Part shown: positions 1 to 50,090 of the stretch, one piece after another
How the letters are laid out: the number at the start of each line of letters is the position of its first letter
Numbering within the stretch: position 1 is the stretch's first letter
NCBI GenBank assembly: GCA_016872355.1
Contig: VGZY01000012.1
Coordinates: 1 to 50,090 of the forward strand
Source: SAR202 cluster bacterium
GTDB taxonomy: Bacteria > Chloroflexota > Dehalococcoidia > Lucifugimonadales > VGZY01
Reading direction: 5' to 3'
DNA: 50,090 nt
Notes under the pieces: model-generated
Seen by the model: only the letters and a program-made list of their open reading frames with translations
Databases searched by the model: none
Told to the model about the DNA's origin: nothing
Made by a program: the position numbers and the translations under genes

Positions 1-359
1 TGCCTGACGGCGGATGCCGGGGCTAAAAATTCGCCCGAACATGACATCAATTTGAAGAGGCTCGTCCAAAATCCTCTCCTCCCGAGGTAACGCAAAGGTC
101 TCCTAAGGGAGAGGAGGGAAGCAGCCCTTCCGACCCGTCCCCGGCTTTGTCTCCCCCTTGATGGGGGAGATGTCGCGGCTTTGCGCGACAGAGAGGGTGA
201 TTGGGAGGGGTGGCAGGGCGGATTCCCTCTGCTCCCTCTGAGGGAGAAGGTGGCCGAAGGCCGTATGAGGGTGGGCCGTTCCATCCGGGCAACGACCTCT
301 AAGACGCAATCGCCTGAGGCGCCATTGCCCCCTTCATCCTTCATACTTCGCCCTCTCCC
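1..359. repeat. Non-coding leader with two double-hairpin repeats
   Basis: No convincing gene is seen here; the open frames are low-complexity. The stretch holds two copies of a double-hairpin repeat (151-199 and 232-274). Each has a first stem of the CTCCC(CT)...GGGAG type, a second stem of unrelated sequence (TGTCGCG/CGCGACA in one, GGCC/GGCC in the other) and a GAGGGTG tail. A further inverted pair, TCCTCTCC near 72 and GGAGAGGA near 109, forms another potential stem. The same element recurs near 5.2, 6.4 and 19.5 kb. Confidence 0.7.
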
Positions 360-1994
360 CTACCCGTGCGACGGCGCGGCCGGGGCGGCGTCGCGGCGGA
401 TGTCTACGTTGAGGAGCGACGGGAGCCCGGAGTCGAAGGCGCGCTCCAGCGCGGGGCGCAGATCGGCGAAGGTTGAGACGCGCTCGCCGTGGCAGCCCAT
501 GGCGGTGGCGATCTTGTCGTAGCGCGTGGGCAGCAGCTCGCACTCGTAGAGTCGGCCCTTGCCATAAGAGCGCAGCTGTATCTGGTACTCCGCGCCCCAC
601 GCGGCGTCGTTGCCCACGATCGCGACGAACGGCAGGCCGTAGCGCAGAGCAGTGTCCATCTCCAGCGCGTGGAAGCCCGCCGTGCCATCGCCCAGGAAAA
701 TGACGATGCGCGACTTCGGGTGCGCCACCCTCGCCGCGATGGCCAGGGGAATCGCGCTGCCGATGGATCCGGCGATGCCGTTGATGACGCGGACCGGGGC
801 GGTCATGCACGCCTGTGCCCACTGCCCGAACTCACCGCCGTCGGAGATGAACACGTCCTGCTCTCCGGTCAGGAACTCCTGCACGGCGTAGCAAAGCTCC
901 GCGGCGTACAGAGGGCCGGTCGGCGGGGAGGCCAGCGCCTTCCACTCGGGCGGCCGGTGGGCCAATGCAGCCTTCGTGTGCTCGGTCCAGGAGCCGTAGT
1001 CCCACTCGCGCTCCTTCGCCAGCTTGAGGAGCAGCTCCGTGGACTTTAGCGGGTCGGCGGCGTAGGCCTGCGCGACGCGTGACGCATCCGCAAACTGCCG
1101 CTTCGTCTGTTTGATCGACTCCTCTTCGGCGTCGAGCTGGATGAAGCTCGCGTCCGCCGCGAAGGCGGGAGGCTGGCCGAAGCGCATCGTGTAATCGACT
1201 TTCTTGCCGACTACGAAGACCGTATCCGCCTTCTGCAGCACGCCGGCCAGGCCGCCCAGGCTGGGGTCGTTCACGCCGCGCGGGCTCTCCATGAACGCGA
1301 CCGGGATGCGCGTCCTGTGTGACAGCGACTTGACCTCATCGCGCGCCCTGCCGCGCATCATCGCCGGGCCGGCGATCATTATGGGCCGCCGGGCCGTTTC
1401 CAGCGCGTCGAGAATTGACGCGGCCTCGCGTTCCTTTAGCGGGCCGGGCGACTGCATGAGGTTGTACGGCAGCGGCCCCGGCTCCTTGATCCCTTCGACA
1501 GGCTTCTCAAGGAAGTCGAAAGGCAGCGAGATGTGCACGGGGCCGGGCCGACCGGCGGATGCGATGGCGAAGGCGCGCGTCATGTCTTCGGCGAGGCCGG
1601 GGCCGGACTGCGCCGTCCACGACGCCTTGCAAACGTGCGAGGCGATCTCCGCCTGCGCCATCTCCTGGAACGCGCCCTTGCCGAGCTGCGCGAGCGACGC
1701 GTGGCCGGTCAGGATGATGCAGGGCGACTCCGCCATCATGGCGCCGTACATGGCTGAGACGGCGTTGGCCATGCCGGGGCCGGCCGTGACCATCGCCACG
1801 CCGGGCTGGCCGGTGAGCCTGCCCCACCCATCGGCCATGTGCATGGCGGCGGCCTCGTGCCGGACGTGGACGATGCTGACGCCGGCGTCGATGCAGGCAT
1901 CGAACAGCGACATGATCTGGTTGCCGGAGAGCGCGAAGATGCGCTCCACGCCCAACGATTTGAGTGTCTTGATGACGACATCCGCGCCGCGCAT
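360..1994 (-). CDS. ThDP-dependent acetolactate synthase-like enzyme
   Basis: This 544-residue protein has the three-domain layout of ThDP-dependent decarboxylases and synthases (acetolactate synthase large subunit, oxalyl-CoA decarboxylase, sulfoacetaldehyde acetyltransferase). The N-terminal domain carries the conserved glutamate in RHEAAA (Glu47) that activates the cofactor. The C-terminal domain carries the GDG...N cofactor-phosphate motif (GDGTAGF near 433, GNDAAW near 458). The ATG start has a GGAGG site just upstream. The gene is divergent from the isomerase at 2111. No acetolactate synthase small subunit or other branched-chain biosynthesis gene lies nearby, so a catabolic decarboxylase or lyase role is more likely than valine/leucine synthesis. 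The family is secure; the substrate cannot be read from sequence. Confidence 0.88.
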   Translation of the reverse strand: MRGADVVIKTLKSLGVERIFALSGNQIMSLFDACIDAGVSIVHVRHEAAAMHMADGWGRLTGQPGVAMVTAGPGMANAVSAMYGAMMAESPCIILTGHASLAQLGKGAFQEMAQAEIASHVCKASWTAQSGPGLAEDMTRAFAIASAGRPGPVHISLPFDFLEKPVEGIKEPGPLPYNLMQSPGPLKEREAASILDALETARRPIMIAGPAMMRGRARDEVKSLSHRTRIPVAFMESPRGVNDPSLGGLAGVLQKADTVFVVGKKVDYTMRFGQPPAFAADASFIQLDAEEESIKQTKRQFADASRVAQAYAADPLKSTELLLKLAKEREWDYGSWTEHTKAALAHRPPEWKALASPPTGPLYAAELCYAVQEFLTGEQDVFISDGGEFGQWAQACMTAPVRVINGIAGSIGSAIPLAIAARVAHPKSRIVIFLGDGTAGFHALEMDTALRYGLPFVAIVGNDAAWGAEYQIQLRSYGKGRLYECELLPTRYDKIATAMGCHGERVSTFADLRPALERAFDSGLPSLLNVDIRRDAAPAAPSHG

Positions 1995-2058
1995 GACGGG
2001 CCTCCGTGTGAGCAGGTTGACAGGGGAGAGGATACACCCGTAACCCTGCGGATGCTAG

Positions 2059-2073
2059 TCGAAATGGTATAAT
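2059..2073 (+). promoter_or_regulatory. Extended -10 promoter for the 2111 isomerase
   Basis: A perfect TATAAT at 2068-2073 is preceded by TGG, giving an extended -10 (TGn-TATAAT). No good -35 is present, which extended -10 promoters tolerate. The predicted start of transcription near 2080 leaves about 30 nt before the ATG at 2111, whose Shine-Dalgarno is GAGGGG. Confidence 0.5.
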
Positions 2074-2110
2074 CTTCGAGCGTCCGGAACGACGCACAAT
2101 GAGGGGCTAA

Positions 2111-2956
2111 ATGGACATCACCAGCTACGCTACTGTGGGGTTTTATGACCGCGGACTGGAGACCGCGCTGGACGCCATTGCGGCGGCGGGGTTCCGGCAA
2201 GTGGAGGTCCTCAGCAACCCGCCGCATATGTCCACGCCGCCGGAGGGCAATGACCTCAGCGAGTTCCTGTCGCGACTTCGTGCGCGCGGGCTGAGCGCCC
2301 GAAGCATGCACGCGCCCACCATCAAGACGGTGCTGGCCGCGCCGAACGAGGAGTGGCGCGCGCGGGAGGTGGCGCTGCTGGCGCGGTACCTCCGGCTGGC
2401 CGGCGAGCTGGGCGCGAAGGAAATCGTAATCCACCCGAACCCAAACCCGAAGTTCGTCCCCTACCCTGATGACCCTGCTCTGCATGCCGTGATGGTGGCG
2501 TGCGCGATGAAGTCGCTTGACGAGCTTGTGCCGGTGGCGGAGAAGGCCGGGGTGTGCATGGCGCTGGAGAATATCCACTACCCCTGCAGGTACCCGTACC
2601 GGACCGTGTCGGAGATACGGGAGCTTGTGCAGGACTACCCAGCAAAGCATGTGGGCATCGCGCTCGACACCGGTCACTCTGCGCTGGAGCCGCACAACGT
2701 CGCCGATGACGTCCGCATTGCGGGCGACAGGCTGCGGGCTACGCATATCCACGACGTGAAGGGACACGGATACGAGGACGACCACCGCGCGCCCGGGCTG
2801 GGTATCCTGGACTGGGCGCCCATCGTCGCCGCCCTGCGGGAGATCAGCTACGCCGGGGCATGGACGTTCGAGGTGATCGAGCCCGTTGCCAGCGAGACTC
2901 CTGAGGAGATGGCGCGGGTGACGCGGGAGTGGGCGCGATCGCACGGGCTGTGCTAG
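2111..2956 (+). CDS. Sugar phosphate isomerase/epimerase (AP endonuclease 2 fold)
   Basis: This 281-residue TIM barrel belongs to the xylose-isomerase-like/AP-endonuclease-2 superfamily, which interconverts sugars or hydroxy-acids using a divalent metal. The expected metal ligands can be seen in order: Glu in MALEN (mid-protein), Asp in ALDTGH, His in THIHD and Glu in FEVIE near the C-terminus. Length is normal. The start ATG follows GAGGGGCTAA, a good Shine-Dalgarno site. It converges with the glycosidase-like gene, with only four bases between the stops. The neighbouring ThDP enzyme, aldolase and propeller suggest a carbohydrate or sugar-acid degradation block. The substrate is unknown. Confidence 0.88.
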   Translation: MDITSYATVGFYDRGLETALDAIAAAGFRQVEVLSNPPHMSTPPEGNDLSEFLSRLRARGLSARSMHAPTIKTVLAAPNEEWRAREVALLARYLRLAGELGAKEIVIHPNPNPKFVPYPDDPALHAVMVACAMKSLDELVPVAEKAGVCMALENIHYPCRYPYRTVSEIRELVQDYPAKHVGIALDTGHSALEPHNVADDVRIAGDRLRATHIHDVKGHGYEDDHRAPGLGILDWAPIVAALREISYAGAWTFEVIEPVASETPEEMARVTREWARSHGLC

Positions 2957-2960
2957 ACGC

Positions 2961-4484
2961 TTACTCGAACCAGAATGAGTACAGATCGGCGTCCTCCCGC
3001 CAGAAGTGGAGGCGTATGGTTGTCGAGGGGAACGAGGCGGGCGAGTCGGCGCCTTCCCATGTCATAACGTGGTCCAGGCTATCGCCGGCGAAGGCCCGCG
3101 ACTGCTCGAAGCGGAATCCGGCCGGCCACTCCCCGTCGCGGACGCCGTCCCCTTCGCGGAGGGCGACGCGGATGGCACCGCCGGGCCTGGTGCGCGCGTT
3201 GATGTGGAGCCTGCCGCCGGGGCACGCGAGCGGCTTCGTAAGCATGTAGCCGCCCAGGTCGCCGGTGCTCACGGACACGAACCGGTCGCGCTTCAGCGTC
3301 GCAAGGCACAGCGTGGGCGGCATATCGCTGCTCGACTTCGCCTGGCCCGGCTTGTGAAGGTACGGGCGGCCGTTGTAGTAGATATAGACTTCGTCGCCCA
3401 CCTCTGTGATGTGCTGGACGGCCTGCACCATACCCCAGTCGTAGGCGCCCTTCAACGGCTGCGAGTTCGGGATGAAGGTGGGCCGCTCGGGGTGACGCTC
3501 CCAGCTCACGCCGTCGCGGCTCCAGGCAAGCTCCACGTCCATCTTGAAGTCCTTGCCGTTGCCGAGGAACTTCTCGTGCTCCACGTGCGACCACAGGTTC
3601 CAGAGGAAGCCGAAATAGATGCCGTTGTAGCGTGAGACCGGCATACCGTACAACGCCGGCGCGCTGGCCTCATCCCACCGTACGACGTTGATCGGCTGGG
3701 TCCACGAGATAAGGTCTGCGCTCTCGGAGTACGCGATGCGCCTGATCTCCCCCGCGTTCACAGTGGAGCGCCGATAGTGCATGAATACGTCGCGCTCTGG
3801 GTTGTATAGGATGTTGTTAAGGGTGTCCGACCGGCCGTAGAACACGGGGTTTTCAGCAGCATCGGTCCAGCGCACGCCATCCTGGCTGTAGGCAATCCGC
3901 TGGGTCATGGCGTGCATGTTCTCAGGGTCAGGGAGCGCGCTCTTAACGAGCGACGGCTGGTACAGCATGGCGTACCTGCCACGGTGGCGCATCCGCTCGG
4001 GCAGGGCTATCACAGACCCCATCGCATGCTCGAAGCAGACGTTGTTGTCCTTGCTTCCGAAGTGGTCGAAAAGGCCCAGGGACGGCGCGCGCCACTCAAC
4101 GCCGTTGTCGGACTCGTAATACAGTCCAAGGTGCGCGCCTGGCACGTCATCGTTGCCGGCCTTCTTGATCACTTCTTCATCGACTCCCCGTACCCAGGCG
4201 CGGAACAGGCCGCTGTGCGCGTCACGGATCACTGTCCCGTGGTACAGCGGCGACTTCTCGCCGATGCGGATAACGGGATTGGCAGGGTGCTTTACCGGCT
4301 GATGAACCGTGCGCCGCGCGCCATTGAGGTCGTCCACGACGCGCCAGTCCATCAGGAGCTGGCGGGCGTGTCCCACATCTACCGGTGAACCCGGGATGAT
4401 TCTGTAGGAGTGGCGGAATGTCTGGGAGCCCTTGCGGATTGCGGACTCTGTCATCGCGTAACTGAATGTCGGATGCGTGGGCAT
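2961..4484 (-). CDS. Glycosyl hydrolase-like five-bladed propeller protein (GH43/GH32-like)
   Basis: This 507-residue protein has recurring blades of the form 'YSxDGVxWT' (AYSQDGVRWTDA, AYSESADLISWT, AWSRDGVSWERHP), the hallmark of the five-bladed propeller of GH32/43/68 and related proteins. The C-terminal 120 residues look like a beta-sandwich (GRLHINARTRPGGAIRVAL), as in GH32-type C-terminal domains. No signal peptide is seen, so it is probably cytoplasmic. The ATG lies 3 nt after the stop of the DUF1801 gene and is preceded by AAAGGGGG, suggesting translational coupling. Catalytic acids cannot be assigned with confidence, so the activity could be hydrolase, phosphorylase or sugar-binding. 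Confidence 0.75.
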   Translation of the reverse strand: MPTHPTFSYAMTESAIRKGSQTFRHSYRIIPGSPVDVGHARQLLMDWRVVDDLNGARRTVHQPVKHPANPVIRIGEKSPLYHGTVIRDAHSGLFRAWVRGVDEEVIKKAGNDDVPGAHLGLYYESDNGVEWRAPSLGLFDHFGSKDNNVCFEHAMGSVIALPERMRHRGRYAMLYQPSLVKSALPDPENMHAMTQRIAYSQDGVRWTDAAENPVFYGRSDTLNNILYNPERDVFMHYRRSTVNAGEIRRIAYSESADLISWTQPINVVRWDEASAPALYGMPVSRYNGIYFGFLWNLWSHVEHEKFLGNGKDFKMDVELAWSRDGVSWERHPERPTFIPNSQPLKGAYDWGMVQAVQHITEVGDEVYIYYNGRPYLHKPGQAKSSSDMPPTLCLATLKRDRFVSVSTGDLGGYMLTKPLACPGGRLHINARTRPGGAIRVALREGDGVRDGEWPAGFRFEQSRAFAGDSLDHVMTWEGADSPASFPSTTIRLHFWREDADLYSFWFE

Positions 4485-4487
4485 GGC

Positions 4488-4856
4488 CTACGTCGCCCCC
4501 TTTGCGCCGGCATCGTCGAGCTCCATGGCCTGGTGGATCCAATCGAGAAAGAGCCGGATCTCGATCTCATCCAGGTCGCTCACCTTCACATGGCGCATGT
4601 TCTTGCCCGTGCCTTCGATGCGGCCCGAGGAGTCTTCGATGGCGGCGCCGTTCATGAAGCCGAGGGTGGCGTAGCTGTGCGTGGCGGCAAGGTAGAAAAC
4701 GTTGCCCTTGTTGACGTAGACGGGCTGGCCCCACTTTACCGTCTCTTTGATCTGAGGGTAGGCGTCCAGCAAAAGGTTGCGCAGCGCCTCGGCAATGATG
4801 CGCGGGCCGGGGTCCTGCTCGGCCATCCAGCTGTCGACGTTCCTGCTTCGCGGCAT
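4488..4856 (-). CDS. DUF1801 (YdhG-like) small protein
   Basis: This 122-residue protein matches the DUF1801 family: an N-terminal helix pair (PGPRIIAEALRNLLL), the diagnostic strand ETVKWGQPVYV, then YLAATHSYATLGFMNGA and a C-terminal basic/acidic helix. The fold is related to the frataxin-like and YdhG/YjbR groups, and no reaction is established for it. The ATG is preceded by GGAGG (CCGGAGGCGCCGCC). It is the first gene of a two-gene unit with the propeller gene downstream (3-nt gap). Confidence 0.82.
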   Translation of the reverse strand: MPRSRNVDSWMAEQDPGPRIIAEALRNLLLDAYPQIKETVKWGQPVYVNKGNVFYLAATHSYATLGFMNGAAIEDSSGRIEGTGKNMRHVKVSDLDEIEIRLFLDWIHQAMELDDAGAKGAT

Positions 4857-5409
4857 GGCGGCGCCTCCGGTACGGGTGACGTGGTGCGGTTAGGAGCGGA
4901 GCGAACGGAGGGCCGGACCCCGCCGACCTCTCTCCCCCTGCCCCCTCTCTCCGATTTCAGAGAGAGGGGGTAAATACCTGGGGCTCCGCCCCAGACCCCG
5001 GTGCGGGGCAAAGCCCCGCACCCAAGCAAGAGGCTTCGCCAAGTACCCCTCTGAGGCCTTCGCCCTCTGACTCCCATCGGGCCTACGGCCCGAATGGACC
5101 TGCCGAGCCTTCGGCTCGGCCTCAATACCCTTTCCCTCCCAGGGAAGGGGCAGGGGTTAGGTGGCTGTTTGTCCCGCCTCTCCCCGATGGAGAGGCGTTT
5201 GGGTGCTTTGACCCAAAGGGTGAGGGCTAAGGCTGTTCGGCCCCCTTCTTACCTCTCCCTTGACGAGAGAGGTCGTCCCGATGCCCCATCGGGACGGGTG
5301 AGGGTGCTGGCTGCTCCGGCTGTTACCGTACCCCGTACTTCGCTCTGGATCCCGATGAGCCATCGAATCGGGGCTGTCCCCGTACCCCGGCTGAGGGTTG
5401 GGTGGGCGC
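4857..5409. repeat. Gene-free hairpin array (mixed repeat families)
   Basis: No plausible gene is found in this 553-bp gap. It is built from consecutive GC-rich stems: CCCCCTCTCT/AGAGAGGGGG near 4930-4970, GGGGCTCCGCCCC, GTGCGGGGC/GCCCCGCAC, GAGGC/GCCTC, CGGGCC/GGCCCG and CCGAGCC/GGCTCGG. Then comes a 37-bp segment (5132-5168) that recurs identically at 30257-30293. Two double-hairpin repeats follow at 5177-5226 and 5252-5306, each ending in GGGTGAGGG. Transcription from the NHL gene (ending at 5410) runs into this block, so it may also act as a terminator. Confidence 0.75.
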
Positions 5410-6363
5410 TTACCTCACCCGCACGAGCTTTTGCAGGGAGCGCAGGATGGTCGGCGGGGTCATCAGGCGGCCGATTTCCGAGTAGGCTACCTCTGCAACA
5501 TATATATCCCCGTGCGAGTCGCAGGCGATGCCGTGCGGGGCGTAGAACCGGCCGGCATCCTCACCGTACGAGTACTCGCCGCAGCGGGCGAGCACCTTGC
5601 CCTTGCGGTCCATCACCGTCACGCGCGGGCCCAGGTTGGTGCCCGTAATGTTCGACTTTATGCCGGCGAAGTACTCGCCAACATAGACGACGTCTTCATT
5701 GCCGTTGTCCACGCAGACAGCGGCGCACTTGGACATGTTCACCCACTGCTGCTGGAACTTGCCCTTGGAATCGAAGACCTGCACGCGGTGGTTCTCGCGG
5801 TCGCCGATGTAGATATAGCCATCGCGGTCGATCGAGATGTTGTGGACGATGTTGAAGCATCCAGGGTCCGTTCCGGACTCGCCCCACGAGGTGACGTACC
5901 GGCCATCCGGGGTGTACTGGTGCACCTTGGCGTTGCCGTAGCCGTCGGAAACGTACAGGTTGCCGTTGCGGGGGTCCACGGCGGCGTGGGTGGGCAGACA
6001 GAAGGGCTTGCCGCTCATCGCAGGCGCGGGCTTGCCTGGCTCCCCGAGAGTGAAGAGCAGCTTGCCGTCCAGTGTGAACTTGCGCACGGTATGGTCGCCG
6101 TTGTCGATGCAGAAGATCGTATCGTCCGGGCCCATCGCCACGCCATGCGGCACCGTGAAGATGCCCTCGCCCCAGGACTTGATGAACTTGCCGTTCCTGT
6201 CGTACTTGATGATCGGGTGCCCGCCGCGGTTGAAGACGTAGACGTTGTCGTAGGCGTCCACGGCGACGGCCGTCGCCTCCTTGTAGGTCCAACCCTCGGG
6301 CAGATCGCCCCAGTCCTTGCCTGTGATTTCGTACCTGTATTTACCGCTACCGATTATGGCCAT
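5410..6363 (-). CDS. NHL-repeat beta-propeller protein
   Basis: This 317-residue protein is made of six NHL-type blades. Recognisable units include VDAYDNVYVFNRGGHPIIKY, GVAMGPDDTIFCIDNGDHTV, AVDPRNGNLYVSDGYGNAKV, SIDRDGYIYIGDRENHRVQVF and IACDSHGDIYVAEVA. The family includes peptidyl-alpha-hydroxyglycine alpha-amidating lyase-like and SMP-30-like propellers as well as pure binding proteins. No catalytic residues can be assigned here. There is no signal peptide or membrane anchor. A second NHL propeller is encoded at 28996-30054. The ATG start is supported by the blade pattern beginning directly after it; the stop is TAA. Confidence 0.85.
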   Translation of the reverse strand: MAIIGSGKYRYEITGKDWGDLPEGWTYKEATAVAVDAYDNVYVFNRGGHPIIKYDRNGKFIKSWGEGIFTVPHGVAMGPDDTIFCIDNGDHTVRKFTLDGKLLFTLGEPGKPAPAMSGKPFCLPTHAAVDPRNGNLYVSDGYGNAKVHQYTPDGRYVTSWGESGTDPGCFNIVHNISIDRDGYIYIGDRENHRVQVFDSKGKFQQQWVNMSKCAAVCVDNGNEDVVYVGEYFAGIKSNITGTNLGPRVTVMDRKGKVLARCGEYSYGEDAGRFYAPHGIACDSHGDIYVAEVAYSEIGRLMTPPTILRSLQKLVRVR

Positions 6364-6416
6364 TTGTTACCCCTTGGTTAATTGAAATCAGGATTGGACA
6401 CCCCCCACACCCCGGT

Positions 6417-6464
6417 CACCCTCTCTGTCAGCCGGAGCCCTGACATCTCCCCCTGAGGGGGAGA
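6417..6464 (-). repeat. Double-hairpin repeat, minus orientation
   Basis: Read on the minus strand this is a TCTCCCC...GGGGAGA stem, a second stem TGTCAG.../...CTGACA and a GAGAGGGTG tail. It is the only one of the six copies in this orientation, and lies between the aldolase and NHL genes. Confidence 0.7.
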
Positions 6465-6484
6465 ATAGACAGGTGGCTTCGCAC

Positions 6485-7246
6485 CTATTTCCACCTTTCC
6501 GGGTTCCAGACCTCGAGCATGACCGTCACACCCATGTCCAGGTACTTCTGGCGGTGCTCAGGCTGGTCGTTGCGGTGGCAGACCTTCGTGTCCGAGCCGC
6601 GGAGCACCTCCACGGCGTGCTTGACGCAGTCATCTACCGACTTGAACGGGTGCTTCGGATGGCCCTCAATGTCCAGCGTCAGGTCCATGGGGCCGAATGA
6701 GATGCAGTCCACGCCGGGCTTGGCGAACTGGCGGGCGTTGGCTACGGCGCTGACGGACTCCACCTGTATCCATAGCACGCCGGTCTCCTCCCAGAACTTG
6801 CGGTACTCAACGTGGTCCTTGCGCTTTGCGAGGCCCAGGCGATACCTGCCGCCCCAGCTCCTGACTCCGCGCTGCCTGTAGTAGAAGTTCGCCACAGCTT
6901 CGTTGACGGTCTCGTCGGTTTCCACCTGGGGCACCTCAATGCCGGTGGGGCCGAGGTCCAGCAGGTTGCCGACCAGATATGTATGCTTCGTATGTTTGAT
7001 ACGGAAGTGGACGTGCACGCCGAGCTCCGCGCCCATCTCGCAAAAGGCCACCAGATTCTCCTCTGTGAAAGGCGAGTGCTGGCTGTCCACGTGGACGTAA
7101 GAGTAGCCGCCCTTCTCCACCACCCTTGCAAGATCGTCCTTTTTCGCGTTCATCGGTGCGGACGTGCCGATCAACACCTCGCCGGCGCGGATGCGCTTCT
7201 TGAGGGTGAGGGCGCTCGCTTTCGTGGGTTCCCTGTAGTAGTTCAC
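6485..7246 (-). CDS. HpcH/HpaI family aldolase
   Basis: This 253-residue protein is a class II (metal-dependent) pyruvate-type aldolase of the HpcH/HpaI family, which retro-cleaves 2-keto-3-deoxy or 4-hydroxy-2-oxo acids to pyruvate plus an aldehyde. The N-terminal KKRIRAGEVLIGT matches the family start. VHVDSQHSPFT carries the expected histidine, WIQVESVSAVAN the metal-binding glutamate, and DCISFGPMDLTLDIEG the GxxDL substrate/metal loop. Its presence with isomerases and the ThDP enzyme fits sugar-acid degradation. A TATAAT-like box sits upstream on the minus strand at 7309-7314. Substrate unknown. Confidence 0.85.
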   Translation of the reverse strand: MNYYREPTKASALTLKKRIRAGEVLIGTSAPMNAKKDDLARVVEKGGYSYVHVDSQHSPFTEENLVAFCEMGAELGVHVHFRIKHTKHTYLVGNLLDLGPTGIEVPQVETDETVNEAVANFYYRQRGVRSWGGRYRLGLAKRKDHVEYRKFWEETGVLWIQVESVSAVANARQFAKPGVDCISFGPMDLTLDIEGHPKHPFKSVDDCVKHAVEVLRGSDTKVCHRNDQPEHRQKYLDMGVTVMLEVWNPERWK

Positions 7247-7345
7247 TGGCGGTTCCTTTCCGTCGGGAGTCTTCGCGGGGATGGCCGGAGTCGCCCACGC
7301 TGTCCGACATTATACTGCACGTCGGCTTGCATGGTGCTGGCCCTG

Positions 7346-7374
7346 TTGACCAGTAAAGGGACTGAAAATATAAT
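7346..7374 (+). promoter_or_regulatory. Sigma70-type promoter for the FHA gene
   Basis: TTGACC at 7346-7351 and TATAAT at 7369-7374 are separated by exactly 17 bp, one base from full consensus. Transcription would start near 7381, giving a 65-nt leader before the ATG at 7446. It is the best promoter match I found in the window. Confidence 0.65.
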
Positions 7375-7445
7375 CCGTTTTCGACCTGTGGTGTTTTCGT
7401 GACGATCTCGCGCACAGGCATGTGCGTTTCGTAGCTGGTGCTCAC

Positions 7446-7787
7446 ATGGTTGATCAGGCCCGGGCAGAGCTCTGGGTACAGGGCCGCCCTCAAAATGGGT
7501 CCAGAATTGTGCTCTCCAAAGGCGTGACGTGGATCGGCCGCGCCACCACGAACAATATCGTCGTGGAGGACTCCGGCGTGTCCCGCCAGCATGCCGGAAT
7601 CCGGGAAGACCGGGCGGGCTACTGGATCAAGGACATGGGGAGCACGAACGGCACTTACATCAATGGCCTTCGGGTCCGAGGCGAAGGCCAGCGCCTGCAG
7701 GACAACGACCGCATAGAGCTGGGCAGCAACGGCTCGGTTGCCTGGGTTTTCAAGCTGCCGGCGCAAGGCGACTCCAGGAGTGCGTAG
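7446..7787 (+). CDS. FHA-domain protein
   Basis: This protein of about 113 residues is almost entirely one forkhead-associated domain, which binds phosphothreonine peptides. The canonical FHA motifs are all present: GxxWIGR (WIGRATTNN), the SRQHA motif (GVSRQHAGI) and the STNGTYIN loop. A GTG at 7422 would add eight residues, but the ATG at 7446 begins cleanly before the domain. There is no transmembrane segment or partner domain. The next ORF begins 3 nt after the stop, with its AGGAG site inside this gene, so the two are probably cotranscribed. No Ser/Thr kinase is encoded in the window, so the phosphorylated partner is unknown. Confidence 0.88.
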   Translation: MVDQARAELWVQGRPQNGSRIVLSKGVTWIGRATTNNIVVEDSGVSRQHAGIREDRAGYWIKDMGSTNGTYINGLRVRGEGQRLQDNDRIELGSNGSVAWVFKLPAQGDSRSA

Positions 7788-7790
7788 ACC

Positions 7791-8290
7791 ATGAGTCGCT
7801 CCGCCTCGAGAAGCGTCGACAGGCCGTCCAGGCCACCCCGCCGCACCAGAGAGACCCGGCGCTCCGGGGACTCAGAACCCCACTCCGTCAAGCATCGCGA
7901 CCCCGAAAAGGCACACAACGAACCGCAGCCCGACATGAAGCTATCGCGTGGCTTCGGCAGGGAAGCGTTTCTTGACCACGCAGCTGCCATGGGCGACCAT
8001 TCTGAACGCGGTACCACGGCCGACAATCTTCAGCGCGCGTACGGGAATCGCTACGTCAACCGGCTTGCCGACCATATCCGGGGCAAGCAAACCGCGCAGA
8101 ATGCCTCCAGGCCCGCGGCCGCGCCGGCCACGTCAACGATTACCCCGACCCCCGCGCAGGTAACCCAGCCACAGCCTGCTCGTCGTGGTCAGCGATTTCT
8201 ACGGCGCCCGCTGGAAACGCCCCGGCGCGGAATGGGAAGAGAGCCGCAACCCCATCGACAAGGCCCTGGCCTGGGTGACAACCCTCGCGT
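7791..8290 (+). pseudogene. Frame-broken ORF with contractile-injection-cargo-like leader motif
   Basis: The ATG at 7791 follows AGGAG and opens a basic, low-complexity N-terminus. Next comes a segment (residues 79-92, NLQRAYGNRYVNRL) that fits the LQR-x-x-GN-x-x-V-x-RL pattern found near the start of DUF4157-type proteins linked to extracellular contractile injection systems. A Pro/Thr/Ala-rich linker follows (to about residue 126). The same frame then becomes arginine-rich nonsense. The frame one base later carries strongly GC3-biased coding from about 8164 to a TAG at 8288-8290 (SLLVVVSDFYGAR, then WKRPGAEWEES and NPIDKALAWVTT). One indel near 8160-8175 would join the two halves into roughly 165 residues. 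I do not recognise the C-terminal part. Confidence 0.5.
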
Positions 8291-8366
8291 AGCCGCCGAA
8301 AACTTGTGCGGTGTTGACTGGTGGCAGGATAATTGTTCTAGCCTTTCCCACTCGCCAGGAGCCCTC

Positions 8367-11300
8367 TTGATCCCTCTCAAGCTCACCGTCCGCAACTTCA
8401 TGTGCTACCGCGACGGCGCGCCCACGCTCGACCTGCAAGGCATACACGTCGCGTGCCTTTGCGGCCAGAACGGCCACGGCAAGTCCGCATTGCTGGACGC
8501 CATAACCTGGGTCCTCTGGGGAAAGGCGCGCGCGGACAAGCAGGAAGAGCTCATCCACCAGGGCCAGGAGGAGATGGCCGTCGACCTGGAGTTCCTTTCC
8601 CACGACCAGCGTTACCGCGCCAGCCGCAGGTACGGCCCTGTGGGCCGCGGCAGGCAGAAGGCCACGCTGCTGGATCTGCAGGTCCTGGAGGGCGATGCCG
8701 TCCGGCCGATCACAGGCAACACGGTGCGGGAGACGGAAGAGCGTATTCGCGATCTTCTGCACCTGGACTACGATACCTTCGTCAACACCGCCTTCCTCCT
8801 CCAGGGCCGCGCCGACATGTTCACCCGCGCCACGCCCAGCCAGCGCAAGGAGACCCTCGCCGAGGTGCTCGGGCTGGGGTACTACCAGAAGCTGGAGGAG
8901 CGTGCGAAGGAACGCGCGCGCGACCTGCAGGAAAAGGTCAGGGACATGGACGCCTCCATCGCACTGACAGAGCAGGAAGTCGCCCGCAAGCCACAGGTGG
9001 AGGCGGACCTTGCGGCGGTCGCCGCCAACCTGGCGCGCATAGAGCCGGAGGCGGAGGCGCAGAAGCAGAAGGCCGAGCAGGCGCAGCAGTCGGTCGACGC
9101 CCTGCGCGTCAAAGTGCACGAGCACGCGGCCGTCGTCCGCCGCCTCGCCGAAGCGCAGCGCGAGGTTGCGGAGCTGGAAAAACAGGCCCGCGCAAACCAG
9201 GCGAAAGTCATCGACTTCGAAACCGTGATGAAGCGCGAGCCGGAGGTGCGCGAGGGGCATGCCCTGCTCCAGAAGACCCGCGCGGAGGCCGAGCGGCTTG
9301 GCGAGGCGCTATCGAAGAAGAGCAGGCTCGACGGCGAGCGGTCGCGACTGGAGCAGGAGATAGCCGTCCGCAAGGCCGGGCTGTCCGCCGCCGCGGAGCA
9401 GCTAAGGAAGCGCATCGCGGACGAGCTCGAGCCCAGGGCGCACAGGCTCCCCCAGCTTGAGGCGGACCTTGCGGCCCTGGAATCAGAGCGCGCACGCCTG
9501 GACGCGCTGGAGGGGCAGGTGAACGCCGCCCGAGCGACGGCAGCCGCCATGGCGGCCGACCTGGAGCGGATGGACCGCGCGATGGTGGCGATGACCTCGC
9601 TGGACCAGAAGCGCACGGCCCTCGAAAAGGAGATCGCCGTGCAGAAGGAGCGGCTGGCCTACCAGGCCGGCCAGCTTCGGAAGACTGTCGCCGGAGAGCT
9701 GGAGCCGCGCGCCAGGCGCATCCCGGAGATCGAGAAGTACATATCGGAGCTCGTCGCCCAGGAGTCCGGCCTTTCAGCCGTGGCGGACTCCATCCGCGCC
9801 CGGCGGGCGGAGGCCGAGGACGCCTCGTCGAAGGCGAAGGCACTCCACGCCGCGAACGAGCGCCTGCGGCACGAGATGGCGGAGACCCGCAAAAAGTTCG
9901 ACATGCTGGACGGCGGCGACCTGAAGTGTCCCCTCTGCAAGACGGACCTCGGGCCGGAGGGCCAGGCCCACCTGCGCCGCGAGTTTGAGGCGCTCGGCCG
10001 CGAGAGCAAGCGCCAGTACCAGGCGAATGAGGCGGAGATAAAGGACCACGAAAAACGGCACAAGGAGCTTTCCGAGGCCATCGGAAAGCTGGAGGCGGAC
10101 CTCGACGGCAGGCGCCGCTTCGTCCAGAGCGCCATAGCCGGCGCGAAGCAGGCGCAGAAGGAGTCCATAGACGCCGCGCACAAGTTCGCCGTGACACAGG
10201 CGGACCTGGTCGCTACGGAAGCGACGATTGCGCAGTCCGACTTCGCGCACAAGGAGCGCGCGCGCCTCGCCACCGTGCACCGCGAGATATCGGCGCTCGG
10301 CTACGACGCCAACGCCCGCGCGGCGCTCCAGCGCAAGGCAAGGGAGACGGCAGACGCCATCGCCAGGCAGGAGGGAGAGCTGAACGCCGGGAGGCAGCGG
10401 GCAGGCATCAGGCTATCGAAGCTGGAGACGGACCTGGATGCGTGCCGCGCGGCCGCGCAGCAGCTTCCCGCCGCCCGCGCGGAGATGGAAGCCACTCAAG
10501 CGCGAATTGCTTCCGGGGACTTCGCGCATGAAGAGCGCCGGCAGCTTGGGAAGCTTAACGAGGCAGTCGCGGCGCTCGGGTACGACGCAGAGAAGCACCG
10601 GGAGGCCCAGGAGCAGGCAAAGAGGCTGGCGGAGTACGACGACCTCCACCGCAGGCTCTCGGACGCCGTCACGAATCTCAACAACCTCCGGGACGCCCTC
10701 GCGGTCATCACCGGCAGCCTCAAGCGCCGCAAGGAAGACGCGGCGCAGGACGAACAGCGCCGTTTGGCCCTGGACGGGGAGCTCAAAGCCCTCCCGGGAC
10801 TGGAGGCGGAGCTGGCAACCGCCCGCGGCCTCTTCCAGTCGACTGAAAGGAGGCTCCAGGACGCGCGCGTTCAGCACCGCGTGCTGTGCAAGCAGCTTGA
10901 GCGCATCGCGGCGCTGGAAGGGCAGCTGAAGGCGAAGCAGAAGGTGCGCAAGGACCTGGTGGACGAGAAGGGGGTCTACGACGAGCTGACGGTCGCGTTC
11001 GGCAAGAACGGAATCCAGGCCCTCATCATCGAGACGGCCATACCGCAGCTACAGGACGACGCGAACGAGCTGCTGGGGAGGCTGACGGAGAACCGCATGT
11101 TCCTCAAGCTCCAGCTTGCGGAGGGCCGCAAGGAGCGGCGCATCGGCATCGCCTCCGAGGAGCTGGAGATCAAGATATCGGACGAGATCGGCACGCGCAG
11201 CTACGAGACCTTCAGCGGCGGCGAGGCGTTCCGCATCAACTTCGCGCTGCGAATAGCGCTCTCAAAGCTCCTCGCGCGCCGTTCGGGCGCTCCCCTGCCC

Positions 11301-11495
11301 ATCCTGTTCATAGACGAGGGGTTCGGCTCGCAGGACCTCGAAGGCCAGGAGCGTCTCAAGGAGGCCATCCAGAGCATCCAGGAGGAGTTCCAGAAGATCA
11401 TCGTCATCACGCACGTGGAAGACATCAAAGAGGCCTTCCCCGTGCGCATAGAGGTCACCAAGACCCCCATGGGGTCCACGTTCGCCGTGGTGTGA
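8367..11495 (+). CDS. sbcC: SbcC/Rad50-type SMC-like exonuclease ATPase subunit
   Basis: This 1042-residue ATPase has the Rad50/SbcC architecture. The N-terminal Walker A is GQNGHGKS (33-40), the Q-loop/lobe is NTAFLLQGRADMF, and long coiled coils flank a zinc hook CPLC (Cys521/Cys524). The ABC signature FSGGEAFR (about 948) and Walker B ILFIDEGFGSQD (about 981) lie at the C-terminus. SbcC pairs with the SbcD/Mre11 nuclease to open hairpins and process DNA ends. I place the start at TTG 8367, 5 nt after AGGAG. The frame stays open upstream to 7791, but that extension belongs to another gene. No sbcD is recognisable in the window. Confidence 0.9.
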   Translation: MIPLKLTVRNFMCYRDGAPTLDLQGIHVACLCGQNGHGKSALLDAITWVLWGKARADKQEELIHQGQEEMAVDLEFLSHDQRYRASRRYGPVGRGRQKATLLDLQVLEGDAVRPITGNTVRETEERIRDLLHLDYDTFVNTAFLLQGRADMFTRATPSQRKETLAEVLGLGYYQKLEERAKERARDLQEKVRDMDASIALTEQEVARKPQVEADLAAVAANLARIEPEAEAQKQKAEQAQQSVDALRVKVHEHAAVVRRLAEAQREVAELEKQARANQAKVIDFETVMKREPEVREGHALLQKTRAEAERLGEALSKKSRLDGERSRLEQEIAVRKAGLSAAAEQLRKRIADELEPRAHRLPQLEADLAALESERARLDALEGQVNAARATAAAMAADLERMDRAMVAMTSLDQKRTALEKEIAVQKERLAYQAGQLRKTVAGELEPRARRIPEIEKYISELVAQESGLSAVADSIRARRAEAEDASSKAKALHAANERLRHEMAETRKKFDMLDGGDLKCPLCKTDLGPEGQAHLRREFEALGRESKRQYQANEAEIKDHEKRHKELSEAIGKLEADLDGRRRFVQSAIAGAKQAQKESIDAAHKFAVTQADLVATEATIAQSDFAHKERARLATVHREISALGYDANARAALQRKARETADAIARQEGELNAGRQRAGIRLSKLETDLDACRAAAQQLPAARAEMEATQARIASGDFAHEERRQLGKLNEAVAALGYDAEKHREAQEQAKRLAEYDDLHRRLSDAVTNLNNLRDALAVITGSLKRRKEDAAQDEQRRLALDGELKALPGLEAELATARGLFQSTERRLQDARVQHRVLCKQLERIAALEGQLKAKQKVRKDLVDEKGVYDELTVAFGKNGIQALIIETAIPQLQDDANELLGRLTENRMFLKLQLAEGRKERRIGIASEELEIKISDEIGTRSYETFSGGEAFRINFALRIALSKLLARRSGAPLPILFIDEGFGSQDLEGQERLKEAIQSIQEEFQKIIVITHVEDIKEAFPVRIEVTKTPMGSTFAVV

Positions 11496-11744
11496 GGTTT
11501 GAGGAGACGGACACACTTCAGGTCACAGAAAGTGGTCTTAGATTCGCCTCATGTTTTCTGACCGCCAAGCGGTCGTCATGCCCGATGAACGTTAAGTCCC
11601 TGACTGGTCACCGTCCATCACGCAGCCAGCCAATCACCGACTTCGAACGAGGTATGGATGAAACACTACCTGACTCTCTATGAATCCTAGTCTCCGTGTT
11701 GTCACTATGAAGCCTATCGATCCCCGTAATTAAAGGAGGAGAAT
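11496..11744. other. Intergenic gap between sbcC and the RHS island
   Basis: Nothing convincing is seen here. Composition drops in GC from the end of sbcC, marking the edge of the RHS island. A TAAAGGAGGAG string at 11731-11741 resembles a Shine-Dalgarno site on the plus strand but is not followed by a plausible ORF. Confidence 0.5.
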
Positions 11745-12131
11745 TTATCCCTTACGGACGGCCTTCAGCAGGATTCCCCAAGCGCCACTAGCCCAACAGA
11801 AAGCGAAAAACCCCGTAACGTTAGCGACGACAAGAATCCAAACAAAGCCGGTAAGCAGGGACCCGGTAAATCCAAATATAGATGTGCCCAAGGGCATTAC
11901 CCACATGGCCCACCTTCTTATGTCAGCCGATTCCTTCCTTATCTTTACAATCAGATACTCACCCCACAAAACTATGCCTATCAGGCCTAAGGTGGCCCCG
12001 CTAACGGCCATTGCCGGGCCGGTTTCAATGAACACTGGCTCGATTCTTGTGGACTGAACTATCTCTACATAACACAAAACGAGGAAGATTGTGAGAGCAG
12101 GCCATGCGTGTCCATTCCGAAAGAATGCCAT
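11745..12131 (-). CDS. Small four-helix membrane protein, candidate immunity partner of the RHS protein
   Basis: This 128-residue protein has four hydrophobic segments: ALTIFLVLCYVEIV, AVSGATLGLIGIVLWGEYLIV, WVMPLGTSIFGFTGSLLTGFV and ILVVANVTGFFAFCWASGAW. A short basic, charged loop (KIRKESADIRR) separates the second and third. The ATG at 12131 follows AGGGGAAG; the frame is open further upstream, but that part overlaps the RHS C-terminus and is not coding-like. It begins 38 nt after the RHS stop on the same strand. That is the position of an immunity gene in polymorphic-toxin loci. I recognise no family; the immunity role is inferred from position alone. Confidence 0.65.
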   Translation of the reverse strand: MAFFRNGHAWPALTIFLVLCYVEIVQSTRIEPVFIETGPAMAVSGATLGLIGIVLWGEYLIVKIRKESADIRRWAMWVMPLGTSIFGFTGSLLTGFVWILVVANVTGFFAFCWASGAWGILLKAVRKG

Positions 12132-12169
12132 GAACTTCCCCTGTATTTTTGGCGCTTTCAAAGACCACC

Positions 12170-15100
12170 TTAATGATGATTCCGCCAGGGTTGGCTGGCA
12201 ACTTGATAGCCGGCATACCCGGAGGCACCAATCGCTGCTACTCCCGCAACAACTGAAACGCCCCCTGCGAACCATCCCGCGGGACCTCCAACTCCCGCAA
12301 CTGTGACCCCAGCTCCGATCAATACAGCCCCTACGCCAAATCCGACTGCAACTATCGCTGTAGCGTGAAGGGCAGACTCCGCTTTGTGCGCCGCGTTCTT
12401 TGTTAGACAACTCCATCCGCAAAAATGCCCGTAGGGATCGGTCAGGGTGAGAGGATTATTCACGACATATCCATAATCCGAAAGCGAGAACATGCCGCCG
12501 TATACCTTCGGTAGCCAACGCGCCTCCCAGTAGTCAGCCCGTGTGAACCTCCCGTACGCGGGATCGTGATACCTCGCCATCATGTGGTACAGCGTCTTGC
12601 CGGCACTTCCCTGGTCCCTGTACGTAGATGAGTACTGGTATGGGTTGTACGTATTGAATGGCGTTCCCACATCTTCGCCAAACGGCCGGTAGTCGTAGTA
12701 GCCCACGGTGCCGTTGATCTTGATCAGGCCCACTACGTTCATAGAGCCATCATAAAGGTAGTAGTAGATCCCGTCCGCGTTCGAGACAAGGATGCGCCGC
12801 CCGTCCGGTGCGCGGACGTACCTGGCCAGCGTCTGATTGCCGCGCTTTTCAAGCGTCATGCCTACTGCGGAATAGTACTGCCGGGTCGTCGTCGAGTTCA
12901 CCACGCTCACGCGCCAGCCATCGCCATACGTAGACATACGTATGGCTGGTGCCGTCGATTGAGGACGTGACCATCCGGTCCGCGCCGTCATAGCCATAGT
13001 AGATGCCGGAGCCTTCGGATTTCAAGTTCCCGTTGTTTTCATAGGTGAAGCTCTTGGTAGTTGTTCCCACCGTCTCGGACAGCATCCAGTTCGCGGCGTT
13101 AAACGTATAAGAGTACGTGGCGCCCCCTACCGACATCTGGGTGCGGTTGCCGTTCCCATCGTACGTAAACGTCTGCGTATACGAGTTCGCGCCAACTCTC
13201 GAGGAGCTGCTGATTTGATTGAGGTCCGTGTAGGCGTAGGTGGTTGTGACGACATTGATATCCTCAACGAGCCGAGTCATGTTGCCGTTGTCGTCGTACT
13301 GGTAGTTGAATTTCTTCAGCGAAACACCGTTCCGCGAATTGTTGACCTGTGTCAAACGACCGCCCTGGTCAACACCGCCGCTTGTATAGCTGAAACTAAT
13401 GGCGTTGCCACTCGGATAGCCGATGGATCGGAGCCGGCCGCTCAGGTCATAGACAGGCCGAGTATTTCCGCCATCGTACGTGTTGTCAATATCGTTTACG
13501 CGTCCGTTGACGTCGTACTGGTAGGTCACGGTCTCCCCGTCGGCGTTGCGAAGGGTCAGCATATTTCCGATGCTGTCGTATGTGTACTGAGTGTACAGCC
13601 CATCCGGCTCCGTGATCTTCTTGATGATGTTCGTAGCGAAGTACTCGTAGGTGGTAGTCGCGAACGCACCGTTACGAATGTCCACCATCTGAGTCCGGTT
13701 ATCGTTCTTATCGTACTTGTACGTCACGGCAAAGGCGCTGCCGGTGGCGCACATATACGTCGTCGTCGCCAGTCGGGACAGGTAGTCGTACTCAAAGCAC
13801 GTCTGTTGGCCCTTTGCATCGGTACGGGATGTCATCAGGCTCCGCTCATTGTCATAGGCCATCTGAACGCGCGCTTTGGTGCTGCTTGCATTTATTGGCG
13901 TGTATATGTCCGTTAGCAACCCGTACCCGTTATAAGCGTATTCGTACGTCATGCCGGTGGGGTTTGACGAAGCCAGTGCAATGGCATTCGGGTCTTTGAC
14001 CGTTAGCTGCTGACCCCAGAAATCGTACGTGTAGTTCCAGGTGCCCCCCAGCTCGTCAACCTTCTGGGTCAATTCCTGTTTTGAGTTGTACGTAGACTCG
14101 GTAGACGTACTGCTGCCCTCAAACTTCGGCGACCACTGCTCGACTACCCTGTTCTGATGGTTGTAGCGGTACTCCGTTACATTACCGAGGCGGTCTGTTA
14201 CCGCAACCAGGTTATTGGGGTTGCCGCTCGGGTTTGAATCCTCATCTCCGCCATACGAGAATGTCGTCGTAGCATTGCTTGCGTCCACCTGCTGGACAAT
14301 GAGATTAGCGTCCCATGTCGCCGACATCCCTACGGCCTCAACGCGGGCCACGTCGAACCATACCGAGCCGGTGGCATTGTAGAGATTTAGCTTAATGGTG
14401 AGCGACAGCTTGTCGGCAGAGGACGGCATCTTCACAGACGGTGTGCTCACTTCAAACCAATCGTTGGTGCCGGTATATGCCGGACTATCGAACTGCTGCC
14501 ACGACGCCAGGTTGTTGTCGTAGTACTCCATGCGCATGAATGCGCCGACCGCACCCGAGACGCTGCTTGTCTTTAGCCAGACTTTTCCGGTGTATACCTC
14601 GCCAGTGACTGCCCTGAACCGCTCGCTTGTGTTATCTCCTTCATACAGCTCCAGGGACCACCGGAGATCGGTGGAGGTAGCGTTAGTATTAAGCTTCGCA
14701 GAAGCGTCTCCAGCGTACTTCACGGAAGTATCCCGTGTATGGCTCCCACCGGGGCTGTTTCCTGACCAGGCCTGGATGATCGTCGCAACGCTCGTCTTCT
14801 CGAAGCTGCCATTATATGCGTTTCCGTACCTTAGGACCCCCGGATTGTCCTGGTTCGGCCCTACAAGGTCCCAAACCACCATGCCGTACTCAGCATTCTC
14901 AATGTAAACGCGATCCGTAGAGGTAGCATAATTGTCATGGTAATCGAATCTCGTTACATTGCCGCGTGTGTCTGTAACGGTCTTGACCCGCTTGTCCGAG
15001 AAGCCAGTATGATAGGCGATTGTGGTCGTCGCGTTCTTGGGGTCAGTGACGGTAGTGAGCACGGCGTACGGGCTGCCGGCGCTATATGCCTGATATCCGA

Positions 15101-17327
15101 AGTAAGTTGTCCTCGCGTCGCCTGTGCCAGCTGCCTCCTCAACACTCGAAAGGAAGGCGTACCCTGTGGAGGTAGCGTAATTCAGGATGGTGTCGATACC
15201 ATCGGGATCCTCGATCGCAGTCAGTACTTTGCTTCCTGAGCAGTGGCCGCTCGTCCACGTGAAATTCACGGAACGCGCGGTAGTTGAGGAGTCGCTGATC
15301 GAGGAGACATACCCGCCTCCGTCGTAATTGTAAGTAAGTTTGTTGGCGGTGTGAAAGCCGTCGTAGGTGCTCAGCAGCCTCTGGAAAGCAGGGCTGCCGT
15401 CTCCAAATGTGGAGCTGCCGCTGAATTCGTGTACGAGACCTATGTCGCTTGTGAGAAGCCACTTACCTGTGTTCGTGTTTTCCACAAGTGTCCAACGAAG
15501 TCCAGAGGCCGATTGATACTTGTAGGTCCCATCCCCTTGAGCGGTACGATTCTCGAAGAGATGAATCGCGCCGTCCGGTCCGTTGATGGTTGCACTTGTG
15601 GGCGTAACGCTCAAGCGTGGTGGCGATATCTGCCAGTTCGAGCCCATGCTCGCAGAGTCGCAACTCTGATTGGCCTTACTGTTGTAAAAGAGGGCTACAT
15701 CGAAGCCAATGCCCCTTCCGGGTATCGAGATCAGGTTCTTTTGGGCTACGACGTTGTGCTTGCTGGTAAGAGTTGTGTAAAGCGTTGTCTTTGCGCCGAG
15801 ACTCCAGGACTGCGACGCGTAGTAGCTCTCAAGTCCGAGGCCGTTGGAGGTGTTGTTATCGGAATCGACAGAGTAGGTGATTTCAAGTTTCGGCTGGTAG
15901 TCTGAAGTGGTGTCGCTCGATTGGAACATCCTGCCCAAATTAGTGGAAGGGCTCTCGTTTGAGACCTTGATCATAGCCCCATAGTTCGGTCTCACACCGG
16001 AAACCCAGTCTGCGGCAAGACCTGTGATGTCGAAATCGTACCACCCCTGCCAAGAAGGATAATCACTAAAGAAAGATGCGCTTGAAGTGGCGTAGAAGTC
16101 GCCGCCGGTAGACGTCCAATTCGTCGATCCGTCCCTCGTCTGCCAGGTAGCCCCAGCCTCCGTCCAGGGATTGGTTACGGCATGAACATTTAGTGTGACG
16201 TCGTCGTTGACAAACCAATCAAATGCATAAAGGGAAAGATCCGCCGAGTCAATTGTTGCGCTGGCGGGAATATGAGAAAGGTCGAACTGAACCAGCGCGC
16301 GGCTATAATATCCGGCATAAGAGAATACAGTTAGGTAGTCTCCGTGATAGTTTACGGTCGGCGTATCGCTCTCGAAGGATGTATCCTTCGCCGAGGTGGC
16401 ATCGGGTTGCATTGTAATCGTAGGGTCGATCACTAAAGGATAAACACGGCTAGAGTCGGCCAACCACTCTGCGTTGGGGGTTATGATCAGGTAACCATCT
16501 TTGATCTCCATCGACACGTCGCTCGAACGGTTAGGGTGCCCAACATCATTGTTTCCGCTGTCGTACATGAACGCCTTTGGCATGTACATGACTTGCTTGT
16601 CGCCCGAATACAATCCGATGGTGCCGTCTTCATTTTCCCGGACATCAAGGCCAGCCGTACCAACGGTAAATGTGAAGCTGGCGTCCTTAACGGGCTGCTT
16701 TAGAACAATCTCTTCCTTTACCCCGTCCGAGTTGACAGTGAGGACCAAGTCTACACCGGGATAGACTTCGGGATAGGTGATCTTGTTTCCTTCGACCACT
16801 GGCTCAACTTCCGCCGCGCCCTCGAGTCCGAAGGAAATTGCCTGGTCGCCCAGAGCAACTTTGACCCCGTCGGCGGACGACACGTCACCGAACATGGCTG
16901 TGAAACTATTTGCCGTCTTCTCAAATGCATAGCCTTCAGCAAGAGAAGGCCTCAGAGTGTTGTCGATGTCCCTCCATACTCCCGGAGACTCTTCGTAGTG
17001 GACCGGGCTGGAGTACACAGTGTCCGTGTAGGTTCCATCCACGTTCAGGACGGTCTTTGATTTGGAAGTGCGTTTCTGAAGGATTTCGCGGGAGGCTTGA
17101 GGCGACTTCAATTGGTCCCCCGCCGTTGTGATTGGGGCATTGTCAGGCGAGGGAGGAAATGACCTTTCCTCATCGTCGGCCAGCTCTGGCAGGATGGGAT
17201 CGGCGGTAAAGGCGTCCACAGGGGAGGAGGTTTGCGCCTGGGCCGTCCCCATTGGTAAGCCGGCAAAGAGTATCGCTAGGATCAGCAGGGGGGATATGAG
17301 CCTTGTGATAAGTCCCAGGTCTTTCAT
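12170..17327 (-). pseudogene. Secreted RHS/YD-repeat protein with DNRLRE-like domain, frameshifted
   Basis: This would be a cell-surface protein of about 1,715 residues if the frame is repaired. The ATG at 17327 (GAGG upstream) starts a Sec signal peptide (LLILAILFAGLPMGTAQA). A DNRLRE-like domain (about 320-490, with RALVQFDLSHIP), a carbohydrate-binding-like beta-sandwich (about 840-1000), YD repeats (about 1040-1465) and the RHS core (YDYRPFGE, ARYHDPAYGRF, DPYGH) follow. The reading frame changes between 12923 and 12942, where a 10-bp unit is present twice (9/10 identical). Removing one copy restores HTYGDGWRVSVV. After the core comes an 80-residue tip with a glycine-rich hydrophobic stretch. 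Codon use is less GC-biased than neighbouring core genes. Confidence 0.85.
12923..12942. repeat. 10-bp near-tandem duplication causing the RHS frameshift
   Basis: Two adjacent 10-bp units (12923-12932 and 12933-12942) differ at one base. They contain the palindrome CATACGTATG across the second unit. Ten bases is not a multiple of three, and deleting either unit joins the two RHS frames exactly. Confidence 0.75.
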
Positions 17328-17376
17328 TACCTTCCTCACTTTGCCGGCGCTGACGTACTAGCATCTCCCATTCCGA

Positions 17377-17419
17377 TTAGTCGTTTAGGACTAACCTAGA
17401 AGGAAACCACATATTAGTC
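17377..17419. promoter_or_regulatory. Triple TTAGTC motif upstream of the RHS gene
   Basis: TTAGTC occurs at 17377-17382, inverted (GACTAA) at 17389-17394 with a 6-bp spacer, and again at 17414-17419. The cluster is 50-92 bp upstream of the RHS start, where a regulator would act. The mini LuxR-type gene lies immediately upstream and is a candidate to bind it. This is inference from position and symmetry. Confidence 0.4.
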
Positions 17420-17468
17420 TTTTACGCCGTTTCAGTGGGTAGGGGTATCACTCTCGGGGTGAACTAGT

Positions 17469-17711
17469 CTAAGTAGAATTGCGGATATTTTCATGCCATG
17501 TGGTCTCGTCTGGTGTGTTAGGCAGCGAGTTTTGAGATGGCCAGCCACCCCTGCGCCCTGTTACACCTTTCTTCAGGCGGACCTTCTTCACGTGCGTCTT
17601 GACAGTATCGACAGAGATATGAAGTTCCTCAGCAATCTGCTGGTTCGTATAGCCCTCGCCCATGTAGTAGAGCACCTCAGCCTCGCGGCGCGTGAGAAAC
17701 TCTGGAAGCAT
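17469..17711 (-). pseudogene. Mini LuxR/GerE-type HTH regulator, C-terminus frameshifted
   Basis: As read, this is an 80-residue protein that is almost only a LuxR-type helix-turn-helix: LTRREAEVLYYMGEGYTNQQIAEELHIS, then VDTVKTHVKKV. The ATG at 17711 has an excellent AAAGGAGGTG site; a longer upstream frame runs through a terminator and is not real. After LKKGV the frame gives GRRGGWPSQN, unlike the family. The other frame gives NRAQGWLAISKLAA then TAA at 17518-17520, which fits the usual 'GVxNRAQAV...' ending. A one- or two-base indel near 17560-17566 explains this. No receiver or ligand domain is present, as in stand-alone GerE-like proteins. It sits just upstream of the RHS gene on the same strand. 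Confidence 0.7.
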
Positions 17712-18013
17712 GGGCACCTCCTTTCGATTTGGAGAAAAGGGCGATCGGGTGATCGGGCTAGGCAAACCAACTACTTGGCCTTTATCACAAATAAGACGAG
17801 GCTCGCAATCAGAAGTGATAGTAAGAATACGTAGGTAATTATGCGAACGTGTTACAGTTTTTGGTTCGCCATCTCGTACTATGTAAATTATTAGACGTTG
17901 CGCGAAGCGCGTTGAGTTGCCCGATACGGCGCTGAGTGTTAGCACTTGCGAGGTCGCCTTACGAGGAGGCGTATCGAGGGGTAAGAACATAAGGCCGGCT
18001 TGCCAACAAGGTA
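17712..18013. other. Upstream region of the mini regulator
   Basis: No gene is seen in this relatively AT-rich 300-bp gap between the mini LuxR gene and the terminator. It presumably contains the promoter for the regulator on the minus strand; an ATAGTA at 17818-17823 (TACTAT on the minus strand) is a possible -10, without a convincing -35. Confidence 0.4.
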
Positions 18014-18056
18014 GAAAAACACTAGGGCGGGTCATAGACCCGCCCTAGTGTTTTTC
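18014..18056. terminator. Perfect bidirectional intrinsic terminator
   Basis: A perfect 20-bp inverted repeat (18014-18033 and 18037-18056) has a 3-nt loop, a GC-rich inner stem (CACTAGGGCGGGTC) and A5/T5 outer tracts. It would act as a rho-independent terminator in either direction. It ends transcription of the small membrane protein gene (stop at 18132, minus) and insulates the RHS island. Confidence 0.9.
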
Positions 18057-18131
18057 TCGTCAGTTTCTGCCGCCGACTAGGCACATTCCGTCGTCTGGTC
18101 GTCCCGCAGCCCGGATCATGCCGTCGATAGC

Positions 18132-18341
18132 CTAGCTGCGCGCGCCCGCCAGCTCCAGATCTCCGGCCCGGCCTTTCTCAAAGTCCATCCCATCCGGCGC
18201 TGAGGCCTCGATACGGCCACCCTGACCTTCCGGCAATTCGGCAGCAAGGACGCGGCTTGCTACGTGGTAGATCTCGCGGAGAGCGGAGGCGGCGCCGGCG
18301 GCGACCAGCAAGGCGATCATGACCGGGACAACAATTTCCAT
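18132..18341 (-). CDS. Small single-pass membrane protein, 69 aa
   Basis: The protein has an N-terminal hydrophobic helix (VVPVMIALLVAAGAASAL) followed by a short amphipathic stretch and an acidic, glycine-rich tail without cysteine. The ATG is preceded by AAGGAGG at ideal spacing, and the gene ends just before a perfect terminator, so it is probably a real single-gene unit. A short palindrome GTTTATGTAAAC (18374-18385) lies in its upstream region. I recognise no family. It could be a surface-anchored or membrane-regulatory peptide; no function can be assigned. Confidence 0.65.
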   Translation of the reverse strand: MEIVVPVMIALLVAAGAASALREIYHVASRVLAAELPEGQGGRIEASAPDGMDFEKGRAGDLELAGARS

Positions 18342-18565
18342 TTTTGCCTCCTTGCCGTCTCGGGCCGCGCGCCTGTTTATGTAAACGGTACAGGGACATT
18401 ATGGTTAGGGATGTGTTATCTGAGTGTTACGTAGACCGACCTTCGTCCTTCCCCGGCGCGCATTCCCCTGCTATCATTCGCTCCGTTTCCAATTCCCAAA
18501 ATGTGCGTTCACGTCTGCGTAATCTGCTCCGGTAGGACCCGGGGCGGACAACCAAGGAGGCTCCC

Positions 18566-19477
18566 ATGAAGCGCGCCAACACCGATGTGCTGTACTTCGA
18601 GACCGGGCCGGACAACGCGCCCACGATGTGGGTGGATCCCGGCGAGGAGTTCGAGATTCAAACGCAGCTCAACCGCGGGCCGTGGCTGGACGGCCATCCC
18701 CAGGAGGCGGAGCTCCGCAAGAAGCTGCGCTCCGGCAACCCCTCCAGCGGCGCGATCTACGTCAACGGCGCGCAGCCGGGCCAGCGGCTTATCGTGCACA
18801 TCGGGCAGATCGACGTGGACCCCGTGGGCTTCACGAAGTTCCACGGCCATAACGACGCCTTCTTTGGGTGGCTCGGCAACGAGCAGATCGGCGCGCACGA
18901 GAAGGTTGTCCAGATCAAGGACGGCTTTATCCACTGGAGCGACACGCTCAAGTTGCCACTCGCGCCGATGCTCGGCGTCGTGGGCACCGCGCCGGAGCGA
19001 ACGCGGTGGACGAACGGCTGGGCCGGCAAGTGGGGCGGCAACTTCGATATCCAGGAGGTCACCACCGGCGCGTCCGTTCACCTGCCCGTCTACGTTCCGG
19101 GCGCGCTCCTGCACGTGGGCGACATGCACGCGCGCCAGGGCGACGGCGAGATCTGCAGCGCGGGCGGCATCGAGGCGGGCGGCCGCGTGCGGATGCGCGT
19201 AGAGCTTGCGCCGCTGCCGAAGGTGATGGGCTGGCCGCGCATCACGAACGAGACGCACATCATGACGACGGCGCAGGCACGCCCCGCGGAGGACGCGTTC
19301 AGGATTGCGCTGGCGGAGATGATCCTGTGGCTAGAGGACGAGTATGGCATCCCACGCGGCGAGGCGTACATGCTCCTGGGCCAGGTGCTGGAGGCGCGCG
19401 TGACGCAGTTCGTCAACCCCACGTACTCGTACGTGCTGAAGGTCAATCGGAAGTGGCTGCCGAAGGGCAGGCTGTAG
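18566..19477 (+). CDS. Acetamidase/formamidase family protein
   Basis: This 303-residue protein matches the FmdA/AmdA family, zinc-dependent amidases that release ammonia from formamide or acetamide. Diagnostic segments are present: VDPGEEFEIQT near the N-terminus, GNPSSGAIYVNGAQPGQRL, FHGHNDAFFGW, and GALLHVGDMHARQGDGEICSAGGIE, the family signature with conserved His, Asp and Glu. KVMGWPRITNETHIMTTA and a C-terminal EYGIPRGEAYMLLGQ helix follow. Length is close to the shorter formamidases. The ATG has AAGGAGG eight bases upstream. It stands alone, so the physiological amide is unknown. Confidence 0.92.
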   Translation: MKRANTDVLYFETGPDNAPTMWVDPGEEFEIQTQLNRGPWLDGHPQEAELRKKLRSGNPSSGAIYVNGAQPGQRLIVHIGQIDVDPVGFTKFHGHNDAFFGWLGNEQIGAHEKVVQIKDGFIHWSDTLKLPLAPMLGVVGTAPERTRWTNGWAGKWGGNFDIQEVTTGASVHLPVYVPGALLHVGDMHARQGDGEICSAGGIEAGGRVRMRVELAPLPKVMGWPRITNETHIMTTAQARPAEDAFRIALAEMILWLEDEYGIPRGEAYMLLGQVLEARVTQFVNPTYSYVLKVNRKWLPKGRL

Positions 19478-19623
19478 TCAGCAGTCGGCAGTCGGCAGTC
19501 AGCCAGAGTGGTTCGTACCTCTCCCTTGAGGGAGAGGCCTTCGCGGCTCTGCGCGAAGGGTGAGGGTGTCGGCTGTTTGCTTGGCCGACTGCTGACTGCC
19601 GACTGCTGACTGCCCCCACCACC
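19477..19623. repeat. Double-hairpin repeat flanked by inverted CAGTCGG arrays
   Basis: A copy of the double-hairpin element (19518-19568: CCTCTCCC...GGGAGAGG, then CCTTCGCG...CGCGAAGG, then GTGAGGGTG) is bracketed by AGTCAGCAGTCGGCAGTC-type repeats on the left (about 19478-19503) and their inverse on the right (19583-19614). The whole gap between the formamidase and the aldo/keto reductase is thus one large nested inverted repeat. It could terminate both converging genes. Confidence 0.75.
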
Positions 19624-20589
19624 CTATCCCCAGAGCGTCATTTCTTCCCGCACTTTGGGCTTCAGCTTCATGTTGAACGCGGCGATGGCCTGGTCTATGT
19701 GGGCCGCCTCGCGGGCGCCCACCAGGGTTGAGGTGACCAGCGGGCTGGACATTACCCACGCAATGGCAAGCTGGGACATGGATACGCCCAGCACGGAGGC
19801 CTTTACACGCAGCTTTTCCAGGATGCGGAAGTTCTGGTCCGTGAAGTAGATGTCCGCGTGCGCGGGCGCAACGTCGTAGCGCGTGCCCTTGGGGATGTCC
19901 TTGCGGTCCGGCGTGTACTTGCCCGTGAGGAACCCCGCGCCGAGCGGGCTGTACGGGGTCACGGCGATGCCCTCGGCCTTGCAGAAGGGGAACATCTCCA
20001 GGTCGCACTCGTGGCGCGTAACGTAACCCAGCTTGTCTGTAACCGCCAGGCTGTACGGCGGCTGGACGATCTCGAACTTCGCGTAGCCGCCCTTCTTGCT
20101 CGCCTCCACCGCCTCCTTGAGCTGCTTCGTGTTGAAGTTGCTCGCGCCGATGATCTTGATCCTGCCGGCCCGCACCTCGCTCGTGAGCGCGTCCAGCGTC
20201 TCGGCTATCGGCACGTCCGGGAATGGCGTGTGCAGCTTGAAGATGTCGATGTAGTCGGTCTGGAGCCTGTCCAGGCTCTGCTGGACTATCTTCTTGACGG
20301 CCTCCGGCTTGCCGCTGGAGCCGAGCTTGGTGCAGATCTGCACCTTCTTCCTGTCGCCCATCTGGCGCACCCAGTTGCCGATGATAACCTCGCCCGGCAT
20401 CGTGCGGCCGTAACCCTCTGCCGTGTCGATGAACCGCACGCCCTTCGAGAAGGCGTAGTCGAGCACGCGGTGGGAGGCGTCCTGGTCTATCTCCCGGCCG
20501 AAGGGCGCGGTGCCCAGGCCGATGACGGATACCTTGAGACCCGTCCTGCCGATGGCCCTGGTGGGCGCCTTCTTGTCCTTTTTGTCCAT
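19624..20589 (-). CDS. Aldo/keto reductase
   Basis: This 321-residue NADPH-dependent (alpha/beta)8 oxidoreductase shows the catalytic tetrad: Asp in RFIDTAEGYG with the Tyr of GYG, Lys in QICTKLG and His in FKLHTPFP. The C-terminal cofactor loop (PLVTSTLVGAREAAHIDQAI) is present. I start at ATG 20589, with GAGGAG upstream. The longer open frame to 20913 reads through repeats and is not coding. It is a paralogue of the gene at 20933-21889, on the same strand. Substrates of this AKR group (sugar, aldehyde or keto compounds) cannot be narrowed. Confidence 0.9.
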   Translation of the reverse strand: MDKKDKKAPTRAIGRTGLKVSVIGLGTAPFGREIDQDASHRVLDYAFSKGVRFIDTAEGYGRTMPGEVIIGNWVRQMGDRKKVQICTKLGSSGKPEAVKKIVQQSLDRLQTDYIDIFKLHTPFPDVPIAETLDALTSEVRAGRIKIIGASNFNTKQLKEAVEASKKGGYAKFEIVQPPYSLAVTDKLGYVTRHECDLEMFPFCKAEGIAVTPYSPLGAGFLTGKYTPDRKDIPKGTRYDVAPAHADIYFTDQNFRILEKLRVKASVLGVSMSQLAIAWVMSSPLVTSTLVGAREAAHIDQAIAAFNMKLKPKVREEMTLWG

Positions 20590-20932
20590 CTGCTTCTCCT
20601 CGGTGATTGCTGGCCTACAGTATACCTGCAGCCCCCACTGTTTGCCGCTCCCACTTACCCGCCTCTCATGTATCGCTGTCCCAATGTAGAGACGTCCGCC
20701 GCGGCGGACGTCTCCGGCGTTGCGAAAACCCGTCACACCTGACCGCCACGCCAGCCTCCCTCGTAGAGACGCCCCGCTGGGGCGTCTCGGCGGTTGGGGA
20801 GACCCGTCACACATGAACGCCACGGACGGTCCTCCGTTGGCAGGCAATGCGGCGGTGATTACCCATGAGACTCCCCAGCGGGGCGTCTCTACGATGGGCC
20901 CGCCAATTCCCATCTGTGATTTTCGTCCTTCC
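20590..20932. repeat. Tandem palindromic repeat between the two aldo/keto reductases
   Basis: No gene is seen. Two units of about 65 bp (20686-20751 and 20763-20824) each begin with GTAGAGACG, form a perfect stem (GACGTCCGCC/GGCGGACGTC in the first, GACGCCCC/GGGGCGTC in the second), then share CCCGTCACAC-TGA-CGCCACG. An inverted third half (GGGGCGTCTCTAC) lies at 20879-20892. The stems differ but stay self-complementary. Confidence 0.7.
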
Positions 20933-21889
20933 TCACGTTCCCCACGCGGACATCTCCGCGCGCAACGCCGGCGCCAGGCGCATCTGCTGCGCGGCGAACG
21001 CGTTGTCGATCATCGCGGTATTGTCCGCGCCTATGATGACGGTCGCGATGTTCCGGTTGCTCATGACCCACGCCATCGCGAGGCGGACCATTGGGACCTT
21101 CATCGCCTCCGCCTTCTCGCGCAAGCTGTCGAGAATACGGAAGTTCTGCTCCGTGAAGTAGACGCCCGTGTGGCCCTTGAACAGGTCGAAGCGCGAGCCC
21201 CTGGGGATGGCCCCCCTGTCCATGGAGGCGTACGCCCCCGCGAAAAAGCCCGAGCCGAGGGGCGCGTACGTCGTGATCGCAATTTCCTCCCGGCGGCACA
21301 GGGGGAACATCTCCTGCTCCGCTTCGAAACGCGAAAGGTGCTCCTGCCGGTCAGCGATAGCCAGATTGTAGGCCACCTGCACCGCCTCGAACCGCGCGAA
21401 CCCGCCTGCCGCGCTCGCCGCCAGCGCCTCGCGGAGCTGGGCCGTGTTGTAGTTGCTGCAGCCGATCGACGACGCGCGGCCCGCCTTCACCTGCCAGGTA
21501 AGCGCACCGAGCGTCTCCGATATCGGCACCTTCGGGAACGGCAGGTGCATCTTCACGCAGTCCACGCGCTCGATGCCCATGCGTTCCAGGCTCTGGAGCA
21601 TGATGCGCTCGATGGTCGCCGCGTCCCCGCCTGCGATGATCTTGGTGTTAATGAACACGCGGTCGCGCACTCCCCTGCTCCTGAGCCACCGCCCGAGCAT
21701 CACCTCGGCCGCTACACGGGTCGGCCCCTCATACCCCTGGGCGGTGTCGAAGTAGGTGATGCCCTTCTCGAAGGCGTAGTCCATGACTCTGAACGACGTG
21801 TCCTCATCCACCTCGCGGCCGAATAGCGCCGTCCCAAGCCCAATGGAGGAGATAAGCCGGCCTGTGCGGCCGAAAGGTCGGTAGTCCAT
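20933..21889 (-). CDS. Aldo/keto reductase (paralogue)
   Basis: This 318-residue aldo/keto reductase has Asp in TYFDTAQGYEG, Lys in FINTKIIAGG, His in CVKMHLPFPKVP and the NADP loop near the C-terminus (NIATVIIGADNTAMIDNA). It is clearly related to the reductase at 19624-20589 over its whole length (shared SDR-like IGLGTALFGRE start and YFTEQNFRIL segment), so the two arose by duplication. The ATG has only a weak AGGT site. The stop is TGA at the family's normal end point, which matters for judging TGA codons elsewhere in the window. Confidence 0.9.
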   Translation of the reverse strand: MDYRPFGRTGRLISSIGLGTALFGREVDEDTSFRVMDYAFEKGITYFDTAQGYEGPTRVAAEVMLGRWLRSRGVRDRVFINTKIIAGGDAATIERIMLQSLERMGIERVDCVKMHLPFPKVPISETLGALTWQVKAGRASSIGCSNYNTAQLREALAASAAGGFARFEAVQVAYNLAIADRQEHLSRFEAEQEMFPLCRREEIAITTYAPLGSGFFAGAYASMDRGAIPRGSRFDLFKGHTGVYFTEQNFRILDSLREKAEAMKVPMVRLAMAWVMSNRNIATVIIGADNTAMIDNAFAAQQMRLAPALRAEMSAWGT

Positions 21890-22273
21890 GGTGCGACCTG
21901 CGTGGAAAGAAATGTGGTGCGTAGGCTAGAGGAGATGGGGGAGTCCAGTCAACCGGATGGGCGACCCGCCCCGGTCATATTTCGAGGCGTTCATTCGCAG
22001 AGCCTCAGGCCCCCTTGTCATCCTTTGTCCGCCGCGGCGGACGAAGGATCGTTCGGGCGAGGTATCTTACTAATTGCCGCCCTCAGCCTTACTTATTGCT
22101 ACCCTGAGCGCCAGCGAAGGGTCCAAGGCCCTAGCCTGGGACAACGACCATTGTGCTTGGCACGGTCTTTAGACCCTTCGCTGCCGCTCAGGGTGGCAGG
22201 GGAATGCTCGGGCAGGGAAGGTGCCGTAGGGTAGCTCAGTCAGCGCGGTATGCGGCCCGGCGGCGGCCCAACC
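21890..22273. repeat. Intergenic long-arm hairpin element
   Basis: No gene is seen in this 384-bp gap. It contains a 23-bp inverted repeat, 22 of 23 matched (22101-22123, ACCCTGAGCG...AAGGGTC; 22172-22194, its complement), around a 48-bp loop. Similar 'ACCCTGAG...CGAAGGGTC' hairpins are widespread between genes in many bacteria. Weaker repeats such as GTCCGCCGCGGCGGAC lie at about 22026-22041. Confidence 0.65.
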
Positions 22274-24049
22274 TCACCCGCCACCCGCCGCCGCCGTGGG
22301 GGCGGCGGGGGCGTCCGCGCCGTCCTGGTGCGTGAGCTGCATATCGTAAATCTTGCGGTAAAACCCACCCTTTTCCAGAAGCTCCTCGTGCGTGCCGCGC
22401 TCCACTATCTCGCCCCTGTCCAGCACCAGGACCAGGTCCGCCTTCCGCACGGTGGACAGGCGGTGCGCGATGACAAAGGTGGTGCGGCCCTTGATGACCT
22501 CCGCCAGCGCCTGCTGTATCTGGAACTCGGTCCCCATATCCACGCTGGAGGTGGAATCGTCCAGGATCAGGACCGGCGGGTCCACGAGCAGCGTGCGCGC
22601 GATCGCCAGGCGCTGGCGCTGGCCGCCGGAGAGGCGCACGCCGCGCTCCCCTACCCACGTGTTGTAACCCTGCGGCTGCGTCTGGATGAAGTCGTGCAGC
22701 TGCGCGATCTTCGCAGCGCGGATAACGTCCTCAAGGCTCGCGCCCTCAGCACCGTAGGCGATGTTGTCTTTCACCGATGCGCCGAAGACAAAGACGTCCT
22801 GCATCACGATGCCCACGTTTTGCCGCAGCGATTTCAGTGTCAGGTCGCGGATGTCCTGGCCGTCGATTGTGATCCTGCCGGAGGTCACGTCATAAAACCT
22901 GGGGATGAGCTGGACTATCGTGCTCTTGCCGGACCCCGGCGCGCCCATTATCGCCACAAGCTGGCCAGGCGCGGCCTCAAAGTCGACTCCCTTGATCGCG
23001 GAGGCGTTCTCGTTGTAGCTGAAAGAGACCCCGTCGAAGCGAACGTGGCCGCTCACTTTGTCCAGCGACTTCGCCCCCGGCCGCTCCGTCACCGGCGACT
23101 CGGCATCCAGCACGTCGAAGATGCGCTGGCCGGCAGAGCCCGCGCGCGACCATGTGTTTACAAGGAAGCCCGTCATGCGCACGGGCATGGCGAGCATCGT
23201 CATGTACAGGATGAATGTCGCGATGTCTCCCGGGGAGAGGCGGCCGGCCACAATCTCGCGGCCGCCGACCCACAGGATTATGCCGGTGGCGGCGGTGAAG
23301 ATGAAAGTGATGAGGGAGCCCTGTGAGGCAAATAGCCGGCTGGCGCTGTAGGCGAGGTCAGCGACCGCCCCGGCGCGCTCCTTGAAACGGGAGTTGGCGT
23401 ATTCCTGCGCGCCGAAAACCTTCACCACGCGCACGCCGGCGAGGTTCTCCTGCAGCACGGTGGTCATGTTACCGGTCTCCGTCTGCACCGCCGTCCACGT
23501 GCCGCGCAGGCGTTTGGACATGCTGATCGCCCGCCAGATGATGAACGGCACGAATGCGAGGCACACGAGGCCGAGTCGCACGTTTGTCGTGAGCATTACG
23601 AACGCAACGCCGCCGAACATCATGAACATGGATAGCCCGCGGATCATACCCATGCTGATGAACATGCGAACGGCGTCCACGTCCGCGGTCGCCTTGGACA
23701 TGAGGTTGCCGGTCTGCTGCCTGTCGTGGAAGCCGAAGCTCAGGGACTGGAGCTTGCGGAAAAAGTCGTTGCGGATGTCGAACGCGCTGCGCTGGGAGAC
23801 CGCCTCGGCCAGGTAGTTCTGCGCGTATCCGAAGATGCCCCGGAAGGCCCCCGCCAGCATGATGAACGCCGCCAGTCGGAGTAGCTCGCCGCGGGTGCCG
23901 GCCACCAGGGAAGTGTCGATAGCCCGGCCCAGGAGCGCAGGGATGTACATCCCGGAGATCGTCGCGGCGGCCATGGCCGCATATGCGCCCAGCAAGAAGC
24001 CGCGCTGGCGCCATCCATAGCCGATGAGCCGCATGTGCACGCTCTTCAT
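22274..24049 (-). CDS. ABC exporter half-transporter (membrane plus ATPase)
   Basis: This 591-residue protein fuses a six-helix type IV exporter membrane domain (residues 1-320) to a nucleotide-binding domain. Walker A is GAPGSGKST (about 368), the Q-loop is VGIVMQDVFVF, the signature is LSGGQRQRL (about 473), Walker B is VLILDDSTSSVD (about 495) and the H-loop is IAHRL. The residue after the Walker B aspartate is Asp rather than the usual catalytic Glu, as in the degenerate-site subunit of heterodimeric exporters. No partner half-transporter is adjacent. The ATG follows AAGGAGAG. Substrate (lipid, drug or peptide) is unknown. Confidence 0.92.
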   Translation of the reverse strand: MKSVHMRLIGYGWRQRGFLLGAYAAMAAATISGMYIPALLGRAIDTSLVAGTRGELLRLAAFIMLAGAFRGIFGYAQNYLAEAVSQRSAFDIRNDFFRKLQSLSFGFHDRQQTGNLMSKATADVDAVRMFISMGMIRGLSMFMMFGGVAFVMLTTNVRLGLVCLAFVPFIIWRAISMSKRLRGTWTAVQTETGNMTTVLQENLAGVRVVKVFGAQEYANSRFKERAGAVADLAYSASRLFASQGSLITFIFTAATGIILWVGGREIVAGRLSPGDIATFILYMTMLAMPVRMTGFLVNTWSRAGSAGQRIFDVLDAESPVTERPGAKSLDKVSGHVRFDGVSFSYNENASAIKGVDFEAAPGQLVAIMGAPGSGKSTIVQLIPRFYDVTSGRITIDGQDIRDLTLKSLRQNVGIVMQDVFVFGASVKDNIAYGAEGASLEDVIRAAKIAQLHDFIQTQPQGYNTWVGERGVRLSGGQRQRLAIARTLLVDPPVLILDDSTSSVDMGTEFQIQQALAEVIKGRTTFVIAHRLSTVRKADLVLVLDRGEIVERGTHEELLEKGGFYRKIYDMQLTHQDGADAPAAPTAAAGGG

Positions 24050-24365
24050 CGTCTCTCCTTCACAACCCGGCCCGTGCGGGCCGCCTACGGATTCTTCTAA
24101 CCCGGCGAACTATCTACTGATTTTGAACGAACGCACTCGGCAGTGTCAACGACAAATAGTTCGTGCTTGCGACGAGGGGCGTCAATTGTGATTTCCTGAA
24201 CGATATTGACAATGCCATTTCAATAGAAGTATCGTCGCACTGATAGACGCTTTTCGTAAGAATCCGTCGGCTGACGCGCATCGTAGGAATCTATACAGGG
24301 CCGAAGGTCGGACAGCGTCCCAGGCAACAAGTGGAGGTGGCGGGGAAGTAGAAGGGAGACGCACG
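24050..24365. other. Intergenic region carrying the stress-protein promoter
   Basis: No gene is seen in this 316-bp divergent gap. It includes an inverted pair CGAACTAT (24106-24113)/ATAGTTCG (24156-24163) and the promoter noted at 24206. Confidence 0.5.
24206..24235 (+). promoter_or_regulatory. Candidate promoter for the universal stress protein
   Basis: A perfect -35 TTGACA at 24206-24211 is followed after 18 bp by TATCGT (24230-24235, 4 of 6). A start near 24242 would give a leader of about 120 nt before the ATG at 24366. Confidence 0.45.
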
Positions 24366-24851
24366 ATGTTTAAGAAGGTGCTCATTCCGCTGGACGGCAC
24401 GGCCGAGGCTGAGGGCGTCTACGGCGCGGTACAGGACGATCTGGACCGCGACTGCGAGGTAGTCCTGCTCCATGTCGTCCGCCCGGAGGTGGTCCAGACT
24501 GCGGAGGGCGCGGCGTTCAAGGGCAGCACCAGCCACGTTGAGCAGGAGCGCCGCCGCATGAACCTTCACCTTCGTGGCGCGGTTCTGCGGATGCACGGCG
24601 ACCCTGAGAAGTGGCGCTGCGTGGTGAGCATCGCAGAGTCCATCCCCGGGGGCATCATGGAGGCGGCCCGCGCAGAGGGCGCTGACCTCATCGCAATGTA
24701 CGCGCCCGCGCGCACGGGACTTGGGAAGCTGCTGGGCGGCAACGGCACGGCGCGTGAAGTCCAGCGCAACGCCCCCTGCGAGGTACGGATCATCGGCGCC
24801 GCAGACCTCGCCGCAGCCGCAGTCAGCCGCCGCGTCCACAGCACGCCGTAG
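24366..24851 (+). CDS. Universal stress protein (UspA family)
   Basis: This 161-residue single-domain Usp begins with the family start KKVLIPLDGTAEAE (strand 1 with the ATP-contact Asp) and VVLLHVVRPE. It has GADLIAMYAPARTGLGKLLGGNGT and ends in REVQRNAPCEVRII. The glycine-rich G-x2-G-x9-G-S/T loop is recognisable but altered (GLGKLLGGNGT), so ATP binding is likely but unproven. The ATG follows GGGAG. It lies alone downstream of its own promoter. Such proteins act in the cytoplasm in stress survival. Confidence 0.88.
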   Translation: MFKKVLIPLDGTAEAEGVYGAVQDDLDRDCEVVLLHVVRPEVVQTAEGAAFKGSTSHVEQERRRMNLHLRGAVLRMHGDPEKWRCVVSIAESIPGGIMEAARAEGADLIAMYAPARTGLGKLLGGNGTAREVQRNAPCEVRIIGAADLAAAAVSRRVHSTP

Positions 24852-24932
24852 GCAGGCGGACCCGTTCGGCCTAAGAGTACAGTTACCCCTGCTGTTTGTG
24901 ACATGCGACCCAGGAACGCGGGAGTTAAACGA

Positions 24933-25250
24933 ATGAAGCTCGAACTGCGCGAAGACGAACAAGTCATTCGCCGAGCACCTGCGAAGGGCCGGACCTATCG
25001 CGGTCTCTGGTGCAACGGGCACATTTACCTGACTAATCATCGCTTGATCTGCCATCCTGGCTGGAACGGCGCTCTGCTGAGCGGTCAGAAGGCAGAAATA
25101 GTTGAATTGAAGGATGTGCTCTCCACTGAAGAGGTAGAGTCAAAGCGAATATTGGCGGTGGAGACAACGACTGGAGAGTTGTCCTTTCATGTGGGGACCT
25201 CCAGTCCAATATCCGGGGTGTACGTTAACTCGAATGTCGCGGTGAAGTAA
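24933..25250 (+). CDS. GRAM/PH-like domain protein
   Basis: This small 105-residue protein contains the GRAM-like pattern NGHIYLTNHRLICHPGW, with strands before (EDEQVIRRAPAKGR) and after (IVELKDVLSTEEVE, RILAVETTTGELSFHV), as in bacterial GRAM and PH-like domains that bind lipids or proteins. I choose ATG 24933, nine bases after GGGAG; ATG 24903 would add ten residues without a site. There is no signal peptide or transmembrane helix. It lies downstream of the universal stress protein. Function unknown. Confidence 0.72.
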   Translation: MKLELREDEQVIRRAPAKGRTYRGLWCNGHIYLTNHRLICHPGWNGALLSGQKAEIVELKDVLSTEEVESKRILAVETTTGELSFHVGTSSPISGVYVNSNVAVK

Positions 25251-25325
25251 TGGAAGGCCGCGATAGATGCGGCCACAAACCATTTTGCCGGCACCGAGAG
25301 GCCGGTTTCGGGGTTTAACAGACCT

Positions 25326-25523
25326 GTGACGCAAACCATACGGAGGCTCGACAGACACCGGAGACTCGCAATCATAGGAGTATGCCTATTAACGTGTTTG
25401 TTGATCGCCCTCCCACTGTACGCGACGTTCATGCTTCCCGGCGCCGATGCATTTCTGTGGCCAATGATCCCCATCGCGATTGCCTTCGGTGCAACAACGG
25501 TTTTCGCGCTACGGCGGACATGA
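25326..25523 (+). CDS. Possible small two-helix membrane protein
   Basis: This 65-residue frame has a basic N-terminus (RRLDRHRR), two hydrophobic helices (LAIIGVCLLTCLLIALPLYA and FLWPMIPIAIAFGATTVFA) and a basic end (LRRT), a topology typical of real small membrane proteins. The start would be GTG 25326 and no Shine-Dalgarno site is visible. The call therefore rests on composition only. It follows the GRAM-like gene by 75 bp on the same strand. Confidence 0.4.
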   Translation: MTQTIRRLDRHRRLAIIGVCLLTCLLIALPLYATFMLPGADAFLWPMIPIAIAFGATTVFALRRT

Positions 25524-25617
25524 TAATCAACTTCCGCTCATGATCAAAGCCGCAGTTGAATCCGTCCCAAAACCTTGAAGACCCGCCAGTGGAACGTATC
25601 GGGGAGCACCCTATCCC

Positions 25618-26745
25618 CTACCCCTTCTTCTGCGCCTCACCGATCTGCTCCGCGTACCACTCCTTGCCGTAAAGCTCCTTCTTGTTCATCCAGCGGTACT
25701 TCTCAGGGAGCATCCGGTAGTTGCGGGAAACGAGGGGCAGCCTGACCGGCGAGTGGTTACGGCGGGCGGACTCCCGCATCGCAATGCTGATCTCCAGCGA
25801 TTTGCGGTGGATGTAGCCCGGGCAGCGCGGCTCAACGCCCTTCTCGACGGCATCCACTATCGACTGCACGCAGCCCATGAGGCGGTCGCCCGGGTACTCC
25901 CAGCCCTCGGCGTCGCGGCCGCCCTCGGCGTGCGAGCGCATCGGCTTGAACTTGATCGTATCGTCGCGCTTCAGGTTCGAGAGCACCGTCTTGTCCGAGC
26001 CGTCGGCCTTCTTGTAGAAGGCGTGGTTGCGCTTGTCGGTCACGAAGGTGCCGTTTGTGCCCAGTACGCTCAGGCCGCGCATCGCAATTGGGCTTGCGTG
26101 GACGAAGCACTCGATGCCGTTCTTGAAGCGGATGTAGCCGCCGATCCCCTGGTAGTCGTCGTCGCCCTCGCCGAAGGGGTCGCCGTTCGTCCAGCCCGTC
26201 ACCCACTCCACATCGGCATCGCCCGCGAACATCTGTATAACGCTGATCCCCTGCACGCCGCCCTGCATCGTCTTCTCGTAGAGGTTGATCGTCTTCACCT
26301 CGCCGATCTCGCCGGAGTCGATCAGCCGCTTTGCCTCCCATAGCTGGGAGATGCACCGGTCGACGTTGCCCCCCTGCCACGGGATGCCGCGGGAGGCGCA
26401 GGCGGCCACCATACGGTCAGCATCGGAAAGCAGCGCAGCGATCGGCTTCTCGGAGACTATGCCCTTCGCGCCGGAAAGCTCCGCTGCTTTAATGACCTCA
26501 GTGGGGTTAATTGAGACGGGGAGGACGCAATCGACGATATCCAGCTTCTCGTTGCGGTACATCTCTTCTGAGCTGCTATAGCCGCGGGCGTTGAAGCGCT
26601 TGCAGGCGAGCTCCAGGTTTTCGGGGTCGGGATCGGCGATCGCGACGACCTCTGTGGACGGGTGGAGGGTGAAGCCGCGCGCATGCTGTGTGCCCTGCCT
26701 GCCGCAGCCGACCATGCCGACCTTGTACTGCGCGTTCCTGGTCAT
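25618..26745 (-). CDS. Gfo/Idh/MocA family oxidoreductase
   Basis: This 375-residue NAD(P)-dependent dehydrogenase has an N-terminal Rossmann fold (VGMVGCGRQGTQHARGF) and acidic end of strand 2 (VVAIADPDPE). The family EKP motif is present (GIVSEKPIA), as is a C-terminal alpha/beta substrate domain (IGGYIRFKNGIECFVHASP). Such enzymes oxidise or reduce sugars, inositols or related polyols. The ATG follows GAGGAGG. Catabolic TIM-barrel and aldolase genes elsewhere in the window suggest a carbohydrate role, but it stands alone here. Confidence 0.9.
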   Translation of the reverse strand: MTRNAQYKVGMVGCGRQGTQHARGFTLHPSTEVVAIADPDPENLELACKRFNARGYSSSEEMYRNEKLDIVDCVLPVSINPTEVIKAAELSGAKGIVSEKPIAALLSDADRMVAACASRGIPWQGGNVDRCISQLWEAKRLIDSGEIGEVKTINLYEKTMQGGVQGISVIQMFAGDADVEWVTGWTNGDPFGEGDDDYQGIGGYIRFKNGIECFVHASPIAMRGLSVLGTNGTFVTDKRNHAFYKKADGSDKTVLSNLKRDDTIKFKPMRSHAEGGRDAEGWEYPGDRLMGCVQSIVDAVEKGVEPRCPGYIHRKSLEISIAMRESARRNHSPVRLPLVSRNYRMLPEKYRWMNKKELYGKEWYAEQIGEAQKKG

Positions 26746-26926
26746 TAGTCCGCCTCCTCACAGCTCGTTTGTTAAGCGCTGAAGCGTGTGGGTAATATTA
26801 TCGAACGGATGGGATGGGGTCTAGTGGCTAGGGGCTGGGGACTGGAAGACAGCCGGGGCGAGGGTTGACGGCGTTGGCGTGGCGCGATTATGGTAGGGAC
26901 ATGACTGGCGCGGAGTGCAACAAAAT

Positions 26927-27193
26927 ATGATGGCGTTGTTTCCGGCCGCCATAGTGGGCGGCGCGATACTGTGGAGCCGCGGGCGCGGCGCTCCATACCG
27001 CCTGCTCGCGCTCGCCGCCGCCGTCGCCTCGTTCGCCATGGCCTTCACCCCGCTCACCGCATTCACCACGTCCTGGCACATCCTCTTCGCCCTCTGCCTC
27101 GTCGCGCTGGCCGCATGGAACCTTGCCACCGGCGGCGCCAATCGCCCTGCCAGGCGACCGCGATATCTCTCCCAGCCCAGGTGCCCGAAGTAG
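26927..27193 (+). CDS. Small hydrophobic membrane protein
   Basis: This 88-residue frame has two or three hydrophobic helices (ALFPAAIVGGAILW, LLALAAAVASFAMAFTPL, ILFALCLVALAAWNLA) separated by short basic loops and a basic tail (RPARRPRYL). Third-position G/C bias is strong. ATG 26927 lies 11 nt after GGAG. It precedes the DUF2332 gene by about 30 bp and may be cotranscribed. No family is recognised. Confidence 0.55.
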   Translation: MMALFPAAIVGGAILWSRGRGAPYRLLALAAAVASFAMAFTPLTAFTTSWHILFALCLVALAAWNLATGGANRPARRPRYLSQPRCPK

Positions 27194-27223
27194 CGATGTC
27201 TCTCGCGTAGCGGTGCATAAGAC

Positions 27224-28270
27224 ATGACGGCTACCACCTACACGATTGAATCCGCCGCCGCGCGGTTCGCGCGCGCGGCCCAAACGGAGTACCGCGGCGA
27301 GTCGGCCTTGTATGAAAGGCTGGCGCTCGGGGTGAAGGACGATCCTGAATTGCTGGCGATAGCAGCGCATGCGCGCTTCGGGCAGCCGGTAAGTAATCTC
27401 TTCTTTGCGGCAGTCCGGTACCTGCTGTTCGAGGAACCCAGCCACCCGCTCGAGCATCACTTTCCCGGCAAGACGCAGGGGAAGGCACTGGCCGGCGATC
27501 CCTATCCCAGCTTACGGTCCTTCTGCCTGGAGCACGCCGACGCGATTCGCAACATTGTCTCAACCCGGCAGGTGCAGACGAACGAGGTTGGGCGTTGCTC
27601 GGTGCTGCTGCCGGCGCTGGGCGTAGTGACCAAGGCAGGCGGAGACCTGCCGCTGGCAATGGTGGACGTCGGGGCGAGCGCGGGGCTGAACTTGCTGTGG
27701 GACAGCTACTCCTACGACTACGGCGACGGCGTCGTGCACGGAAACGCAAATTCTCCTGTGTCGGTCAGATGCGAAGTCAAAGGTACCGCCAGGCCGCCGG
27801 TGCCGATGACGTTTCCCGCAGTCGCATGCCGCGTTGGAATAGACCTGGCCCCGGTGGACGTGCGCGACTCGGACGCGGTGCGTTGGCTGAGGGCGCTCGT
27901 GTGGCCGGAGATGAATGCCCGTTTAGAAACTCTCGAACATGCCATAGAGCTTGCGCAGAGTGAACCGCCTGATGTGCGCCGAGGTGACGCGCTGGAGGTC
28001 CTGCCCGCCGTCCTGTCGGAAATGCCTGTGGCGGCGACGATAGTGGTGTACCATTCGCACACCCTGAACCAGTGGGGCGAGGACGCTCGCAAGCGGCTCT
28101 TCACAATGCTGGTGGAGGCATCAACACTGAGGCCGGTGTACCGAGTGGCGATGGAGTGGACGGGGCAATGGCCGGAGATGAAGCTGTTGACGTACAGGGA
28201 TGGTGTGGAAACGGTGACTAAACTGGCGAACTACCAGCCGCACGGCAAGTGGATAGAGTGGACGGTGTAA
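27224..28270 (+). CDS. DUF2332 family protein
   Basis: This 348-residue protein fits DUF2332: an N-terminal helical region (FARAAQTEYRGESALYERLALGV), NLFFAAVRYLLF, FCLEHADAIRNIVSTRQVQTNEVGRC, and a Rossmann/methyltransferase-like glycine motif MVDVGASAGLNLLWDSYSYDYG. IDLAPVDVRDSDAVRWLRALVWPE and a C-terminal VVYHSHTLNQW follow. The GASAGLNL segment suggests an S-adenosylmethionine-type fold, but no activity is established for the family. Length is normal and the frame intact. Confidence 0.85.
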   Translation: MTATTYTIESAAARFARAAQTEYRGESALYERLALGVKDDPELLAIAAHARFGQPVSNLFFAAVRYLLFEEPSHPLEHHFPGKTQGKALAGDPYPSLRSFCLEHADAIRNIVSTRQVQTNEVGRCSVLLPALGVVTKAGGDLPLAMVDVGASAGLNLLWDSYSYDYGDGVVHGNANSPVSVRCEVKGTARPPVPMTFPAVACRVGIDLAPVDVRDSDAVRWLRALVWPEMNARLETLEHAIELAQSEPPDVRRGDALEVLPAVLSEMPVAATIVVYHSHTLNQWGEDARKRLFTMLVEASTLRPVYRVAMEWTGQWPEMKLLTYRDGVETVTKLANYQPHGKWIEWTV

Positions 28271-28669
28271 TCAACGGCGTGCAGTCGATCTCCTTTTCGG
28301 AGCTTCTCGGCCTGCATTGACCTTCGCCGAGTCTCGGTCCGAAGGTGGTTGCGGCACCTGCTGCTTGAGCAGTTCGTTGTCAAGAAGTTCGATCATTCCG
28401 GGAATGATTGGATTATCCAGACACTTCTGAATGAACATTTTGGCGAGAGCAACAGGATCGGTCCCGCGCTCCTTGGCTTTAGCTTTCAACAATCGCCAAT
28501 AATGAGCATCCATCTCAATGGCTACACCCGCGCCCGGGGCAAGCTTGATCTCCGCGCTATCAACCTCTTCCCATCCAGGGGTATTTTCGCCCATGTAGTG
28601 CTTCGACCAATATTCCGCAGCTTCATCCCGCGTCATTGGTTTCGTGCTTTCAATACCTGCCTTCTTCAT
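28271..28669 (-). CDS. BrnA/CopG-like antitoxin
   Basis: This 132-residue protein has an N-terminal region rich in acidic residues (TRDEAAEYWSKHYMGENTPGWEEVD) that would wrap the toxin. A ribbon-helix-helix-like stretch follows (VAIEMDAHYWRLLKAKAKERGTD, then PVALAKMFIQKCL), then a charged tail. It starts 11 nt after the stop of the BrnT-like gene, with GGGAGGAAG as its site, in the toxin-first order typical of BrnT/BrnA. It would bind the toxin and repress the promoter; a perfect palindrome at 28949-28960 is a candidate operator. The frame is intact, unlike the toxin. Confidence 0.72.
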   Translation of the reverse strand: MKKAGIESTKPMTRDEAAEYWSKHYMGENTPGWEEVDSAEIKLAPGAGVAIEMDAHYWRLLKAKAKERGTDPVALAKMFIQKCLDNPIIPGMIELLDNELLKQQVPQPPSDRDSAKVNAGREAPKRRSTARR

Positions 28670-28680
28670 TTCTTCCTCCC

Positions 28681-28935
28681 CTACTTGCTGGCCCGACGGC
28701 GCTCGGCCAGCACTGCCGGCCTGGCAGTTACCGGGTACCAGGCATTGCCCTCTCGCTCAAGCACTACAAAAAGATACCGACCGCCGTAAGTCTGGCAGAT
28801 GAATGTTATGCGGTTGCCGCTTCACTCTGACCGATGAATGTTCTCAATGCCTTCCTCAACCTCTTCCCACGTTATCCCATGCCTTGAAATGTGTGCTACC
28901 GCGACCTCGGTCCATCTCAAATGATAGGCATCCAT
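28681..28935 (-). pseudogene. BrnT-like toxin with one in-frame TGA
   Basis: The 84-codon frame encodes a BrnT/RelE-fold-like toxin (ribonuclease family). The first half is HLRWTEVAVAHISRHGITWEEVEEGIENIHRSE; codon 38 (28822-28824) is TGA. The same frame then continues with SGNRITFICQTYGGRYLFVVL and ends WYPVTARPAVLAERRRASK before TAG. Both halves match the family pattern ('HGITWEEV', 'GRYLFVV', 'VTARPA...ERR'), so the TGA interrupts a single gene. Family members usually have Arg or similar there, and CGA to TGA is one transition. Start at ATG 28935 is preceded by GCAGG. Unless read through, it yields only a 37-residue fragment. Confidence 0.7.
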
Positions 28936-28937
28936 CC

Positions 28938-28960
28938 GTACCTGCCCGCGTACCGGTACG
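28938..28960. promoter_or_regulatory. Candidate toxin-antitoxin operator
   Basis: A perfect 12-bp palindrome CGTACCGGTACG (28949-28960) and another GTACC half-site (28938-28942) lie directly upstream of the toxin start. BrnA-type ribbon-helix-helix antitoxins repress their own operon by binding such repeats. Inferred from symmetry and position. Confidence 0.5.
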
Positions 28961-28995
28961 CCCTAATCCTAGCACATCCAATGGAGGATAATTCC

Positions 28996-30054
28996 CTACA
29001 GGTTTATCCTCGGTTGGGTGTAGTTCCAGTGCTTGGTGTATACGTGGAGACGGTTGCGCTGGTCTGAGACGATGATGCGCCCTTTATCGTCCGCCTGGAC
29101 GGCCAGAGGGCGGCCGAAGCGCGCCATGGGCGTGAGGTCGCCCGCGCGGTAGTAGCCCTTGATCGTCTCCGGATCGCGGTAGACGATTACCTCGGCGGCC
29201 TTGGAGAACGTTGAGGCGTCCCCGTAGAGCGCGCCGATGATGTCGCCGTTCTTTTCGTAGATCTGGACGCGGCGGTTGCCCCAGTCGGTTACATATACGT
29301 CGCCATCGGCGTCGACTGCCACGTCGGACGGATGGTTGAGGTCGCCGCCGTCCTCTGCGGTGGAGCCGAAGGTGGCGATGTGCTTGCCGTCCGCCGTGAA
29401 CTTCTGCACGCGGTTGTTGCCCCAGTCAGCAACGTAGACATCCCCGGCCCTGTCGATTGTTAGGCCCCAGGGCTTTTTGAGCTGTCCCGGACCCGTCCCC
29501 TCGCTGCCGAAAGACCGGATGTACTTGCCGTCGCTGGAGAACTTCTGGACGCGGTGGTTCCGTGAATCGACGACGTACAGGTCGTTGTTGGCGTCGAAGT
29601 TGATGCCGACCGGTGCGTTTAGCTCTCCAGGCGCGCCGCCGGCTATGCCCCACTCCCCAATGTGCTCGCCCCCGGGGATATAGTCCGGGAATGGGACAAA
29701 CCTCTCTGGGGCGAAGATGAGTACCTTATTCAGGAACTCGTCCGCGACGTAGACCTTGTCATCCTTCGAATACGCGATGCCGGACGGCCACACGAAGGAG
29801 TTGCGGCCGAAGTCGCCGTAATGGAACTGGTCGATGCCTACCTTCCCCACACGCCGCGACAGGTCCACGCCGGTGTCCGGGAAGGTCTCGTGGTCGTAGC
29901 CACGGCTCAGGACGTATAGGGTCTCATTCGGCGCGAGCGTGAAGTCGCAGGGGAAGATGTACCCTCCGGTATTGCCGTTGTGCTCGACGGTTGTGCGGCC
30001 GATGGCGTGGGAGAAGACCCACGTGCGGCCGGCGATGGCTGTGAGACTGAGCAT
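28996..30054 (-). CDS. NHL-repeat beta-propeller protein
   Basis: This 352-residue propeller has regular NHL units: GIAYSKDDKVYVADEFLNKVLIF, GINFDANNDLYVVDSRNHRVQKF, GLTIDRAGDVYVADWGNNRVQKF, DVAVDADGDVYVTDWGNRRVQIY and LAVQADDKGRIIVSDQ. I start at ATG 30054, preceded by AAGGA; the longer frame to 30201 reads into the repeat element. No signal peptide is seen. It is a paralogue in architecture of the protein at 5410-6363. Its role is unknown; NHL propellers bind proteins, RNA or ligands, and some have lyase activity. Confidence 0.87.
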   Translation of the reverse strand: MLSLTAIAGRTWVFSHAIGRTTVEHNGNTGGYIFPCDFTLAPNETLYVLSRGYDHETFPDTGVDLSRRVGKVGIDQFHYGDFGRNSFVWPSGIAYSKDDKVYVADEFLNKVLIFAPERFVPFPDYIPGGEHIGEWGIAGGAPGELNAPVGINFDANNDLYVVDSRNHRVQKFSSDGKYIRSFGSEGTGPGQLKKPWGLTIDRAGDVYVADWGNNRVQKFTADGKHIATFGSTAEDGGDLNHPSDVAVDADGDVYVTDWGNRRVQIYEKNGDIIGALYGDASTFSKAAEVIVYRDPETIKGYYRAGDLTPMARFGRPLAVQADDKGRIIVSDQRNRLHVYTKHWNYTQPRINL

Positions 30055-30126
30055 GGTTGGGTTCCTTGGCACGATGCGAAACAGATAGCTTGAAGAACGG
30101 CGACGCGCGCAGGGGCGGCCTCCGAT

Positions 30127-30289
30127 CCACCTAACCCCCTGGCCCCCTTCCCTGAGAGGGAAGGGGGAATAGCGGCGGGGCTTCGCCCCGTACCCCACCA
30201 AGGGCTATGCCCTCAGACTCCCGTTCAGGCGGCATAGCCGCCTGACTCAGAACCCCTTCCCTCCCAGGGAAGGGGCAGGGGTTAGGTGG
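30127..30289. repeat. 163-bp element with 12-bp terminal inverted repeats
   Basis: The element begins CCACCTAACCCC (30127-30138) and ends GGGGTTAGGTGG (30278-30289), a perfect inverted pair. Internally it carries stems CCCTTCCC/GGGAAGGG, GGGGC/GCCCC, GGGC/GCCC, CAGGCGGC/GCCGCCTG and a last CCCTTCCC/GGGAAGGG. Its right 37 bp recur exactly at 5132-5168, and a further GGGTTAGGTGGCTG copy lies near 30334-30348. No ORF is inside. No clear target-site duplication is seen. Confidence 0.65.
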
Positions 30290-30351
30290 CTGTCCGGCTG
30301 TTCCCATATCCCGGCGCGGGGTTTCGGGAGGCAAGGGTTAGGTGGCTGCTC

Positions 30352-31485
30352 TTACTTCGTGATAAAGCCGGGCTTGCTGAACTGGCCGTTTACTATTGGC
30401 GCCGCGTCCAGGCTGAACCAGTCCTCCAGCAGCGTGGTGTAGACGCTGCGGAAGTCCATGTTCGGCGCAAGGTCGCCCTCGCGAAGCTTCTCGAGCTGGA
30501 TCTCAGGATAGTCGTTGTATATGCCGCCCTTGACCCTCGGGCCCATGACGAACGACGCACCGGCCGCGCCGTGGTCCGTGCCGGAGCCGTTCTCCTTCAC
30601 GCGGCGGCCGAACTCAGAGAAGACGAACAGGACGACGTTCTCGTCCGCGTTGTTCTGCCGCAGGTCGTCCCAGAAGTCGGCGATAGCGGTCGAGACCTCG
30701 TTCAGGAGCTTCGGATGGTTCGGACCCTGGCTGGCGTGGGTGTCGAAGCCGCCGAACTCCGTATAGAAGACCCTCGTGCCAAGGTTGGCCTGATGGATCA
30801 TGGAGATATCGCGCATCTTCTTGGACAGCGCCTTGTTCGCGTACTCCACGCTGGAGTTGTACATGTCCGGCGCTGCCTTCAGCATGTCCGCGCCCTTCAG
30901 GGCGTCCAGGCCGGTCTGGCTGAGGTACTCCATGACCGGGCCGTATCCGACCGCCGGGGCGTACATGGCGGCGAAGCGCTGGAGGAGCTTTTCGCGCTGC
31001 TCCTTCACCTCGATGCTGGTCAGCAGGCCGTAGCTCTTGAGGTCCGCGACGGACGCGACCGATACGCCGGGCGCGACGAGCGCGCGGGGCAGACCGGAGC
31101 CGACGTTCACCGCGGTCACCGGGTTCTCGCCCTTCGGGTCCAGCTCGCGAATCGCACGGCCGAGCCAGCCCTCGGTGCCCACCTTGTCCGGCTCCGATGT
31201 GTGCCAGATGTCCATCGCCCTGAAGTGTGAGCGCGTGGAGTTTTCGAAGCCTACGCCGTTTATGACGGCCAGCTCCCCCTTGTCGAAGATCTCCTTGAAC
31301 GCCCTGAGCTCGGGGTTGAGGCCGATCTCATCGTTCAGCTTCAGGACCTTCTCTTCAGGCACCTTCAGGATCGGCCGGTTGTCGTAGTAGTGCGGGTCGG
31401 CGTAGGGCACGACCGTGTTCATGTAGTCGTTGCCGCCGCTGAGCTGCAGCACAACCAGGACGGGAGGCTTTGCCGTTGTTGTCAT
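30352..31485 (-). CDS. DUF1501 family protein
   Basis: This 377-residue alkaline-phosphatase/sulfatase-fold protein of the DUF1501 family has VLVVLQLSGGNDYMNTVVPY (N-terminal metal-site strand), STRSHFRAMDIWHTSEP, YTEFGGFDTHASQG, VVLFVFSEFGRRVKENGSGTDHGAAG and a C-terminal LLEDWFSLDA. Family members usually carry a Tat signal; this one starts directly with the core, so it seems cytoplasmic. ATG follows AAGGAGTG. It is next to the DUF1800 gene in the usual pairing (20-bp gap), and the two proteins are thought to act together, though no reaction is established. Confidence 0.9.
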   Translation of the reverse strand: MTTTAKPPVLVVLQLSGGNDYMNTVVPYADPHYYDNRPILKVPEEKVLKLNDEIGLNPELRAFKEIFDKGELAVINGVGFENSTRSHFRAMDIWHTSEPDKVGTEGWLGRAIRELDPKGENPVTAVNVGSGLPRALVAPGVSVASVADLKSYGLLTSIEVKEQREKLLQRFAAMYAPAVGYGPVMEYLSQTGLDALKGADMLKAAPDMYNSSVEYANKALSKKMRDISMIHQANLGTRVFYTEFGGFDTHASQGPNHPKLLNEVSTAIADFWDDLRQNNADENVVLFVFSEFGRRVKENGSGTDHGAAGASFVMGPRVKGGIYNDYPEIQLEKLREGDLAPNMDFRSVYTTLLEDWFSLDAAPIVNGQFSKPGFITK

Positions 31486-31504
31486 TGCGATATCACTCCT
31501 TGGG

Positions 31505-32914
31505 CTATTCGAACTGGAACTCTCTGGTGCCGGCGATCAACGCCAGTACCTCGGCAGCGCGCTGCGACGACTTTGCATACTCTGCTTGTGTGGTCCATTT
31601 CAGCGGGCCGCCGGGGGCGACGTGCCCGATGAGCTCATGCCTCGTCTGCGCTTTCACTGTCAGCGGACCGACGAGGTCCAGGCAGTGGTCGACGAGGGCC
31701 TCCGGCGACATTAGCTTGCCGTTGGAGGCGGCGATACGGCCGATTAACTCCTTCACCCCAGGCAGCTCCGGGTTGCCAAGGCGCGCGGCGGCGAAGTTCA
31801 CGCGCTGCATGAGGGAGCCGCTGTTGATCCACTCCAGGCCGGTGTGCCACCCCTCCACGCTAGGGGGGTCCAGCACCTTCTGGCCCATGTTTGTCGTCAG
31901 CTCTCCCAGCATGCCCCACCTCGGGTCAGGGCCGGCCATGTCGCCTGTCAGGCGAAGCGTGGAGATAACCAGCTCGATTGGGCTCTTAACCCTCTTGTAC
32001 GTCGCCTGCTTGAAGAAATCGGCATTGAACATCGCCCGCAGTACGGGCTTTAGCTCGTAATTGGAGTCCCTGAGCTTGTCTGAAAGAAACTCTATCGCCG
32101 CCGGATCGCGGGGAGGCTCGATCGACCACGCGGGGACTTGCGGCTCGTCGGCCACGAAAAAGTTGTAGAGGTGACGTGCTATGAACGTATGGCAGCCCTG
32201 CTGCTGGACAATAATGTCCACGATGTCCTCACCGTTGAACTTGCCCGTGTGCCCAAGGAACGTCTTGTCGCCGAAGTCGTGGTCCTGTGGCCTGTATTCG
32301 AACTTCCAGTTGAACGGGCCCCAGGGGTGGATCGGAATCTTGTGGGAAAATGTCCAACCGGTAAAGGCGCGGGAGACCTCGAAAACATCTTTCTCCGTGT
32401 AGTTGCCGATGCCCATTGAAAAGAGCTCGAGAAGCTCCCTACCCCAGTTTTCGTTCGGCTGGCGCTTGTGGTTCTCGTTGTTGTCCAGCCAAAAGATCAT
32501 CGCGGGGTCCTGGGCCAGCCGGACGAGCAGGTCGCGCAGGTTGCCCATGCCATGGTCCCGGAACATTTGTATCTGTGCGAGCAGGTCGTACGTGGCCTCA
32601 ACCTTTGCGTGGCCGGTCGCGAAAACGTGGTGCCAGAACAGCGCCATCTTCTCTTCGAGCGGACGACTGGAGACGGCCATGCGGTAGAGCCAGTTCATCT
32701 GGCCTTGCTGAAGATACGCGGTGAACTCGGCGAGCGGGTGGTAGCGGTACAGCTCGTACTCGTCGAACTCGGGCTGGCTCTCCGGATGCAGGAGCTGCTC
32801 AACGGCGGCCTCGTACCCGTTCTTCGCAAGGGCCTCGACTTCGGCGCGAGTGGCCCCGAAGCCGGCGCGGCGCATCAGGTGAGATATCAGCGCAATATCT
32901 TGCTGGTCCGTCAT
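31505..32914 (-). CDS. DUF1800 family protein
   Basis: This 469-residue protein has the family's landmarks: LISHLMRRAGFGATRAEVEALA at the start, EKMALFWHHVFATGHAKV, DPAMIFWLDNNENHKRQPNENWGRELLELFSMGIGNY, VSRAFTGWTFSH, FLGHTGKFNGEDIVDIIVQQ, FIARHLYNFFVADEP and LDPPSVEGWHTGLEW. The ATG follows AAGGGCAAG. It lies between the isomerase at 32922 (8-bp gap) and the DUF1501 gene, all on the minus strand in one operon. The DUF1501/DUF1800 pair is widespread in environmental bacteria, but its biochemical role is unknown. Confidence 0.92.
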   Translation of the reverse strand: MTDQQDIALISHLMRRAGFGATRAEVEALAKNGYEAAVEQLLHPESQPEFDEYELYRYHPLAEFTAYLQQGQMNWLYRMAVSSRPLEEKMALFWHHVFATGHAKVEATYDLLAQIQMFRDHGMGNLRDLLVRLAQDPAMIFWLDNNENHKRQPNENWGRELLELFSMGIGNYTEKDVFEVSRAFTGWTFSHKIPIHPWGPFNWKFEYRPQDHDFGDKTFLGHTGKFNGEDIVDIIVQQQGCHTFIARHLYNFFVADEPQVPAWSIEPPRDPAAIEFLSDKLRDSNYELKPVLRAMFNADFFKQATYKRVKSPIELVISTLRLTGDMAGPDPRWGMLGELTTNMGQKVLDPPSVEGWHTGLEWINSGSLMQRVNFAAARLGNPELPGVKELIGRIAASNGKLMSPEALVDHCLDLVGPLTVKAQTRHELIGHVAPGGPLKWTTQAEYAKSSQRAAEVLALIAGTREFQFE

Positions 32915-32921
32915 CTTGCCC

Positions 32922-33776
32922 TTACACCTTTACCGTTTCAGGAAGCTTCCAGCCCGTCTTCGCCAGGTGGGCGACCCCATCCCTGAACTCTTTATCTATA
33001 TCCTCGAATGTTGAATCGCGGTATTCGAACTCGAGGGACACATCTCCCTTGTAGCCGACCGTGTCCAGCGCCTGGCCGAACTTCGCGAAGTCTGCGGTGC
33101 CCTTGCCCGGCGTGAGCTCCAGCTCCTGGTTGCCGTCCGCCGTGTCCGGCCCGGTGGCGTCCCTCAGGTGGACGTGCCAGAGGCGGCTGCCGAGCGCCTT
33201 GAAGAAGACCTCCGGCTCATAGTTGATGATGCCCCAGTGGCTGCTGTCTACAAGCACGCCAACGTTGTCCGTGCTGAGCCGCTCCAGCACCCACTCGACA
33301 TGGTGAGGCCGGTTGATGATGCTGTAAAGGTGGGGGGCCTCCATCAGCATGCGGATGCCCATCTTCTTCGCAATATCCCCTACCCTGTCGAAGGCCCTGA
33401 CGGCGTTCGCGAGCTGGAACTCCTGGTCGGGACGCTCGTTGCGCCACCCAAACGGCATCGTCATCATCGGGATCCCGGCCTCAACCAGGTGCGGCAGCTT
33501 CCGCGACCAGTCCGCGACGAACCTGTCAATGTCTTCCGGAACGTACGCCCAGTAGATGCCGTGGGAGAAGTTGAGGTTTATCGGCGTCAGTCCGGTGGCC
33601 TTCAGCATGCCGACGAGCTCAGGCGGCGTAGGGCTTCCGAAGTTGAAATGGAAGCTATACGAGCCGAAGCTGGCGATCTCCATTCTCTTGAACCCCAGCG
33701 CCTTCATCCTGGGGAGGATCTCGTAAAGCGTATAGTGCGCCCAGCCAAGAGAGGAAACGGCGGTTACCTTTGCCAC
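32922..33776 (-). CDS. Sugar phosphate isomerase/epimerase
   Basis: This TIM barrel of about 284 residues has metal-ligand motifs of the xylose-isomerase-like family: LMEAPHLYSI (Glu), GVLVDSSHWG (Asp/His), WHVHLRDATG (His) and SLEFEYRD (Glu). I choose GTG 33776, six bases after AAGGA, because VTAVSSLGWAHYTLYE matches family N-termini; ATG 33833 is an alternative. A 16-codon ORF with a strong Shine-Dalgarno overlaps this start. It leads the operon with DUF1800 and DUF1501, which suggests the three act on one substrate, probably a carbohydrate. Confidence 0.85.
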   Translation of the reverse strand: MAKVTAVSSLGWAHYTLYEILPRMKALGFKRMEIASFGSYSFHFNFGSPTPPELVGMLKATGLTPINLNFSHGIYWAYVPEDIDRFVADWSRKLPHLVEAGIPMMTMPFGWRNERPDQEFQLANAVRAFDRVGDIAKKMGIRMLMEAPHLYSIINRPHHVEWVLERLSTDNVGVLVDSSHWGIINYEPEVFFKALGSRLWHVHLRDATGPDTADGNQELELTPGKGTADFAKFGQALDTVGYKGDVSLEFEYRDSTFEDIDKEFRDGVAHLAKTGWKLPETVKV

Positions 33777-33814
33777 AGCCAGTCCTTGAACAGCAACAGT
33801 CCGCCTATTTTCAT
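33764..33814 (-). CDS. Possible 16-codon leader peptide
   Basis: ATG 33814 has AGGAGA exactly six bases upstream, the strongest initiation site in the region. It encodes MKIGGLLLFKDWLWQR and stops at TAA inside the start of the isomerase gene, overlapping it by about 13 nt in another frame. It could couple translation of the operon or be fortuitous. The two Trp codons do not make an obvious attenuator: no terminator hairpin is seen nearby. Confidence 0.3.
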   Translation of the reverse strand: MKIGGLLLFKDWLWQR

Positions 33815-33934
33815 AGTCGGTCTCCTGAATCATACAAAAAAAAGGACGGCAATGACAATAATGTCTCGGCCCCGAAAGAAAACGAATAGAAACAAAGGAG
33901 TGAAATCGGCGTCCTGTACGCACTGCCGCGGCGC

Positions 33935-33943
33935 TGGTACAAT
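33935..33943 (+). promoter_or_regulatory. Extended -10 for the DapA-family gene
   Basis: TGG-TACAAT (33935-33943) is an extended -10 sequence, 50 bp before the ATG at 33993. No -35 is evident. Confidence 0.4.
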
Positions 33944-33992
33944 TCCGCGCGACAAGCTACGGCAAATCCGATTCGGCGCAAGGAGAGACTGA

Positions 33993-34907
33993 ATGGTCCA
34001 GAAGCGATACCCCCAGGGGATGCTCGGCGCGTGCAACACCCCATGGAACGAAAAATACCAGCTTGATGAGAAGGTCTTCGAGCGACATCTCAAGGCGACC
34101 CTGGCGCTGGGGTACAAGGACCTGTACGTCATGGGCACGGCTGGCGAGGGCTACGCGGTGAACGACGCCCAGTTCCGCAACATTGTGGACGTGTTTGTTT
34201 CCGTGGCCAAGAAGCCCGGCGTCAATCCCCAGGTTGGCGTGATCAGCCTGTCGATGAGCGCGATTATCGACCGCATAAAGTACGGCTACGACAAGGGCGT
34301 GCGGCTATTCCAGCTTTCGCTGCCGTCCTGGGGCATTGTCTCCGATACCGAGATGATGACCTTCTTCAAGACCGTGTGCGGCACATACCCGGACGCGAAG
34401 TTTCTCCACTACAACCTCATTCGCACCAAGCGCGTCCTGACCGGCGACGACTACCGCAAGATCGCCGACGCGGTGCCTAACCTGGTCGCCACCAAGAATA
34501 GCTCATACGATATGAACGCGATCAGGGACATGATGGTGAAGGCGCCTGAGATCCAGCACTTTTTCGTCCAGAACGCCTTCGCCTACGGGGCGACGCTGGG
34601 AGAGTGCTCACTCCTGTGCAGCCTTGGCGGCGTGTTCCCCAACCTGACTAAGGAGCTGTTCGATACCGCTCGGACAGGCAACGTAAAGCGATCGTTTGAA
34701 ATCAACAACCGGATGATAGAGGTCGCCAAGGGGCTTCTCGGCCACCTGAAGAGCCCGTACGTGGACGGCGCGTACGACAAGTCGCTCGAGGCGCTGGCCA
34801 ACCCCGAGTTCCCGCGGCGGCTCCTGCCCCCGTACGAGACCATTTCCGAAGCTGACTTCGCTGTTATGAAGAAGTACTACGAAGAGCAGTGCCGGGACAT
34901 TTCCTGA
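33993..34907 (+). CDS. DapA/NanA-family dihydrodipicolinate synthase-like lyase
   Basis: This 304-residue class I aldolase-type enzyme forms a Schiff base with pyruvate-like substrates. Tyr140 (FLHYNL) and Lys168 (VATKNS) are 28 residues apart, as in dihydrodipicolinate synthase, and the GTTGE-type loop is GTAGEG (about 49-54). The N-terminal GMLGACNTPWNE is typical. The ATG follows AAGGAGAG. It is divergent from the isomerase-DUF1800-DUF1501 operon and not near lysine genes. A sugar-acid or hydroxy-keto acid lyase/dehydratase is thus more likely than DapA itself. Confidence 0.88.
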   Translation: MVQKRYPQGMLGACNTPWNEKYQLDEKVFERHLKATLALGYKDLYVMGTAGEGYAVNDAQFRNIVDVFVSVAKKPGVNPQVGVISLSMSAIIDRIKYGYDKGVRLFQLSLPSWGIVSDTEMMTFFKTVCGTYPDAKFLHYNLIRTKRVLTGDDYRKIADAVPNLVATKNSSYDMNAIRDMMVKAPEIQHFFVQNAFAYGATLGECSLLCSLGGVFPNLTKELFDTARTGNVKRSFEINNRMIEVAKGLLGHLKSPYVDGAYDKSLEALANPEFPRRLLPPYETISEADFAVMKKYYEEQCRDIS

Positions 34908-34930
34908 CGAGCGCCTGACTTGAACACCGG

Positions 34931-34974
34931 GGCCGCCCCTCATGCGCCTTGCGGCATATGAGGGGCGGCCCTGT
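34931..34974 (+). terminator. Hairpin downstream of the DapA-family gene
   Basis: A 14-bp stem, GGGCCGCCCCTCAT paired with ATGAGGGGCGGCCC, has a GC-rich 14-nt loop and lies about 25 bp after the stop. It is a strong terminator-like hairpin, although followed only by TGTGATTT. Confidence 0.6.
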
Positions 34975-35007
34975 GATTTCGAGCTCACGCCCCGGCAGTC
35001 CTGCGCA

Positions 35008-35016
35008 TGCTATATT
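35008..35016 (+). promoter_or_regulatory. Extended -10 before the 27-residue ORF
   Basis: TGC-TATATT at 35008-35016 is an extended -10. A small stem GCGGCT/AGCCGC (about 35025-35040) follows in the leader before the micro-ORF at 35065. Confidence 0.35.
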
Positions 35017-35064
35017 GGACTTACGCGGCTATTGAGCCGCAGTGTGGAAGCGGTGAGGTGGGCC

Positions 35065-35148
35065 ATGCGATTTGTAATTGGCTTCGTCCTGGGCGCTTTG
35101 ATCGTGATCTTCCTGTTGATATCCGGCATCTGCAACGTCTTCAGCTAG
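35065..35148 (+). CDS. 27-residue membrane micropeptide
   Basis: ATG 35065 follows GAGGTGG and encodes one hydrophobic helix (VIGFVLGALIVIFLLISG) with a single Arg at the N-terminus and ICNVFS at the C-terminus. It has its own possible extended -10 promoter and a terminator upstream isolating it. Single-helix micropeptides of this kind are often real, but none is recognised here. Confidence 0.45.
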   Translation: MRFVIGFVLGALIVIFLLISGICNVFS

Positions 35149-35172
35149 CCGGTCAACGACTGGCCTTGACCA

Positions 35173-35751
35173 TCACTTCTTGAGGCACTCGGCAACGGCC
35201 TTGCCCAGCATTTTGTACCCTTCCTCGTTGAAGTGGACGCCATCCTTCACCAGGAGCCTGTCTCGGCCCGAGCGCATCACGAGGCGGTAGAGGTCGTTCA
35301 CCTCCACCCCGTGCTTGCGCGCCAGTTCGACGGCGACAAGGTTGTAGTTCTCCACGTCCTCTTCGTAGCGGTCGAACCCCTTCTCCTCGTGGTGCCAGTG
35401 GTAATTGACCGGCGTGGTAGTCGCCCAGACCAGCCTCACACCCGGCTTCTTCTGCTTGATTGTGGCGATGATCTTGTCCAGGTTCTTGCGATAGGCCTCA
35501 ACCGGCACCGCGTTCTCTGCGGCACCGCGCGACGCGCCGAATTGGCGCTTAATATCGTGCAGCCCGGCGTTCAGATGGACAATGTCGACCTCCTGGGCGA
35601 GCACCCACTCTTCGAGGTTTGCCAGGACGTTCTGCGATGTCTCCCCGTTCTTCTCCGGCCCCCAGACGGTGGCAAAGCCGGCGAGCTGCCGCTCCACGTA
35701 TGTCTGGTAGCCCATGCGGATAGAGTCGCCGATGAGAATTACCGATTTCAT
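35173..35751 (-). CDS. SGNH/GDSL hydrolase
   Basis: This 192-residue esterase/lipase-fold protein has block I ILIGDSIRMGY (nucleophile Ser), block III IVHLNAGLHDIKR (Asn) and the C-terminal Asp/His pair VKDGVHFNEEGYKML (block V DxxH). Length is normal for a single-domain SGNH hydrolase and there is no signal peptide. ATG 35751 follows GGAGTTACGACA; the longer frame to 35826 lacks a site. Likely a carbohydrate or lipid esterase in the cytoplasm. Its partner genes are not evident. Confidence 0.88.
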   Translation of the reverse strand: MKSVILIGDSIRMGYQTYVERQLAGFATVWGPEKNGETSQNVLANLEEWVLAQEVDIVHLNAGLHDIKRQFGASRGAAENAVPVEAYRKNLDKIIATIKQKKPGVRLVWATTTPVNYHWHHEEKGFDRYEEDVENYNLVAVELARKHGVEVNDLYRLVMRSGRDRLLVKDGVHFNEEGYKMLGKAVAECLKK

Positions 35752-35832
35752 TGTCGTAACTCCGGAGTAGCTTTGCCGGGGAGGGCCCCAAGCGACTCCT
35801 AGCATACTACACCAGCGGGACTGCAAAACGAG

Positions 35833-35863
35833 GGGGCCAGGCGTTTGAATGCCGCCTGGCCCC
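35833..35863 (-). terminator. Intrinsic terminator of the solute-binding protein gene
   Basis: An 11-bp GC stem (GGGGCCAGGCG/CGCCTGGCCCC) with a 9-nt loop lies 29 bp after the stop at 35892, and on the minus strand is followed by CTCGTTTTGC. It separates this gene from the SGNH gene. Confidence 0.65.
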
Positions 35864-35891
35864 TTCAGTTCACGAGTCAGCCGCTATTGGA

Positions 35892-38310
35892 TCAGCACCG
35901 GTTCGACGACATGGAAGAGCATTCAAGGAAGCTGACGCTCCTGTAATTCTTCGAGCGGTTTCCCGGATGGTTCATGTTGTCAGCGCCGTCCTCGAAGTAC
36001 CACAGGAACGAGTCGTAACTGAAGTAGTCAAGTCCGTGGCGGGCCGGAACGTTCCTCAGGTTGTTCCGCTTCAGCACAATCCCCTGCGGATTGCCGGAGT
36101 AGGCCACTGTCCCGAGGTGGAAATTGTTTCTCAGGTTAATCCTGTAGAGCTCCTTTCCTATGTCGATCCGCTTGGGATCGAGCATAGAGTACATCTTCCC
36201 CTCCCTGTACAGCTTCTGCATCTGCATTAGAAAGCCGTCTGGATCTGCGGGGTACCGGCCGGCGGGCGCCGGCGGCAAATAGGCATTGGCGGAGCACCCC
36301 GGGCAGCGGACCGGCGGCATGCCGACCGGCGCCATACCCTCCACCCCGTTAGTCTCGTCGTAACGGCCCATCTCGATCATGAGGCCAACCGGCCTGTAGG
36401 GCAGGAATTGAGTCCAGAACCACATGTTAGTCATGAGGGCCATGTTGCGCATGTTGAAGTAGAGCTCGCCCCTGTGGAAAGCAAGCGTGCCGGTGGCCAC
36501 CTCCTTGATCGTCATCTTGAGGCCGATGTCTTTGAAGTTGCTCTGCATCATCATGATGACCGGCGCGAATGCTTCCCTGTACTCGAAGAAGAGTTCCAGG
36601 TCACCCTTACCATCGACCCGATTAACATACCCATTGCCGTCCGTATCCACCAGTCCGAGGTTGGCCAGGAGCTGCTTCGCCTTGGTCACATCCCGCACCG
36701 CGTCGTACTGCTGCAAGTCATCCCCGGGGTAGTACGCCGAAGCCGGGTGCGGCACCCAGGCCTGCGGCGTTCCGATGCCGAGGAATGCTACCTCGTTCAT
36801 CTGGTTGCGGTCCAGGGAAAGCGACATCGCCTGCCGGAACTCTTTCGTTCGTATCCAGCGCCCAATCTCCGTATCGATGTTGTACTCAGGATTAATCTGC
36901 AGGCCCGCATCGTTGCCGCTCGTGTCCGGCCACTGGCCTATGCTGTAGTCGCCCTTGTCCATATTGGCAATGTAAAGCGGCAGCTCCTGTACGATGAAGC
37001 CGTCCGTATAGGGGCCGTCGGTCTCGCCCGACATTGCACGGAAGACCGCGATATCGCGGTTGGCCATGTGGTACCACGTCCAGCCGTCCATGTACGGGAG
37101 CTGCTGACCAGCCGGGTCCACGCCGTGGAAATAGGGGTTGGCACAGAGGCGTTGCGAGTCGTCGTTACCGCCGTCGCAGGTGTAGAAGGCGGATAGGACC
37201 GGGACGTTGGCGTCGTAGCGGACTGCGTACTTGGAGTTCCAGAGCTGCACCCACGTAATGTTGCCGCGCTCCGCCATCAGCTTCTTGAGCGCTTCGGGGT
37301 CAGCGTACTTCGGGTGGAACTTGCTTGAGAAGTGGAACGGCTCGAAGAGGCAGGATGCCATGCCCGTGCAGCCGGAGCCGACGCGCAGGCGGCCGGAGTC
37401 CATAAACGTGAAGTTTCGGGGAGTCGAAGCTGAGAGTGAAGGTTCAGTCATCGACCTTCGTAAACTTCACCGCGTTGCCGGTGATCGGGTCCTGCATCGT
37501 GCCGGGGACGGCGGGGTTCAGTTCCTTGTTGTAGTGGACATCGGGGCTCCATATCCACTCAACGTCCTTCATCGTGAACGGCACACCGTCCGACCACTTT
37601 AGTCCCCTGCGTAGGGTGATCGTATATACGCGGCCGTCAGGACTGACGACTGCCGACTTGCACGCGAGGGGGTAGAAGTTCACACCGTCGGCGTCGTATT
37701 GCATGCACGTGCCGTTGCCGGCGAGAGCCTCGAACTTCAGGTAGCGGCTGACCACGGCTCCGGAGGTGATTCGCCCTTCTCCGCCGTAGGCGCCGATTTC
37801 GTCAGGCGGCGCGAAGACGTATACGTCATCCGGAACAGGCAGGCGCTGCTCCAGGGGAGGGAGCTTGCCCTGCCGGACCAGCGCGGCGAACTTGGGGTTC
37901 TCCGAGAATTTCGTGGGCCTGGGGCTGTACTCGTCCCTGTAAGCCCACGATGCGCCCAGCGGCTGCGGGGCGGCCTTGTAATAGGAAGCGACGTTTACCT
38001 GGACGCCGCCGGCCTGGGCGCCGCCGGGGCGCGGCTGGTAGACGGACGCGGGGACGGACGCTGCGGACGGGGCCGATGGCGACGAAGGTTGCGCCGCCGG
38101 TTGTGGGGCCGCCGCTGGAGCGGGAGCCTGCGGCTGCTGCGGCTGCGTGGACGGCGCGGAGGCCGCGCCCCCGACGGCCGTCGCCGCAGGCACCGCGGGC
38201 GCAGGAGCGGCTGGCTCCTCGGCCGTTCCGCCCGCACATGCAAGGACCGATAACGTTGCCCCAAACCCCACCGCCGCCCACAAGAGCCGTTTCAACCCAG
38301 GTTGCGCCAT
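35892..38310 (-). pseudogene. Family 5 solute-binding lipoprotein, split by TGA and a one-base indel
   Basis: A lipoprotein start (VGFGATLSVLAC, lipobox at Cys25) and a long Ala/Pro/Gln-rich linker lead into an SBP_bac_5 domain (TLRRGLKWSDGVPFTMKDVEW; later EFRQAMSLSLDRNQMNEVAFLG and GTPQAWVPHP). These proteins deliver oligopeptides or sugars to an ABC importer. The frame meets TGA at 37444-37446 after TKVDD and stays coding-like beyond it (TFTLSFDSP). It then needs one A removed from the AAA at 37414-37416 (minus strand) to join NFTFMDSGRLRVG. An ATG at 37449-37451 starts the second frame but is an artefact of the frame change. No permease genes are nearby. ATG 38310 follows AGGAGGATC. Confidence 0.82.
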
Positions 38311-38509
38311 TCTGATCCTCCTGCGTGCGATTTGTGTTGCAAAGGTAACTACGGAAGGGACGCCATTCCGGTTTGCGTATCCCGACCAGCATGAATGTAC
38401 AATGAAATCGGAAGCTGCGATAGAGGCGAAATTTCAGCGCGGCACTATGTTATTCGCACCGTCGAACTGTGTCATTCGTGTTTATACTTAGAAGGCGGGA
38501 AGATTAGGG

Positions 38510-39547
<1,038 letters not shown>

Positions 39548-39561
39548 GCAGACGGCAGGCG

Positions 39562-40461
39562 CTAGCGCTCCCCTTCCACCTGCAGCCTCACGGCAGTGAG
39601 CGTGTTCTTGAGGAGCATCGCGATTGTCATCGGACCCACGCCGCCCGGCACCGGCGTGATCGCCGCCGCCTTCTTCGCGACGCCGTCGAAGTCGACGTCT
39701 CCGACGAGCCTGTAGCCTCGCTTGCGCTCCGGCGCGGCGATCTCATTGATGCCGACGTCGATTACGACGACGCCTTCCTTGACCATATCCGCCGTTATGA
39801 AGCGCGGCTTGCCGATGGCGGCGATCAGGATGTCCGCCTGCCGGGTGATCTCGACCAGGTTCGAAGTGCGGGAGTGGCATACGGTGACCGTGGCGTTCGC
39901 GCCCCTGCGCTTCTGCATTAGGAGAAGGCTCACGGGCTTGCCGACGATGTCGCTGCGGCCGACGACGACGACGTGCCTGCCGTCGCAGGGGTAGCCGGAG
40001 CGGACCAGGAGCTCCTCGCAGCCCGCCGGAGTGGCAGGGACATACCGCTGGCGCCCCTCCACCAGGAGCCCCATGTTCACAGGGTGGAGGCCGTCCACGT
40101 CCTTCATCGGCTCAATGGCGTCGATGGCGGCGTACTCGTCCAGCCCTTCCGGCAGCGGGAGTTGCACGAGGATGCCGTGCACGCTCCTGTCCTCGCTCAG
40201 TCGGCGGACCGTGGCGATAAGCTCCTGCTGGCTGGTGCTCGCGGGGAGATGAACGTCGCGCGCCTGCATGCCCACGCTCGAAGCCCCTTCCTGCTTGCGC
40301 CGCACGTAGACAACGGACGCGGGGTTGTCCCCCACCAGCACCACGGCGAGCGTGGGCGTAATGCTGTGCCTGGCCTTGAATGCGGACACATCGGCCGAGA
40401 CCTGGGCGGAAATTGCCGCAGCTACTTCCTTGCCGTCTATGAGCTTGGCTTGGGACAGGAT
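39562..40461 (-). CDS. folD: Bifunctional methylenetetrahydrofolate dehydrogenase/cyclohydrolase
   Basis: FolD interconverts methylene-, methenyl- and formyl-tetrahydrofolate. Motifs seen are VVLVGDNPASVVYVRRK (Tyr and catalytic Lys of YxxxK), VQLPLPEG, DVDGLHPVNMG, PATPAGCEELL (Ala where PCTP is usual), VVVGRSDIVGKPVSLLL and TPVPGGVGPMTIAML. The conserved N-terminus AKLIDGKEVAAAI is encoded upstream of the first ordinary start (GTG 40389), so that start is too late. The only initiation signal is GGAGG (40468-40472) followed after 6 nt by ATC (40459-40461) or after 9 nt by CTG (40456-40458). The true start is therefore non-canonical or mutated. From ATC the protein is 299 residues, normal for FolD. 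Confidence 0.93.
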   Translation of the reverse strand: MLSQAKLIDGKEVAAAISAQVSADVSAFKARHSITPTLAVVLVGDNPASVVYVRRKQEGASSVGMQARDVHLPASTSQQELIATVRRLSEDRSVHGILVQLPLPEGLDEYAAIDAIEPMKDVDGLHPVNMGLLVEGRQRYVPATPAGCEELLVRSGYPCDGRHVVVVGRSDIVGKPVSLLLMQKRRGANATVTVCHSRTSNLVEITRQADILIAAIGKPRFITADMVKEGVVVIDVGINEIAAPERKRGYRLVGDVDFDGVAKKAAAITPVPGGVGPMTIAMLLKNTLTAVRLQVEGER

Positions 40462-40561
40462 GGCGCACCTCCACGGAGAACATAAACCAACGCAAGGTCC
40501 TGTCTTCTCAGAAAGGACGTAAACGTCAAAAACTACTCCTGCAATTTACGGTTGGCGTCAA

Positions 40562-40578
40562 AGCCCACCGGCCGGGCT
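40562..40578 (-). terminator. Weak terminator-like hairpin after the HNH gene
   Basis: AGCCC/GGGCT with a GC-rich loop lies 18 bp after the stop at 40596, and on the minus strand is followed by TTTGACG. It is short and only moderately convincing. Confidence 0.35.
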
Positions 40579-40595
40579 GTTCTGTTCAACCCCGC

Positions 40596-41591
40596 CTAAA
40601 TCGTTACACGACGAAGCGCATTGCCCTTAGAAATAAGCTTGAGACTTGGCCATTGATTCTTATCCGCAGGCAAATGAATTTTCCCCAATGGCATCTGAAA
40701 GTCGGCCAGCCCGCCGTCTAAGCCCAAACCCCTGAGATCGCTGACAATCTTACTATTGATGCGCATCGAAGATTTGTCGTCCAGAAAAATCAATCCTCTG
40801 TCAAACGCCTTATGATAATTAGGGGACAACACGAGCCCATTCTGCACTGCGTCGATGCTGTCGGCACCCTCAGAAACAGGCAGAATGTGCGCGGCCTCCA
40901 CGATCCTAAGCTGAAGCCTGGTAACGGCACACCGATTTCCATAAGCAGTCCAGACCGTATGCCGACAATTGGCCGCTCTTGTATACGTTGCAACTTGCCG
41001 AACCACTCTCTTCCGCTCTTCGGCCACCGGTTCGAGTTCCTTAAGCTTTGGCTGGTGCTGCTCGGCGACTCTTTCAAGCAGTTTCAGGGCCTGGGCATCG
41101 CCACCGGCCTTGTGAAGTTCCTGACTATGAAATGCATAAAAGAGCAGATGGTCGGGACGAATGCCCTCTGCAATCTCATCATTACCCTTTCTATCAAAGG
41201 CGAGACCGTCTTCGAGCGCTCGGCGTACTACTCCTATATCAATCTGAACGGAAGATGAGCCCGGAGTGAATGTCGAGTGCTTTGTTAGATCAAATCCAGC
41301 AAATACTCCAGTGTTTGGTTCATAACCTAGCAAAAGCGTATGCTGTGGTGACAAGTTAAGCGGCGATGATACCGAAGTCATTTGAATTCGGTATTCATTT
41401 GGCAGACTAGGCCGACCTCCGAATGTAAGTCTCCACGCATATACCCAAACCTCCGCTTGCATATCCAGATTCCTTATCAGAAATCTGCGTGGATTGTTTC
41501 TCCTGCTAGCAAGAACAAGACAGGTCGAGCTGGATTCCGCGAGTCAGTTGATAAAGGCGTTCGTTACGTTTTCAGCGGGAGTCGCGGGCAT
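40596..41591 (-). pseudogene. HNH restriction endonuclease with one in-frame TGA
   Basis: Intact from 41462, this frame holds an HNH nuclease domain at the C-terminus (RCAVTRLQLRIVEAAHILPV, then NGLVLSPNYHKAFDRGLIFLD). Read back to ATG 41591, one base after the methylase stop, the same frame encodes MPATPAENVTNAFIN, a TGA (41544-41546), then LAESSSTCLVLASRRNNPRRFLIRNL. The NPRRFLIRNL...EVWVYAWRLTFGG stretch looks like the N-terminal domain of HNH-type restriction enzymes. A single TGA thus interrupts codon 16 of a 331-codon gene. No alternative start lies between the TGA and 41462, so any product from the ATG there lacks about 27 residues of that domain. The region is more AT-rich than its surroundings. 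Confidence 0.75.
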
Positions 41592-41592
41592 G

Positions 41593-42731
41593 TTAATCTA
41601 TATCCACTAGCGGAATTTGCCGGTTGGCCCTATTGGAAGGCTTTGCAGGGCGGGATTCGCCCCCGTCAGATGGAAGTGGGTTATCAATTATCCCATTCCA
41701 TAGCAGATCCGGTCGAGGGATTGTGTAGGTAGTCTGGGCCATGCTGGGCTTTTGGTTAAAAAGAGGCACGGGGCCATCGAAGAATCGACCGCGTGCACCT
41801 GCAAGATAGTTCCTCTCGATTTCTCCAATTATCCATCGTCTCTCCAGCCTCTCAGCCACTTCGCCAGTCACGCAGCTACCACCGAAAGGATCCAAGACTA
41901 TATCGGTGACATCGGTCAGAAATCTTATGAAGCATCCCGGTATGGTGGCAGGAAATCGGGCCGGGTGGGGAGTGAGTCCGTTGGTCTCACAATACTTTAA
42001 GTATCTGGAGTTGCTTTCAGTATTAGCAACCGCGATTAGGTTTGGAGATATGGCGGCACCATTGTTCTTATTAAACTTAGCGCTGATCTCATGACCGCTT
42101 GGACGACGCTTCGCCTTATATCCATTGGCCAATAGCCTGTTCATGCTATCGCTATATGGGGTCAAAAGCCTTCGGTTGCTAGCGTTGGGCCAAGGAGTAG
42201 GAGAAAGCCAAAAAATAGTCTTGACCGCGTCCTTGACTCTGATACGCCGAATGTTCACCCACTTAGCCGGTGTTGGTAACCTTGAAGGGTTCCACCAGTA
42301 AAATTCCTGGGCAAGATGAAAACCGAACTCCTTACACAACATTATGACCAGTTCATATTGATAGAGGCTCTTTGTTGGCAGGCCAGACTTCCAAGCGCCA
42401 CCTATGTCAATTACTAGGGAGCCTCGGGGTTTCAATACTCGAATAAATTCCCTTGCAAATGGGCGGAACCAATTCACATATTCGTCAGCGTCAGCGTTAC
42501 CGTATTCCTTTTTTCTACAAGCCCAAATGGAGGACTGGTGACTATCAAATCTATAGTTTCGTTTGGGATCACTTCGCGCAGCAGAACCACGGAGTCGGCC
42601 CAGTAGGCGGTGCCATATTCCGTGGTGAACATAATTTCCGGCTTTTCCGGCCTTGAAGACTTCTGTTGCATGATATCCAAATACCGTTGGTGGAAAGTGC
42701 TGATGAAACCCGGAGCATTCGGATTATCCAT
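41593..42731 (-). pseudogene. N4-cytosine-type DNA methyltransferase, frameshifted at A6
   Basis: This is a beta-class DNA methylase. Motif IV is TSPPFGL (the SPPF form typical of N4-cytosine enzymes) and comes first; motif I is DPFGGSCVTG near the C-terminus. The frame breaks at a run of six A (42509-42514): the first frame ends NTVTLTLTNM, while the other frame gives KEYGNADADEYVNWFRPFAREFIRVLKPRGSLVIDIGG. One extra A, or a -1 slip on AAAAAAG, yields the complete protein of about 379 residues. It is followed directly by the HNH nuclease gene (TAA-C-ATG), as in a type II restriction-modification pair. ATG 42731 lacks a clear Shine-Dalgarno site. Confidence 0.8.
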
Positions 42732-42743
42732 TACAGCACAATA

Positions 42744-42771
42744 ATTGTCTACAAGTTAGAACATTTGTCAA
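42744..42771 (-). promoter_or_regulatory. Candidate promoter for the restriction-modification pair
   Basis: On the minus strand, a perfect TTGACA (42771-42766) is followed after 16 bp by GACAAT (42749-42744, 4 of 6), 12 bp before the methylase ATG. A nearly leaderless transcript would fit the absence of a Shine-Dalgarno site. Confidence 0.4.
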
Positions 42772-42784
42772 GTTTGATGGGTTG

Positions 42785-45076
42785 TCACTTCAGTTCGGGT
42801 CCGTAGAGGTGGCGCAACTCGGGGCGGATGTAGAAGTAGGCATCCTCGCTGCCCAGCGGCGTGCTGAGCTTGCGGCTCATGAAGTAGTCCATCGCAACGC
42901 GCCAGGGCTCGCGGTCCGGAATGGACTTGATGAATTTGGCAATCGACATGCCTCGGTAGTTCTCCGGGAACCACCAGCGGTGCTTCAGCCTCTCGCCTGC
43001 CGTGAACCTGTCGCCGAAGTTATTGCCCACCGCGTAGTTGTTCGAAGAGTGGACCAGCACCACCGCGGAGTCCGGCGGGTCTATGCTGGACTTGCCGGAG
43101 TAGTTGATGAACTCCAGCCGGTTGCGGCCGCGGAGGTACCAGTGCCAAGGCCATGCGAAGCCGCTGTTGATATCGACGGTCACGAGATTTGCCGTCGCGG
43201 CGCCGTTCGCCTCGTCGATCGCCGGCAGTGCGCGCGCCAGCTTCACAAGGTCCGGCGAGGACTGCGTGTAGACCATCATGTCTATCGGCGTGTCCCCGTT
43301 CAGGTACGCAACGCGAATGGAGGCCCGGATTGTGAGCACCATCAGGACGATCGTGAGCGGAATCAGCGCGTAGCCGGCCGCGTTGCGGTACCCCACCCTG
43401 TTCGCCATGACGATGAAAAGCGCCACAGCCGTGCCCAGGACGAGCGCGGAAGCCCCCGCCACAGCCGCTGCGGGCAAGTCCGTGCCGTCCATCCCCGCGA
43501 ACGCGAGCCGCCAGCCGGCGTACAAACCCGCGGGCACAGCGGCGCCGATCACCACCGCCCCCGCGACGCCCAGCCTGCTCCACTGGATGCGCAGCAGGAC
43601 ATCGCCCAGGAACTTGCCTGAAAGTACGATGAACGGCAGCGCCAGGTGCATTTCCAGCCATGGCATCTTCTCGCTGGCAGCCGTGTAGAGAACGAACGAC
43701 ATGACGACCCAGTAGACCAGGAAGATACCGAACCGGTCGCGCTTCTTGAGGTAGTAGATGCCCGCTATGACGGACAGTATCGCCGGGAGGAACTCGTATA
43801 CCGAGGTCATGACAATGTAGTAGTACCAGGGCTGGTTGCCCCGCGCCTCGCCCTGTTGCACGATCCAGTAGCCAAGGCCCTGCCACATGCCCGAGCCGAT
43901 GCCGACCAGGTTGGTGAAGTAAGTAGTGAGGATGATCGCCCAGATCACCCAGAAGATTACCGCCGCTTTCCACCACACGCTCCGGTTCCACTTGAGTCCG
44001 AAGTAGATGCCGGCAGCCAGGTATGCGACGCAGATAATCGCAGCGATGACCATGCCGCCTCGCACCGGCGCGCCGATGGGGGCAGTGCCGTCCACAGGGG
44101 CAGCCAGGGTGATGCCCGTCCACTCCAACAAAGGAGAGTGCTGGAAGACCGCGATTGCGGCAGACCAAAGGGGTAGTGTTACGGTGATGTAGATAACGAG
44201 CAACGTCGTGGCCCGTGATGGGGCTCTGAACTGCAGGCCATCCCTTATCGATACCCAGGAGCGTCCCACAAGTCGCGTGATGGCAGCGGGGGGCGTCGGA
44301 TGGTCGGCCACAATGCCGCTCGTGATCGACGGCCAGTTCTTCGCAGCTATAACGATCGCGTAATACAGTCCGAACATCGCCGCGATCATGTACGCGCTTT
44401 CCTTCATTCCGAAAGCCAGCGCCAGGAACGCCGCGGTCCAGTACAGGTAACGGTTCTTGCCCTCGTCGAAGTACCTCCACATGGCGATGACGAGCCCGAT
44501 TGTGAACAGCACCATCAGTGTGTCTTCGCGGGCGAACCGGTTGTAGTAGAGGATCGAGGGCGAGACCATCAGCATGAACGAAACGATCGCGGCGCCGAGG
44601 TTCCCAAGCCGCGCGCGAAAGAAGAACGGCATACCCACTGTAATTGTGCCCAGGGTCGCGTACATCACCCTGCCGGTGAAGTCGGTGTCTCCGAATATCC
44701 TGAACACAACGGAGTTAAGGATCATCTGGAGCGGGGCATGCATCATTGGGTTGTGGCGGAAGACGCTAGTCTCGGCAAGCTCCCACGAGTAATAGACGTG
44801 GAGGCTCTCGTCGTGGTGCATCGCTCGCGCGTCCAGGTCCCAGAAGCGCAGTACGGCGGCGGCGGCCATGATCGCCACGTAGAAGGCGATTATCCACCAG
44901 CGCGGCATCGTGCGGCGGAAGCCCAGCGGCTCCCGCTCTCGCAAGTAAACCACAGCCGTGTCCACCAGCGATTCCGAGTGACCGTTGGACGCGACGCCGT
45001 TTGCCGAAGGCCCGGTCCCGGCTTCGTTTACCTGCCCTTCCTGGGCCGGATCCTGTGTCTGTTTCGTTTCAGCCAT
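42785..45076 (-). CDS. TIGR03663-type membrane glycosyltransferase-like protein
   Basis: This 763-residue polytopic membrane protein belongs to the GT-C-like TIGR03663 group ('flippase-associated'). After a 60-residue hydrophilic N-terminus come a first helix and the acidic/histidine loop DARAMHHDESLHVYYSWELA, then FTGRVMYATLGTITVGMPF and YNRFAREDTLMVLFTIGLVIAMWRYF. Many helices and a periplasmic-like C-terminal domain follow. GT-C enzymes transfer sugars from polyprenyl-phosphate donors outside the membrane. The ATG follows GGGAG. It is the last gene of the ftsY operon. TIGR03663 and TIGR03662 proteins occur together mainly in Chloroflexi and archaea. Confidence 0.85.
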   Translation of the reverse strand: MAETKQTQDPAQEGQVNEAGTGPSANGVASNGHSESLVDTAVVYLREREPLGFRRTMPRWWIIAFYVAIMAAAAVLRFWDLDARAMHHDESLHVYYSWELAETSVFRHNPMMHAPLQMILNSVVFRIFGDTDFTGRVMYATLGTITVGMPFFFRARLGNLGAAIVSFMLMVSPSILYYNRFAREDTLMVLFTIGLVIAMWRYFDEGKNRYLYWTAAFLALAFGMKESAYMIAAMFGLYYAIVIAAKNWPSITSGIVADHPTPPAAITRLVGRSWVSIRDGLQFRAPSRATTLLVIYITVTLPLWSAAIAVFQHSPLLEWTGITLAAPVDGTAPIGAPVRGGMVIAAIICVAYLAAGIYFGLKWNRSVWWKAAVIFWVIWAIILTTYFTNLVGIGSGMWQGLGYWIVQQGEARGNQPWYYYIVMTSVYEFLPAILSVIAGIYYLKKRDRFGIFLVYWVVMSFVLYTAASEKMPWLEMHLALPFIVLSGKFLGDVLLRIQWSRLGVAGAVVIGAAVPAGLYAGWRLAFAGMDGTDLPAAAVAGASALVLGTAVALFIVMANRVGYRNAAGYALIPLTIVLMVLTIRASIRVAYLNGDTPIDMMVYTQSSPDLVKLARALPAIDEANGAATANLVTVDINSGFAWPWHWYLRGRNRLEFINYSGKSSIDPPDSAVVLVHSSNNYAVGNNFGDRFTAGERLKHRWWFPENYRGMSIAKFIKSIPDREPWRVAMDYFMSRKLSTPLGSEDAYFYIRPELRHLYGPELK

Positions 45077-45108
45077 TAGCTCCCGGACCCTCTCCGCCTG
45101 ATCGCCTG

Positions 45109-45531
45109 CTACCCTTCATATAACGGTCCGTCCGCCGTTCCGGTAACCTCCGTGTCAACCGGCCAGTGGTCGGGCACACGGTAAGCCTCATCCTGGCCGG
45201 GCCAGGGAGGCATTGTGGCAATAACAAACCGCAGCGGCGCGCTGCCTGTATTCCTGAACTGAAAGTGCGCGCCGGTTGGAATTGTCAGGCATGAACCCGG
45301 GACAACATCGACCACCCTTTCGTCATCGCCTAGCCTGCGCCAGACCTGGCCGAACCCTTCAAGGAAGAACCAGATCTCTTCAATAGTCCGGTGGGCCACG
45401 GCCTTGCTGGCGCTGCCCTGGGGAAGCGAGCAATGGACCATGCTGGCACGGCCGGTCTGGAGGAGCAACCTTATCTCCGAGCCGTCCGGCGCGAGCGCAT
45501 CGTACCGCGACGGGAGCTGGGTCAGGTCCAT
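45109..45531 (-). CDS. Cupin-domain protein
   Basis: This 140-residue single cupin barrel has motif 1 VAHRTIEEIWFFLEG (His and Glu ligands) and motif 2 VPGSCLTIPTGAHFQFRNTG (His ligand), so a metal site is likely. The ATG lies 7 nt after the stop of the upstream YYY-protein gene, with GAGG overlapping that end, and 32 bp separate it from the glycosyltransferase gene. Its placement inside the glycosylation pair suggests a sugar-nucleotide isomerase/epimerase-like or regulatory role, but cupins are too diverse to assign a reaction. Confidence 0.87.
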   Translation of the reverse strand: MDLTQLPSRYDALAPDGSEIRLLLQTGRASMVHCSLPQGSASKAVAHRTIEEIWFFLEGFGQVWRRLGDDERVVDVVPGSCLTIPTGAHFQFRNTGSAPLRFVIATMPPWPGQDEAYRVPDHWPVDTEVTGTADGPLYEG

Positions 45532-45538
45532 CCGAGCC

Positions 45539-48013
45539 TCATCGGGGCCGGAATACCGTCACGCCGCCCTGACTGAACACGGCGTCCATGAACCTCGCGA
45601 ACTTTACCATCCCCTCAGCGCCGTACATCTGCGTTTCCCGAAAGCCCACATATACATAGTCTACACTGTACTTGGAAAGAAGCGTCCGGGCCTCCTCCGT
45701 GTCCTGTGTCCGGTAGATGATCTCTATATCTTGCTCCCTGCCGTCGTAAGGGGCGGATGAGCCCCGCCACTGCGATTCGTGGCCCTTCCACCCGAGCACG
45801 GTGGGTATGCCGGTGCTGGCGGATACGCGCCCGTGAGGAGTGTAGTCGTCCCCCACGGCCTCCAGTATCACGGCGCCGCGCGGGGCGTTTTTGCGCAGGT
45901 ATTCAATGGCATTGTACTCTGGCTCCTCGAATCGCTGAATGTAGGCCAGGCCGTCGAGAGTTGCGTCGTTCGCCCATTCGCCCTTGGACGCGGCGGCGGC
46001 AGGGGTGTAGTAGAGCGACATCGCAAGCAGCCCGGCGAACGCCGCGCCCCAGAGCACGGTGGCGAGCGTCTTCGCCCCTGAACGTCCCGCCCGAACCGGT
46101 GCAGCAGGGGGCGTTGAACCGTTGTCTCCACCGGAATCGCCCGCAGTCGCAGGGTTGGGAGCAGCCACGGCAACCACGGGCCTCTCATACTCCAGGGCCG
46201 GCGCTTCGCCCTCGTACACCTTCGTGACCATCGACAGCCAGTAATAGGCTGCGAAGCCTGCCGCGACCGACAGGATTATCCACGACTGGTAGTAGAACTT
46301 GAAAACGGTGTTCATGCGCTCCAGCGCGCCGCCGAACGAGTCGTTCACGTACAACATCTCCGGCCCCATGATAAGGAGCAGGCCGAGCGCCGACAGCGCG
46401 AGGGCGAATATCCTCCCAGCAGGAGGCTTCGGAAGCCTCGCCACCCAGGTGGCGGTGTAGACCGCAATCGAGATGAGCATCGCGAACGGCAGAATGTGGA
46501 TAAGCCGTACGATGATGCCGGTCATATGGCTCCCCTCCTTGTCCAGGTAGAGGACCGACCAGATGACGTATGGCACGAAGCTGATAGCTAGCGCCACGAC
46601 GGTAACGCGGGCCCAGTCTTCCCGCACCGTCGTGTTCCAGAATGTGCCGATTATGAAAGGGATAACGGCCGCGAGGAATAGTCCCCATACCAGGAAGAGG
46701 TGAAGCGGGCGGCTGGCGTCGTTCCCTACCGCGCCGAAGCCGGACACCTGGCTGGAGAATTTCAGCAGGTACGGCACAAGCAGCACCACCGCCACGGCCA
46801 GTGCGACCAGCGCCACAGGTAGCGCATCTCGCACGATCGCCCGGACGCTGGCCCCATGCTCTGAAATGACCTTGAGCCCGGCCATGCCCGCCAGCAGCGC
46901 CCAGAAGACCGGCAGGTCCCACATGTTGGTGAAGCCCAGACCGGCAAGCATGAAGCCCAGCACGAGGATGGAGACTGCGGAGCCGCGGTCCAGCGGCCAC
47001 ACCCGAGGCATGGGGGCGCGGAAGAAGTTCCACGCCGCCGCGACAAACATCAATACGAATGGAACCGACATCACGTGGGGGTGGAGGTCGCCCAGGATGT
47101 AGCTGAAAGCGGGGAACTCGTGGATTGTGTAGTCGGTAAGCTGGTTGCCCGCGTCAAAGCTCGCGATGACGCGGGTGGCGCGCCACCACCACCAGTTCTC
47201 AGTCGGCCACCAGCTGTCGCCCTGAGGTGTGGGCGCGCCTCGGATGCCTTCGATGCGCAGCCAGTCCCAGAATCCTGCCCCGCCCATGCCGTTCGCGCGC
47301 ATAAACTCCAGCACGCCCTCCAGGTTACCCGCCACAACAAGGATCACCACCGCGGTAATGCCCGCCATGAAGGCAAAGCGGAGCTTCGCGCCTTCGGATG
47401 TTACCAGCCCGCAAACCAGGCCGAAGGCCGCCGTCGCGGCCATGGCTGGAACGAGGGTGAGGGAGAGGTTGTAGGCCACCGAGGGCAGGATGCCGGTCAG
47501 ATTGGTGAGCGTGGCCATCATCCAGTAGCCGAAGTAGTAGTAGCTTATTGTGCTGCCGGAGAGCCATGGGTCCTCCGGCTGTCCCCAGAACGAGCGCACG
47601 GAGGCGTTCAGGAAAGCGAAGTCCATCGGCTGCTCGGTATGGGTTATCGCAGCGGCGTGCGCCCTGTAGAGGGTCCACCCCGCAAAGACAGCGAGGAACA
47701 CGATTTCGGACGCAATGACGATCTTGCCCTGCCGGGAGAAGAACTCCTTCATTGCGGCCGCGTTCCGGTACGCCAGCACGCCGGAGGCCGCGATAATGGC
47801 GCCGAGCAGCAGGGCTACCGACCACTGTGTGCTCGGTAGAACGTGGACGAAGCTAAGCAGCCATGAGGGATACGCGAGCAGCAGCAGGCCGAAGGGCTTG
47901 GCGATGCTGTAGCCCCGGTCCCTTAGAAAAGGGAAAACCCTGAAGCAAATGGGGAATGCGGCCAGCCCCACGAGCTCGATGGCGACCAGCCAGAGTATGA
48001 TATCCAGGATCAC
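45539..48013 (-). CDS. TIGR03662 'Chlor_Arch_YYY' (DUF2298) membrane protein
   Basis: This 824-residue protein has about 15 predicted membrane helices and the DUF2298/TIGR03662 core. It shows PMDFAFLNASVRS, PEDPWLSGSTISYYYFGYWMMATL with the tyrosine run (YYY) that names the family, a conserved WWWWRATRVIAS segment, and IHEFPAFSYILGDLHPHVMSVPF. A C-terminal soluble part includes ILEAVGDDYTPHGRVSASTGIPTVLGWKGHESQW. Start is GTG 48013. It lies 24 bp after ftsY and 7 bp before the cupin gene. The family is thought to be a GT-C-type glycosyltransferase or lipid-linked sugar enzyme; this is not established. Confidence 0.87.
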   Translation of the reverse strand: MILDIILWLVAIELVGLAAFPICFRVFPFLRDRGYSIAKPFGLLLLAYPSWLLSFVHVLPSTQWSVALLLGAIIAASGVLAYRNAAAMKEFFSRQGKIVIASEIVFLAVFAGWTLYRAHAAAITHTEQPMDFAFLNASVRSFWGQPEDPWLSGSTISYYYFGYWMMATLTNLTGILPSVAYNLSLTLVPAMAATAAFGLVCGLVTSEGAKLRFAFMAGITAVVILVVAGNLEGVLEFMRANGMGGAGFWDWLRIEGIRGAPTPQGDSWWPTENWWWWRATRVIASFDAGNQLTDYTIHEFPAFSYILGDLHPHVMSVPFVLMFVAAAWNFFRAPMPRVWPLDRGSAVSILVLGFMLAGLGFTNMWDLPVFWALLAGMAGLKVISEHGASVRAIVRDALPVALVALAVAVVLLVPYLLKFSSQVSGFGAVGNDASRPLHLFLVWGLFLAAVIPFIIGTFWNTTVREDWARVTVVALAISFVPYVIWSVLYLDKEGSHMTGIIVRLIHILPFAMLISIAVYTATWVARLPKPPAGRIFALALSALGLLLIMGPEMLYVNDSFGGALERMNTVFKFYYQSWIILSVAAGFAAYYWLSMVTKVYEGEAPALEYERPVVAVAAPNPATAGDSGGDNGSTPPAAPVRAGRSGAKTLATVLWGAAFAGLLAMSLYYTPAAAASKGEWANDATLDGLAYIQRFEEPEYNAIEYLRKNAPRGAVILEAVGDDYTPHGRVSASTGIPTVLGWKGHESQWRGSSAPYDGREQDIEIIYRTQDTEEARTLLSKYSVDYVYVGFRETQMYGAEGMVKFARFMDAVFSQGGVTVFRPR

Positions 48014-48037
48014 AGGTGGCCCTCTCTAGACCCTCAT

Positions 48038-49000
48038 TCAGGCAGATGAAGCGTGCCGGCGCGGTCCGAACATCGCCTCCACAAACTCCCGCGGGTCAAA
48101 GGCGGCAATGTCGTCCGGCTGCTCGCCGGTGCCGATGTACAGGACCGGCACCTTGAGGTCGTTGGCAACCGCCAGCACGATGCCGCCTTTGGCGGTGCCG
48201 TCCAGCTTGGAAAGGAATACGCCTTCGCATCTGACAGCGTCCGTGAACGCCTTCACCTGCAACAGCCCATTCTGACCGGTCGTCGCGTCAAGCGCCAGGA
48301 CCACCCGGATGGACTCCTCGTCTCCCTGCCTCGCCAGGACGCGCTGGATCTTCTTGATCTCCTCCATGAGATTGACCTTCGTGTGGAGGCGCCCGGCAGT
48401 GTCTATTATGAGAACGTCGACGCCCCGGCTTTTGGCAGCCTGCATGGCATCGAAAGCGACGGCGCCCGGGTCCGCCCCGGGCGTGTGGGCGATAACATCC
48501 ACTCCGAGCCTCTTGCCCCATGCCTGGAGCTGGTCGATCGCCGCTGCGCGGTAAGTGTCCGCCGCGCCGAGGAGCACCTTTTTGCCGCTCTCCTTGTACA
48601 GGTTGGTGAGCTTGGCGATGCTTGTCGTCTTCCCTACACCGTTCACGCCGACCATCAAGATGATCAGCGGCGTCTCGCGGACCTCCAGCGCTCTGGATGG
48701 GTTGCCCACCTCGAGCATGTAGACCATTTCGTCCTTGAGGATCTCGAAAGCCTCTCCCGGATCGTCCACCTTCTCGTACTTGACCCTCTCCTTGAGCGTG
48801 TCCACCAGGTACTGGGTAGCGTTTACGCCGACATCGGAGGTGATGAGTATCTCCTCCATCTGGTCCCAGATAGAGTCGTCCAGCTTTTCCCCGCTGAAGA
48901 GGGTGGCCATCTTGCCGAAGACACCCTTCTTCGTCTTTTCGACTGCCAGTTCGGTCCTGGCCTTATCTTCTTTGTCCTTGCGCTTCAAAAAGCCAAACAA
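48038..49000 (-). CDS. ftsY: Signal recognition particle receptor FtsY
   Basis: FtsY docks SRP-ribosome complexes at the membrane through its GTPase. This 320-residue NG-domain protein has the N domain (DDSIWDQMEEILITSDVGVNAT), G1 GVNGVGKTT (about 116-124), the DTYRAAAIDQL insertion, G3 DTAGR, G4 SKLDGTAKGG and the closing GTGEQPDDIAAFDP. It lacks the long acidic A domain, as in many non-enteric bacteria. I start at TTG 49000 (FGFLKRKDKED), six bases after AGGTG; the frame open to 49111 has no better site. It is the first gene of the operon with the membrane proteins below, and is intact. Confidence 0.96.
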   Translation of the reverse strand: MFGFLKRKDKEDKARTELAVEKTKKGVFGKMATLFSGEKLDDSIWDQMEEILITSDVGVNATQYLVDTLKERVKYEKVDDPGEAFEILKDEMVYMLEVGNPSRALEVRETPLIILMVGVNGVGKTTSIAKLTNLYKESGKKVLLGAADTYRAAAIDQLQAWGKRLGVDVIAHTPGADPGAVAFDAMQAAKSRGVDVLIIDTAGRLHTKVNLMEEIKKIQRVLARQGDEESIRVVLALDATTGQNGLLQVKAFTDAVRCEGVFLSKLDGTAKGGIVLAVANDLKVPVLYIGTGEQPDDIAAFDPREFVEAMFGPRRHASSA

Positions 49001-49381
49001 AGGGACACCTGGTCTTCTGATAGGGGTTAAGAGCAATGGCGGAAAGGAACGTGAATCCGCGCTCATTGTAGAGGTTAGCATGAGTCCATAGGGCTCACAA
49101 GACTTCAACAAAGCCGGGGCGACAGCTTTAAGGCCTGGGCCGGTTGCAAAGTAAACAAAAAGAGGCCCCGAATTGATCGGGGCCTCTTTTGAGCGAAGGA
49201 CCCCCGATGGTGTGGTCGGTCCACCAGGGGTCCATTTAGGCCGGTGATAACAGGGGTTCTGACCTTCAACGCGGTAACCGGCGCCCGCGCTGGGCCTCCA
49301 AAGGAGTGAAGCTCGACTGTCAGGTTGTTCGCTTGTTATCAGGACCAGTCATTACCTGACTGCTAACTGCCAACTGCTGAC
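49001..49381. other. Intergenic region with terminator and second hairpin
   Basis: No gene is seen in this 381-bp gap. It carries the terminator at 49157-49190 and a further GGACCCC/GGGGTCC hairpin (about 49198-49233) that could belong to a small RNA. A degenerate CAGTC-type repeat ends it (about 49351-49381), like the arrays near 19.5 kb. No SRP RNA signature was found despite the nearby ftsY. Confidence 0.5.
49157..49190. terminator. Bidirectional intrinsic terminator upstream of ftsY
   Basis: AAAAGAGGCCCCGA and TCGGGGCCTCTTTT form a perfect 14-bp stem with a 5-nt loop, with A and T tracts on either side. It insulates the ftsY operon from the 52-residue ORF. Confidence 0.85.
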
Positions 49382-49540
49382 TTAATTGTCGTAGGTCTTC
49401 GCGATGGACATGTAGTCCTTGCGGGCCTGGTCGCGCGTCGGCGCGCCGGCGCCATCGAACCGCTGCAGCGACTCGAGATAGCTCTCGAAAGGCCACGTGG
49501 TGGCGGTCTTGCGGATTGCGTTGATAATCTTCTGAATCAT
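49382..49540 (-). CDS. Conserved-looking 52-residue protein
   Basis: ATG 49540 has a very strong GGGGAGGAA site. The peptide has an amphipathic helix (IQKIINAIRKTATTW), then PFESYLESLQRFDGAGAPTR and a charged end (DQARKDYMSIAKTYDN). There is no signal or membrane helix. It is divergent from the LysR regulator, whose operator-like repeat lies between, so it is a plausible LysR target. The family is not recognised; the longer frame to 49669 is not supported. Confidence 0.6.
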   Translation of the reverse strand: MIQKIINAIRKTATTWPFESYLESLQRFDGAGAPTRDQARKDYMSIAKTYDN

Positions 49541-49654
49541 TTCTATTCCTCCCCGATGCGGCTCATCTCTTGGGATTAGGCGGCCGTCATCGCTATCACA
49601 AGGACTATTCTGCACCCACTCTATTATTTTGTGAATACATATGCGGTAATATTT

Positions 49655-49675
49655 AGTATCATGTTTCATAATACT
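49655..49675. promoter_or_regulatory. Candidate LysR operator
   Basis: An AT-rich inverted repeat, AGTATCATG (49655-49663) and CATAATACT (49667-49675), 8 of 9 matched with spacer TTT, lies 14 bp before the LysR start in the divergent region. LysR regulators usually bind such dyads to control themselves and the divergent gene. Confidence 0.45.
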
Positions 49676-49688
49676 GCGGCGGTGTCAA

Positions 49689-50090
49689 ATGGAGATAAAA
49701 GAGCTTAGAAGCTTCTGTGCCGCGGCCCGGCTACACAGTATTTCCCGGGCGGCAGAGAAGCTGGACCTGGGCCAACCGACGGTAACGATGCACATCAAGC
49801 GGCTCGAGGATGAAATGGGCGGGCCGTTATTCGACCGCGTGCGCCGGCCCATCCAGCTCACACCGGCGGGGACGGCCCTCCTGGAGCTGGCAACGCCGCT
49901 GGTGGAGGGCATCGACGCGCTCATGGTGAAGGCGCACGTAAAGGAGGAGGAGTACCCCGTCAGGGTTGCCTCAACACACGTTATGATCGGTCACGCGCTT
50001 CTGCGAGCCGTGCGCGTATTCCTGAAGCGGTATCCACATGCGCACCTGCGGATACGGTCCGGGACGATGCATGAGGTGCTCAATATGGTG
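49689..50090 (+). CDS. LysR-family transcriptional regulator (cut by window end)
   Basis: The first 134 codons are seen, in frame to the last base. The N-terminal winged helix-turn-helix is clear: MEIKELRSFCAAARLHSISR, AAEKLDLGQPTVTMHIKRLEDEMG, then FDRVRRPIQLTPAGTALLE. The beginning of the effector-binding domain follows (YPVRVASTHVMIGHALLRAV). ATG 49689 directly follows AT-rich, operator-like DNA without a strong Shine-Dalgarno site. The effector is unknown; the divergent 52-residue ORF is the likely neighbour target. Confidence 0.88.
   Translation, partial: MEIKELRSFCAAARLHSISRAAEKLDLGQPTVTMHIKRLEDEMGGPLFDRVRRPIQLTPAGTALLELATPLVEGIDALMVKAHVKEEEYPVRVASTHVMIGHALLRAVRVFLKRYPHAHLRIRSGTMHEVLNMV

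Follow-up and report, generated by a model that had tools for sequence, protein, structure and literature searches.

Hydrophobic polymorphic toxin tips that are countered by membrane immunity proteins are a kind already known, and four groups of described systems lie closest to the locus considered here. In Tse5/Tsi5 of Pseudomonas aeruginosa, an RHS pore-forming toxin is paired with a two-TM membrane immunity protein (PMC9637101, PMC10684867). The CDI ionophores (CdiA-CT/CdiI) are highly diverse helical membrane toxins in which a glycine zipper is the sole shared element, and their CdiI immunity proteins are very hydrophobic and very polymorphic proteins of 72-100 residues (PMC11630599). W-TIP is a predicted pore-forming domain that has been reported only in proteobacteria (Zhang et al. 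2012, PMC3482391). EsxX, TelE and TspA are LXG toxins of T7SSb with membrane-depolarising or membrane-damaging C-terminal domains; a glycine zipper occurs in EsxX and TelE, and membrane immunity is described for TspA (PMC12744356, PMC10434224, PMC7456083). A membrane protein encoded beside a glycine-zipper toxin is not necessarily its immunity protein, since in the TelE/TipE system the adjacent six-pass membrane protein gave no protection and a soluble protein did (PMC10434224).

The stretch analysed here (the window) comprises 50,090 nucleotides of a SAR202 cluster bacterium contig (Chloroflexota) and encodes on its minus strand an RHS protein with a short hydrophobic tip, followed by a small membrane protein (Table 1). 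The carrier opens with a signal-like segment and holds a DNRLRE domain at residues 318-488 (NF033679, E 1.2e-27), both in agreement with the preliminary description of the locus; Sec secretion would fit such an N-terminus, and the carrier may be displayed at the surface. The RHS/YD repeats (PF05593, E 2.8e-30) and RHS-associated core (TIGR03696, E 5.7e-12, 46 bits) that mark an RHS polymorphic toxin follow, although split over two frames, and a sequence match to Tse5 (8cp6, E 1.8e-12) lies in the YD-repeat region. The core ends at DPYGH, where the preliminary description had placed its end. This is the second site of a DPXG pair, of which the first site reads ADYW at a spacing longer than X18/19; the canonical DPXG-X18/19-DPXG autocleavage motif is not intact in the window carrier.

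Table 1. Features of the RHS locus, in window coordinates
Feature	Position	Strand	Basis or remark
RHS carrier, N-terminal and YD-repeat part	12849..17339	minus	1496 aa ORF; genuine coding ends near 12,930 (frame break)
Frame break in RHS carrier	12913..12930	minus	Collinear alignment of the C32 sister protein, differing frames
RHS-associated core (TIGR03696), ends NPLTLTDPYGH	12425..12691	minus	NCBIfam match
84-aa Gly/Ala-rich hydrophobic tip and stop, candidate membrane-acting toxin	12170..12424	minus	Sequence
128-aa multi-pass membrane protein, candidate immunity protein	11745..12131	minus	Sequence, predicted membrane segments

The RHS gene is not a single frame. The ORF at 12,849-17,339 and a second ORF at 12,170-12,997 (minus strand), which encodes the core, then 84 residues and then a stop, do not share a frame; on contig C32 of the same genome, a sister RHS protein is collinear with both, placing the frame shift between 12,930 and 12,913. 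The core-and-tip anatomy of the preliminary description stands; its treatment of the protein as one continuous carrier does not, the break having been missed. Because the carrier ORFs lie in different frames, the tip is detached from the secreted carrier as assembled, and no intact ORF leads from carrier through tip in the assembled sequence; this could reflect an inactive copy in the window or an error in the sequence. The sister gene (G000:C32, L223:914-6194) shares 48% identity with the window protein across the core and flank, while its tip of 141 residues is unrelated and the gene downstream is a different one, so that the tip differs between core-sharing paralogues, as it does among RHS polymorphic toxins. 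The 141-residue tip has no match in Pfam or NCBIfam; by eye its charged end, YYALDKSHSGEWQIEVYDKNFKAIG, resembles colicin E3-type RNases, and a 215-aa ORF lies downstream of the sister gene. Elsewhere in the window (7791-11495, plus strand), a 1234-aa SbcC/Rad50-like ORF carries an extra N-terminal stretch of ~200 residues, possibly a separate gene joined by frame, that contains DNLQRAYGNRYVNRL, a segment reminiscent of the LQRxxGNRxVxRL motif of contractile-injection-system-linked proteins.

The tip proper (12,424 down to 12,173, minus strand) contains 16 glycines (19%) and two Kyte-Doolittle membrane segments, at residues 24-42 and 49-67. It had been described as hydrophobic and GxxxG-rich, and of these two properties the first holds. 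The three GxxxG motifs are explained by composition (shuffle p 0.55), and the one GxxxGxxxG zipper (GGPAGWFAG) is within chance (shuffle p 0.34); GxxxG enrichment was consequently discarded as evidence. Across the class of hydrophobic tips defined below, the zipper occurs in 14/34 against 8.3 expected. Single-sequence AlphaFold modelling predicts, at low confidence (pLDDT 65), helices at residues 6-45 and 51-78. Neither Pfam nor NCBIfam recognises a domain in the tip, in line with the earlier claim that it has no recognised catalytic domain, and a search for a further toxin domain following it at the window locus found none. No usable homologue of the tip was found in GTDB contigs, IMG/VR or the PDB, where no chain matches significantly (the best, an unrelated resolvase, at E 0.085), so that there is no sequence relation to Tse5-CT.

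The neighbouring ORF (coding 12,131-11,748, the stop reaching 11,745) begins with an ATG 38 bp past the RHS stop on the same strand, preceded by an SD-like AGGGGAA, which bears out the spacing and orientation first reported; promoter and terminator counts in a scan of 11,480-12,500 are at chance level. The four helices originally assigned to its 128-residue product are recovered as Kyte-Doolittle segments at a cut-off of 1.3, and two remain at 1.6, while the single-sequence AlphaFold model is all-helical at low confidence (pLDDT 68). No usable relative of this protein was found in 98 genomes of the order, 400 genomes of the phylum, GTDB contigs or IMG/VR, nor in phages, plasmids, the PDB, Pfam or NCBIfam. 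One match in genome G036 (E 3.8e-4) was dropped, as it contains four internal stops and reaches 30% identity over 76 residues. A second instance of the tip together with the 128-aa protein was likewise absent from the genomes and databases searched. Since neither protein has a usable relative, co-occurrence of homologues cannot decide their relationship, and the case for the window pair itself rests on the behaviour of the class to which it belongs.

The locus resembles Tse5/Tsi5 in its RHS shell, in a hydrophobic C-terminal fragment without an enzyme (which in Tse5 targets the cytoplasmic membrane) and in the small membrane neighbour. It differs in that Tse5 is delivered by T6SS, whereas the window carrier begins with a Sec-type N-terminus and includes a DNRLRE domain; Tse5-CT (residues 1169-1317) has about 149 residues compared with the 84 of the window tip, and the DPXG-X19-DPXG protease motif, intact in Tse5 (PMC10684867), has a degenerate first DPXG in the window. 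The CDI ionophores are carried by CdiA/CdiB in proteobacteria, whereas the window carrier is an RHS/DNRLRE protein by Pfam and NCBIfam and not a filamentous haemagglutinin. They are also longer, with an entry domain and a five-helix bundle where the window tip has roughly two helices and no entry domain, and CdiI has two helices as against the four segments of the window partner. As a polymorphic toxin domain W-TIP is likewise small and hydrophobic, and two membrane helices are predicted in it, but its signature and RxxR are missing from the window tip on inspection. The LXG toxins ride on LXG/T7SS carriers in Bacillota, without an RHS shell.

Across the phylum, hydrophobic RHS tips are associated with small membrane proteins encoded next to them. 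Among RHS homologues retrieved with a core-plus-tip query, short hydrophobic tips are common and the adjoining gene is strikingly often that of a small membrane protein. For a test at the level of the class, RHS cores were drawn from family searches restricted to the core, giving 151 RHS genes that had a readable tip and 700 bp or more of downstream sequence and were scored by fixed rules: a tip was called hydrophobic if the mean Kyte-Doolittle value over its last 100 residues was at least 0.3, and a membrane neighbour was an ORF of 60-260 aa on the sense strand, starting within 300 bp and containing two or more membrane segments. Such a neighbour follows 24/34 hydrophobic tips and 18/117 others (odds ratio 13, p = 2.2e-9), a rate of 71% against a base rate of 15%; for the remaining 10/34 hydrophobic tips, the rules identify no membrane neighbour. 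The association persists when the loci that prompted the idea are left out (18/28 versus 17/116, p = 4e-7), when the RHS-rich family f81 is removed (17/21 versus 15/95) and when one random gene is drawn from each of 71 genomes (median p = 4e-6), while the same criterion applied to the antisense strand returns 0/34 and 3/117. Because the 0.3 cut-off was chosen after the continuous distribution had been viewed, the cleaner numbers are those for tip hydropathy as a continuous predictor of a membrane neighbour (AUC 0.82) and for a stricter rule requiring a short tip with its last membrane segment near the end (14/20 versus 28/134, p = 2e-5). The 24 positive pairs comprise 24 mutually unrelated membrane-protein families and 21 tip families (BLAST E 1e-3), and the association is therefore not one family counted repeatedly. 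It is that of a functional class whose members have diverged or arisen repeatedly, like polymorphic toxin/immunity pairs.

The association extends to alternating cassettes. At four loci in three genomes (L119 and L121 in G138, L220 in G412, L222 in G445), short genes encoding an RHS core and a hydrophobic tip alternate with genes for proteins of 60-125 aa with 2-3 TM segments, the layout of tandem cassettes that is typical of polymorphic toxin systems; the partner proteins in these arrays have only sub-threshold matches in Pfam and NCBIfam scans. Within L220 a near-identical second membrane ORF (LADLLPTRPFELI) recurs between the cassettes. Two RHS clusters of other kinds were also seen. One (G039:C1:730839-788427, L225-L227) is a run of ~36 genes, all in tandem on one strand and spaced 0-250 bp with hardly any other genes interspersed, whose products of ~460-510 aa share a near-identical N-terminal membrane or signal segment (RWGRYLLAGALLAVLVASGISAQLFATS) and an RHS core and end in variable, partly repeated tips of 260-300 aa; it looks like an expanded mini-RHS array without immunity genes. 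In the other (G322:C1:1764076-1777793, L190), where the tips are long and soluble, adjacent genes of unequal length carry two near-duplicate tips (HCALLEENASGLCVRFTPGG...), suggesting recent cassette duplication.

We therefore read the window locus, with a probability of roughly 0.6 for the full mechanism that follows, as a polymorphic-toxin unit consisting of a pore- or ionophore-type RHS tip and a membrane immunity protein, a reading that shares its logic with the closest tested precedents, Tse5/Tsi5 (PMC9637101) and the CDI ionophores with CdiI (PMC11630599). A Sec-exported RHS shell protein would bear the short C-terminal tip, which would fold into a glycine-rich helical hairpin, insert into the cytoplasmic membrane of a target cell and dissipate the membrane potential as a pore or an ionophore. 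The 128-aa four-helix protein would be the cognate immunity protein, residing in the producer's own membrane and blocking insertion or assembly of the tip. We infer toxicity and depolarisation, as well as direct binding as the basis of immunity and delivery into neighbouring cells. The idea of a membrane toxin countered by membrane immunity, raised in the preliminary description, is clearly supported for the class, and the specific pair stands without homologues.

The strongest rival, which we consider unlikely, takes the tip for no more than the hydrophobic linker or entry segment that is often found between RHS cores and their enzymatic toxin domains, the toxin having been lost here, and the 128-aa gene for a leftover or unrelated membrane gene, the whole being a decaying RHS element. 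The sister protein on C32 lends this some weight, as a single hydrophobic segment past its core is followed by a charged domain of ~100 residues, and decay is suggested by the frame breaks in both carriers (that of the sister lies near L223:3171-3180) and by a further RHS copy, on C26, of which only a remnant is left. Against such loss, many RHS proteins of the phylum have short tips of this kind that end in a clean stop, and these lie selectively beside a membrane gene, the alternation is kept in the tandem arrays, and the window tip spans two helices rather than one. The class statistic and the arrays oppose the loss of a toxin as a general account, and at the window locus alone it may still have occurred.

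Two membrane helices at the extreme C-terminus could equally anchor a Sec-exported protein, so that the tip might hold the RHS shell in the producer membrane, with the small membrane protein as an anchoring or assembly partner and not an immunity protein. We regard this as improbable: an anchor would be expected to have a conserved partner, yet the 24 partners and the 21 tip families of the positive pairs show no relation among themselves, just as polymorphic toxin and immunity proteins do not, and orphan short core-plus-tip genes in tandem require no anchor. That the pairing is accidental and the 128-aa protein part of something else, as the lack of any homologue or second instance of the pair might permit, is very improbable given the 38 bp gap, the shared strand, the SD-like site and a neighbour rate that is 15% after non-hydrophobic tips and 71% after hydrophobic ones.

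Our searches of open-licence papers turned up no account of RHS pore-formers from the phylum. Returning to the toxin and immunity reading, we give about even odds that the window pair belongs to a large undescribed phylum-wide set in which Sec-exported RHS proteins carry short ionophore tips, each paired with an unrelated membrane immunity protein of its own, and both stored and exchanged as tandem cassettes of core-tip and immunity genes. If so, RHS proteins would have their own equivalent of the CDI ionophores, with no need for a T6SS. Sequence searches detect membrane-acting polymorphic toxins poorly, since both the tips and their immunity proteins diverge past recognition; a score that combines the hydropathy of RHS tips with the presence of a small membrane ORF downstream recovers them without homology. 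The class-wide association suggests that membrane attack is common in the phylum, and in RHS proteins whose N-terminus is of the Sec type and not of the T6SS type.
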